From Synergistaceae bacterium (GTDB lineage: Bacteria > Synergistota > Synergistia > Synergistales > Aminobacteriaceae), in contig JAISUO010000019.1 of NCBI GenBank assembly GCA_031272035.1, positions 1 through 37,061 on the forward strand: a stretch of 37,061 nucleotides of DNA. The letters are read 5' to 3'. Positions within the stretch are counted from its first letter, which is position 1. Each line of letters starts with the position of its first letter. This document shows positions 1 to 37,061 of this stretch, in pieces. The notes beneath the pieces are model-generated. The model searched no databases. It worked only from the letters and a program-made list of their open reading frames with translations, and was not told the origin of the DNA. Made by a program: the position numbers and the translations under genes.

Positions 1-39
1 GGCCATGTTATACTTTGTCACAAAGGGAGAGTGATCGGC

Positions 40-741
40 ATGGAAGCGACGACACAACCGAGAGAACCGCAGATGGGCCTGACCTTCGAGCAAGTGTGGG
101 CGATGTCCCAGGAAACGGATCGTATGTTGCAGGAAACGGCCCGGATAGTGCGGGAAAACTCGGAAGAACAGAAAAAGCGGAATGAGGAACTTGAGCAGGA
201 GATGCGGAAATCCCGCGAAGAATTTGATCGGAGTATGCGGGAATCCCGTGAAGAATTTGACCGAAGGATGAAGGAGACCGACCGTCGCATGAAACAGACG
301 GACAGGCAAATCGGCGACCTGGGCAATCGTTTCGGCGAGCTGGCCGAGCACCTGGTCGCGCCCAACATCGAGGAGAAGTTCAACGCGCTGGGATACCACT
401 TCAACGGCTCCGCGAAATCTTTCGAGATCAAGGACGAAAAGGGGCAGTTCGCCGCTGAGATCGACATCCTTCTGGAAAACGGAGAGAGCGTCGTCGCCGT
501 GGAGGTTAAGTCCAGGCCGGCGGGAAGCGACGTCAAAGCGCACAAACAGCGGCTGAATGTTCTCCGGAAGTACAAAGACAACGTGGGAGACAGGAGGAAG
601 ATTTACGGCGCTCTCGCCGGCGCGATCATGCCCCCTGGCGTGAAATCCGCCGCGCTGAAAGCGGGCTTTTACGTCATCGTCCAGACCGGCGACACGGTGG
701 AGATCGACGTCCCCGAGGGCTTTACCCCGCGCGCCTGGTGA
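40..741 (+). CDS. coiled-coil protein with PD-(D/E)XK nuclease-like C-terminus
   Basis: A 233-residue soluble protein. Residues ~20-95 form a charged coiled coil containing an 11-residue direct repeat (MRKSREEFDRS / MRESREEFDRR / MKETDRRMKQT), visible as a ~33-bp repeat in the DNA. The C-terminal part has the pattern of the PD-(D/E)XK fold: AEIDILLENG followed by VVAVEVKSRP, giving Asp142 and Glu155-x-Lys157 as likely metal-site residues. This resembles the DUF3782-type proteins in which a coiled coil precedes a restriction-like nuclease domain; activity and target are unknown. I chose ATG 40 over the upstream in-frame GTG 31 because GGGAGAG at 25-31 is correctly spaced for ATG 40. The fold is a motif-level inference. 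Confidence 0.75.
   Translation: MEATTQPREPQMGLTFEQVWAMSQETDRMLQETARIVRENSEEQKKRNEELEQEMRKSREEFDRSMRESREEFDRRMKETDRRMKQTDRQIGDLGNRFGELAEHLVAPNIEEKFNALGYHFNGSAKSFEIKDEKGQFAAEIDILLENGESVVAVEVKSRPAGSDVKAHKQRLNVLRKYKDNVGDRRKIYGALAGAIMPPGVKSAALKAGFYVIVQTGDTVEIDVPEGFTPRAW
202..300 (+). repeat. 33-bp in-frame repeat encoding an 11-residue coiled-coil unit
   Basis: Three consecutive ~33-bp units inside the first gene encode MRKSREEFDRS, MRESREEFDRR and the more diverged MKETDRRMKQT. An 11-residue period suits a right-handed or hendecad coiled coil. The first two units are nearly identical in DNA, indicating recent duplication. Confidence 0.6.
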
Positions 742-852
742 TTTCCACAGGTCGGGACCCCTGACGGAAACGGACCGCGAGCTTGCGAAACGTATTGCGC
801 CGCCGCTTTGAACAGGGTTTTTCCTCCATTCGGTATATTGCGCTGATCAGAA

Positions 853-874
853 GGGCGGACACTCAGGTCCGCCC
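853..874. repeat. REP-like palindrome
   Basis: A perfect 8-bp stem, GGGCGGAC / GTCCGCCC, with a 6-base loop lies in the short space between the convergent nuclease-like gene and the toxin gene. There is no T-run on either side, so it is not an ordinary intrinsic terminator. The form resembles short extragenic palindromes repeated across genomes; only one copy is in this window, so this is an inference from shape. Confidence 0.4.
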
Positions 875-887
875 CTGCGATATAAGG

Positions 888-1313
888 TTAAAAATTCTTT
901 CCAGTCCAGGGATTGACGACAGCAACTCCCGCGGCCTCAAAAGGGCCTGTGTCGCGCGTCGCCACAATGAAACCTTTCGCGGCTGCCATAGCGGCGATAT
1001 ATCCATCCGGCGTTGGAAAACCCCTGCCTTTGATTCTGGCCCTTACCGCCAGCTTCGAGTAATGACGTGCGGCCTCTACGTCGAACGCCAGCACTCGACC
1101 ATCGAACAATTTAAGAACACCGTCGAGCATTTCAGAAAGGAGCCTCTTTTTTCGTCCTTCCGGCAGCGCTCCTATACCAAAAAACATTTCGGCAAGCGAC
1201 ACGCTGGATAAATAAAGGGTTTCGGCGGGCTGTTCGTTCAGCCATTTCAGAACTGCCGGATTCGGTTCCGGCTTCATCGCCTCGGAGACGACGTTGGTAT
1301 CAAGGAGAATCAT
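888..1313 (-). CDS. PIN-domain toxin, VapC/FitB type
   Basis: A 141-residue PIN-domain ribonuclease, the usual length for FitB/VapC toxins. The four acidic residues expected in the PIN active site are visible: Asp5 in MILLDTNVVSE, Glu42 in SLAEMFFG, Asp103 in PTPDGYIAA and Asp121 in VATRDTGPF. The family cleaves RNA with bound Mg2+ and is silenced by the cognate antitoxin. Its ATG overlaps the TGA of the upstream antitoxin (ATGA, 1310-1313), so the two are translationally coupled. The specific RNA target cannot be read from the sequence. Confidence 0.88.
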   Translation of the reverse strand: MILLDTNVVSEAMKPEPNPAVLKWLNEQPAETLYLSSVSLAEMFFGIGALPEGRKKRLLSEMLDGVLKLFDGRVLAFDVEAARHYSKLAVRARIKGRGFPTPDGYIAAMAAAKGFIVATRDTGPFEAAGVAVVNPWTGKNF

Positions 1314-1564
1314 TCAAACGTCATCGGCTCGGCGGGCATTTTGCTTCGGGCTTGTTCAGGAATCATGCAATCCTCTCTTGAAAGTCCCAACCGGCTGCCG
1401 AGTTCCGCAAGGGCGTCTCCCATTTTTACGCGCTGTTCCGACTTCAGGCTGTTTTTCAAAATTTCCCGCGCCTCGGCCTCCATACTCCGGCCATTGACGG
1501 CAGCTCTCATGCGCAAGGCCCGGTGAACTTCATCAGGCACATTCCTGACCGTTAAAACCGGCAT
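1310..1564 (-). CDS. ribbon-helix-helix antitoxin, FitA type
   Basis: An 84-residue antitoxin. The N-terminus MPVLTVRNVPDEVHRALRMRA is a ribbon-helix-helix DNA-binding segment, followed by a helix (NGRSMEAEAREILKNSL) and a C-terminal tail expected to clamp the PIN toxin. It should both neutralise the toxin and, as toxin-antitoxin complex, repress its own promoter. A longer reading frame begins at 1588, but GGAGGGAGGA (1571-1580, minus) is 6 bases before the ATG at 1564, which decides the start. It overlaps the toxin gene by 4 bases. Confidence 0.87.
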   Translation of the reverse strand: MPVLTVRNVPDEVHRALRMRAAVNGRSMEAEAREILKNSLKSEQRVKMGDALAELGSRLGLSREDCMIPEQARSKMPAEPMTFE

Positions 1565-1596
1565 ACGAATTCCTCCCTCCGCTTTCATTGACTGCT

Positions 1597-1602
1597 ATTA
1601 TA
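1597..1602 (-). promoter_or_regulatory. -10 box of the toxin-antitoxin operon
   Basis: A perfect TATAAT on the minus strand about 33 bases before the antitoxin start. No good -35 is present at 16-18 bases, which fits a promoter assisted or controlled by a regulator such as the antitoxin itself. Confidence 0.45.
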
Positions 1603-1647
1603 CTTTATTTGACAGCATAAAGATCCACAAAGTGCCCTCACAATCAT

Positions 1648-1669
1648 CGGGCGGCCCGAAGGCCGCCCG
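1648..1669 (-). terminator. GC-rich hairpin after the surface-protein gene
   Basis: A 9-bp GC stem (CGGGCGGCC / GGCCGCCCG) closes a TTCG tetraloop in the minus-strand RNA, 28 bases after the stop of the surface protein and before the antitoxin promoter. It lacks a clean T-run on the minus strand (the T-rich side is on the plus strand), so termination is plausible but not certain. Confidence 0.5.
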
Positions 1670-1697
1670 GTCAGGTTTTCGTTATTTTGTTATTTCA

Positions 1698-4600
1698 TTA
1701 TTTCTTCTTCCTTGCCGCCATCGGAAGCAGGAGCAGCGTCAGAAGAAGGAGCCCGAAGCCGCTCGTCGCGCATCCTCCGCCCCGGTGACGGCGATCTGTG
1801 CCGTCCTCGTCGGTCGTCAGAAACGTCTTGTCGCCGATGTCGGCGAAGGTCACGTACAGCGCCTGAGCGTGGGCCTCGCCGGGCTCGTCCGCGAAGCTCC
1901 ACTCCACTCCGTCCACGACCAGCCCCTCCAGGGCCTCCAGATCCTCCGCGATGCCCGCGATCTGCATGGCGTATGGCTTTTCATTTCCGCCGGCGCTCCG
2001 GTACGGGCTCAGGGCGTTTCTGTCAAAGTCCAGCAGCCCCAGCGTCACCATTGAGTAATACCAGTTGTCCAGGGCCACGTAGGTTCGCAAAGGCTGGTGA
2101 GACAACGTGACGGAGGTCTCCGAGGCGGCGATGGGGGCCTGAATCACGAAGAACAGACCGTCTCCGGTCCACTCCGCCGTCAGCTTCCACTGAGCTCCGG
2201 TGGGCTCCACCAGAACGTCCTCCAGCACCTCGAAGGGACGCCGGACGGCCCGCACCCGATAGGTCGCCGTGTTGGAACCGTCCGCCGAGATGACGGTGTA
2301 GGCCACCGCCTTCCCGTCCGAGAAGTTCCTGGGCGTGCCGTTGGTCGGAACGATCCGCGTCTCCGGGTTGGGCAGCCTGAAGGTCAGGGCCAGTCTCGTC
2401 AAATCCGTGTCCCAGGGCACCACCACCAGCCAGGTCCCGTCGGTCTGGCGCTCAAGGTTCTGCCAGTGAAGCCCGCCGTCGATGGACACTCCGCCGTAGG
2501 TGATGTTCGTGGAGGACAGCGTCGGGTCGGACGGTTCAGGCTCAGGCAGAGGCGTGGGCTCCGGAACGGGGGCCGGAACAGGAACCGGCTCGGGCGCGGG
2601 CGGGTTCTCCCGGTTCACCTGCACGTCGTAATACTTTGTGCTCCCGTCCTCCGCCGTGACCTCAATGTGCACGTGGTTTTCGCCGGGGTTCAGGGTCACG
2701 GGCGCGTCCTGATTCTGAGAAAAGCTCCCGTCGCTGTAAATGTGCGCCACGGACCCGGACGCGCTTCCCACGTCCGACGGCCCGAGGGTTCTCTGTCCGC
2801 TGGGCACGGTTACCGTCTCCGCGTCGGGCGCTCCAACCGTGCCCGCGCCTCCGGAGTCGGTCACGGGCTGCCCCGCGATGGTGGTCAGCCCCGCGTCGGC
2901 GCTGAGCGTCTTCGCCCGGTTCACCATCACGTCGTAGTATTTCGACGTCACGTTGTCCTCCGCCGTCACCTTCACGTACAGGTGGGCGGTTCCTCCGTCC
3001 GGTACGTTCACAGCCCCGTCCTCGTTGTTGGTGTAGTCATTGGACGGGTAGATGTGGACCGTCGCGCCCGTCGCTGCCACCACGTCCGAGGTCGTTATCG
3101 ACGACTTCCCGCTGGCCGTGTCCACGGCGATGACGACGGGGTTCGACGGGGAATCCCCGCCCACCGTCGTCCCGAATGGGCCATTGCCCGCCACGGAGAT
3201 CAAATTCGCGTCGGAGCTGGCCACTTTTATTCGCGCCACGGTCACGTCGTAGTGCAGGGCCGTCGTCCCGTCCTCCGCGATGACCGTCACGAACAGGTGT
3301 ACGCTGCTTCCATTCGCTGGGAGCGGCAGGGGCGCGTCCTGGTCGTGAAGGAAGCTCACGTCCGAGTAGATGTGCGCCGTGGCACCGGAGGAGAACAGCA
3401 GATCCGAAAGGGCAATGGACGCCTGCCCCGTTGGAACCACCGCGGAGGCCGTCAGGGGCGCATCGCTGGTCCCCGCCTCGGTCCCCGGCGTCACGGACAC
3501 TCCCGCCACCGCCGTCAGTTCCGCGCTGGGGCTGGGTTCTTTCGCCCGATTGTCCGTCACGTCGTAGTACTTCGTCGTCCCGTCCTCCGCCGTCACCCTG
3601 ATGTAGATGTGGGCGGTTCCGCCCTCCGTCACGTTCACCGGCAGGTCCTCGTTTTGGGAGAATCCGCTGTCGCTGTAGATGTGGACGCTGGCGGAAGGCG
3701 CTCCCGCGATGTCCGGCAGACCGATGGACGACTGACCGCTCCCCGTCCCGATGGTTACGGCTATGGGAGAATCCGGCGTGCCCGCTCCCGCTCCTGCCGG
3801 AACGGGCTGGCCGGCGATGGAGGTCAGGCTCGCGTCGGAGCTGAGGTGTCGGGGCCGCTTCACCACCACGTTGTAATACCGGCTGGTGCTTCCGTCCTCC
3901 GACGTGATTTTCACGTACACGTGGGAGTCCACGCCCGGTGTCAGGCTCACCGGAGAATCCTGGTTCTGAGAAAACCCGCCGTCGCTGTAGATGTGCACCG
4001 ACGCGCCCGAGGAGCTGCCGATGTCCACCAGAGTCAGGCTCGACTTCTCCTCCCGCGTGGTCAGGCTGACGATCTTCGGGTCATTGACTGTTCCCGCCTG
4101 GTTTCCCGGCGTCACGGGGGTTCCGGCCACGGAGGTCAGATCCGCGCTGGAGCTGAGGATTCTGTCCCGGTTCACCGTCACGTCGTAGTACAGCGTCGAG
4201 CTCCCGTCCTCCGACGTGACCTTCACGTAGGCGTGGGTCGCGCCGCCGGGAGTCAGAGCGACGGGCTGGTCCTGATTCTGGCTGAAGGCGCTGTCGGAGT
4301 AGATGTGGACCACCGCGTCCGGGGCTCCGACGACGTCCGCGAGGGTGATGGTTCCCTGCCCGCTGGCAACGGTTATGGCAGCGGTCTTCGGCGTCCCGTA
4401 GATTCCGGTCCCGCCCCCCGGCGTCAGGTTGTGACCCGCCATGGAGACGAGGCCCGCGTCGTTGTTGGGACGGTTCACGATCACGTCGTAATAGAGCGTC
4501 AGACTCCTGTCCTGGGCCGTCGCTTTCACGTAAACGTGGGTGTAGTCCCCCGGGTTCAGGGCGATGGACTGAACGGGGGCGGCAAAATTTTTGTCCGTGT

Positions 4601-6656
4601 AGACCGTCACGCTCGCGCCCGCCGAGCAGATCACCTCGGTAGCCGCCAGAGAGCTCTTGCCCCTGTCCACGATGACGGCGGCGGTCTGGGGGCTGGAGAT
4701 GGACGCGCCGGACCCCGCGGTGGACACGCCTATGCCCGCCACTGAGGTCAGGCCCGCGTCACTGCCGGGGCGGCTCACCGTCACGTCGTAATAAGACGTG
4801 GTGACCCCGTCCTCCGCCGTCACCTTCACGTACACGTGAGCGGATCCGCCCGACGGCAGGGTCACCGCCGTGTCCCGGTTCTGGGAGAAGCCCGGGTCGC
4901 TGTAGATGTGGAACGAGGCGTCGAACGCGCAGACGATGTCCGAGGTGGTTATCGAGGGCTTGGAGCTGGGGACGGATACGGAGGCCCGGCCGGGGCTGTC
5001 GGCTGTTCCTCCGGCGACCGTCAGGAGGACGTCCGCCACGGAGGTCAGCCGTGTGTCTGTGTTGAGGACCTTTGTGATGGAGAAGGTCCCGGAGTTCGCG
5101 CCCCTGTAGTTGTTGATCCCCGTCAGGGTCACCGTGGCCAGGCCGGGGGCGGTGTTGTTGGAATAGGCCGTCGTGTAGTCCGTGCCCTGGACCAGGGTCT
5201 TCGGGCCGCCCGCGGCGGTTCCGTCCTTCACCGACAGGGCCGGGATGAGCGGGGACCCGGTGTAAGTCTGGTCGGGGATCGTCTCAATGGTGGCGGTGGA
5301 AATGTCTTTGGGGAGAATGACGAAGCTCCCCATCGCCGTGCCGCTGTAGTCGCCGCCTTTGAGCGTGACGGAGACGGCGGCCGTGCCCGCGTTGACGTTG
5401 CCGCTGAAGCTCGCGTCGTACTCCGAGGGCGCGAACTGTCTGCCAGCCGCGTCGGAGACGGCGAGGTCCGGGACGATGGCCGCGCCGGTGTAGGTCTGGT
5501 CGGAGATGGCCGCGATGATCAGGCCGTCGTCGGGGATGGGGTTGATGGTGAAGGTTTTGGTGGCCGAGCCGTCGTAGTTGCCCGCAAACGTCACCGTCGC
5601 TTTGGCCGTGCCGGCCTCGGTGTTGTGGTCGTAGCCCACGATGTAGTCCGTGCCGGAAACGAGGGTCTTTGGGCCGTCCGCGGCGGTTCCGTCCACCACC
5701 GACAGGCTGGGGGTGATGGCCGAGCCGGTGTAGGTCTGGGGTGGAATATCGTCGATGCGGGCCGTCGTGGAGAGGTTTTTGCGTTTGATGGTGAAGTCCG
5801 CGGATATGTTGTCGCCGCCGTAGTTGCCGATGAACTTCACCAGGACCGAGGCCGTGCCGGCGTTGACGTTGTTGAAATAGGACAGGGTGTAGTCCGTGTT
5901 CACGACGAGGGCCGTCGAGCCGTCCATGACGGTGGGGGCGGGGGTGAGGGCCGCGCCGGTGTAGGTCGGGGCATCGGACACAGCGACGGCCACCGAGCCG
6001 GCGTCTTTCGGGTTGATTTTGAGGCTGATGATTTTGACCTCGCTGGTTTCGCCCTCGTTCGCGGCCGTCACGGAGACGGTGTAGGTCCCGGCCTGGGTGG
6101 GCGTGCCGGCGATGGTCGAGCCCGACAGGCTCAGGCCCGGCGGCAGGCCGTCCGCCGTGATGGAGGTGGGGCTGCCCGTCACGAAAAGGCCGACCTTGTA
6201 GGCGGTCCCCACCGTGCCGTCCCTCAGGGTGGGCGTGACGACCTTCGGGACGGGATATTTGACGGTGATAGACATAGTAAAAGTTTCTATATTTCCAGTG
6301 GAATAACGACTGAAAGAGTATTTAAACTGCCACGTGCCGGCTTGCGTGGGCGTTCCTACAATACCAGCCGGTTTAGGCGTCAGCCTGAGCCCGGGGGGAA
6401 GGTCGCCGCTGGCCATAAAAGCTTCATTTTCATATGCCAAACCAACGCCGTATTTCTCCCCCACGTAGCCATCGCGCAGAGGAATCACTACATCCTCCGC
6501 CGTCAGCAGCGGCGGATCTCCATCCGCCGCCTCCGCCCAAAACGGCGCGCCCAGCAGCAGGAAAGCCAGGCAGATAAAAAGGTAAAGTTTAGGGCCGTGC
6601 GGCGCGCGGCGTGCGCGACCGGCCTCCCCGTTGGATGTCAGGCGCGGAAAAGACAT
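1698..6656 (-). CDS. large repeat-built surface protein with Synergist-CTERM tail
   Basis: An exported protein of 1652 residues. Order of parts: signal peptide (hydrophobic KLYLFICLAFLLLGAPFWAEA, about residues 23-43); two Ig-like putative-Ig units (~50-220); four ~75-80-residue units carrying TYTGxxxxPxxxVxDG and ending in GNYxG-like strands (~220-535); eight ~100-residue cadherin-like beta-sandwich units with the signature HIYSDxxFSQNQD...AEDGSTxYYDVxVNR (~535-1350); a Pro/Glu/Val linker; a further diverged unit; and a C-terminal Gly-Gly-Cys, Leu-rich segment, ARKKK tail matching the Synergist-CTERM sorting signal. The family role is presumably adhesion or surface-layer display, anchored after tail processing. 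The start at 6656 is favoured over ATG 6677 because AAAGGGGG sits 7 bases upstream. No enzyme domain was seen. Confidence 0.9.
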   Translation of the reverse strand: MSFPRLTSNGEAGRARRAPHGPKLYLFICLAFLLLGAPFWAEAADGDPPLLTAEDVVIPLRDGYVGEKYGVGLAYENEAFMASGDLPPGLRLTPKPAGIVGTPTQAGTWQFKYSFSRYSTGNIETFTMSITVKYPVPKVVTPTLRDGTVGTAYKVGLFVTGSPTSITADGLPPGLSLSGSTIAGTPTQAGTYTVSVTAANEGETSEVKIISLKINPKDAGSVAVAVSDAPTYTGAALTPAPTVMDGSTALVVNTDYTLSYFNNVNAGTASVLVKFIGNYGGDNISADFTIKRKNLSTTARIDDIPPQTYTGSAITPSLSVVDGTAADGPKTLVSGTDYIVGYDHNTEAGTAKATVTFAGNYDGSATKTFTINPIPDDGLIIAAISDQTYTGAAIVPDLAVSDAAGRQFAPSEYDASFSGNVNAGTAAVSVTLKGGDYSGTAMGSFVILPKDISTATIETIPDQTYTGSPLIPALSVKDGTAAGGPKTLVQGTDYTTAYSNNTAPGLATVTLTGINNYRGANSGTFSITKVLNTDTRLTSVADVLLTVAGGTADSPGRASVSVPSSKPSITTSDIVCAFDASFHIYSDPGFSQNRDTAVTLPSGGSAHVYVKVTAEDGVTTSYYDVTVSRPGSDAGLTSVAGIGVSTAGSGASISSPQTAAVIVDRGKSSLAATEVICSAGASVTVYTDKNFAAPVQSIALNPGDYTHVYVKATAQDRSLTLYYDVIVNRPNNDAGLVSMAGHNLTPGGGTGIYGTPKTAAITVASGQGTITLADVVGAPDAVVHIYSDSAFSQNQDQPVALTPGGATHAYVKVTSEDGSSTLYYDVTVNRDRILSSSADLTSVAGTPVTPGNQAGTVNDPKIVSLTTREEKSSLTLVDIGSSSGASVHIYSDGGFSQNQDSPVSLTPGVDSHVYVKITSEDGSTSRYYNVVVKRPRHLSSDASLTSIAGQPVPAGAGAGTPDSPIAVTIGTGSGQSSIGLPDIAGAPSASVHIYSDSGFSQNEDLPVNVTEGGTAHIYIRVTAEDGTTKYYDVTDNRAKEPSPSAELTAVAGVSVTPGTEAGTSDAPLTASAVVPTGQASIALSDLLFSSGATAHIYSDVSFLHDQDAPLPLPANGSSVHLFVTVIAEDGTTALHYDVTVARIKVASSDANLISVAGNGPFGTTVGGDSPSNPVVIAVDTASGKSSITTSDVVAATGATVHIYPSNDYTNNEDGAVNVPDGGTAHLYVKVTAEDNVTSKYYDVMVNRAKTLSADAGLTTIAGQPVTDSGGAGTVGAPDAETVTVPSGQRTLGPSDVGSASGSVAHIYSDGSFSQNQDAPVTLNPGENHVHIEVTAEDGSTKYYDVQVNRENPPAPEPVPVPAPVPEPTPLPEPEPSDPTLSSTNITYGGVSIDGGLHWQNLERQTDGTWLVVVPWDTDLTRLALTFRLPNPETRIVPTNGTPRNFSDGKAVAYTVISADGSNTATYRVRAVRRPFEVLEDVLVEPTGAQWKLTAEWTGDGLFFVIQAPIAASETSVTLSHQPLRTYVALDNWYYSMVTLGLLDFDRNALSPYRSAGGNEKPYAMQIAGIAEDLEALEGLVVDGVEWSFADEPGEAHAQALYVTFADIGDKTFLTTDEDGTDRRHRGGGCATSGFGLLLLTLLLLPMAARKKK
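2615..5065 (-). repeat. eight ~300-bp tandem repeats in the surface-protein gene
   Basis: Eight in-frame units of roughly 290-310 bp encode the cadherin-like modules. The most conserved stretch encodes VxVTAEDGSTxYYDVxVNR and HIYSDxxFSQNQD. The DNA is similar enough between units for recombination or slippage to change unit number. They follow four shorter, unrelated units (about 5066-5980). Confidence 0.85.
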
Positions 6657-6701
6657 GACATAACCCCCTTTTGCCATTGTTAAATTCTATAAATTTCCTA
6701 A

Positions 6702-6710
6702 ATTATATCA
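6702..6710 (-). promoter_or_regulatory. extended -10 promoter of the surface-protein gene
   Basis: TGATATAAT on the minus strand is a perfect extended -10 (TGn plus TATAAT), about 46 bases before the chosen ATG at 6656. No convincing -35 was seen, as is common for extended -10 promoters. Confidence 0.5.
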
Positions 6711-6878
6711 TGCGAACCACAGCGCCCGCGAACATTTGCGTCTGCTTTCCGTCAGCTCAGGAGTTTTGCCGGAGAGCTCATCTGCTATGCTGCGGCATAG
6801 AGGGATGTCAGGTCGATATCGTTGTTTTCGCGGTGCTTTTTATTTACGAAAGGTATAGTATGAGTGAAAATACAAAGA

Positions 6879-6914
6879 AAGGATAAAAGGGAAGGATAAA
6901 AAGGAAGGATGGCG
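6879..6914. repeat. 13-bp tandem repeat, about 2.5 copies
   Basis: AAGGATAAAAGGG, AAGGATAAAAAGG and a partial AAGGATGGCG follow one another upstream of iorA. Confidence 0.6.
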
Positions 6915-6922
6915 AGAAGGAA

Positions 6923-6940
6923 GTAAGTTTCGTAAGTTTC
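6923..6940. repeat. exact 9-bp tandem duplication before iorA
   Basis: GTAAGTTTC occurs twice without a gap, ending one base before the upstream alternative ATG (6942) of iorA. Confidence 0.8.
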
Positions 6941-6977
6941 GATGGAAGCAAATCTTTTAGAGGGGGTGCGTATCGAC

Positions 6978-8834
6978 ATGGGCGGAAAAAAGATGCTGCT
7001 GGGCAACGAAGCTATAGGGGAAGCCGTTGTTGCCGCCGGATGTCAGGTTGCGACGGCTTATCCGGGGACGCCGTCCTCGGAAATTCTTCCCTCCATTGCC
7101 GGATGTGCGGATCGGATTGGCGCTCCGGTGCTGACGGAGTGGGGAGGCAACGAAAAAATCGCTTTTGAAATGGCGGTGGGAGCCGCTTTCGCCGGGGCTC
7201 GAACCTGTACGCTCATGAAGCAGGTGGGCCTGAACGTCGCTGCCGATGCCTTCATGACCGCGGCTCTCTACGAGCTGAAGGGGGGCATGCTGCTGATCTC
7301 CGCGGACGACCCGGGCCCTCACAGCTCTCAGAACGAGCAGGACAGCCGGTTTTTCGCCATGTTCGCTCAGATTCCCTGTCTCGACCCGTCTGATGCCAAA
7401 GAGGCTGCGGCCATGGTGGCGGACGCCTACGCGCTCTCGGAAAAACACGGGATACTCGTCATGCTGCGTCCTACCACCCGTGTTTCTCACTGCCGGCAGG
7501 CCCTGGAGCCGGTGGAGTCCTTTGCGTCGGGGTCCGAGGTAAAGTTCGAGCGCAATCCTTCCCGCTGGATGAGCCTGCCCGCCATAGTGCGGACCTCGCA
7601 CCCGATGCACAACGCCAGAATCGCGAAAATCCGCGGAGAATTCGAGACGGAGTGGGGTAAATACAACCGCGAATATCCCGCCGCGGGGAAGGCGAAACTG
7701 GGGATTATCTCCGGAGGGGTCAATTTCACCATGCTTCGCGATCTTCTGCAGGATTGGGGACGGGACGACGTTTCCATTTTGAAGATCGGGACGCCTTATC
7801 CTCTGCCCGATGCGCTCGTGAGGGATTTTATCGCCCGGCACGAGCAGGTCCTGATTCTGGAGGAGACCTCCGCCGTCATCGAATCGCAGATTTTCGACCG
7901 CGGCAAAGTCCGGGGCCGTCATGACGGCACGGTGCCCTCGGCGGGAGAACTGCTTCCCGAGACGCTGGAGAAAATCGTTCTGGAGGTTCTTGGGGAGACG
8001 CCCCAAAAGCGCGACCTGTCCGAGCTGCAAAGCGCTCTGGACGACCTGCGGGTGACGCCGCGTCCGCCTCGCCTCTGCGCGGGCTGTCCTCACCGGGCCA
8101 GCTTCTTTGCCCTCAGACAGGCGATCCCCGGCGCGATCAATCCCTCCGACATCGGATGTTACTCCCTGGGATTTTCTCAAAAGGGAGTCGACGCCACCCT
8201 GTGCATGGGAGCTTCCGTGTCTCTGTCCTCGGGGCTGTTTCTGGCTCACAAAGCGACGGGACAGAAGCGCCCCGTCGCGGCCACCATCGGAGACTCGACC
8301 TTCTTCCACATGGGGGTTCCCGGTCTGATCTCCGCCGTCTACAACCGACACGCCTTTGTTCTGTGCATTTTGGACAACAGAATCACCGCCATGACGGGGG
8401 GCCAGAGTCACCCCGGCCTTGGAGGGAAACTGCGCGAAAATGAAGCGGGAGTCGCGGTTCCCATGGAGGCTCTGATTCGGGGCTGCGGCGTGACCTTTGT
8501 GGAAACCGTGGACGCTTACGCTGTCTCGGCCGGAACAGACGCCGTGAAACGCGCGTGGGAACACGCGGAATCTCATCAGACTCCGGCCGTGGTCATCTTC
8601 AGGCATCCCTGCGAACTGCTGCGGGAACCCCAGGATATCGTACCGATGACCGTCCTGCGGGAAAAGTGTATCGGATGTCGTTACTGCATCGACTATTTCG
8701 GCTGCCCGGGGCTGTCCTTCGATGCGGGGACGAAAAAGACCTCGATTGACGTCAAGGCCTGTGTGGACTGCGGCGTCTGCGCATTCGTCTGTCCCCACGG
8801 GGCCATTGTTAAACGGGAGGAGGCGCGGTCATGA
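6978..8834 (+). CDS. iorA: indolepyruvate:ferredoxin oxidoreductase, alpha subunit
   Basis: IorA, 618 residues, the usual size. With IorB it oxidatively decarboxylates aryl-pyruvates (from Trp, Phe, Tyr transamination) to aryl-acetyl-CoA and reduces ferredoxin, a cytosolic step in amino-acid fermentation. The N-terminus MGGKKMLLGNEAIGEAVVAAGC and AYPGTPSSEI are typical of the pyrimidine-binding domain; GCPHRASF and the GDSTFFHMG region lie in the thiamine-diphosphate domain. Two 4Fe-4S sites close the protein: Cys564/567/570/576 and Cys595/598/601/605. ATG 6978 is chosen because AGGGGGT (6961-6967) precedes it and the protein then begins as in relatives; ATG 6942 is an alternative adding 12 residues. 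It overlaps iorB by 4 bases. Confidence 0.95.
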   Translation: MGGKKMLLGNEAIGEAVVAAGCQVATAYPGTPSSEILPSIAGCADRIGAPVLTEWGGNEKIAFEMAVGAAFAGARTCTLMKQVGLNVAADAFMTAALYELKGGMLLISADDPGPHSSQNEQDSRFFAMFAQIPCLDPSDAKEAAAMVADAYALSEKHGILVMLRPTTRVSHCRQALEPVESFASGSEVKFERNPSRWMSLPAIVRTSHPMHNARIAKIRGEFETEWGKYNREYPAAGKAKLGIISGGVNFTMLRDLLQDWGRDDVSILKIGTPYPLPDALVRDFIARHEQVLILEETSAVIESQIFDRGKVRGRHDGTVPSAGELLPETLEKIVLEVLGETPQKRDLSELQSALDDLRVTPRPPRLCAGCPHRASFFALRQAIPGAINPSDIGCYSLGFSQKGVDATLCMGASVSLSSGLFLAHKATGQKRPVAATIGDSTFFHMGVPGLISAVYNRHAFVLCILDNRITAMTGGQSHPGLGGKLRENEAGVAVPMEALIRGCGVTFVETVDAYAVSAGTDAVKRAWEHAESHQTPAVVIFRHPCELLREPQDIVPMTVLREKCIGCRYCIDYFGCPGLSFDAGTKKTSIDVKACVDCGVCAFVCPHGAIVKREEARS

Positions 8835-9403
8835 ATCGGGGAATGCAGTACATCATCGCGGGGGTGGGAGGACAGGGCATCCTCTTCACGAGCAGAGTGC
8901 TGGGGAAAATTGCCATCGACAAAGGACTTCCCGTGATTGGCAGCGAAGTGCACGGCATGGCCCAGCGGGGGGGATCGGTGATCAGTCATTTCAGGGTGGG
9001 CAGCTTCTTCGGGCCCCTGATTCTGTCGGGACACGCGGATGTGGTCATGGCCTTCGACCAGAACGAGGGAATCCGGAACCTGTCCTTTCTGAGGAAGGGA
9101 GGAACCTTCATCGTCAACGTCCAGGACTTTTCGGCCCTTGAAAACCCTCATCTGAAAAAATATCTTGCGGACAACGAGATTCGGACCTGCGCCTTTCCCG
9201 GCTTCGACATCCTGAGAGAGCACATGGGGGGAAAACTCCTGTTTTTGAACGTTCTGATTTTGGGCGCGGCCAGCGGGGCGGAAGTCGAGGGCTTTGAGGA
9301 AAACAACGTCATTGCCGCCCTGAAGGAACTGGCGCCGCCGAAGCATCTGGAGGCAAATCTGAAAGTTTTCGAACTCGGACGCCAGGCCGCCCTTAACTCC
9401 TGA
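8831..9403 (+). CDS. iorB: indolepyruvate:ferredoxin oxidoreductase, beta subunit
   Basis: IorB, 190 residues, the gamma/beta-type domain of 2-oxoacid:ferredoxin oxidoreductases. The start MNRGMQYIIAGVGGQGILFTSRVLGKIA carries the family GxGGQG motif, and EVHGMAQRGGSVISH is also characteristic. It completes the IorAB enzyme, which feeds reduced ferredoxin and aryl-acetyl-CoA into energy metabolism. Its ATG overlaps the iorA stop (ATGA at 8831-8834), with GGGAGGAGG upstream, so equimolar coupled synthesis is expected. Confidence 0.95.
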   Translation: MNRGMQYIIAGVGGQGILFTSRVLGKIAIDKGLPVIGSEVHGMAQRGGSVISHFRVGSFFGPLILSGHADVVMAFDQNEGIRNLSFLRKGGTFIVNVQDFSALENPHLKKYLADNEIRTCAFPGFDILREHMGGKLLFLNVLILGAASGAEVEGFEENNVIAALKELAPPKHLEANLKVFELGRQAALNS

Positions 9404-9419
9404 GAATGCGCTTCCCCCA

Positions 9420-9899
9420 ATGAACAGAAACAATCGGAGAAGCGCCGCCTTTACCCTGGTGGAAGTCCTCGTGACGCTGACCATTGTTGGAACGCTTGCG
9501 GGAGCGGTGAGATTCGCTCCCGTTTCACTGTTCCGGCGGGACGACACGAAGGCGGAGGCGCAGCATCTGGCCCGGTGGCTGATGGGGATCATCACGATTT
9601 CCAACCAGACGGGGAGGGCTTTCACCCTGGACTGTCCCGGCAACGAATCCCGGGAGACCCTCAGCGTCGTTTTCCAGTCTCCCCGGGAGGAAGTGAAGTA
9701 CGTCCCTCGGGGAAAATGCAGCTTTCGCCGCTACAACAGCAACGCGACGGCGGAAAGTTTCTACCTCCCCCGGTGGAACACCCTGACGCCCGCGCTGACC
9801 ATTCGCGTGGCCAACGCCCGGGGAGAATGGCACTTCGTCATCGTCTCCCTCTACGGGAGGGTGCGCACGGACAGCTTCCCCTCCGCCGGCAGCTCCTGA
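9420..9899 (+). CDS. pseudopilin / type IV pilin-like protein (GspH/FimT type)
   Basis: A 159-residue protein with a class III prepilin signal: a short basic leader MNRNNRRSAA, then FTLVEVLVTLTIVGTLAGAV, with the conserved Glu at +5 and a hydrophobic helix. The residue before the cut is Ala rather than the usual Gly. The rest resembles a small pseudopilin globular domain (GspH/FimT), expected to be cut by a prepilin peptidase and to insert into the inner membrane or a pilus tip. No other pilus gene is in the window. It begins 16 bases after iorB without a clear ribosome-binding site, so it may ride on the iorAB transcript. Its last 49 bases overlap the convergent epimerase gene. Confidence 0.78.
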   Translation: MNRNNRRSAAFTLVEVLVTLTIVGTLAGAVRFAPVSLFRRDDTKAEAQHLARWLMGIITISNQTGRAFTLDCPGNESRETLSVVFQSPREEVKYVPRGKCSFRRYNSNATAESFYLPRWNTLTPALTIRVANARGEWHFVIVSLYGRVRTDSFPSAGSS

Positions 9900-10897
9900 A
9901 TCATTTCCTTCAGCCCCTCCCTCAGGGAGACGAGAGGCGCGTAGCCCAGAAGTTCTCTCGCCTGATCTATTGAAGCCGAAGAGTGTTTGATGTCGCCCTT
10001 TCGAAAATCTTCATAGAGAGGGGTCAGATTTTCCGGCAGGGCAAGCTCCCCTTTGAGGATGGCGAAAAGCTCGTTCAGCGTGGTGACGGTTCCGCAGGCG
10101 ATGTTGTAAACCTTTCCCACGGCGTCCTGTCTTTCTGTGAGGGCCGCCAGAACGTTGCTCCGGACGACATTTTTCACGTGACAGAAGTCGCGGGTGGTCT
10201 GACCGTCGCCGTAGATGGTCACGGGCTCGTTGCGCTTCAGCGCGTCGATCCATCGGGGAATCACGGCGGCGTAGGGACCGTTCGGGTCCTGTCGGGGGCC
10301 GAAGACGTTGAAATAGCGCAGCCCGATGCACTCCAGCCCGTAAAGCCTTCCCCAGACGTCCGCGTAAATCTCGTTGACAATCTTGGTGGCGGCGTAGGGG
10401 GAAAGGGGTCGTCCGGTTCGTTCCTCCCTGGCGGGAAGGGACGGGTTATCTCCGTAAACCGCGCTGGAGGAGGCATAGACGAAGCGGCGTACGCCGTTTT
10501 CTGCCGCCGCCTGCAGCATGTTGACAAATCCTGTGGTGTTGCTGTCGTGAGCCTTCAGGGGGTCGGCGATGGACTGAGGCACGGAGCCCTGAGCCGCGTG
10601 GTGGAGAACGAAGTCCACGCCCTCGCAGGACCCGGCGCAGTCGGTACGGTCTCGAATGTCGCCCTCCCGCAGGTGAAAGCGTTTTTTCCCACCGGATTCG
10701 GCCCTGCGAAGAACGTCGTCGATGTTATGCCGGAATCCTGTACTGAAGTTGTCGAGTCCGACGACCTCCTGGTCGGCCTGCAAAAGGGCTTCCACGAGAT
10801 GGGACCCGATGAATCCCGCCGCTCCCGTCACCAGCCAGCGATATTTTTTTGCCCCGTCAAGCCCCAATAATTCAGGGGAATACGCGTTCGAGTTCAT
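9851..10897 (-). CDS. UDP-sugar 4-epimerase, WbpP/TviC/GalE type
   Basis: A 348-residue extended short-chain dehydrogenase. VTGAAGFIGSH (res 23-33) is the NAD(H)-binding loop; Tyr168-x-x-x-Lys172 in SPYAATK with Ser145 region SSSAVYG form the catalytic set; LRYFNVFGPRQDP is typical of UDP-glucose/UDP-GlcNAc 4-epimerases. The N-terminal region with GLDNFSTGFRHNIDDV is closest in appearance to the WbpP/TviC branch, which supplies nucleotide sugars for polysaccharide or LPS. The exact substrate cannot be decided by eye. It is last in a minus-strand glycan cluster; TAAGGA in the upstream repeats can serve as ribosome-binding site. The 3' end runs 49 bases into the pseudopilin gene. Confidence 0.88.
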   Translation of the reverse strand: MNSNAYSPELLGLDGAKKYRWLVTGAAGFIGSHLVEALLQADQEVVGLDNFSTGFRHNIDDVLRRAESGGKKRFHLREGDIRDRTDCAGSCEGVDFVLHHAAQGSVPQSIADPLKAHDSNTTGFVNMLQAAAENGVRRFVYASSSAVYGDNPSLPAREERTGRPLSPYAATKIVNEIYADVWGRLYGLECIGLRYFNVFGPRQDPNGPYAAVIPRWIDALKRNEPVTIYGDGQTTRDFCHVKNVVRSNVLAALTERQDAVGKVYNIACGTVTTLNELFAILKGELALPENLTPLYEDFRKGDIKHSSASIDQARELLGYAPLVSLREGLKEMIQELPAEGKLSVRTLP

Positions 10898-10907
10898 GTT
10901 TTTTTCA

Positions 10908-10934
10908 TCCTTACCTTCCTTACTGTCCTTACTT
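10908..10934. repeat. 9-bp tandem repeat, three copies, upstream of the epimerase
   Basis: TCCTTACCT, TCCTTACTG and TCCTTACTT are contiguous. On the minus strand each carries GTAAGGA, so the ribosome-binding-like TAAGGA occurs three times before the epimerase start at 10897. Confidence 0.8.
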
Positions 10935-10982
10935 TTTTCAGTTATATCAGTCCTGTCGGGATATTTGCCGCAGGGCTCAGGC

Positions 10983-11969
10983 TCAGGGCCGGTGCAGATC
11001 CTCCGTCATCCGGTGGAACTCCGCCAGAGCCCGATCGGGAGCGATGTCCGCCAGACAGTCCAGCGGGCACCTGTAATCCCGACAGCCCGCTTTGGGACAG
11101 GTCACCCGCACTTCCCGAAACCAGGGCATACGGAAGTTCATCTCCCAGGCGTCCGTAACGCCAAAAAAGCCCAGAGTGGGAGTTCCCGTCAGGGAGGCGA
11201 GGTGCAGCGGCCCCGTGTCGTTTCCCACAGCGACGGTACATTCTCTGGCGATGGCCGCCATCAGCGGAAAGGGCGTCTGACCCACCAGATTCAGAACCTG
11301 GCTGCTTTTCTCCAGACCTTCCTCGATCTTTTCCGCCGTCCGGGCTTCGTCGGGACCGTGCCCGTTCAGGACAATTCCCCAGCCCTCGTCGATCAGCGGT
11401 TTCAAAAACGCGATCCAGTGCGGGATCGGCCAGAATTTTTGCGGTTTGCTGGCGCCAATGACGGCAAACAGCCTGCGAGGAAGCAGGGGAGCCAGGAGAG
11501 AACGAGCCCTCTGCAAATCCGCGGGCGCGGCAAAAATGGAGGGTTCGTCCCGGGAGGTGAAGTCCACTCCCAGCGCGTCCAGATATTCCCAGTGGGTGGT
11601 CGTGTAGGCGAACTGCAACCCGCTGTTGTAGCCCAGCCGCAGAGGAATCCCGCTGAAGAGGGAAATGAAGGCCGCGGCGCTTCCCCGGTGCAGACTGACG
11701 AGATACCTGCAGTTCAGCTTCCGGATTTGGCTGAGAACTTTCGGAAAATCGAGAGGGTGTTTTTTCACGTTCCAGAAGAGCAGATTGTCGATGTAGGGTT
11801 GATTTTGAAGAAGCGGCCCGTACTCCGGGCGGGTCAGAAAAGTGATCCGGACCCCGGGGAACTTGAGGGTAAAACGATGAGCCGCCGCCGCCGCTCGCAG
11901 GACGTCGCCAAAGGCGCTGAAGCGGATCCAGAGGACCCGATCTCCCGGCTGAGGGCGCGCTACGCCCAT
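10983..11969 (-). CDS. glycosyltransferase family 9 (heptosyltransferase-like)
   Basis: A 328-residue GT9 enzyme of the ADP-heptose:LPS heptosyltransferase type. The N-terminal RVLWIRFSAFGDVLRAAAAA is the family's GDxxxxxP-like acceptor loop, and GNDTGPLHLA (249-258) is the sugar-nucleotide site. The C-terminal end has four cysteines (291, 296, 301, 305) in a compact pattern seen in some GT9 proteins, of unknown role. It likely adds a core sugar to lipopolysaccharide at the inner face of the inner membrane. Its start overlaps the end of the upstream GT4 gene by 10 bases in another frame. Confidence 0.9.
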   Translation of the reverse strand: MGVARPQPGDRVLWIRFSAFGDVLRAAAAAHRFTLKFPGVRITFLTRPEYGPLLQNQPYIDNLLFWNVKKHPLDFPKVLSQIRKLNCRYLVSLHRGSAAAFISLFSGIPLRLGYNSGLQFAYTTTHWEYLDALGVDFTSRDEPSIFAAPADLQRARSLLAPLLPRRLFAVIGASKPQKFWPIPHWIAFLKPLIDEGWGIVLNGHGPDEARTAEKIEEGLEKSSQVLNLVGQTPFPLMAAIARECTVAVGNDTGPLHLASLTGTPTLGFFGVTDAWEMNFRMPWFREVRVTCPKAGCRDYRCPLDCLADIAPDRALAEFHRMTEDLHRP

Positions 11970-13120
11970 GAGGAGGTCCTTTCATCGTGGGGATTCAGGA
12001 CATATTGGATGGCCCTGCAGTATTCCTCGAAGGAGCGCCTCATGGAGAAATCCGCCGCCCGTTTCTTCAAAATTTCCGGAGCCATGGGAGATTCGAGGGT
12101 CTCGCGGAGGGCTGCCGCCAGGGCGTCGACGTTATTCTCCGGGACGAGGCGTCCCCATTTTCCGTCCTCCAGAATTTCTCGGGGACCCTGCCTGTTGCCG
12201 GCCGAAATGACATTGACGCCGCAGGCCAGGGCTTCGGCCAACAGGCTGGGAAAGTTCTCGTGGCTGGACATGAGAACCATCAGAGCGGCCTTCGCCATAT
12301 ACGCGGAGGTCGCTCCGCGCTCCAGAAAACAGATGTCGTCTCTGAGCTTCATCACCTCCGCCAGGGTCTCCAGGCGTTTGCGATCCTCTCCCTCTTCAGC
12401 GACGATCATCAGGCGGGCAGGGAAATTCATTTCGTCCCGCAGCAGTGAAAAGGCCCGAAGCAGGACGTTCATCCCCTTCAAATGCACAGGATCTCCGGCG
12501 CAGAAAATCACCGGAGGCTTATTTTCCTCCGAAGTCTGAAACCAGGGATGTTTCACAGGCTCGGCTATCCGGGCCGTCACCCAGGGGCCATCCACAGGAT
12601 TGTAAATGACGCGGATTTTTCTCCGGGGGACGACCCTCAGGGCCATCAATCCCCTGGCGATGCCCCGGGAAGCGCATACGCAAAGTTCCGCGTTTCTGTA
12701 CAGGAATCGCGCCGGAATCGCCCGCCGCCACCGCTGGAATTTTGATTTTTCCGCCTTGCGGAGCTCCAGCATGTTGGGTTCTGAAACGATCAGGCGAAAA
12801 AAGAAATGAAACAGCTGCTTTCCCATAGCTGCCAGACAGTTGGCAGTGTACCCGAAGGAAAGAACCACGTCCGGCTTTGCTTTTTGAAAATAATGAGCGA
12901 GGCGCAAAAGAGGAATGCCCGACCTCAGGGCGTGAAGGGGATTGTCCAGCGAAACCACGCTGACGGCCGAAGAGTGCAGCGACAAAAATTCCCCTTCTCC
13001 ATGCAGAAGAGCCAAATCCACAACAAAATCTTCCTTTCGAGAGAGCTCGTCCGCCAAAAATGGCACAATCCTCTGGATGCTCTCAAAACGAAGATCGCTG
13101 CAAAGCAGAGTTATCCTCAT
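11960..13120 (-). CDS. glycosyltransferase family 4
   Basis: A 386-residue GT-B fold enzyme. The C-terminal half shows the GT4 features: IFCAGDPVHLKGMNVLLRAF, the GATSAYMAKAALMVLMSS segment and the EX7E-like ENFPSLLAEALACGVNVI, where the acidic residues bind the nucleotide sugar. The N-terminal half contains LLCSDLRFESIQRIVPFLADEL, the acceptor side. It probably extends an LPS or capsule oligosaccharide; sugar specificity is not readable. It overlaps GT9 downstream by 10 bases and starts 51 bases after the small helical protein, so all are probably co-transcribed. The ribosome-binding site is weak. Confidence 0.9.
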   Translation of the reverse strand: MRITLLCSDLRFESIQRIVPFLADELSRKEDFVVDLALLHGEGEFLSLHSSAVSVVSLDNPLHALRSGIPLLRLAHYFQKAKPDVVLSFGYTANCLAAMGKQLFHFFFRLIVSEPNMLELRKAEKSKFQRWRRAIPARFLYRNAELCVCASRGIARGLMALRVVPRRKIRVIYNPVDGPWVTARIAEPVKHPWFQTSEENKPPVIFCAGDPVHLKGMNVLLRAFSLLRDEMNFPARLMIVAEEGEDRKRLETLAEVMKLRDDICFLERGATSAYMAKAALMVLMSSHENFPSLLAEALACGVNVISAGNRQGPREILEDGKWGRLVPENNVDALAAALRETLESPMAPEILKKRAADFSMRRSFEEYCRAIQYVLNPHDERTSSWA

Positions 13121-13171
13121 GAAAGCGGCCCGCCTGGGATCGGGACCGCAGCCAGCGCGAACGTCGCCGAT

Positions 13172-13528
13172 TTACGCGTTCGCCCGCTGTCGCAGGTTCT
13201 CAAAAAGATCCTGACGTTCGGCGTTTTGAAGGGCGATTTCAGCCATCAGCGCGGACTGCTCTTCCCGGTGCTTCTGGTTCTGGCGTTCGATGGCGAGTTT
13301 TCTGTTTCGCGCCTCGGCGAGCTCCTGAGATTTTTTCACCATCTCCGTGTGACGGTCCATCATCTGAAACGTCGTTTGCGTGTTGGCAGTCTGGGCCTCT
13401 TCTACCTTGTCGAGAGCTTCTTCCCGCACTTCCTCGGGAACGACGGCGTGGGGGCGAAAATTTTCAGCGGCCCCGTACGCGGCAAATCGTTCTGCGGAAA
13501 TGTACTCCCTGATCGCTTCTATTGCCAT
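13172..13528 (-). CDS. small helical protein of unknown function
   Basis: A 118-residue soluble protein I do not recognise. It is almost entirely predicted helical and charged, with a Gln/Glu/Arg-rich heptad-like stretch from about 45 to 115 (VEEAQTANTQTTFQMM, RNRKLAIERQNQKHREEQ). There is no signal peptide, membrane segment or cysteine. The ATG is preceded by GGGGAGG (13537-13543) at 8 bases. It heads the glycan cluster and has its own candidate promoter and a structured leader, but nothing links it functionally to glycosylation. Confidence 0.75.
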   Translation of the reverse strand: MAIEAIREYISAERFAAYGAAENFRPHAVVPEEVREEALDKVEEAQTANTQTTFQMMDRHTEMVKKSQELAEARNRKLAIERQNQKHREEQSALMAEIALQNAERQDLFENLRQRANA

Positions 13529-13551
13529 CGATGCAACCTCCCCGCATTGTT

Positions 13552-13571
13552 GTATGTCGCAGTATGTCGTA
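13552..13571. repeat. 10-bp tandem duplication
   Basis: GTATGTCGCA then GTATGTCGTA, one mismatch, in the leader of the small helical protein. Confidence 0.7.
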
Positions 13572-13589
13572 CTGGCGGGAACCTCCCGC
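13560..13589 (-). promoter_or_regulatory. two abutting hairpins in the 5' leader of the small helical protein
   Basis: Minus-strand RNA from about the expected start site folds as GCGGGA-ggt-TCCCGC (13575-13589) directly followed by CAGTA-cgaca-TACTG (13560-13574). Both stems are perfect. They could protect the 5' end or regulate translation. Confidence 0.4.
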
Positions 13590-13595
13590 TCTACT

Positions 13596-13601
13596 ATTAT
13601 A
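13596..13601 (-). promoter_or_regulatory. -10 box for the glycan cluster
   Basis: Perfect TATAAT on the minus strand, placing the transcript start near 13589, at the first leader hairpin. The -35 is weak. Confidence 0.45.
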
Positions 13602-13661
13602 TACCTTTATGCAACCTTTCTTCTCCGAAAAAGATGATATCTTCGGCAATGGTCCCTGGAG

Positions 13662-13667
13662 TATAAT
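13662..13667 (+). promoter_or_regulatory. -10 box upstream of the secreted WYVTFDGYP protein
   Basis: Perfect TATAAT on the plus strand 48 bases before ATG 13716. No clear -35. Just upstream (13627-13648) is an imperfect inverted repeat, CCGAA...TTCGG, that could be an operator. Confidence 0.4.
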
Positions 13668-13715
13668 GACCCCGTAAGCTGTATTTCAGCAGAGCAAAGC
13701 GGAGGAGTGGAGCGG

Positions 13716-14690
13716 ATGCGCGGCAAGACTAAAAAGGGATCTGTCGTTTTCGTGGCGGTTATCGCCGCGTTCCTGACGCAGGCGGGAATCGTTTCGGCCC
13801 AGCCGGTGATCGCGGCCTATCAAAAACTGTACGACATGAATTTTCAGGTCTGGCAGCCGGAGGGACTTCCCATGGGATGGTACGTCACCTTCGATGGCTA
13901 TCCGGTGGCTCAGGTCGCACGGAATCACTGGGTTTACGGCCGGCCGGGCCCGGGAGGGAGCATCGTTCCTCTCGACGTGGCGGTGGGGTCCGTGGTCCCC
14001 ATGGACGTCCCCGAACTTGCCCGGGCCGTTGTCTCCGGATGGCGGCGCGGGGTCCTGGATACGCCGGAGTTTCGCGCCGTCACTCGTTTGGGTTTTGACA
14101 ACATTGGCGTCCTTGGGGATCCTCTGGCTTTTGTCCCCGTGGCTTGGAAAACGGGAGACGCGGAGCTGCTGATCTGGCTGGGAGACCACTGGTACAGCCT
14201 CGTTCCCGCCGGCGGGCAGAGCACCTATGACGCTCTGAAGAACAGACATTCCTTTATCGTGAAAACCCTTGCGGAAAAAGCGGAAAAAAATATCGTCTGG
14301 ACCAGATCCGACACGGAAGATCTGGCCGACCTTTCCAGGGAATGGGGTTATGTCTGGCGCGGAATCATCCCCTTCGCTTCTCTGACCGCCATGGGGCAGG
14401 GCGGGGGTGAGAGCTCCACCACCACGGCGGGTGCTTTTGCCGGTATCGGAGGAAGCGGCGGTGGAACGGGGTCCGGCGGTCAGTGGGATGTCGGCGGAGA
14501 CAGCGGCTCGACCACCGGCGGAGGCAGCGGCGGCTGGGATACCGGCGACAATTCCGGCGGCGGAAGCAGCGGCGGCGGCAGTGGCTGGGACACCGGCGGG
14601 GGGAGCGGCAGCGGCGGCAATACCGATGTCGGAAGCGGAAGCGACGGAGGAAACTCCGGCGGGAACAGCGGTGGAGGCTGGGACAAATGA
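13716..14690 (+). CDS. exported WYVTFDGYP-family protein with Gly/Ser/Trp-Asp tail
   Basis: A 324-residue exported protein of no family I know. Residues 1-28 are a signal peptide. The ~200-residue mature domain carries WYVTFDGYPV...WVYG, VGSVVPMDVPEL, FVPVAW...GDHWYSLV and EWGYVWRGIIPF. All these blocks recur in the same order in the protein at 30106-30912, so the two are paralogues. From about residue 235 the protein is a low-complexity tail rich in Gly, Ser and Asp with several WD(T/V)G blocks, ending in GGGWDK; this tail is absent from the paralogue. ATG 13716 is preferred to GTG 13707 because GGAGG (13701-13705) is 10 bases before it. The stop overlaps the next start (ATGA). Localisation to periplasm or surface is inferred. 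Confidence 0.8.
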   Translation: MRGKTKKGSVVFVAVIAAFLTQAGIVSAQPVIAAYQKLYDMNFQVWQPEGLPMGWYVTFDGYPVAQVARNHWVYGRPGPGGSIVPLDVAVGSVVPMDVPELARAVVSGWRRGVLDTPEFRAVTRLGFDNIGVLGDPLAFVPVAWKTGDAELLIWLGDHWYSLVPAGGQSTYDALKNRHSFIVKTLAEKAEKNIVWTRSDTEDLADLSREWGYVWRGIIPFASLTAMGQGGGESSTTTAGAFAGIGGSGGGTGSGGQWDVGGDSGSTTGGGSGGWDTGDNSGGGSSGGGSGWDTGGGSGSGGNTDVGSGSDGGNSGGNSGGGWDK

Positions 14691-15619
14691 GAGAAGAAGA
14701 CGTGTACGAACTCCTGGACAGAGCCTGTGAATCAGAAGATGCAAGCGAGATGGCGGCGCTGGTGGACAGAGCTCTGGAGCTGGACCCGGACAATCCCGAA
14801 GCTCTTTTGTTCAAAGCCGACCTTATGGAAGACGAAGAGGGGAAACTTCCCGTTCTGGAGAGGGCGCTGGCCGAGGCGGAGCGTTACCTTCAGGAGGAAG
14901 GTCTTTCCGGAAACGACATTCTGGAGGACGAAACGGGGCAGGTGTACCTCGCTCTGTTGCAGCGTCTGGCCTACCTGCTGTTTTTCATGGAACGGGACGA
15001 CGAGGCGATGGAGCGGGTAGAGGAGTTTTTACGCTATGACAGCGAGGAGCAGGAGAGTGTGAAGGATCTGTATTATTGCATTCTTCTGGAACGGGAAGAA
15101 TGGTCCAAGGTTCTGGAGACCGCGATGCAGGATTCGGAGCGAACTCTGGGATGGGCCTACGCCAGAGTGATCGCGTCGTTTATGCTTCTGAACGGGAAAA
15201 ATCCCGACAGCCTTTGTAAAATGCTGTGGGAAGCGGTACGCATGTCGCCAAACGTCCCCTTCTATATGATGGGCTACATTCCCGACCCTGTGGATGAATC
15301 GGAAGAGGAAAGCGAGGACTTTCACTTCGCCGTTTTGTTTGAAAATGTACTGTCCCTTTCCCGGGATTTTCTCAACTGGTTTTCCTGCGCCACCATCCTC
15401 TTTGGCCTTCTTTCGAATCGATTCGGGGAGGAGAGGGAGGACATGGAGGAAATTCTGGACGCTCTGGGGGGAAAGGCGGACTACGAGGAAATTTCCCGGC
15501 AGCTGCCCGGGGGCCTGGACGATCGGACGATTGTCGATGCCCTGATAACCGGCGGCTATCCCCATACATCCGCTAAAAAGGACGTCAAAAAATCCGGCAG
15601 GCGCCGACCGGAGAAATAG
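14687..15619 (+). CDS. TPR-repeat protein paired with the WYVTFDGYP protein
   Basis: A 310-residue acidic cytosolic-looking protein (no signal peptide). The N-terminus contains tetratricopeptide-like helices: MAALVDRALELDPDNPEALL, then LPVLERALAEAERYLQEEGL, LLQRLAYLLFFMERDDEAME and YYCILLEREEWSKVLETAMQ. The C-terminal third is less regular and acidic. TPR folds bind peptides or proteins, so a partner role is expected. It overlaps the preceding gene by 4 bases, which implies coupled expression. A longer upstream frame exists only because of the Gly-rich tail of the preceding gene and was rejected. Confidence 0.78.
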   Translation: MREEDVYELLDRACESEDASEMAALVDRALELDPDNPEALLFKADLMEDEEGKLPVLERALAEAERYLQEEGLSGNDILEDETGQVYLALLQRLAYLLFFMERDDEAMERVEEFLRYDSEEQESVKDLYYCILLEREEWSKVLETAMQDSERTLGWAYARVIASFMLLNGKNPDSLCKMLWEAVRMSPNVPFYMMGYIPDPVDESEEESEDFHFAVLFENVLSLSRDFLNWFSCATILFGLLSNRFGEEREDMEEILDALGGKADYEEISRQLPGGLDDRTIVDALITGGYPHTSAKKDVKKSGRRRPEK

Positions 15620-15641
15620 GGAGCCTCGGAGGAGCGATACC

Positions 15642-16199
15642 GTGCTGGAAGATCTTTCCGCCCATATTCTGGACATCGCCCAGAACAGCATCGCCGCCCG
15701 GGCGAAGCATATTGACGTCACCGTTCGCCGGTCCGCCGTCCCGGGATTTGTGGATTTCTGCATTTCCGACGACGGATGCGGGATGGATGAAGCCCGCGCC
15801 CGGGCGGTGCTGGATCCTTTTTGTACCAGCCGGACCACCCGACGCGTGGGGATGGGGCTGCCCTTCCTGAAACAAAACGCGGAACTCTGCGGAGGGGAAT
15901 TTCACCTTACCTCCGCTGTGGGGCGGGGAACGACGGTATTCGCCTCTTTTTCTCTGAGCAATATCGATACTCCCCCCATCGGAGACCTCGCGGGAACCTT
16001 TCTGACCCTTCTTATCGACGCTCCGCAAATCTACTGGATTTTTCGCTATGCATCGGGAGCGGCGGAACCCTTCCTTTTGGATTCCGAAGAACTGAAGGAG
16101 GCCGTCGATGGTCTTGAAGCCCTGAAAATTCCCGACGTGGCCCTGGGGCTGAAAGAGATGATCGAAAACGGCATTGCCTCGGTTGACGGGGTCGAGTGA
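15642..16199 (+). CDS. stand-alone GHKL (HATPase_c) ATP-binding protein
   Basis: A 185-residue protein made of a histidine-kinase-like ATPase domain without a phosphoacceptor or sensor domain. The N-box is HILDIAQNSIAARAKHI, the G1 box DDGCGMD and the G2 box GVGMGLPFLKQN, followed by GRGTTVFASF. The last ~70 residues are unassigned. Similar small GHKL proteins are found next to redox enzymes and hydrogenases in anaerobes, where their role is uncertain; here it lies 22 bases after the TPR gene and upstream of fhs. The start is GTG 15642 with GGAGGAG 8-9 bases before it. It could instead be an anti-sigma-type kinase. Confidence 0.82.
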   Translation: MLEDLSAHILDIAQNSIAARAKHIDVTVRRSAVPGFVDFCISDDGCGMDEARARAVLDPFCTSRTTRRVGMGLPFLKQNAELCGGEFHLTSAVGRGTTVFASFSLSNIDTPPIGDLAGTFLTLLIDAPQIYWIFRYASGAAEPFLLDSEELKEAVDGLEALKIPDVALGLKEMIENGIASVDGVE

Positions 16200-16216
16200 C
16201 GGAATTTGACGGAACC
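16197..16216. repeat. 10-bp tandem duplication on a stop codon
   Basis: TGACGGAATT then TGACGGAACC; the first TGA is the stop codon of the GHKL gene. Confidence 0.7.
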
Positions 16217-16235
16217 CCGAATTTCCCTGATATAC
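16206..16235 (+). promoter_or_regulatory. possible fhs promoter
   Basis: TTGACG (16206-16211) is followed after 19 bases by TATACT (16231-16236). Each box is good but the spacing is long, so this is tentative. No known tetrahydrofolate riboswitch was recognised in the 150-base leader. Confidence 0.3.
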
Positions 16236-16350
16236 TACTAATTATGTTATGGAATTTGTGCCCCGCACTTCCTGAAGGGGCGGAAATCTTTATTGGGCAA
16301 CGCTGAACGTTTTGCCGAAAAAATTGAAATGGGAATTGGAGTGGATAGCA

Positions 16351-18024
16351 ATGACAGTACCGAGTGACATCGCCATAGCGCAGGCCGCGAAAATGCAGCC
16401 GATCGTCGACATTGCAAAAAAAATGGGAGTCGGCGAGGACGAACTGGAGCTGTACGGCAGATATAAGGCCAAGATTCAGCCCGGCGTCTATAAGAAACTG
16501 GAAAACAAACCGGATGGGAAGCTGATCCTTGTGACGGCCATCACTCCGACGCCTGCCGGAGAGGGAAAAACAACCACCAGCGTCGGGTTGGCTCAGGGCC
16601 TGCTCCAGATCGGTAAAAAGTCCTGCGTGGCCCTTCGGGAGCCCTCTCTTGGCCCCAGCTTTGGAGTCAAGGGAGGCGCGGCGGGCGGCGGATATTCGCA
16701 GGTCGTACCCATGGAGGACATCAATCTGCATTTCACGGGAGACCTTCACGCCATTACCACGGCCCACAACCTCTGCGCGGCGATGCTGGACAACCACATT
16801 CAACAGGGCAACGAGCTGAACATCGACCCGCGTCGTATCGTGTTCCGGCGGGTGATGGACCTGAACGAGCGGGCTCTGCGCAGAGTGATCATCGGCCTCG
16901 GAGGCCGCACGGAAGGCGTGCCCAGGGAAAGTGGCTTCGACATCACCGTGGCCTCGGAGGTCATGGCGATTTTGTGCCTTGCCATGGATTTGATGGACCT
17001 GAAAAAACGTCTCGCCAAAATCGTTCTGGCCTACACTTACGAGGGTAAACCCGTCACCGTTCAGGATATTGGAGCGGCCGGCTCCATGGCCGTACTTCTG
17101 AAGGATGCGATCAACCCGAACCTCGTCCAGACCCTTGAAGGCGTTCCCGCGTTCATCCACGGCGGACCTTTCGCCAACATCGCCCACGGCTGCAACAGCG
17201 TTCAGGCCACGAAACTGGGGCTGAAACTGGCAGACTACATGGTGACGGAGGCGGGGTTCGGCGCGGACCTGGGGGCGGAAAAATTCCTCGACATCAAGTG
17301 CCGCGTGGCCGGACTGAAGCCCTCGGCGGTGGTTCTGGTGGCCACCGTGCGCGCCCTCAAGATGCACGGCGGCAGAAAAAAGACCGAGCTGACCGGCGAG
17401 GACCTGAAAGCTCTGGAAGCGGGGATTCCGAATCTCCAGAAGCACATTGAGAACGTCCAGAAGTTCGGGCTGCCCGTGGTGGTCGCCATCAATCGCTTCC
17501 CCTTCGATACCGAGGCCGAGCTGGCTCTTGTGGAAAAGAAATGCGCGGAGCTGGGCGCCAGTTTCTCCCTGTCTGAAGTTTGGGAAAAAGGCGGCAAGGG
17601 AGGTATGGATCTGGCGGAAAAAGTTGTGGCGGCCTGTGAAAAACCCTCTTCCGTGAAATATGTTTACAGCCCGGAGATGGAGCCGAAGGATAAAATCGCC
17701 GCCATCGCCCGTGAAATTTACGGCGCGGACGGGGTGGACTACACGCCTCAGGCCGAGAAGGATTTGGCGCTGATCCATGATCTGGGGTACGACAACCTGC
17801 TGATCTGCATGGCGAAGACCCAGTACTCGCTTTCCGACGATGCCGCGAAGCTCGGACGCCCGAAAGATTTCCGCGTCACCGTGCGGGAGGTGCGTCTTTC
17901 CGCCGGAGCGGGCTTCCTGGTGGTGGTGACGGGCGCCATAATGACGATGCCCGGCCTGCCCAAAAAACCCGCGGCCCTCACCATCGACATCGACGAGAAC
18001 GGGAAAATTACGGGATTGTTTTAG
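16351..18024 (+). CDS. fhs: formate-tetrahydrofolate ligase
   Basis: FTHFS, 557 residues, the full family length. It makes 10-formyl-tetrahydrofolate from formate, ATP and THF, or runs in reverse to gain ATP when one-carbon units from amino acids such as glycine, serine or histidine are oxidised. The N-terminal [18 protein letters not shown] and the P-loop [11 protein letters not shown] (65-75) are diagnostic, as are [20 protein letters not shown] and the C-terminal [15 protein letters not shown]. The frame opens at a TTG 39 bases earlier, but GGAGTGG before ATG 16351 and family alignment set the start. It is monocistronic with a strong terminator. Confidence 0.97.
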
Positions 18025-18069
18025 GGTTTTATTAATTGTGTCAGGATTTTATTGAAAAATGAGACGCTG

Positions 18070-18109
18070 CCGCCCCGATTCCCGCGCTTAAGGAGTCGGG
18101 GCGGTTTTT
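18070..18109 (+). terminator. intrinsic terminator of fhs
   Basis: A 9-bp stem CCGCCCCGA / TCGGGGCGG (18070-18078 with 18096-18104) followed by TTTTT and further T-rich sequence, 45 bases after the fhs stop. Confidence 0.88.
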
Positions 18110-18145
18110 ATGCTTTTATATCGGTAATAAAAAGCAAGTATAACA

Positions 18146-19249
18146 TCAGTCTCCGCCGGATTCCGTGCGATAGATTTTCCAGGCCCTCCGGTAGCTGTTC
18201 AGGAAAAACACGGAAAGGCTCAGAATGAGGGGGCCGATGAAGAGACCGATAAAGCCCCAGGAGGCCAGACCTCCAAAGGCCCCCAGGAAAACCAGGAGCG
18301 TGCTGATGCGGCCTTTTTCCGAGATGAAGAAGGGCCGCAAAAAATTGTCGATGGAACTGACGACGCACACTCCCCAGAACAGCAGGACAGCGCAGTCCGT
18401 CACTTTTCCCTCCGTAAAGAGGTAGATGGCGCCCGGTATCCAGATGATCGGGGTCCCAACGAAGGGAATCATGGCCAAAAGCCCCATCATCAGCCCGGCC
18501 AGGAGGGGATTGGGCAGCCCGACGAACCACCATCCCAGCGTCCCGAGAAATCCCTGCACTCCCGCGGTGACGATGACTCCGAAGACGACGGCGCGGAGAA
18601 CCACTACGGCCCGCAGCATAAACTCCTTCCGTTCGTCCTTCATCAGCGGAACGAGGTCCCCCACGTAGCTGACGAGAAGGTGTCCGTCCCGCAGAATGAA
18701 AAAAAACGACACGAAGATGACGATCAGATGATAGCTCAGGGTCACGATGTTCCCCAGAAAATTTCGGGAGACCCGAATCGCCGTGGAGGTCATCCACCTC
18801 AGCACCTGCTGCGTCCCTTCTTTGAGAAAGGGATATTTTTCGAACATCGGCAACAGCTCGTCAAGAATTTTTTGAGGCAAAAATGCCTCCAGACTGAATC
18901 CTTTGGAGGTATCGATGCTGCCGATCACGTCCGAAAATCGGCCAAAGAGCGCAATCGCCTCGTGAGATGCGGCGATGCCCGCCGCCAGCGACGGCCCCAC
19001 CAACAGCAGCGCCACCAGAATGGTGGTCAGAAAAGCGGCCAGATTGCGATGGCGGGGGCCCACCAGTCTCAGCAGCCCGTGGTGGAGGGGAGACGCGATA
19101 AACGCCAAAAGTATTGCCCAGGTCAGGGGAGACCACAGCGGCAGCAGTGTTCTGCCCGACAGAAGGGCAAGAATCAAAAACAACAGCATCACCGGGATAA
19201 TCCAGCCTTTGATATGCTCTACGACGCCCTGTTCTTCGGGAATACGCAT
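18146..19249 (-). CDS. AI-2E / PerM family membrane protein
   Basis: A 367-residue polytopic inner-membrane protein of the AI-2E transporter (PerM, UPF0118) superfamily. Hydrophobic segments are spaced as in the family: two near the N-terminus (WIIPVMLLFLILALLSG, LTWAILLAFIASPL), one at LAAFLTTILVALLLVGPSLA, then a soluble stretch, and four or five in the second half including IFVSFFFILRDGHLL and the conserved GTPIIWIPGAIYLF and GFIGLFIGPLIL. Members export various small molecules or ions; the substrate is unknown. The frame can start at TTG 19270, but ATG 19249 is preferred because GAGGAAAAAG precedes it. It follows mfd by 51 bases on the same strand and is probably co-transcribed. Confidence 0.88.
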   Translation of the reverse strand: MRIPEEQGVVEHIKGWIIPVMLLFLILALLSGRTLLPLWSPLTWAILLAFIASPLHHGLLRLVGPRHRNLAAFLTTILVALLLVGPSLAAGIAASHEAIALFGRFSDVIGSIDTSKGFSLEAFLPQKILDELLPMFEKYPFLKEGTQQVLRWMTSTAIRVSRNFLGNIVTLSYHLIVIFVSFFFILRDGHLLVSYVGDLVPLMKDERKEFMLRAVVVLRAVVFGVIVTAGVQGFLGTLGWWFVGLPNPLLAGLMMGLLAMIPFVGTPIIWIPGAIYLFTEGKVTDCAVLLFWGVCVVSSIDNFLRPFFISEKGRISTLLVFLGAFGGLASWGFIGLFIGPLILSLSVFFLNSYRRAWKIYRTESGGD

Positions 19250-19300
19250 TGTTCTTTTTCCTCGTTTCAAAAAGATATTCGTTCAGCGGATGAGGCAGGG

Positions 19301-22300
19301 TTATGAGTCTGACTCCAGGGCTTCGGCCAGTGCCCGTACTCCTGCCGAGCCTCCGGGACCGAGGGCGTTTCCGCCGAGAAAGGTCCAGCCCCGTTTGCCC
19401 TTCAGCAGAGACGACAGGTCTTTCAGGTCCCCTTTTACTTTCGTATCGCGCCGTGTGATTTCCACGCTTTGCAGCCCCGCATCTTCGCCGGCGCTGCGGA
19501 TTGCGGCCAGGTCGATCAGAAGTTGCGTCACCTCAGGCAGCGGGCCGAAACGGTCTTCCATTTCTTTTCGGAGCGCGGTGAGTTCGGTCAGATCGACAAC
19601 CTGCAGCAAACGTCGGTACAGCGTCACCCGAACGCTGTCCTGAGGGATGTAGTACGCCGGAATGGAACCTCCCTGATCGAAGGACAGCGCGGTTTGTGAT
19701 CGGGTTTTTCCCCGCAGTTTTGCGATCTCCTGCTCCAGCATCCGGTAGAAAAAGTGAAACCCCCCTGTTTTCGCGTTGCCGTGCTGACTGGTTCCTCCAA
19801 TTTCTCCCGAACCGCGGATTTCGAGATCCCGCCGCGCAAGGGAGTACCCCGACCCCAGTCCCGTCAGACTGGAAATCGCTTCCAGCCTGTCCGCCGTCTC
19901 CTTTCGCAGTTCCCCTTCCTCAGGATAGAAAAAATAGGCGAAGGCGTTTTCTCCTCTGCGACCCACCCGCCCGCGAAGCTGGTACATCTGCGCGAGCCCC
20001 AGCTCGTGGGCGTCGTCGATGACGATGGTGTTCGCTCCCTCCACGTCCAGTCCGCTTTCGATAATTGTGGTGCAGAGCAGAATGTCGATTTTCCGGTCGT
20101 AAAAATCCATCATGGTCCGTTCCAGTTCCCGTTCCGGCATCCGGCCGTGGGCTATTTTTATTCGGGCGTCGGGGAAGAATGCGGTGAGCATCTTCATCTG
20201 GTTTTCCATGCGAAAAATGCGGTTCGTCACAAAATAAACCTGACCGCCCCGGGACAGCTCCCGGGCGATGGCTCTGCGGGCCAGAGCCGTCTGCCAGGGG
20301 CCCGCGTAGGTGGTTACGGGCAGACGGTCGTTGGGAGGAGTGTTCAGCACGGAAAGCCCTCTCAGCCCCCTCAGGGACATGGCCAGGGTGCGGGGGATGG
20401 GCGTAGCTGAAAGGCTCAGAATGTCCACCGCGCCATAGACGCGTTTCAGGGATTCCTTGTGCATGACGCCGAAACGGTGTTCCTCATCGATGACCAGAAG
20501 CCCCAGGTTGTGAAACTCGATCCCCTGCTGCAGCAGCTTGTGGGTGCCGATGACAATATCGACGGTCCCTTTTCGCGCGCCTTCGAGGGTTTTCTCGATT
20601 CCGGCCTTTGTGACGAAGCGGGAGAGCAGACCGATTTTCACGGAAAAACCCGACATGCGGGCGTTGAAGGTGTTGTAATGCTGCTGTGCCAGAATGGTCG
20701 TAGGGACGAGAACACAGACCTGCTTATCCGCGGCTGCCATGCGAAAAGCCGCCCTCATGGCCACCTCCGTCTTGCCAAACCCCACGTCGCCCACCAGCAG
20801 CCGGTCCATGGGGAATGGCTGATCCAGATCCTCCATGATCTCGGAGACCGCCTTGATTTGGTCAGCCGTTTCCACGTGAGGAAAGGCCGCCGCAAAATCC
20901 CGGTACAGCTCCTCCATGTGTGTCGCACTCATGTTTTTCAGTGGTTCCCGGCGCTCCAGCTCCCGGCGCGCGTACATCTCCATCAGGATACGGGCTTCTT
21001 CCCTGGCCCGGGCCCGTTCCTTCTCCACGGATTTGCGCCATTTCGTTCCCTTCAGGGCGTCCAGTTGCGTTTCGTCGCCCTCGTGTTCCGCCAGGGGCGT
21101 CAGCTTGTGAAATTGAATCACGGGAACCAGCAGCCGGTTGTTTTCCGCAAACTCCAGAGTGATGGCATCGAGAGTTTCTCCTCCCGCGACGACTTCTTCG
21201 ATGCCCCGGAACACTGCAACGCCGTAATCCTCGTGAACGACGAGCTGTCCGCTGGTCAGCCGATCCCGCCACTCTCCGGGAACGCGCCAGGAATCGGGAA
21301 CCGCTCCCGGGGTGATTCCGGAGAGCTCCCGGTCGGAGATAAAGGCCTTCCCGGATGCCCGGTCCACGAAACCCGACGAAAGCTGTCCGGAAAGGGTCTC
21401 CACAAAGGGAAGGGTCGCAAAAGGCCCCTCCTTTCGATCCAGAAAACGGGGATTGGCTGTGAGCACTTTTATTTGGAAGCCCCGTTCCCGCAGGTCTTCG
21501 CAGAGCCGAAACACCGCTCCCAGGTCGCCCCGAAAAGGCGGGCATTCATCCACGTCCGGTTCGGCCTCCGTGGCCTCCACGGCGCGAGTGATCCTCAGGC
21601 GGGGAAAACGGGAAAGCTCCACATAGATTTCATCCCAGGAGGGGAGGGGGTTCACTCCGGCGTCAGGGCAGAGTTCTTCCCAGAGCCAGTGGTAGGAGAT
21701 CGCCTGAGTCTCGATTTTTCGGGGATCGCAGAGGAGCACCCGGGCGGTTTGAGGCAGGAGCGTCAGCACCGTGGCGTTTTTGGCGGCGCTGACGCTGTGA
21801 AGTTCGGTTTCCTGGAGCTCGGCGACGCTTTTCTGAGTTCCGGGGTGAAAGGCCCGAATGTGCTCCAGGGTCTCGTCGAAGAACTCGAAACGCAACGGAA
21901 GAGCGTGGACAGGATCGAAAACGTCCATAATGAATCCCCGGCAGACGTACTGTCCCGGCGACCAGACGAGATCTGAGCGCTGATACCCGCTGCGTTCCAG
22001 CCAGGTGACGAGGCGCTCCCGTCCGTATTCATCACCCTGTCGGAGCTCGAATTCCCCGTCTCCCAGGAGACAGGGAGCCATGACCCCTCCCGGAGTACAA
22101 ACCAGAATACCCCCATCCCGTACCCAGCGCCCCGCGGTTTCGCCGCGCTGGAGCAGAAGAGGGCGGCTTCCGATGGTTTGGGCGGTCAGGGGAAGTTCGT
22201 TCAGAAGATGGACGGGAATCCGTGGAAAAAGATTTTTGCGGTCTGACAGAAAGTCCGCCGCCTGACGTCCGTCGGGCAGTATTACCAGCAGGTGGACGTT

Positions 22301-22435
22301 TTTAAAGATGTCTTCGCCGCAAAGCCACGCCAGGGCCGCGCCGCCTGCCCGATCATGGACGGTTCCGCCCCGGTTCCACAGTTCTTCGTCGATGTCGTTC
22401 AGGCTTCTCACCCGAACTCTCGTACCTGTTCCCAC
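19301..22435 (-). CDS. mfd: transcription-repair coupling factor Mfd
   Basis: Mfd, 1044 residues. It removes RNA polymerase stalled at DNA damage and recruits UvrA. Seen in order: a UvrB-like N-terminal module (~40-200), a CarD-type RNA-polymerase-interaction domain (394-450, GQLVVHEDYGVAVFRGIEEV), RecG-like helicase with Walker A GDVGFGKT (549-556) and DEEH (650-653), the helicase C-terminal part with LCTTIIESGLDVEGANTIVI and QLRGRVGR, and a C-terminal TRCF domain. It is about 100 residues shorter than the E. coli protein, the deficit lying before the CarD-type domain. GTG 22435 is the start, with AGGAGG 8 bases before it. Confidence 0.96.
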   Translation of the reverse strand: MGTGTRVRVRSLNDIDEELWNRGGTVHDRAGGAALAWLCGEDIFKNVHLLVILPDGRQAADFLSDRKNLFPRIPVHLLNELPLTAQTIGSRPLLLQRGETAGRWVRDGGILVCTPGGVMAPCLLGDGEFELRQGDEYGRERLVTWLERSGYQRSDLVWSPGQYVCRGFIMDVFDPVHALPLRFEFFDETLEHIRAFHPGTQKSVAELQETELHSVSAAKNATVLTLLPQTARVLLCDPRKIETQAISYHWLWEELCPDAGVNPLPSWDEIYVELSRFPRLRITRAVEATEAEPDVDECPPFRGDLGAVFRLCEDLRERGFQIKVLTANPRFLDRKEGPFATLPFVETLSGQLSSGFVDRASGKAFISDRELSGITPGAVPDSWRVPGEWRDRLTSGQLVVHEDYGVAVFRGIEEVVAGGETLDAITLEFAENNRLLVPVIQFHKLTPLAEHEGDETQLDALKGTKWRKSVEKERARAREEARILMEMYARRELERREPLKNMSATHMEELYRDFAAAFPHVETADQIKAVSEIMEDLDQPFPMDRLLVGDVGFGKTEVAMRAAFRMAAADKQVCVLVPTTILAQQHYNTFNARMSGFSVKIGLLSRFVTKAGIEKTLEGARKGTVDIVIGTHKLLQQGIEFHNLGLLVIDEEHRFGVMHKESLKRVYGAVDILSLSATPIPRTLAMSLRGLRGLSVLNTPPNDRLPVTTYAGPWQTALARRAIARELSRGGQVYFVTNRIFRMENQMKMLTAFFPDARIKIAHGRMPERELERTMMDFYDRKIDILLCTTIIESGLDVEGANTIVIDDAHELGLAQMYQLRGRVGRRGENAFAYFFYPEEGELRKETADRLEAISSLTGLGSGYSLARRDLEIRGSGEIGGTSQHGNAKTGGFHFFYRMLEQEIAKLRGKTRSQTALSFDQGGSIPAYYIPQDSVRVTLYRRLLQVVDLTELTALRKEMEDRFGPLPEVTQLLIDLAAIRSAGEDAGLQSVEITRRDTKVKGDLKDLSSLLKGKRGWTFLGGNALGPGGSAGVRALAEALESDS

Positions 22436-22516
22436 GCGTGTTTCCTCCTGTTTGACGGCCTTTGTTCCGGCGCGCCAAAATCAAAATACCCGTTTGGAAA
22501 TTCTATCCCACTTTGC

Positions 22517-22560
22517 AAAAAAACGGGGGGACGGCGATGGATATTTCCACCCCGTCCCCA
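22517..22560 (-). terminator. intrinsic terminator after flgC
   Basis: On the minus strand GGGGACGG pairs with CCGTCCCC (22552-22559 and 22527-22534) and is followed by CCG and a run of seven T. It ends the flgBC transcript about 55 bases after the flgC stop and separates it from mfd. Confidence 0.8.
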
Positions 22561-22573
22561 CAACAGTCTCCTT

Positions 22574-22595
22574 CCAGATTCGGCCCAGATTCGGC
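22574..22595. repeat. exact 11-bp tandem duplication after flgC
   Basis: CCAGATTCGGC occurs twice with no gap, 18 bases from the flgC stop and before its terminator. Confidence 0.85.
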
Positions 22596-22612
22596 AACCC
22601 GCGGCGGAAAAA

Positions 22613-23032
22613 TCAGGCTCGAATGATTTCGAGGGCCCCCGTCCACAGGGTTCTCGCCGTGTCCGCCACAGCCAGATTGGCTTCATAGCCCCGGCTGGCC
22701 ACCAGCATATCCGTCATTTCCCGCACCAGATTGACGTTTGGGAAAGCCACGTAACCGTTTTCGTCGGCGTCCGGATGCTCCGGCTGATAGGAGAGCCTGG
22801 GAGCGCCCTTGTCCTCCGCCACCTCGATAACGCGAACTCCGCCGATGTCTTTGTAGCCGCCGATGGTTTTGTCCAGCATTTCGGCAAAGACGGGAACCTT
22901 TCTTTTGTAGGGTCCTCCGCTCAGCGTCCGTGTGGTGTTGATGTTCGCGAGATTCGAGGAAATGGTGTCCATCCACAGACGATGGGCCGTCAATGCGCTT
23001 CCCGCAACTTCCATGCTGTCAAATATTTTCAC
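22613..23032 (-). CDS. flgC: flagellar basal-body rod protein FlgC
   Basis: FlgC, 139 residues, normal length. It is a proximal rod subunit in the periplasm, exported by the flagellar type III system without a cleaved signal. The N-terminal FDSMEVAGSALTAHRLWMDTISSNLANINTTRT and the C-terminal FPNVNLVREMTDMLVASRGYEANLAVADTARTL are the conserved helices of rod and hook proteins. The start is GTG 23032 with AGGAGG 7 bases before it; the open frame extends further upstream across flgB and that extension is not real. It lies 17 bases after flgB. Confidence 0.95.
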   Translation of the reverse strand: MKIFDSMEVAGSALTAHRLWMDTISSNLANINTTRTLSGGPYKRKVPVFAEMLDKTIGGYKDIGGVRVIEVAEDKGAPRLSYQPEHPDADENGYVAFPNVNLVREMTDMLVASRGYEANLAVADTARTLWTGALEIIRA

Positions 23033-23049
23033 GATATTTCCTCCTGCTG

Positions 23050-23451
23050 CTATTTGCCTGAAATAACCATGCGGTAATTGCTGAGTTTTCTGGCCGCAAA
23101 ACGTCCTATCGCGGTGTACATCATGCGGGTTTCGGCGAGGACGGCCATTTCTCTTTCCGGGTCCACGTTGTTGCCGTCCAGTCTGTAGACTTCGTCGCTG
23201 ATTCGGATTTCGTCCGGCGTCACGTCCGAGATGGAATAAGGCCGCGTGGGGATGTGCCCTTCGTTCGTCACAGTCATTTTCAGCCTGTCTCCGGAGTTGA
23301 TCACGTCGCGCATCTGATCTTCGAAGGAAACGTTGCGCCGTCTGTAGCCCGGCGTATTGGCGTTCGCCAGGTTTTTGGACGTTGCGCCGAACCGTTTGGC
23401 GAGTCCTTCCATGTCCTTTTCCATAACTTTCCAGGTAAAATCTCCCACCAT
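23050..23451 (-). CDS. flgB: flagellar basal-body rod protein FlgB
   Basis: FlgB, 133 residues. A proximal rod subunit that joins the MS ring/FliE to FlgC. The segment MEGLAKRFGATSKNLANANTPGYRRRNVSFEDQM holds the conserved ANxxTPGY motif, and VDPEREMAVLAETRMMYTAIGRF is the C-terminal helix. GGGAGGAG is 9 bases before the ATG. In Bacillus the following genes would be flgC, fliE, fliF and so on; here only flgC follows before a terminator. A sigma-28-like promoter lies about 50 bases upstream. Confidence 0.95.
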   Translation of the reverse strand: MVGDFTWKVMEKDMEGLAKRFGATSKNLANANTPGYRRRNVSFEDQMRDVINSGDRLKMTVTNEGHIPTRPYSISDVTPDEIRISDEVYRLDGNNVDPEREMAVLAETRMMYTAIGRFAARKLSNYRMVISGK

Positions 23452-23501
23452 GGAACTTCTCTCCTCCCAATTACTTTCCTTTCAACTGCTTTCTGCATTC
23501 A

Positions 23502-23529
23502 GTTTCGGCGGAACGGCAGGTTCTCTTTA
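23502..23529 (-). promoter_or_regulatory. sigma-28-like (flagellar) promoter of flgB
   Basis: On the minus strand TAAA (23529-23526) is followed after 16 bases by GCCGAAAC (23509-23502), one or two bases off the GCCGATAA/T consensus and within the spacing seen for Bacillus sigma-D. It lies between the codY terminator and flgB. Confidence 0.5.
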
Positions 23530-23560
23530 GCGCTCCCGGCCGAAGAAGTTTAAAGAAAAA

Positions 23561-23586
23561 GATTGAAGAAGAAGATTGAAGAAGAA
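23561..23586. repeat. exact 13-bp tandem duplication
   Basis: GATTGAAGAAGAA occurs twice without a gap between the codY terminator and the flgB promoter. Confidence 0.85.
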
Positions 23587-23601
23587 GTTTGGAACTGAAA
23601 T

Positions 23602-23643
23602 AAAAAAAGGCTCTTCCCGCTCATAAACGGGAAGAGGCCTTTG
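23602..23643 (-). terminator. intrinsic terminator of codY
   Basis: On the minus strand CCTCTTCCCG pairs with CGGGAAGAG across a TTTATGAG loop, with one bulged base, followed by CC and seven T. It lies 40 bases after the codY stop and isolates codY from flgB. Confidence 0.85.
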
Positions 23644-23682
23644 AAATATATTTTTGGGTATCATGACGGACCCGAGAGGACG

Positions 23683-24618
23683 TCAGTAATTTACCCTTGG
23701 AGATGTAGCCGAGCCCAGTTCTTCGACGAAGAGGGGGCTCAGGACTTTGATGTAGGTTCCCTTCATGCCGAGGCTGCGGCTTTCGATCAGTCCGGCGCTT
23801 TCCAGTTTGCGAAGGGCGTTTACGATTACGCTGCGCGTCACGCCCACTCTGTCGGCGACCTTGCTGGCCACCGCGACGCCTTCGTGTCCGCCCAGTTCGG
23901 CCATGATGTGCTTCATGGATTCCACTTCGGAATAGGAAAGGGCCCTCATTGCCATCTGAACGGCAATTCGATCCCGGGAGCACTCTTCGAGACCCCGGTT
24001 TCTGTCGTTCAGCATCTCGATGCCCACCAGCGTACCGAGATATTCGGCCAGAAGAACGTCCTCCGTCATGAACGAGTTGTAGAAACGAACGAGAATCACC
24101 GTTCCCAGACGTTCCGCGGCGGCTCCGTAAATCGGCACGTACATCAGATGCTTTTCCGGAGCGCCTTTTTTGCTGCGGTTGTTGTCGTCGTCGAACCGGA
24201 AAGCGTCTTCATCCGCGATGTCCGACTCGCGGCAGCGATTCATTTTGTCCACGAAATCTCTGGGCAGATAACCGTCCTTCATGACGTCTGACAGCGTCTG
24301 GGAGCTGTAGTCCGGTACCCAGGCGTACCCCAAAATTCTGCCTTCTCTGTTGACGATATAAACGTTTGCTGTGGAAAACTCCGACAGCAGTTTTGCCAGC
24401 TCGACGTAATCCAGAGCGTCTCCGTCACCCCGCGCCTGCAAAGCGCGTCCCACCTGACGCGTCTTTTCCAGCAGATCTCTCAAAACGTTTTCGCTGCTCT
24501 GCTCGACACTCGCTTCTCCGTATTCCTTCTCGTCCGCTCTCATTCTCACGACTTTACCACCCTTCAGTCTCCTGTTCACAGTTGTTCCCTCATCCACACC
24601 GTTTTTCGCCAGTCTCAT
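23683..24618 (-). CDS. codY: global transcriptional regulator CodY, with N-terminal extension
   Basis: CodY, 311 residues versus about 260 in Bacillus; the extra ~45 residues are N-terminal. The GAF domain covers ~45-200 and the winged helix ~220-295, where ASKVADRVGVTRSVIVNALR and LGMKGTYIKVL are nearly identical to B. subtilis. CodY couples branched-chain amino acids and GTP to gene control. By-eye alignment places Thr108, Asp138, Arg141 and Phe142 where B. subtilis has Arg61, Thr96, Pro99 and Val100 of the amino-acid pocket, so ligand binding may differ. ATG 24618 has GGGAG 9 bases before it; the frame is open to TTG 24711 and a shorter start at 24543 is possible. It is flanked by its own promoter and terminator. 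Confidence 0.93.
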   Translation of the reverse strand: MRLAKNGVDEGTTVNRRLKGGKVVRMRADEKEYGEASVEQSSENVLRDLLEKTRQVGRALQARGDGDALDYVELAKLLSEFSTANVYIVNREGRILGYAWVPDYSSQTLSDVMKDGYLPRDFVDKMNRCRESDIADEDAFRFDDDNNRSKKGAPEKHLMYVPIYGAAAERLGTVILVRFYNSFMTEDVLLAEYLGTLVGIEMLNDRNRGLEECSRDRIAVQMAMRALSYSEVESMKHIMAELGGHEGVAVASKVADRVGVTRSVIVNALRKLESAGLIESRSLGMKGTYIKVLSPLFVEELGSATSPRVNY

Positions 24619-24695
24619 CTCTTGACACTCCCTTTCGTCGTTTCGCTCAAAATAAAACACATTCCCTCCAGGTTCATCTGTTTTCCATTTTTCAT
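24615..24695 (-). CDS. possible 26-codon upstream ORF coupled to codY
   Basis: An ATG at 24695 opens 26 codons ending in a TGA that overlaps the codY ATG (ATGA, 24615-24618). The AAAGGAG (24720-24714) is 18 bases away, farther than usual, so translation is uncertain. It is not rich in branched-chain residues. It may be a coupling leader or chance. Confidence 0.2.
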   Translation of the reverse strand: MKNGKQMNLEGMCFILSETTKGSVKR

Positions 24696-24725
24696 GCGTT
24701 ATGGAATCCAAATCTCCTTTGTCTA

Positions 24726-24731
24726 ATTATA
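24726..24731 (-). promoter_or_regulatory. -10 box of codY
   Basis: Perfect TATAAT on the minus strand in an A/T-rich stretch. The -35 (TTACAT at about 17 bases) is poor. The predicted start near 24719 lies on an AAAGGAG. Confidence 0.45.
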
Positions 24732-24922
24732 CTAAATTAATAAAACTTATGTAACTATTGCCTTATTTTGCGAATATGCCTATTTTTATTGACATATATG
24801 ATAATACTAATAACATTATTCAATTATTGTTCTCCCGATTGGACATTGGACATCCAGTTTCCAAAAATCTCATTCCTGAACGATTTGCGGCATTTCACGT
24901 GATGCGAAAAAGTTCAATGCTT

Positions 24923-24940
24923 AATTGGTTTTCTGCAATT
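24923..24940. promoter_or_regulatory. CodY-box-like palindrome
   Basis: AATTG-N8-CAATT, a perfect 5-bp inverted repeat. The enclosed GGTTTTCTGCAATTT matches the CodY box AATTTTCWGAAAATT at 11 of 15 positions. It is ~300 bases upstream of codY and ~130 bases past the hslU stop. Possible autoregulatory site. Confidence 0.3.
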
Positions 24941-24954
24941 TGAGTCCCGTTTAT

Positions 24955-24982
24955 TCAAGTCATATTCATCAAGTCATATTTA
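24955..24982. repeat. 14-bp tandem duplication
   Basis: TCAAGTCATATTCA followed directly by TCAAGTCATATTTA, one mismatch, between hslU and codY. Confidence 0.8.
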
Positions 24983-25067
24983 TCAGTACAAATCCTGTCT
25001 TCAAAATTTAAGCGAATATAGGGCTGTTCCGCCACAAAACTATTCACTGATAATTTTAAAGGGTCTT

Positions 25068-26480
25068 TTATAAAAGGTACCGGCGAATATCCCTATTTTC
25101 GACCAGACAATTTAGCCTATTCCGTACAAATTCGGCGTCGATTTCTATAACCCGCCGGGTGTCGTCGGAGACCTCAAAACTGATTTCTTCCAGCAGCTGT
25201 TCCAGCATGGTGTGCAGGCGTCGCGCGCCTATATCTTCCATTTCGGAGTTCATTTCACTGGCCAGTACCGCAATTTCCCGGGTGGCGTCGTCCGTGAAGC
25301 GCAGCTCAGACCCCTCTGTCCCAATCAACGCCGTGTACTGCTTCAGGAGGCTGTTTTCCGGTTCGAGCAGAATTTGTTTCAGGTTTTCCCAGCTCAGGGG
25401 CTGCAGTTCGACCCTGATGGGAAAGCGTCCCTGCAGTTCGGGAATCAGGTCCGAGGGCTTGACCCCGCTGAAGGCGCCCGCGGCGATGAAGAGAATGTGA
25501 TCGGTCCTGAGCGGGCCGTAGCGAGTCTGGACCACGGAGCCCTCCACGATGGGCAGCAGGTCGCGCTGGACGCCTTCGCGGCTTACGTCGGGGCTCGCGC
25601 CGCCGCTGCCCTTCGCCACGATCTTGTCGAGTTCGTCCAAAAAGACGATGCCGTCCTCCTGCGCCGTTTCGAGGGCTTCTTTCGAGAGGGCATCCATATC
25701 GATCAGCTTTTCAGCCTCTTCCGCGGTGAGCACGCGTCGGGCTTCGGAAATTTTCATGCGGCGTTTGCGGGATTTTTTTGGCAGCATACCGCCCAGAATC
25801 TCGCTCAGATTGATTCCCATTGAGTCCATGCCCGACGCGCCGATCAAAGATATGCCTGTCACGGCGTTTTCTGAGATTTCAATGTCCACTTCCCGGTCTT
25901 CAAGTCGCCCTTCCCGGAGCATGTTCAAAAGCCTTTCCCGGGTCGCCTCGTTCTTTCGGGTTTCCTCGGGTTCCCCCGTCTCTTCGGCCTCTGTAGCCGC
26001 GCTTCCGAACACCCTCATGAGATCCGGCATGGAAAATTTTCTCTCGCTTCGGGGCAGCAGCGCGTCCAGAAGACGCTGTTCCGCCCGCTCTCCCGCGGGG
26101 CCCTGGACGTCCGAGAGCATCCTCTTTCTCACCATGGCCACGGCGGATTCCGCCAGATCTCGTATGATGGACTCCACATCCCGCCCCACGTAGCCCACCT
26201 CCGTGAATTTTGTGGCCTCCACCTTCACGAAGGGCGCGTGAACGAGACCTGCCAGCCTGCGGGCGATTTCCGTCTTGCCCACGCCGGTGGGCCCCACCAT
26301 GAGAATGTTCTTGGGGCTGATCTCTCTGGCCATTTCGGGGGGCAGCTTCCTCCGCCTTTCCCGGTTCCGCAGGGCGACGGCCACAGCCCGTTTTGCCTTT
26401 TCCTGTCCGACGATATAGCGGTTCAGATATCCGACAATTTTTGCCGGAGTCAGGTCCACACTCAGTTCAAAGCCGCTCAT
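25068..26480 (-). CDS. hslU: HslU (ClpY), ATPase subunit of the HslUV protease
   Basis: HslU, 470 residues. A AAA+ unfoldase hexamer that feeds proteins into the HslV peptidase in the cytosol. Walker A GPTGVGKT (63-70), pore loop GYVGRD (96-101), an inserted I-domain (~110-245), Walker B VFLDELDK (279-286), sensor/arginine region [10 protein letters not shown], and the C-terminal RRYLL that docks in HslV. The I-domain has an acidic insertion ([15 protein letters not shown]). The frame opens earlier, but ATG 26480 overlaps the hslV stop (ATGA) with GGAGGTGTTGGGAG upstream. Confidence 0.96.
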
Positions 26481-27049
26481 TCTCCCAACACCTCCAGCGT
26501 GACCACGCTGTCCGTATAGATACATATCTCCGAGGCGATTTCAATGGCGCGTCTGGCGATGCGCGCCGGCTCCCAGTCCGTCCCCTCACGGAGGGCCCGG
26601 GCGGCCGCCAGGGCAAATCCGGACCCCGACCCGATGGAGGCCACGTCCCCCTCCGGTTCGATGATGTCTCCGGCTCCGGACAAAAGCAGCGTCGTTTCCA
26701 CGTTGGCCACCAGCAGCATGGCCTCAAGGCGCCTCAGAGCCTTGTCAAGACGCCATTCTTTCACCAGTTCCACGGCGCTCTTCATCAAATCGCCTCTGCA
26801 CTGTTCGAGACGATTCTCGAATCGCTCCAGAAGCGTCATCGCATCGGCCGTACTGCCGGCGAACCCGGTCAGGACGGCTCCGTTGTAAAGCCGGCGTACC
26901 TTGCGGGCGTTGGCCTTGATGATCTGATTCCCCAGGGTCACCTGCCCGTCGCCTGCCATGGCGACGTTCTTTCCAGATCGTACACATACTATCGTCGTTC
27001 CCTCGAACAGAATCTTCATCCCCTCTATTTTAACGAAGTCCCGAAACAT
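26477..27049 (-). CDS. hslV: HslV (ClpQ/CodW), peptidase subunit of the HslUV protease
   Basis: HslV, 190 residues as opened. A proteasome-like N-terminal nucleophile peptidase. The mature protein should begin at Thr18 in [26 protein letters not shown], so it uses Thr like E. coli HslV rather than Ser like Bacillus Clp[18 protein letters not shown] and [17 protein letters not shown] are conserved. The start is unsure: ATG 27049 and ATG 27019 (MKILFEG before the Thr) both lack a properly spaced ribosome-binding site; 27019 gives a propeptide closer to the family. It overlaps hslU by 4 bases. Confidence 0.94.
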
Positions 27050-27151
27050 TCTTCAAAATATAACCACACATTAAAAATCTTACCTTATTTTGAAAATATA
27101 CTTTTCTGCTCAATGTACCTCTGCGCCGGGGCGACAGGCTGCCGTCAGACA

Positions 27152-28084
27152 TTATTCCTCTTCGCCGGAATCTTCAGGGCTTTCCGCAGACGCAGGGCCT
27201 TCCATGCGGGCCCGGGGATGGCTGTTCAGGTAGCTTTCCTTCATCCAGGTGGCGCTGACCGTCAGGTAAATTTGAGTCGTTGAAAGGTTCTCGTGTCCCA
27301 GAAACTCCTGCACGAATTTCAGCGAGGCTCCTCTTTCCAGCAGATGCGTCGCGCAGCTGTGGCGCAGGACGTGAGGTGTGACGCCTTCCAGACCGCCTCT
27401 GGCGGCCAGATTCGTGACGACGCGATGGACCGTGCGCACCGTCAGAGGTTTTCCCTTTCGTCCGGCGAAAACGAATCCGTTCGATTCTTCCCCTTCCTGC
27501 CTTCTCAGCGCCGTCAAAGCCCTTTGGGCGCAGGTTCCGAAGGGTACCCGGCGTTCCCTGCTTCCCTTGCCCAGAATCAGGAGCCAGCGTTCTTCCATGT
27601 CCACGTCGTCCCACCGCAGGCTCACCAGCTCTGAAATACGCAGGCCCGCTCCATAGAGGACCTCCATGACAGCCGTATCTCTTACGGGAGTTTCGCTGCT
27701 CTCCGCCATTTTGAACAAAATCTCCACGGATTCCACGGAAATCGCCCGCGGAATGCTCCTTGGGGCGGAGGGTCCCTGAAGGCCCCGGGCGGGGTTGGTC
27801 TCCAGAATGCCGTGTTCCTTCAGGCAGGCGAAAAAGCTGCGCAGGACGGACAATTTTCTTGAGATGGTGGTCTTCGAGTATCCCCAGCCGAAAAGCCCGC
27901 GCAGATAGGTCCTCAGGCTGGAGGTGTCCACCTCCTCCAGACGTTCCGTTTTTCGCTCTTCGAGGTAGTCCATGAACTGGCGAATGTCCACTTCATAGTT
28001 GACGAACGTATGGTTCGACTGGTATTTTTCACGGATATAATCGAGAAAATAAGTAACGGCATGGGAAATCTGTTCTTTACTCAT
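27152..28084 (-). CDS. xerC: tyrosine recombinase XerC/CodV
   Basis: A 310-residue tyrosine recombinase of the Xer type, expected to resolve chromosome dimers at dif. The N-terminal SAM-like DNA-binding domain (~1-105) precedes the catalytic domain with Arg149 (GAGLRISE), Lys173 (LGKGSRERR), His238-x-x-Arg241 (HVLRHS), His264 (LGHENLSTTQIY) and the nucleophile Tyr273, all intact. The C-terminal tail is acidic. Its position ahead of hslVU and codY is that of codV in Bacillus, which supports a housekeeping role over an integrase. No phage or attachment site is nearby. The ribosome-binding site is weak. Confidence 0.93.
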   Translation of the reverse strand: MSKEQISHAVTYFLDYIREKYQSNHTFVNYEVDIRQFMDYLEERKTERLEEVDTSSLRTYLRGLFGWGYSKTTISRKLSVLRSFFACLKEHGILETNPARGLQGPSAPRSIPRAISVESVEILFKMAESSETPVRDTAVMEVLYGAGLRISELVSLRWDDVDMEERWLLILGKGSRERRVPFGTCAQRALTALRRQEGEESNGFVFAGRKGKPLTVRTVHRVVTNLAARGGLEGVTPHVLRHSCATHLLERGASLKFVQEFLGHENLSTTQIYLTVSATWMKESYLNSHPRARMEGPASAESPEDSGEEE

Positions 28085-28090
28085 CTGCTT

Positions 28091-28106
28091 TTTACTCGTT
28101 TACTCC
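28091..28106. repeat. 8-bp tandem duplication before xerC
   Basis: TTTACTCG then TTTACTCC, beginning 7 bases upstream of the xerC start codon. Confidence 0.6.
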
Positions 28107-28206
28107 TGACTTTTCCGTCAATTACGTTCCGCTCGTCTCTCCGATCCCCTTCGGACAGCGACGCAATGGCATTGTAACATGTTCGCCCCTGAGTGACAGC
28201 GGGAAA

Positions 28207-28235
28207 TTTTCAATAATGTTGTGCTATGGTATACA
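28207..28235 (+). promoter_or_regulatory. sigma-70-type promoter of patB
   Basis: TTTTCA (28207-28212), 17-base spacer, TATACA (28230-28235). Each box matches 4 of 6 consensus bases with ideal spacing, 55 bases before the start codon. Confidence 0.4.
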
Positions 28236-28290
28236 CTTGTACGAGGCGTTCAGCAAAAACGCGTATAAACGACAAGGGGAGGATCTGATT

Positions 28291-29481
28291 ATGACATATG
28301 ACTTTGACAGGGTCATTGAGCGGCGCAACACGAACAGTTCAAAATGGGACAGCGTTCCTGGCGCGGATATTGGTGTGAATTATCCCGTTGGAGAGGTTCT
28401 GCCCCTGTGGGTTGCGGATATGGATTTCCGCGCCGCTCCGGAGATCGTGGAGGCCCTGTCCGACGTGGTGAAGCGCGGTATTTTCGGCTATCCGATCGTC
28501 CCTGAATCCTGTTACGACGCCATCGTTGCCTGGATGGAGAAACGTCACGGATGGCATATCGAACGGGATTGGATTCTGATGGCCCCGGGGGCGGTTCCGG
28601 CGGCGCACATGGCCGTGCAGGCCTACTGTCAGCCCGGTGACCGGGTTCTGCTTCAGCGTCCGGTGTACTATCCCTTTTTCCGAACCATTTTCAACAACGG
28701 AGGGCAAATCGCCAACAGTCCCCTGAAAATTGCCGGAGACAGCTATGAAATAGACTTCGGGGACTTCGAGCGTCAGGCCGCCAATCCCCGAACGACGTTC
28801 TTCATTCTCTGCAACCCCCACAACCCCGTGGGGCGCGTATGGCGCAGAGAGGAACTGGAGCGTATGGGGGAAATCTGCGCGGCTCATGACGTTCTGGTGC
28901 TGGCCGACGAGCTCCACTGCGACATTGTCATGCCGGGGTATAAACACACGCCCTTCGCCGGCATCAGTCCGGCTCTTCGGGACAACTCCGTCACCGTTCT
29001 GGCTCCCAGCAAAACCTTCAACCTGGCGGGACTGGTGGGAACGGTGGTGGTCATTCCCAACAGGCGTCTGCGCCGGAGATTCGAAAATATTCTGATTCAA
29101 AACAGCATCTCCCGCCCCAACATGTTCGCGATTGTGGCCATGGAGGCGGCCTATCGGCACGGGGAGAAGTGGTTCGACGAAGTTCTGAAATACATTCATG
29201 GCAACTATGAATTCATGGTGTCGTACCTGAAGGAAAATCTGCCCGCGGTGAAGCCTTTCCGACTGGAGGGAACCTACCTGGCCTGGCTGGACTTTCGGGC
29301 CCTGGAGACGAACCCGGACAAACTGCAGAAACGCATGTTGACGGAGGCGAAGGTCTGGCTTGACGAGGGCAAAATTTTCGGACCGGAGGGAAACGGTTTC
29401 GAACGCATCGTTCTGGCCTGTCCCCGCAGCATTCTTCAAGATGCCCTGGATCGGGTCGCAGGCGTTTTCCGAAACTCCTGA
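28291..29481 (+). CDS. patB: PatB/MalY-type PLP aminotransferase / C-S lyase
   Basis: A 396-residue fold-type I PLP enzyme of the MalY/PatB branch. Members cleave cystathionine or cysteine conjugates and some act as aminotransferases. The start FDRVIERRNTNSSKWD and LPLWVADMDF are characteristic of the branch. NPHNPVGR (175-182), DELHCD (206-211) and the PLP lysine Lys241 in APSKTFNLAG are present. The frame extends 25 codons upstream, but ATG 28291 has GGGGAGGA 8 bases before it. It stands alone between its own promoter and terminator. Whether it makes homocysteine or H2S from cysteine cannot be read. Confidence 0.93.
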   Translation: MTYDFDRVIERRNTNSSKWDSVPGADIGVNYPVGEVLPLWVADMDFRAAPEIVEALSDVVKRGIFGYPIVPESCYDAIVAWMEKRHGWHIERDWILMAPGAVPAAHMAVQAYCQPGDRVLLQRPVYYPFFRTIFNNGGQIANSPLKIAGDSYEIDFGDFERQAANPRTTFFILCNPHNPVGRVWRREELERMGEICAAHDVLVLADELHCDIVMPGYKHTPFAGISPALRDNSVTVLAPSKTFNLAGLVGTVVVIPNRRLRRRFENILIQNSISRPNMFAIVAMEAAYRHGEKWFDEVLKYIHGNYEFMVSYLKENLPAVKPFRLEGTYLAWLDFRALETNPDKLQKRMLTEAKVWLDEGKIFGPEGNGFERIVLACPRSILQDALDRVAGVFRNS

Positions 29482-29488
29482 CCACAGA

Positions 29489-29524
29489 AAGCGCGCTCCT
29501 TCTGTCGAATCGGAGCGCGCTTTT
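29489..29524 (+). terminator. intrinsic terminator of patB
   Basis: An 11-bp stem AAGCGCGCTCC / GGAGCGCGCTT with a 12-base loop, then TTTT, immediately after the patB stop. Confidence 0.8.
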
Positions 29525-29544
29525 CGGCTCTCCTGCCAATTTGC

Positions 29545-29572
29545 TTTCAATCAAGTATTTTCAATCAAGTAT
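29545..29572. repeat. exact 14-bp tandem duplication
   Basis: TTTCAATCAAGTAT occurs twice without a gap, just after the patB terminator. Confidence 0.85.
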
Positions 29573-29686
29573 TAATGAAGAAGCTGATGTTTGAATATCA
29601 TTGCTTTTAGCTATTCTAACTTCATAAGCAGCGAACCAACGAACGTAGTGACTTGTGTGAATCGCTTAGTTTCTTCATCAGGCCTT

Positions 29687-30088
29687 TTACTTCAAATAAT
29701 TTCTTTTTCCGTCGTTCTGCCCTTCGAGGGGAGCCAGTTCCGGATGACCTCCGTGAATTTGCAGAAGGGGAACCTCCTCTCCGGCGGGTCCGGTGACGAT
29801 ATCGGGGACAACGCCCTTTGGCGTCCACAGAGGGACGGGGATTCGATCTCCCCGGGGCTCAATGAAAATGACCCCTTCGCCGCTTCGGGAGGGAAAAACG
29901 AGATACCCGTCCCGGGTTCGCGTGCCCAGGGCCTCAGGGGTGTTTCGAGGCTCCACCGTCATAGTGAAGGGGTCGCCCCACTCCGGAGTCGTGACCAGAG
30001 CGGGGGCGGCAAAGAGAGGACCCTCCGCGAAACAAAGAACCGCCGCGGTCAGAAAAATGAGCCGGAACATGAACATGGGATTCTTCAT
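29687..30088 (-). CDS. small exported protein of unknown function
   Basis: A 133-residue protein with a signal peptide (MFMFRLIFLTAAVLCFAEGPLFA, likely cut before APAL). The mature part is short-stranded and Pro/Gly-rich, with GDPFTMTVEPRNTPEALG, YLVFPSRSGEGVIFIEPRG and IPVPLWTPKGVVPDIVTG; it looks like a small beta-rich periplasmic domain. I do not recognise the family. It follows the WYVTFDGYP paralogue by 17 bases and is last in the exported-protein cluster, so a common role is likely. The ribosome-binding site is poor. Confidence 0.7.
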   Translation of the reverse strand: MKNPMFMFRLIFLTAAVLCFAEGPLFAAPALVTTPEWGDPFTMTVEPRNTPEALGTRTRDGYLVFPSRSGEGVIFIEPRGDRIPVPLWTPKGVVPDIVTGPAGEEVPLLQIHGGHPELAPLEGQNDGKRNYLK

Positions 30089-30105
30089 ATTTTACCAAAC
30101 CGCCA

Positions 30106-30912
30106 TCAGCGCGAAGGCACGATCTCGCCCATCCAGTAATAGCCCCACACGGCGGCCTGCTGGGACAGAACGGGCATGTCCGCCTCGTACCAGATAAAGT
30201 TGTTGCGATTCACCATGCGAACCAGAGAGTAAATGTTTTCCTTCAGCACTTCGGCGGGCGTCTGGCTTTCACGCAGAATCATCTGATACCAGCTTCGTCC
30301 GTTCCAGGCGTAGATGACTTTCGGGTGATTTCCGCGCCAGGCCACGGGAATCGCGGGCTTGTGGAGGATTCCGATGCGATCGACGCTTTGCTTCCAGTTT
30401 CCCAGCGCCATGAACCGGGTATTGAAAAACCAGTCCGGGACGTAGGTGGACTGAAGTTTTCCCTCCGGAATTCGGGTCGTACCGGATTTTGGCTGCTGAA
30501 CGGCTATGGCTCCGGCGTTCTTCCCCGCCGGAGCGGAATTTCTCAGCTGCGGCAGAGTCGAAACCGAGGAGATATGAACGGATTTTGTCCAGGGCGAAAG
30601 TCCCGCCATACTCGGAATGACCGACCCCACGATGTAATTGGTGGGCGTCAGAGAAGGGCCGGCATTAGTCCCGTACACCCAAACGCCGTCCCTGTTTTTC
30701 GTCACCGGGTAGCCGTCGAAGGTCACGTACCAGTTTGAGGGCATGTCGTAGGGCTTATAAACATAAAAACGCATCCCCGCGTAGGCCGGCTGTTCCACCA
30801 GCAGAGGCTCCGCCACGTAGGTTTTGGCGGCGGCGGAGGTCGTCCACAGCCACGCCTCTCCTCCACACCACAGCGAAAAAATCGCTCCTGCCGCAACAAA
30901 GATTTTTTTCAT
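30106..30912 (-). CDS. exported WYVTFDGYP-family protein (paralogue, no tail)
   Basis: A 268-residue exported protein, signal peptide ~1-30 (MKKIFVAAGAIFSLWCGGEAW). Blocks shared in order with the protein at 13716-14690: MRFYVYKPYDMPSNWYVTFD / GYPV, WVYG, VGSVIP, RIGILHKPAIPVAWRG, RSWYQMI and WGYYWMGEIVP. It lacks the Gly-rich tail and has a ~70-residue insertion after VGSVIP. Function unknown; aromatic-rich strands suggest a beta fold that binds carbohydrate or another envelope part, which is a guess. The frame extends to 30951, but ATG 30912 has GGAAGGGA 6-7 bases before it and begins a proper signal peptide. Confidence 0.8.
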   Translation of the reverse strand: MKKIFVAAGAIFSLWCGGEAWLWTTSAAAKTYVAEPLLVEQPAYAGMRFYVYKPYDMPSNWYVTFDGYPVTKNRDGVWVYGTNAGPSLTPTNYIVGSVIPSMAGLSPWTKSVHISSVSTLPQLRNSAPAGKNAGAIAVQQPKSGTTRIPEGKLQSTYVPDWFFNTRFMALGNWKQSVDRIGILHKPAIPVAWRGNHPKVIYAWNGRSWYQMILRESQTPAEVLKENIYSLVRMVNRNNFIWYEADMPVLSQQAAVWGYYWMGEIVPSR

Positions 30913-30951
30913 AAAGGATCCCTTCCGTTCATGTTCATTTCGCATATGCAT

Positions 30952-31713
30952 TTACGGGTTCGGTTCGTCCATCACGCTTTTGTCCTCCGAAGCGATCTCC
31001 TCCGGCGGAGGCGGCGGCACGTAGACCGGCGGCTGTATTGCGTCGCCGGGGACGACGGAATCTGTGGGCTCCGGCGGCACGTAGACCGGAACCTTTGGGA
31101 CCTCCGGATCCAGCGGAGGGCGAACGGGCCGGCTCGTGGCCTGGGGAGCGTCCGGCGGAATGATCGCCACGCCCTGGTCGTTGGTGGGTATGGAGTAGAT
31201 CCGGGCCGGACGGAGGGGATCCCACAAAGGCTGACGCTCTCCGCTGTCGGGATAGGCTACGATTCGTGACAGGGGAGGAAGCGCGGGATCCAGCTCCAGG
31301 GCCTTCGTATAGAAAAACTGCGCCTGCTGAAACTCTCCCACGCGCTCATGAACAACGCCGTACCAATACCAGGCCCAGGGGTTGCGGCGCTCTTCCTGAA
31401 CCGCTTTCTGGAGCCAGGGCCGGGCCTGGGTGTAACGCTCCTGCTCCAAAAGAGCGATGCCCCGCTCCAAAGACGTCTGCTGCCGGACATGGGGTTTGGC
31501 GACGGGGCTTCGGGCGGCCTTATTTTTTATCTTCGTCGGTTTTTTGACCGGGCGCTTAATCGGCGCCCTGCGAACGGACCGGCTGTCCGCAGGAGGAACC
31601 GGAGCGTCCGCGGAAACGTTGCCGTTTGCGCCGGCTTCCTCCGTAAAGGCGAACGCCGCACAGAAAAACATGACCCAAAAACAAATCCATTTGCGTTTAC
31701 CGTTCCATTTCAT
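30952..31713 (-). CDS. exported TPR protein with Pro-rich tail
   Basis: A 253-residue exported protein. The signal peptide (MKWNGKRKWICFWVMFFCAAFAF) is followed by a basic Lys/Arg/Pro linker, then TPR helices: LERGIALLEQERYTQARPWL, NPWAWYWYGVVHERVGEFQQ and FFYTKALELDPALPPLSRIV. The last ~100 residues are Pro/Val-rich (PPLDPEVPKVPVYVPPEPTD and a second PPVYVPPPPPEE), a likely extended periplasmic spacer. The frame opens at 31764; ATG 31713 is preferred because GGAG lies 9 bases before it and the signal peptide then begins at Met. It sits between a CsgG-like exported protein and the WYVTFDGYP paralogue. Confidence 0.75.
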   Translation of the reverse strand: MKWNGKRKWICFWVMFFCAAFAFTEEAGANGNVSADAPVPPADSRSVRRAPIKRPVKKPTKIKNKAARSPVAKPHVRQQTSLERGIALLEQERYTQARPWLQKAVQEERRNPWAWYWYGVVHERVGEFQQAQFFYTKALELDPALPPLSRIVAYPDSGERQPLWDPLRPARIYSIPTNDQGVAIIPPDAPQATSRPVRPPLDPEVPKVPVYVPPEPTDSVVPGDAIQPPVYVPPPPPEEIASEDKSVMDEPNP

Positions 31714-31764
31714 TCCTGCACGCTCCATACCCGTCTCGAATTCTCCATGAGTCCGGCCCTTCAT

Positions 31765-31785
31765 CTCATTCAGTTCTCATCAGTT
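31765..31785. repeat. 10-11-bp tandem duplication over a stop codon
   Basis: CTCATTCAGTT then CTCATCAGTT (one base shorter). The second copy contains the stop codon (31780-31782) of the minus-strand gene that follows. Confidence 0.65.
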
Positions 31786-32832
31786 GAGGGGACCGGTCGT
31801 TTTGACGACGATGTCCTTCAACTGGATGGGTTCCTTTTTGTTGTCCCTGACGACGCGAACCACGGCGTTCTTTTCCTGCAGGGAAATCACCCTGACCCTT
31901 CCCACCGTTCGGGGCATCACGACCACCGGATTTTCGGGATCGACGGTGACATAGGTGTCACTGCGCACCACGTCCAGAAGATCTCCCACGCGGATCGCGT
32001 CGCCGCGCCCCAGAGAGATGATATATTCCCTTTTCCTGCGGGTGGAGTCGGCCGTGGGGGAAATGATGCGTCCCACCGTGGAAAAACCCGGAGAGAAGCT
32101 GTCCGTGCCGTTCTCCGCCGCATCCGGCTCGTTGCGCCGAATGGCGTTGGAAACCTGTCCCATAGCCTGATGATAACCGTCCGCGATGGCGTTTTTGACG
32201 GCCTGCCAGTAGGGGGTGGGAGAAAACTGCTCCCAGGTGAGGTGGCTCATCTTCTGCCCCCTGTCGGGAACTTTCGTCAGTCCAAGAGCGTCAAAACCGT
32301 CCCGTACCGGAATGGGAAGGTTCACGATCAGGGCGTCGATCCAGAACAGCCCGCCGTCTCCGGGGTTGAAGGTATAGCGTTTGGAGCTTCCCGAAGCGAC
32401 CCGGGTCGCGAACTGTTCTCCGTTGACCGAGTCGAAGATCCGGAACCGCAGAGCGACCCTTCCCGATTCGAAGGACCCGGAAATCTCCCGCTCTTTCATG
32501 CTGGCGTCGTAAAGCTCCATCTGCAGCGCCATATCCTCGTCCCGGTAAGGCTGGTTCAGCCAGCGATTCATCCCGTTTTCATCGAGAACCGTGACGTCGA
32601 TCAGCGGTGAGGCGTAAAACAGCGAGGCCAGATATTCCGTCATTTTCTGTTCGAGAATACTGTAAGGATAATATTTGCTTTGCCAGACCTCCAGACTCGA
32701 ATGATTCTCCGTGGGAAAAAGCGCTACGGAAAGTCGGCGGGGTTCCTCCGCCGGCGCCGGAGACACGCCCGCTCCGAAAATCATCCACAACAGCCCCACA
32801 CACGCAATACAACCCTTTTTTCCCCAGTTCAC
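31780..32832 (-). CDS. exported protein, possibly CsgG/FlgT-like
   Basis: A 350-residue protein with a signal peptide (~1-28) and no lipobox. The N-terminal RLSVALFPTENHSSLEVW, ILEQKMTEYLASLFYASPLI and VLDENGMNRWL resemble the CsgG/LpoB-like fold of outer-membrane assembly proteins. The C-terminal GRGDAIRVGDLLDVVRSDTY and GRVRVISLQEKNAVVRVV resembles the small beta domain at the end of FlgT-type proteins. Both are weak by-eye matches. It is first of four exported genes and may scaffold the others in the envelope. The start is GTG 32832 with GGGAG 9 bases upstream. Confidence 0.7.
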   Translation of the reverse strand: MNWGKKGCIACVGLLWMIFGAGVSPAPAEEPRRLSVALFPTENHSSLEVWQSKYYPYSILEQKMTEYLASLFYASPLIDVTVLDENGMNRWLNQPYRDEDMALQMELYDASMKEREISGSFESGRVALRFRIFDSVNGEQFATRVASGSSKRYTFNPGDGGLFWIDALIVNLPIPVRDGFDALGLTKVPDRGQKMSHLTWEQFSPTPYWQAVKNAIADGYHQAMGQVSNAIRRNEPDAAENGTDSFSPGFSTVGRIISPTADSTRRKREYIISLGRGDAIRVGDLLDVVRSDTYVTVDPENPVVVMPRTVGRVRVISLQEKNAVVRVVRDNKKEPIQLKDIVVKTTGPLN

Positions 32833-32924
32833 CCGGCGTCACTCCCAAACTTCCGCTCTTCTGTCCGAAACATTGAACTTCGGGCATCTTCTCGAAACGC
32901 GATCTCAAATACACCGCTTCTTTT

Positions 32925-32932
32925 TTATCGGC
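32925..32932 (-). promoter_or_regulatory. possible sigma-28 -10 element before the exported-protein cluster
   Basis: GCCGATAA on the minus strand is the exact sigma-28 -10 consensus, about 93 bases before GTG 32832. The best -35 match, TCAAGGTT, is two bases too far. It overlaps a stretch that would need experimental support. Confidence 0.25.
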
Positions 32933-33069
32933 AGACGGCATCAGTAACCTTGAGGAAATACGAATCCATTTGGTATCATTCTTCGCCGTTACCCGGAAAT
33001 TTTAACAGGTATTTCGCGCCGAAAAAGGGGGAATTCTCGTGATTTCTGCAGGAAAAGCCCCGGAGATTC

Positions 33070-33097
33070 TTGACAATAATTCTTATGTGGTAATAAT
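33070..33097 (+). promoter_or_regulatory. promoter of dfx with PerR-box-like operator
   Basis: TTGACA (33070-33075), 16 bases, AATAAT (33092-33097), 5 of 6 at the -10 with TG one base upstream of the TAATAA. TGACAAT-A-ATTCTTA (33071-33085) matches the PerR box TTATAAT-N-ATTATAA at 10 of 14 positions and covers the -35, where a repressor would block polymerase. Confidence 0.5.
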
Positions 33098-33136
33098 AGA
33101 GAGGTCCTTAACGGACAGACAGGAGGGGTTTATCCA

Positions 33137-33502
33137 ATGGAAAAACTTGATATTTACAAATGTGAACTTTGCGGCAACATGGTGGAAGTCCTTCACGTGG
33201 GGGGCGGCCCCCTGGCGTGCTGCGGGCAGCCGATGAAAAAACTCACGGAAAATGTCGCTGACGCCGCTCAGGAGAAGCACGTTCCCGTATTTGACGGAGA
33301 CAGGGTGAAGGTTGGGAACGTGGCGCATCCCATGCAGGCCGATCATTTTATCGAGTGGATAGAGGTTATCGGCGACGGTGAGGTATACCGCCGTTTTCTT
33401 TCGCCGGAGGCGGCTCCGGAAGCCGTTTTCGACAAACCGTCGGGAAATGTTTATGCCAGGGAATACTGCAATAAGCATGGTCTTTGGAAAGGAGTGAAGT
33501 AG
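33137..33502 (+). CDS. dfx: desulfoferrodoxin / superoxide reductase (2Fe-SOR)
   Basis: A 121-residue class I superoxide reductase. It reduces superoxide to hydrogen peroxide in the cytosol without making oxygen, the usual defence of anaerobes. The N-terminal desulforedoxin-type Fe(Cys)4 site is complete (Cys9, Cys12, Cys28, Cys29). The catalytic Fe site has His48, His64, His70, His114 and Cys111, with the Glu46-Lys47 pair before His48. GGAGGGG is 7 bases before the ATG. Ferritin follows after 4 bases, so iron storage and oxygen defence are co-expressed. Confidence 0.96.
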
Positions 33503-33506
33503 TTCC

Positions 33507-33998
33507 ATGTCAGCAATAAGTCCGAAAATGGCGGCCAGCATTAATGACCAGATCAAAGCCGAACTGGAATCGTCCTATCTTTACCTCGCCATGTCGACGT
33601 ATCTGGAGGATCAGAACCTGAAGGGAATGGCCCACTGGCTGCGCACGCAGGCCAAAGAAGAACTGGGGCACGTGGAGAAACTGATGCACTATCTCTCCGA
33701 ACGCGGAGTGCGAGTCCTGCTGGATGCGCTGGCGAAACCCAAAGCGGAGTTCGACGGGCCTCTGGGCGTATTCAGGGCCGTTCTCGCTCACGAGCGGGCC
33801 GTGACCGAGCGTTTATCCAAAATGATGGACCTGGCCATTGAGGAGAAGGACCACATGACCGCCGCAACTCTGCGCTGGTTCATCGAAGAGCAGATCGAGG
33901 AGGAATCCAGCCCGGAAGACATCGTGAAAAAACTGGAATTTGTTGGCACTTCCAACACGAGCGTCTATCTTCTGGACAAGGAACTGGCTCAGCGCTGA
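33507..33998 (+). CDS. ferritin (FtnA type)
   Basis: A 163-residue non-haem ferritin. Four-helix subunits form a 24-mer that oxidises Fe2+ and stores it as a mineral core. Ferroxidase-centre residues are in place by comparison with E. coli FtnA: Glu19, Glu52, His55, Glu97, Gln129 and Glu132. The C-terminal LLDKELAQR is the short fifth helix. It is 4 bases downstream of the superoxide reductase gene, and removing free iron limits Fenton chemistry from the peroxide that enzyme makes. AAAGGAG lies rather far (13 bases) upstream. Confidence 0.95.
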   Translation: MSAISPKMAASINDQIKAELESSYLYLAMSTYLEDQNLKGMAHWLRTQAKEELGHVEKLMHYLSERGVRVLLDALAKPKAEFDGPLGVFRAVLAHERAVTERLSKMMDLAIEEKDHMTAATLRWFIEEQIEEESSPEDIVKKLEFVGTSNTSVYLLDKELAQR

Positions 33999-34000
33999 CG

Positions 34001-34150
34001 ATGCACTGGAGAAGGGGAGCAGTCCCTGGGGTTGTTTCCTTTCTCCAGGGGAATTCCGGGGGGCAGTGGACCGCCGATTTTGCGGAGCGACAGCCGTGAA
34101 ACGACGCAGGCTCCGTCCTTGGGTTCCGGTCGGTTTTTTCCGAGATCTTC
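34001..34150 (+). ncRNA. structured intergenic region, candidate RNA element
   Basis: Three possible stems follow the ferritin gene: CTGGAGAAGG with CCTTTCTCCAG (34006-34015 / 34038-34048, one bulge), CCGC with GCGG (about 34071-34085), and CGGAGC with GCTCCG (about 34083-34117) enclosing CAGCCGTGAAACGACG. A run of six T lies at the end, 15-20 bases before the next start. GAAGGGGAGCAG recalls the opening of Mn2+ (yybP-ykoY) riboswitches, but the rest does not fit well. It may be a riboswitch-like leader, a 3' element of ferritin, or chance GC-rich pairing. Confidence 0.3.
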
Positions 34151-34153
34151 TGT

Positions 34154-34936
34154 ATGAATGACGTTCAGCTGAAAGCTCTGCTGGATGGACTTTATTTCGT
34201 CTACAACCGGCGGGAACTGGTACGGCCTGACCCTCTCGTTTTTCTCTACGATTACGAGAATCTTCGGGACAGGGAAATTGTTGGGCTGATTGCGTCCAGC
34301 CTGGCTTATGGTCGTGTTGCCCAGATTCTGAAGAGCGTACAAACCATCCTGACGCTCATGGGAAGCCATCCCCGGCGTTTTTTGGAGCGTCGCGCCTCCA
34401 GCCTGAAAAATCTTTTGGGGGACTTCCGCCATCGTTTCACCAGGGGGGAACAGGTGGCCGCCCTTCTGGAGCGGACGGCGGAGGTTCTGCGGAGCCAGGG
34501 CTCTCTCGAAGCGTTTATGGGGGACTGCGTTCAAAAGGGCGGCGGCCTTCTGGAGGGGCTGAACCTTTTTTCCCGGACGCTGGAGCCGAAACGCCCCGGC
34601 TTTTCGCTTCTGACCGCGCCGGAGGACGGAAGCGCCTGTAAGCGTCTGCTGCTTTGGCTGAAATGGATGGTTCGACGGGACGAAGTTGATCCCGGAGGGT
34701 GGACTGTTCTTTCCCCCCGGGATCTGCTCATGCCCACGGACACCCATATTCATCGCATTGCGCTTCGCTTTGGCCTGACAAACCGCAGGCAGGCCGACCT
34801 CCGAACCGTTCTCGAAATCACCAGGGGTTTCGCCGCCCTGTATCCCCAGGACCCCACCCGCTGCGATTTTGTCCTGAGCCGCTTCGGCATCCGTTCCGGC
34901 CTCTCCATCGACGACCTGCCTCTTCCGTCCGACTGA
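34154..34936 (+). CDS. TIGR02757-family protein
   Basis: A 260-residue soluble protein of the TIGR02757 (DUF2400) family. The pattern PDPLVFLYDYENLRDREIVG, LIASSLAYGRVAQILKSVQT, LGDFRHRFTRGEQVAALL and the C-terminal MPTDTHIHRIALRFGLTNR, YPQDPTRCDFVLSRFGI are typical. The C-terminal part has an HhH-GPD-like arrangement (helices with DTHIHR), suggesting a relation to DNA glycosylase folds, but no activity is established. The ribosome-binding site is weak. Its stop codon lies in a tandem repeat and its end is only 17 bases from the end of the convergent oxidoreductase gene. Confidence 0.85.
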   Translation: MNDVQLKALLDGLYFVYNRRELVRPDPLVFLYDYENLRDREIVGLIASSLAYGRVAQILKSVQTILTLMGSHPRRFLERRASSLKNLLGDFRHRFTRGEQVAALLERTAEVLRSQGSLEAFMGDCVQKGGGLLEGLNLFSRTLEPKRPGFSLLTAPEDGSACKRLLLWLKWMVRRDEVDPGGWTVLSPRDLLMPTDTHIHRIALRFGLTNRRQADLRTVLEITRGFAALYPQDPTRCDFVLSRFGIRSGLSIDDLPLPSD

Positions 34937-34951
34937 ACATATCCGACTGAA
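34928..34951. repeat. 14-bp-period tandem duplication over a stop codon
   Basis: TCCGACTGAA is repeated at a distance of 14 bases (34928-34937 and 34942-34951). The first copy contains the TGA stop of the TIGR02757 gene; the spacer fills the gap between two convergent genes. Confidence 0.8.
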
Positions 34952-34953
34952 GT

Positions 34954-36561
34954 TCAGGGCTGAACTGTTGCCTTCAGCGTCTCCGCGACGGCATTTTCTC
35001 CTTTCAGCATTTTGGCGAAGGTCGCCTCGATTTTTTCTCCCAGACCTGCTTTGTACAGGTCCACACCGAACAGCGCGGGGTTGGAGAGAAAAGGACGCAG
35101 CCGTCCGGCGGCCGTTTCGGGAGAACCGATTCTTACGCCTTCCAGTCCCTTCTTCAGCTCCGGCAGCATGGGGTCGTCGCTGATTTTCATGGGGCGCAGT
35201 CTGTCGTCCAGGCCCAACAGATAACGGAACCAGGCCGCGATGACGAAGGGGATGCCGACGAGGTCCTTCATGTCCAGGTCGGGGCGCTTCATCCAGGCCT
35301 TGATCGTTTCGCCGTAACGGATGGGGATTTTCTGGCTGGAATCGGTGGCGATACGCTGGGGAGTGTCGGGAATGAAGGGGTTGGGGAATCGATCTTCCAG
35401 CACCTCGCGAATAAAGTCCTTTGGCCTGAAAATACCGGGGTTCACGACCACCGGCATTCCTTCGGCGTATCCGATGCGCTCCACCAGCGCCTTCAGGAGA
35501 GGATCTTTCATCTCGGAGGAGATGGTCGTGTACCCCAAAAGACAGCCGCAGATCGCCAGTGCCGTGTGCAGGGGGTTGAGGCAGGTGGTGACTTTCATTC
35601 GCTCCACGTCGTTCACCGTCTTCCTGTCCACGAAATACACTCCGGCCTCCTGAAGCGGCGGCCGGCCGGCGGGAAAACTGTCCTCCACCACGAGATATTC
35701 GGGAACTTCGGCGTTGACGAAGGGGGCGATATAGGTTCCCTTCTCCGTAACCAGAAGCTCCATGCCCTCCACACCCTTTTTTGTCAGGTATTCGCTGACC
35801 TCGGCGGAGGGGCGCGGGGTGATTTTGTCGATCATGCTCCAGGGGAAGGAAACCCGCTTCTCGTCCTCCAGGAAGGCGATGAAATCTTTTTCGGCGAATC
35901 CCTTCTCCACCCAGGCACGAGCCACGGTCAGCACGGCATTGCGCAGTTTTTCGCCGTTATGACTGCAGTTGTCCAGGCTGAGCAGCGCCAGCGGAGCGGC
36001 TCCGGCTCGAAAACGCTCCAGCATCAGGGTGGCCGCCAGAGACATGGTGTGCCGGGCGCTTTCCGGACCTTCGGCCATTTCCCGTTTTACCTGCTCCTGC
36101 AGCTCTCCTTTCAGATCCGTCAGGGCGTAACCTTTTTCGGTGATGCAGAAACTCATGATCTGCAGCTCCGGAAATCTGACGATTTCCTCCAGGCGTTTCC
36201 TTCCGGTCCGTCCCTCCAGCGACTCGGCGATGGAAGCCACCAGCTCTGTCACAATGTCTCCGTTTGGCTTCAGGGATGCCACCAGGGTCAGGTTGTCGTG
36301 GGGCCTGTAGACTTTTTCGATGATTTCATGGTCGTAGGGGGCCACCGCGATAATTCCGGAGTCGGTCTTTCCTTCATTCAGCAGTTGCTGCTGCAGCCTG
36401 GCGATATAGGCCCGAAAGATGTTTCCCGCCCCAAAATGCAGCCATCGTGGATGTTTCATGGTTTCTTCGACCACAGCGGCGTAATTGTACGCAGGCATCG
36501 CAATTCCCGCGGCTTCCCATTCGGATTTTCTCACCAGATCGTTTCGGTTCAGTCGCAACAT
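34954..36561 (-). CDS. mannitol dehydrogenase-family oxidoreductase
   Basis: A 535-residue polyol-specific long-chain dehydrogenase, NAD(P)-dependent. WLHFGAGNIFRAYIA (40-54) is the nucleotide-binding start, LDNCSHNGEKL (196-206) is conserved, and the catalytic pattern Lys323-x5-Asn329-x2-His332 (KVTTCLNPLHT) is complete. Family members act on mannitol, fructuronate or tagaturonate; it could be a hexuronate reductase of the UxaB/UxuB kind, but no uronate isomerase or dehydratase neighbour is present to decide. The ATG is preceded by GGAGGAGG at 9-10 bases. Confidence 0.9.
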   Translation of the reverse strand: MLRLNRNDLVRKSEWEAAGIAMPAYNYAAVVEETMKHPRWLHFGAGNIFRAYIARLQQQLLNEGKTDSGIIAVAPYDHEIIEKVYRPHDNLTLVASLKPNGDIVTELVASIAESLEGRTGRKRLEEIVRFPELQIMSFCITEKGYALTDLKGELQEQVKREMAEGPESARHTMSLAATLMLERFRAGAAPLALLSLDNCSHNGEKLRNAVLTVARAWVEKGFAEKDFIAFLEDEKRVSFPWSMIDKITPRPSAEVSEYLTKKGVEGMELLVTEKGTYIAPFVNAEVPEYLVVEDSFPAGRPPLQEAGVYFVDRKTVNDVERMKVTTCLNPLHTALAICGCLLGYTTISSEMKDPLLKALVERIGYAEGMPVVVNPGIFRPKDFIREVLEDRFPNPFIPDTPQRIATDSSQKIPIRYGETIKAWMKRPDLDMKDLVGIPFVIAAWFRYLLGLDDRLRPMKISDDPMLPELKKGLEGVRIGSPETAAGRLRPFLSNPALFGVDLYKAGLGEKIEATFAKMLKGENAVAETLKATVQP

Positions 36562-36670
36562 CGCTCAAGTCCTCCTCCTGTCGAACGGGCTCGTTTTTTA
36601 CATCCGTTTTTTTCGCGCAGAGACTCCGGCGTTTCGCGTCGCATCATTTTCCCGCTCTGCGCTTCTTCTC

Positions 36671-36696
36671 TCATTATACGAATTCATTATACGAAA
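36671..36696. repeat. 13-bp tandem duplication
   Basis: TCATTATACGAAT followed directly by TCATTATACGAAA, one mismatch, in the 276-bp gap upstream of the oxidoreductase gene and of the right-edge gene. Confidence 0.8.
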
Positions 36697-36837
36697 AATA
36701 TGGAAATGAAAAATTTACCAGATGAAAAAATTATAAAGCCTCGTGTAAAAGCCTGATCTGAGAAGAATTCCGAGTAAATGACGGAGGCAAATTCTTCAGA
36801 GCGGATAAAAAATGAAACCACGAGGAGATGAGAGTTT

Positions 36838-37061
36838 GTGACGAGGACAGATATTTTCAATCACGCCGAGGCGGCAGAAGGCAGCGGCGCCGGAAAGCAG
36901 GAATACTTCGATCATGACGGACTCTGGAAAGACCTGATCGATCGATTCTTTTACCTTCTGCTGAAACGGGCAATTCCGGAACTGTACGCCGCGGCCGATA
37001 CGAATGTGAAACAAAAATTTTTGGATAAGGAGTTTCGCGACATCCTGAACACCGGAGATCC
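36838..37061 (+). CDS. Rpn / DUF4351-like protein, 5' part only
   Basis: Runs off the right edge; 74 codons are visible. GTG 36838 has GAGGAG about 9 bases upstream. The start EYFDHDGLWKDLIDRFFYLL, then LLKRAIPELYAAADT and FLDKEFRDILNTGD is the N-terminus of the Rpn-type (recombination-promoting nuclease / transposase-like) PD-(D/E)XK proteins that often carry a DUF4351 tail. These are common in multiple copies in gut Synergistota and cyanobacteria. The catalytic part is beyond the window, so activity cannot be judged. Confidence 0.7.
   Translation, partial: MTRTDIFNHAEAAEGSGAGKQEYFDHDGLWKDLIDRFFYLLLKRAIPELYAAADTNVKQKFLDKEFRDILNTGD

Follow-up and report, generated by a model that had tools for sequence, protein, structure and literature searches.

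The CodY of C. difficile has been crystallized with isoleucine, the carboxylate of which lies 9 angstrom from the position it takes in B. subtilis (available sections of Daou et al., 2019, PMC6353076). According to the same sections, K110, S130, Y42, and N40 contact the carboxylate, E104 together with R107, S62, and the D60 carbonyl contact the amine, and Y42, F74, and F101 surround the side chain; the protein lacks residues of the B. subtilis Arg61 type and yet binds isoleucine. B. subtilis CodY (PDBID 5loe; available sections of Levdikov et al., 2016, PMC5314169) shares with the protein analyzed here its fold, its dimer residues R8, Q15, E144, and T148, and its winged helix-turn-helix (wHTH), whereas its Arg61/Gly109 pocket and its GTP motif SRRGK are absent from our protein. 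Motif 2 for the phosphates of GTP comprises S43, R44, R45, and K47, and the CodYs of Enterococci, Streptococci, and Lactococci do not sense GTP (available sections of PMC10415144).

CodY has already been described in the Synergistetes. In the sections available, Geng et al. (2022, PMC9318921) report a CodY-like protein with a conserved wHTH and with replacements of the residues that bind branched-chain amino acids (BCAA) in B. subtilis; section 2.3 of that article suggests a different effector, and its discussion still favors BCAA as likely. Our protein resembles theirs in phylum, domain build, conserved wHTH, replaced BCAA residues, and the position of codY downstream of xerC. Their comparison is made with B. 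subtilis residues, and in the sections available neither the C. difficile pocket nor the cysteine triad described below is brought into it; a text search of the main text finds neither 'difficile' nor 'cysteine'.

Results

A true CodY and its gene neighborhood

The window, by which we mean the whole 37,061-nucleotide stretch of contig JAISUO010000019.1 from a Synergistaceae bacterium, encodes the only CodY found in this genome (Table 1); CodY is present in 165 of 185 Synergistota genomes. A GAF domain (PF06018, 3.6e-36, 124.8 bits) and a winged helix (PF08222, 97.3 bits) lie on a single chain with both Pfam scores far above cut-off, and the NCBIfam CodY equivalog NF003170 scores 302 bits against a cut-off of 255; TIGR02787 gives 256.4 bits, below its own cut-off of 267.2. 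The dimer residues Arg8, Gln15, Glu144, and Thr148, which Geng et al. list (available sections of PMC9318921), are present as R54, Q61, E192, and T196. The protein is a true CodY, and its membership of the family is secure. Its winged helix is 63% identical to that of PDBID 2b0l over 98 residues, and every difference from B. cereus CodY across ASKVADR...YIKVL is conservative, which bears out the near-identity to Bacillus proposed in the first-pass annotation. Relative to B. subtilis CodY the protein carries an N-terminal extension of about 46 residues (24481–24618). Many Bacillota genomes hold two to four CodY-type genes, one of them (G314) four.

An AlphaFold model of the protein (pLDDT 78.4, pTM 0.66, residues 1–26 below pLDDT 50) finds solved CodYs as its closest structural matches, with VIA-align Z scores of 24.0 for 9a6f, 22.9 for 5loe, and 16.9 for the GAF-only 5n0l (125 residues, 2.4 angstrom). 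The stretch beginning at F142 is of low confidence (pLDDT block means 57–72). Since this pocket loop is the weakest part of the model, the model does not decide the nature of the pocket.

Table 1. Coordinates of codY, its pocket positions, and neighboring genes in the window.
Feature	Position	Strand	Basis or remark
flgB-like gene, downstream of codY and followed by a flgC-like frame	23050..23451	-	Pfam Flg_bb_rod
codY	23683..24618	-	ORF translation, 311 amino acids; stop at 23683, start ATG at 24618 with AAAGGGAG before it
Winged helix HTH_CodY, residues 246-301	23716..23883	-	Pfam PF08222, 3.9e-28
GAF domain, residues 49-225	23944..24474	-	Pfam PF06018
V177, at C. difficile S130, not kept	24088..24090	-	Alignment and 5n0l segment
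K156, at C. difficile K110 (carboxylate ion pair)	24151..24153	-	Alignment
F142-D143-D144-D145	24184..24195	-	F142 at B. subtilis F98 and C. difficile F101; D143, D144 conserved in clade; D145 at E104 by count
L118, at B. subtilis F71 and C. difficile F74	24265..24267	-	Alignment and 5n0l segment
S106-Q107-T108	24295..24303	-	S106, first lost cysteine column; Q107, at C. difficile S62; T108, at B. subtilis R61
N90-R91-E92-G93-R94, at GTP motif 2 (S43 R44 R45 G K47)	24337..24351	-	Acidic at 45
N85-V86-Y87, at C. difficile N40 and Y42 (carboxylate anchors)	24358..24366	-	N and Y in 92 of 92 Synergistota rows; 5n0l
AT-rich gap hslU-codY, 449 bases	24619..25067	-	Sequence
hslU (codX/clpY)	25068..26525	-	TIGR00390
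hslV (codW/clpQ)	26477..27049	-	TIGR03692
xerC-like recombinase, codV position	27152..28084	-	Pfam Phage_integrase; TIGR02224 281 bits, below cut-off 335

On the strand of codY, an xerC-like gene, hslV, and hslU lie upstream and the flgB-like and flgC-like genes downstream. The codVWXY-flgB region of B. subtilis has the same gene order. Among 61 Synergistota loci of at least 6 kb, xerC, hslV, and hslU each occur in 51 and flgB in 26, all four being found together in 26. The AT-rich gap upstream of codY suggests that the gene may have its own promoter; a search of the window for CodY boxes places none in this gap. Beyond xerC, and divergent from it, lies a gene for a PatB-type C-S lyase (28216–29481; TIGR04350, 443 bits). 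At 30106–32832 the minus strand holds three further frames, 281, 270, and 350 amino acids long, of which two match no NCBIfam family and one has weak matches below cut-off.

A genome-wide search for the canonical box AATTTTCWGAAAATT returns 50 sites at up to two mismatches, none of them perfect, and 31 of the 50 lie at least 250 bases inside a called ORF. Set against the reversed pattern, which returns 4, the 50 sites resemble an enrichment, but a fairer control, a palindrome, returns 31 and a second palindrome 12; box enrichment was considered as evidence of a working regulon and rejected. Within the window, 2 sites are found against 1.87 expected. Canonical CodY boxes are thus not convincingly enriched. 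Ten box-neighbor genes of 29 candidates were scanned; they include genes for a lactate racemase, a PrpR-type activator, an acyl-CoA dehydrogenase, PhzF, an old-yellow-enzyme type protein, a HAMP sensor, a VTT protein, and three proteins matching no family, and none of the ten is a BCAA gene. The genome contains ilvC, so BCAA synthesis is likely; no box is tied to ilvC.

The B. subtilis-type pocket is absent across the phylum

In a MAFFT alignment of 155 CodYs (63 from Firmicutes and 92 from Synergistota), B. subtilis Arg61, Met62, Met65, and Phe71 correspond to T108, L109, V112, and L118. All four are replaced, as an alignment by eye had already proposed, and with them goes the B. subtilis-type pocket. 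Pro72 is retained as P119. In the β3-β4 region, Phe98 aligns with F142 rather than F140, and F142 is invariant in all 41 members of the clade to which our protein belongs. Because F142 is this clade-invariant phenylalanine, Pro99 becomes D143 and Val100 becomes D144; the Thr96 column falls inside a two-residue deletion. The first-pass annotation had placed Thr96, Pro99, and Val100 at Asp138, Arg141, and Phe142: the residues are indeed replaced, but its assignments run two residues out of register.

The same replacements run through the phylum and do not single out this genome. Arg61 is missing from 90 of the 92 Synergistota rows, the other 2 having arginine in that column, and from 34 of the 63 Firmicutes rows. 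Two Synergistota CodYs (L137 and L138) combine an arginine in the Arg61 column with a lysine at 109. The residue replacements were already published by Geng et al. (2022), and the first-pass annotation had rediscovered them.

A probable C. difficile-type pocket, retained in part

We mapped the C. difficile segment of PDBID 5n0l onto our CodY by hand. The two GAF domains are alike in having neither an Arg61-type pocket nor a cysteine triad, and the identity between them is only 28% (125 aligned residues). Five contact residues are identical (C. difficile N40, Y42, F101, R107, and K110; N85, Y87, F142, R148, and K156 here), and E104 is, by residue count, conservatively replaced by D145. That D145 and R148 stand at the same count from F142 as E104 and R107 from F101 must be read with the caveat that loop length differs and that both columns vary within the clade. 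Two contacts, in contrast, are not kept: S62 and S130 are replaced by Q107 and V177, and ligand preference may therefore differ. The β3-β4 loop is also longer in our protein, the F142–K156 segment exceeding its C. difficile counterpart by 5 residues and being poorly modeled.

Several pocket positions are conserved within the clade (41 rows). In B. subtilis numbering, N38, Y40, S59, and F98 are invariant, and K109 (40 of 41), D99 (40 of 41), and D100 (39 of 41) nearly so. The K109 column, occupied here by K156, holds glycine in 29 of 29 R61-type rows. Across a larger set of 265 rows, Lys109 and Arg61 are nearly exclusive, the lysine being found in 210 of 230 rows without Arg61 and in 2 of 35 with it; an independent-contrast test of this exclusivity, with 3 independent pairs on branches that have support, is not significant. 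Within the clade, entropy over the C. difficile contact residues is 0.79 against 1.21, and the difference does not reach significance (permutation p 0.095), owing to variation in the E104 and S62 columns. The E104 column stands at the 89th entropy percentile; the two aspartates preceding it are conserved. Taken as it stands, the pocket looks conserved and built for a zwitterion rather than decayed.

The GTP motif is altered

At GTP motif 2 our protein has N90-R91-E92-G-R94 in place of S-R-R-G-K. Of the 92 Synergistota rows, 73 have an acidic residue at position 45, and none of 32 R61-type rows does; in all 32 of the latter the motif reads S, R, R or K, and K, with position 45 always basic. At positions 153 and 158, E201 and R206 remain acidic and basic, respectively. 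Judged by motif 2, this CodY is probably blind to GTP. Three Bacillota CodYs (L272, L275, and L276) present another combination, an intact SRRGK together with a shortened β3-β4 loop bearing neither the lysine, the cysteines, nor Arg61, and are perhaps GTP-only sensors.

A cysteine triad in the two pocket loops of many sampled CodYs

Most CodYs without Arg61 in the 265-row set carry three cysteines, C59, C96, and C104 in B. subtilis numbering. The triad is nearly all-or-none: 179 rows have three, 80 none, and 6 one or two, counts that describe related sequences and not independent events. The sample is non-random, its 63 Firmicutes being the best matches to our protein and the remainder mostly the better-scoring matches to the Pfam model. 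The triad is found in 29 of 34 Firmicutes without Arg61, 51 of 92 Synergistota, and 83 of 90 CodYs of an additional Bacillota set, and in 0 of 35 rows with Arg61; by named class it occurs in 13 of 14 Clostridia, 9 of 9 Negativicutes, and 0 of 30 Bacilli. Everywhere else in the triad rows, cysteine makes up no more than 18% of a column, and an alignment-free triad pattern recovers 179 of the 265 proteins and 0 of 265 shuffled ones. In genome G188, one CodY copy (L177) lacks the triad and the other carries it.

Triad CodYs, which we find in Clostridia, Negativicutes, and most Synergistota families, resemble our protein in K109, N38, Y40, and the lack of Arg61, and differ in that C59, C96, and C104 have been lost from our clade. 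The three columns hold S106, a deletion, and R148 in our CodY and S61, E99, and R107 in that of C. difficile (5n0l). Because they lie beside the residues that hold the isoleucine amine in C. difficile, the three cysteines would be expected to sit close to one another. In a quick tree with many weak forks, made after removal of the triad columns, our clade (32 rows, support 100) branches from within Synergistota that carry the triad, a placement consistent with a single loss of the triad there. Parsimony requires 7–8 changes per cysteine and 10 for the full triad, and independent-contrast tests between the cysteines, each with 3–4 independent pairs on branches that have support, are not significant. 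The triad is absent from the CodY chains of the PDB that we compared (a set without 8c7t), and no cysteine site in CodY is described among the matches listed by a literature search whose scope excluded subscription papers.

Discussion

On balance, and with modest confidence, we favor an amino-acid sensor that works in the C. difficile manner, its ligand probably branched-chain and its activity probably independent of GTP; homology, alignment register, and conservation are shown here, and from them ligand, geometry, and GTP blindness are inferred. The pocket is best read as a divergent member of the known C. difficile type, neither decayed nor clearly new. In such a sensor K156, N85, and Y87 would hold the ligand carboxylate against the sheet, acidic residues of the F142-D-D-D stretch would hold its amino group, and Y87, L118, F142, and V177 would line the side-chain pocket, with the conserved winged helix expected to bind DNA.

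A different effector, as the first-pass annotation inferred from the lost pocket residues, appears unlikely, though it deserves weight. Here the backbone anchors would be kept, and the changed wall formed by Q107, L118, V177, D143, and D144 would select another amino acid or a metabolite that is central in the fermentation of amino acids. The loss of both S62 and S130 agrees with such a change, as does the near-invariance of S106, D143, and D144 in the clade, which implies a pocket under selection. Section 2.3 of Geng et al. (2022) points the same way; the discussion of that article, however, itself favors BCAA (available sections of PMC9318921). The original argument does not carry, since a missing Arg61 does not imply a new effector when the C. 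difficile CodY, which lacks the same residue and its neighbors, has been crystallized with isoleucine.

It is improbable that ligand sensing has been lost and that CodY here is constitutive or controlled by its amount. High variability in the clade at R61, M65, and GTP motif 2 (85th, 83rd, and 83rd–91st percentiles of GAF column entropy, 35 thinned rows) speaks for such a loss, but among the 41 members seven columns of the pocket vary little or not at all. Sensing of BCAA in the B. subtilis style, with another residue substituting for Arg61, is very improbable: P119 and F142 are retained and F122 takes the place of Tyr75, but the Arg61 column is mostly A, T, or E in the clade, at the 85th entropy percentile, and aspartates at 99 and 100 would be expected to repel a carboxylate placed there.

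Returning to a pocket of the C. difficile type, the wider family suggests a broader scheme that we offer tentatively, as possible but doubtful. CodY pockets may exist in at least three states, of which the commonest in the sampled anaerobes would place C59, C96, and C104 at the site of the isoleucine amine in C. difficile and bind a metal ion or an iron-sulfur cluster, for effector coordination or redox sensing. The Bacillus pocket would then be derived and cofactor-free, and the site would have disappeared separately in our clade and in C. difficile, with serine and aspartate in its place. Though unproven, the triad is the more interesting lead.

For the CodY described here, the missing Arg61 is not by itself a sign of a new effector, and the solved isoleucine pocket of C. 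difficile fits it better. The same comparison explains why CodYs outside the Bacilli look pocket-less when set against B. subtilis only. If the triad does bind a metal or a cluster, a well-studied nutrient regulator would prove to have an overlooked cofactor in many anaerobes.
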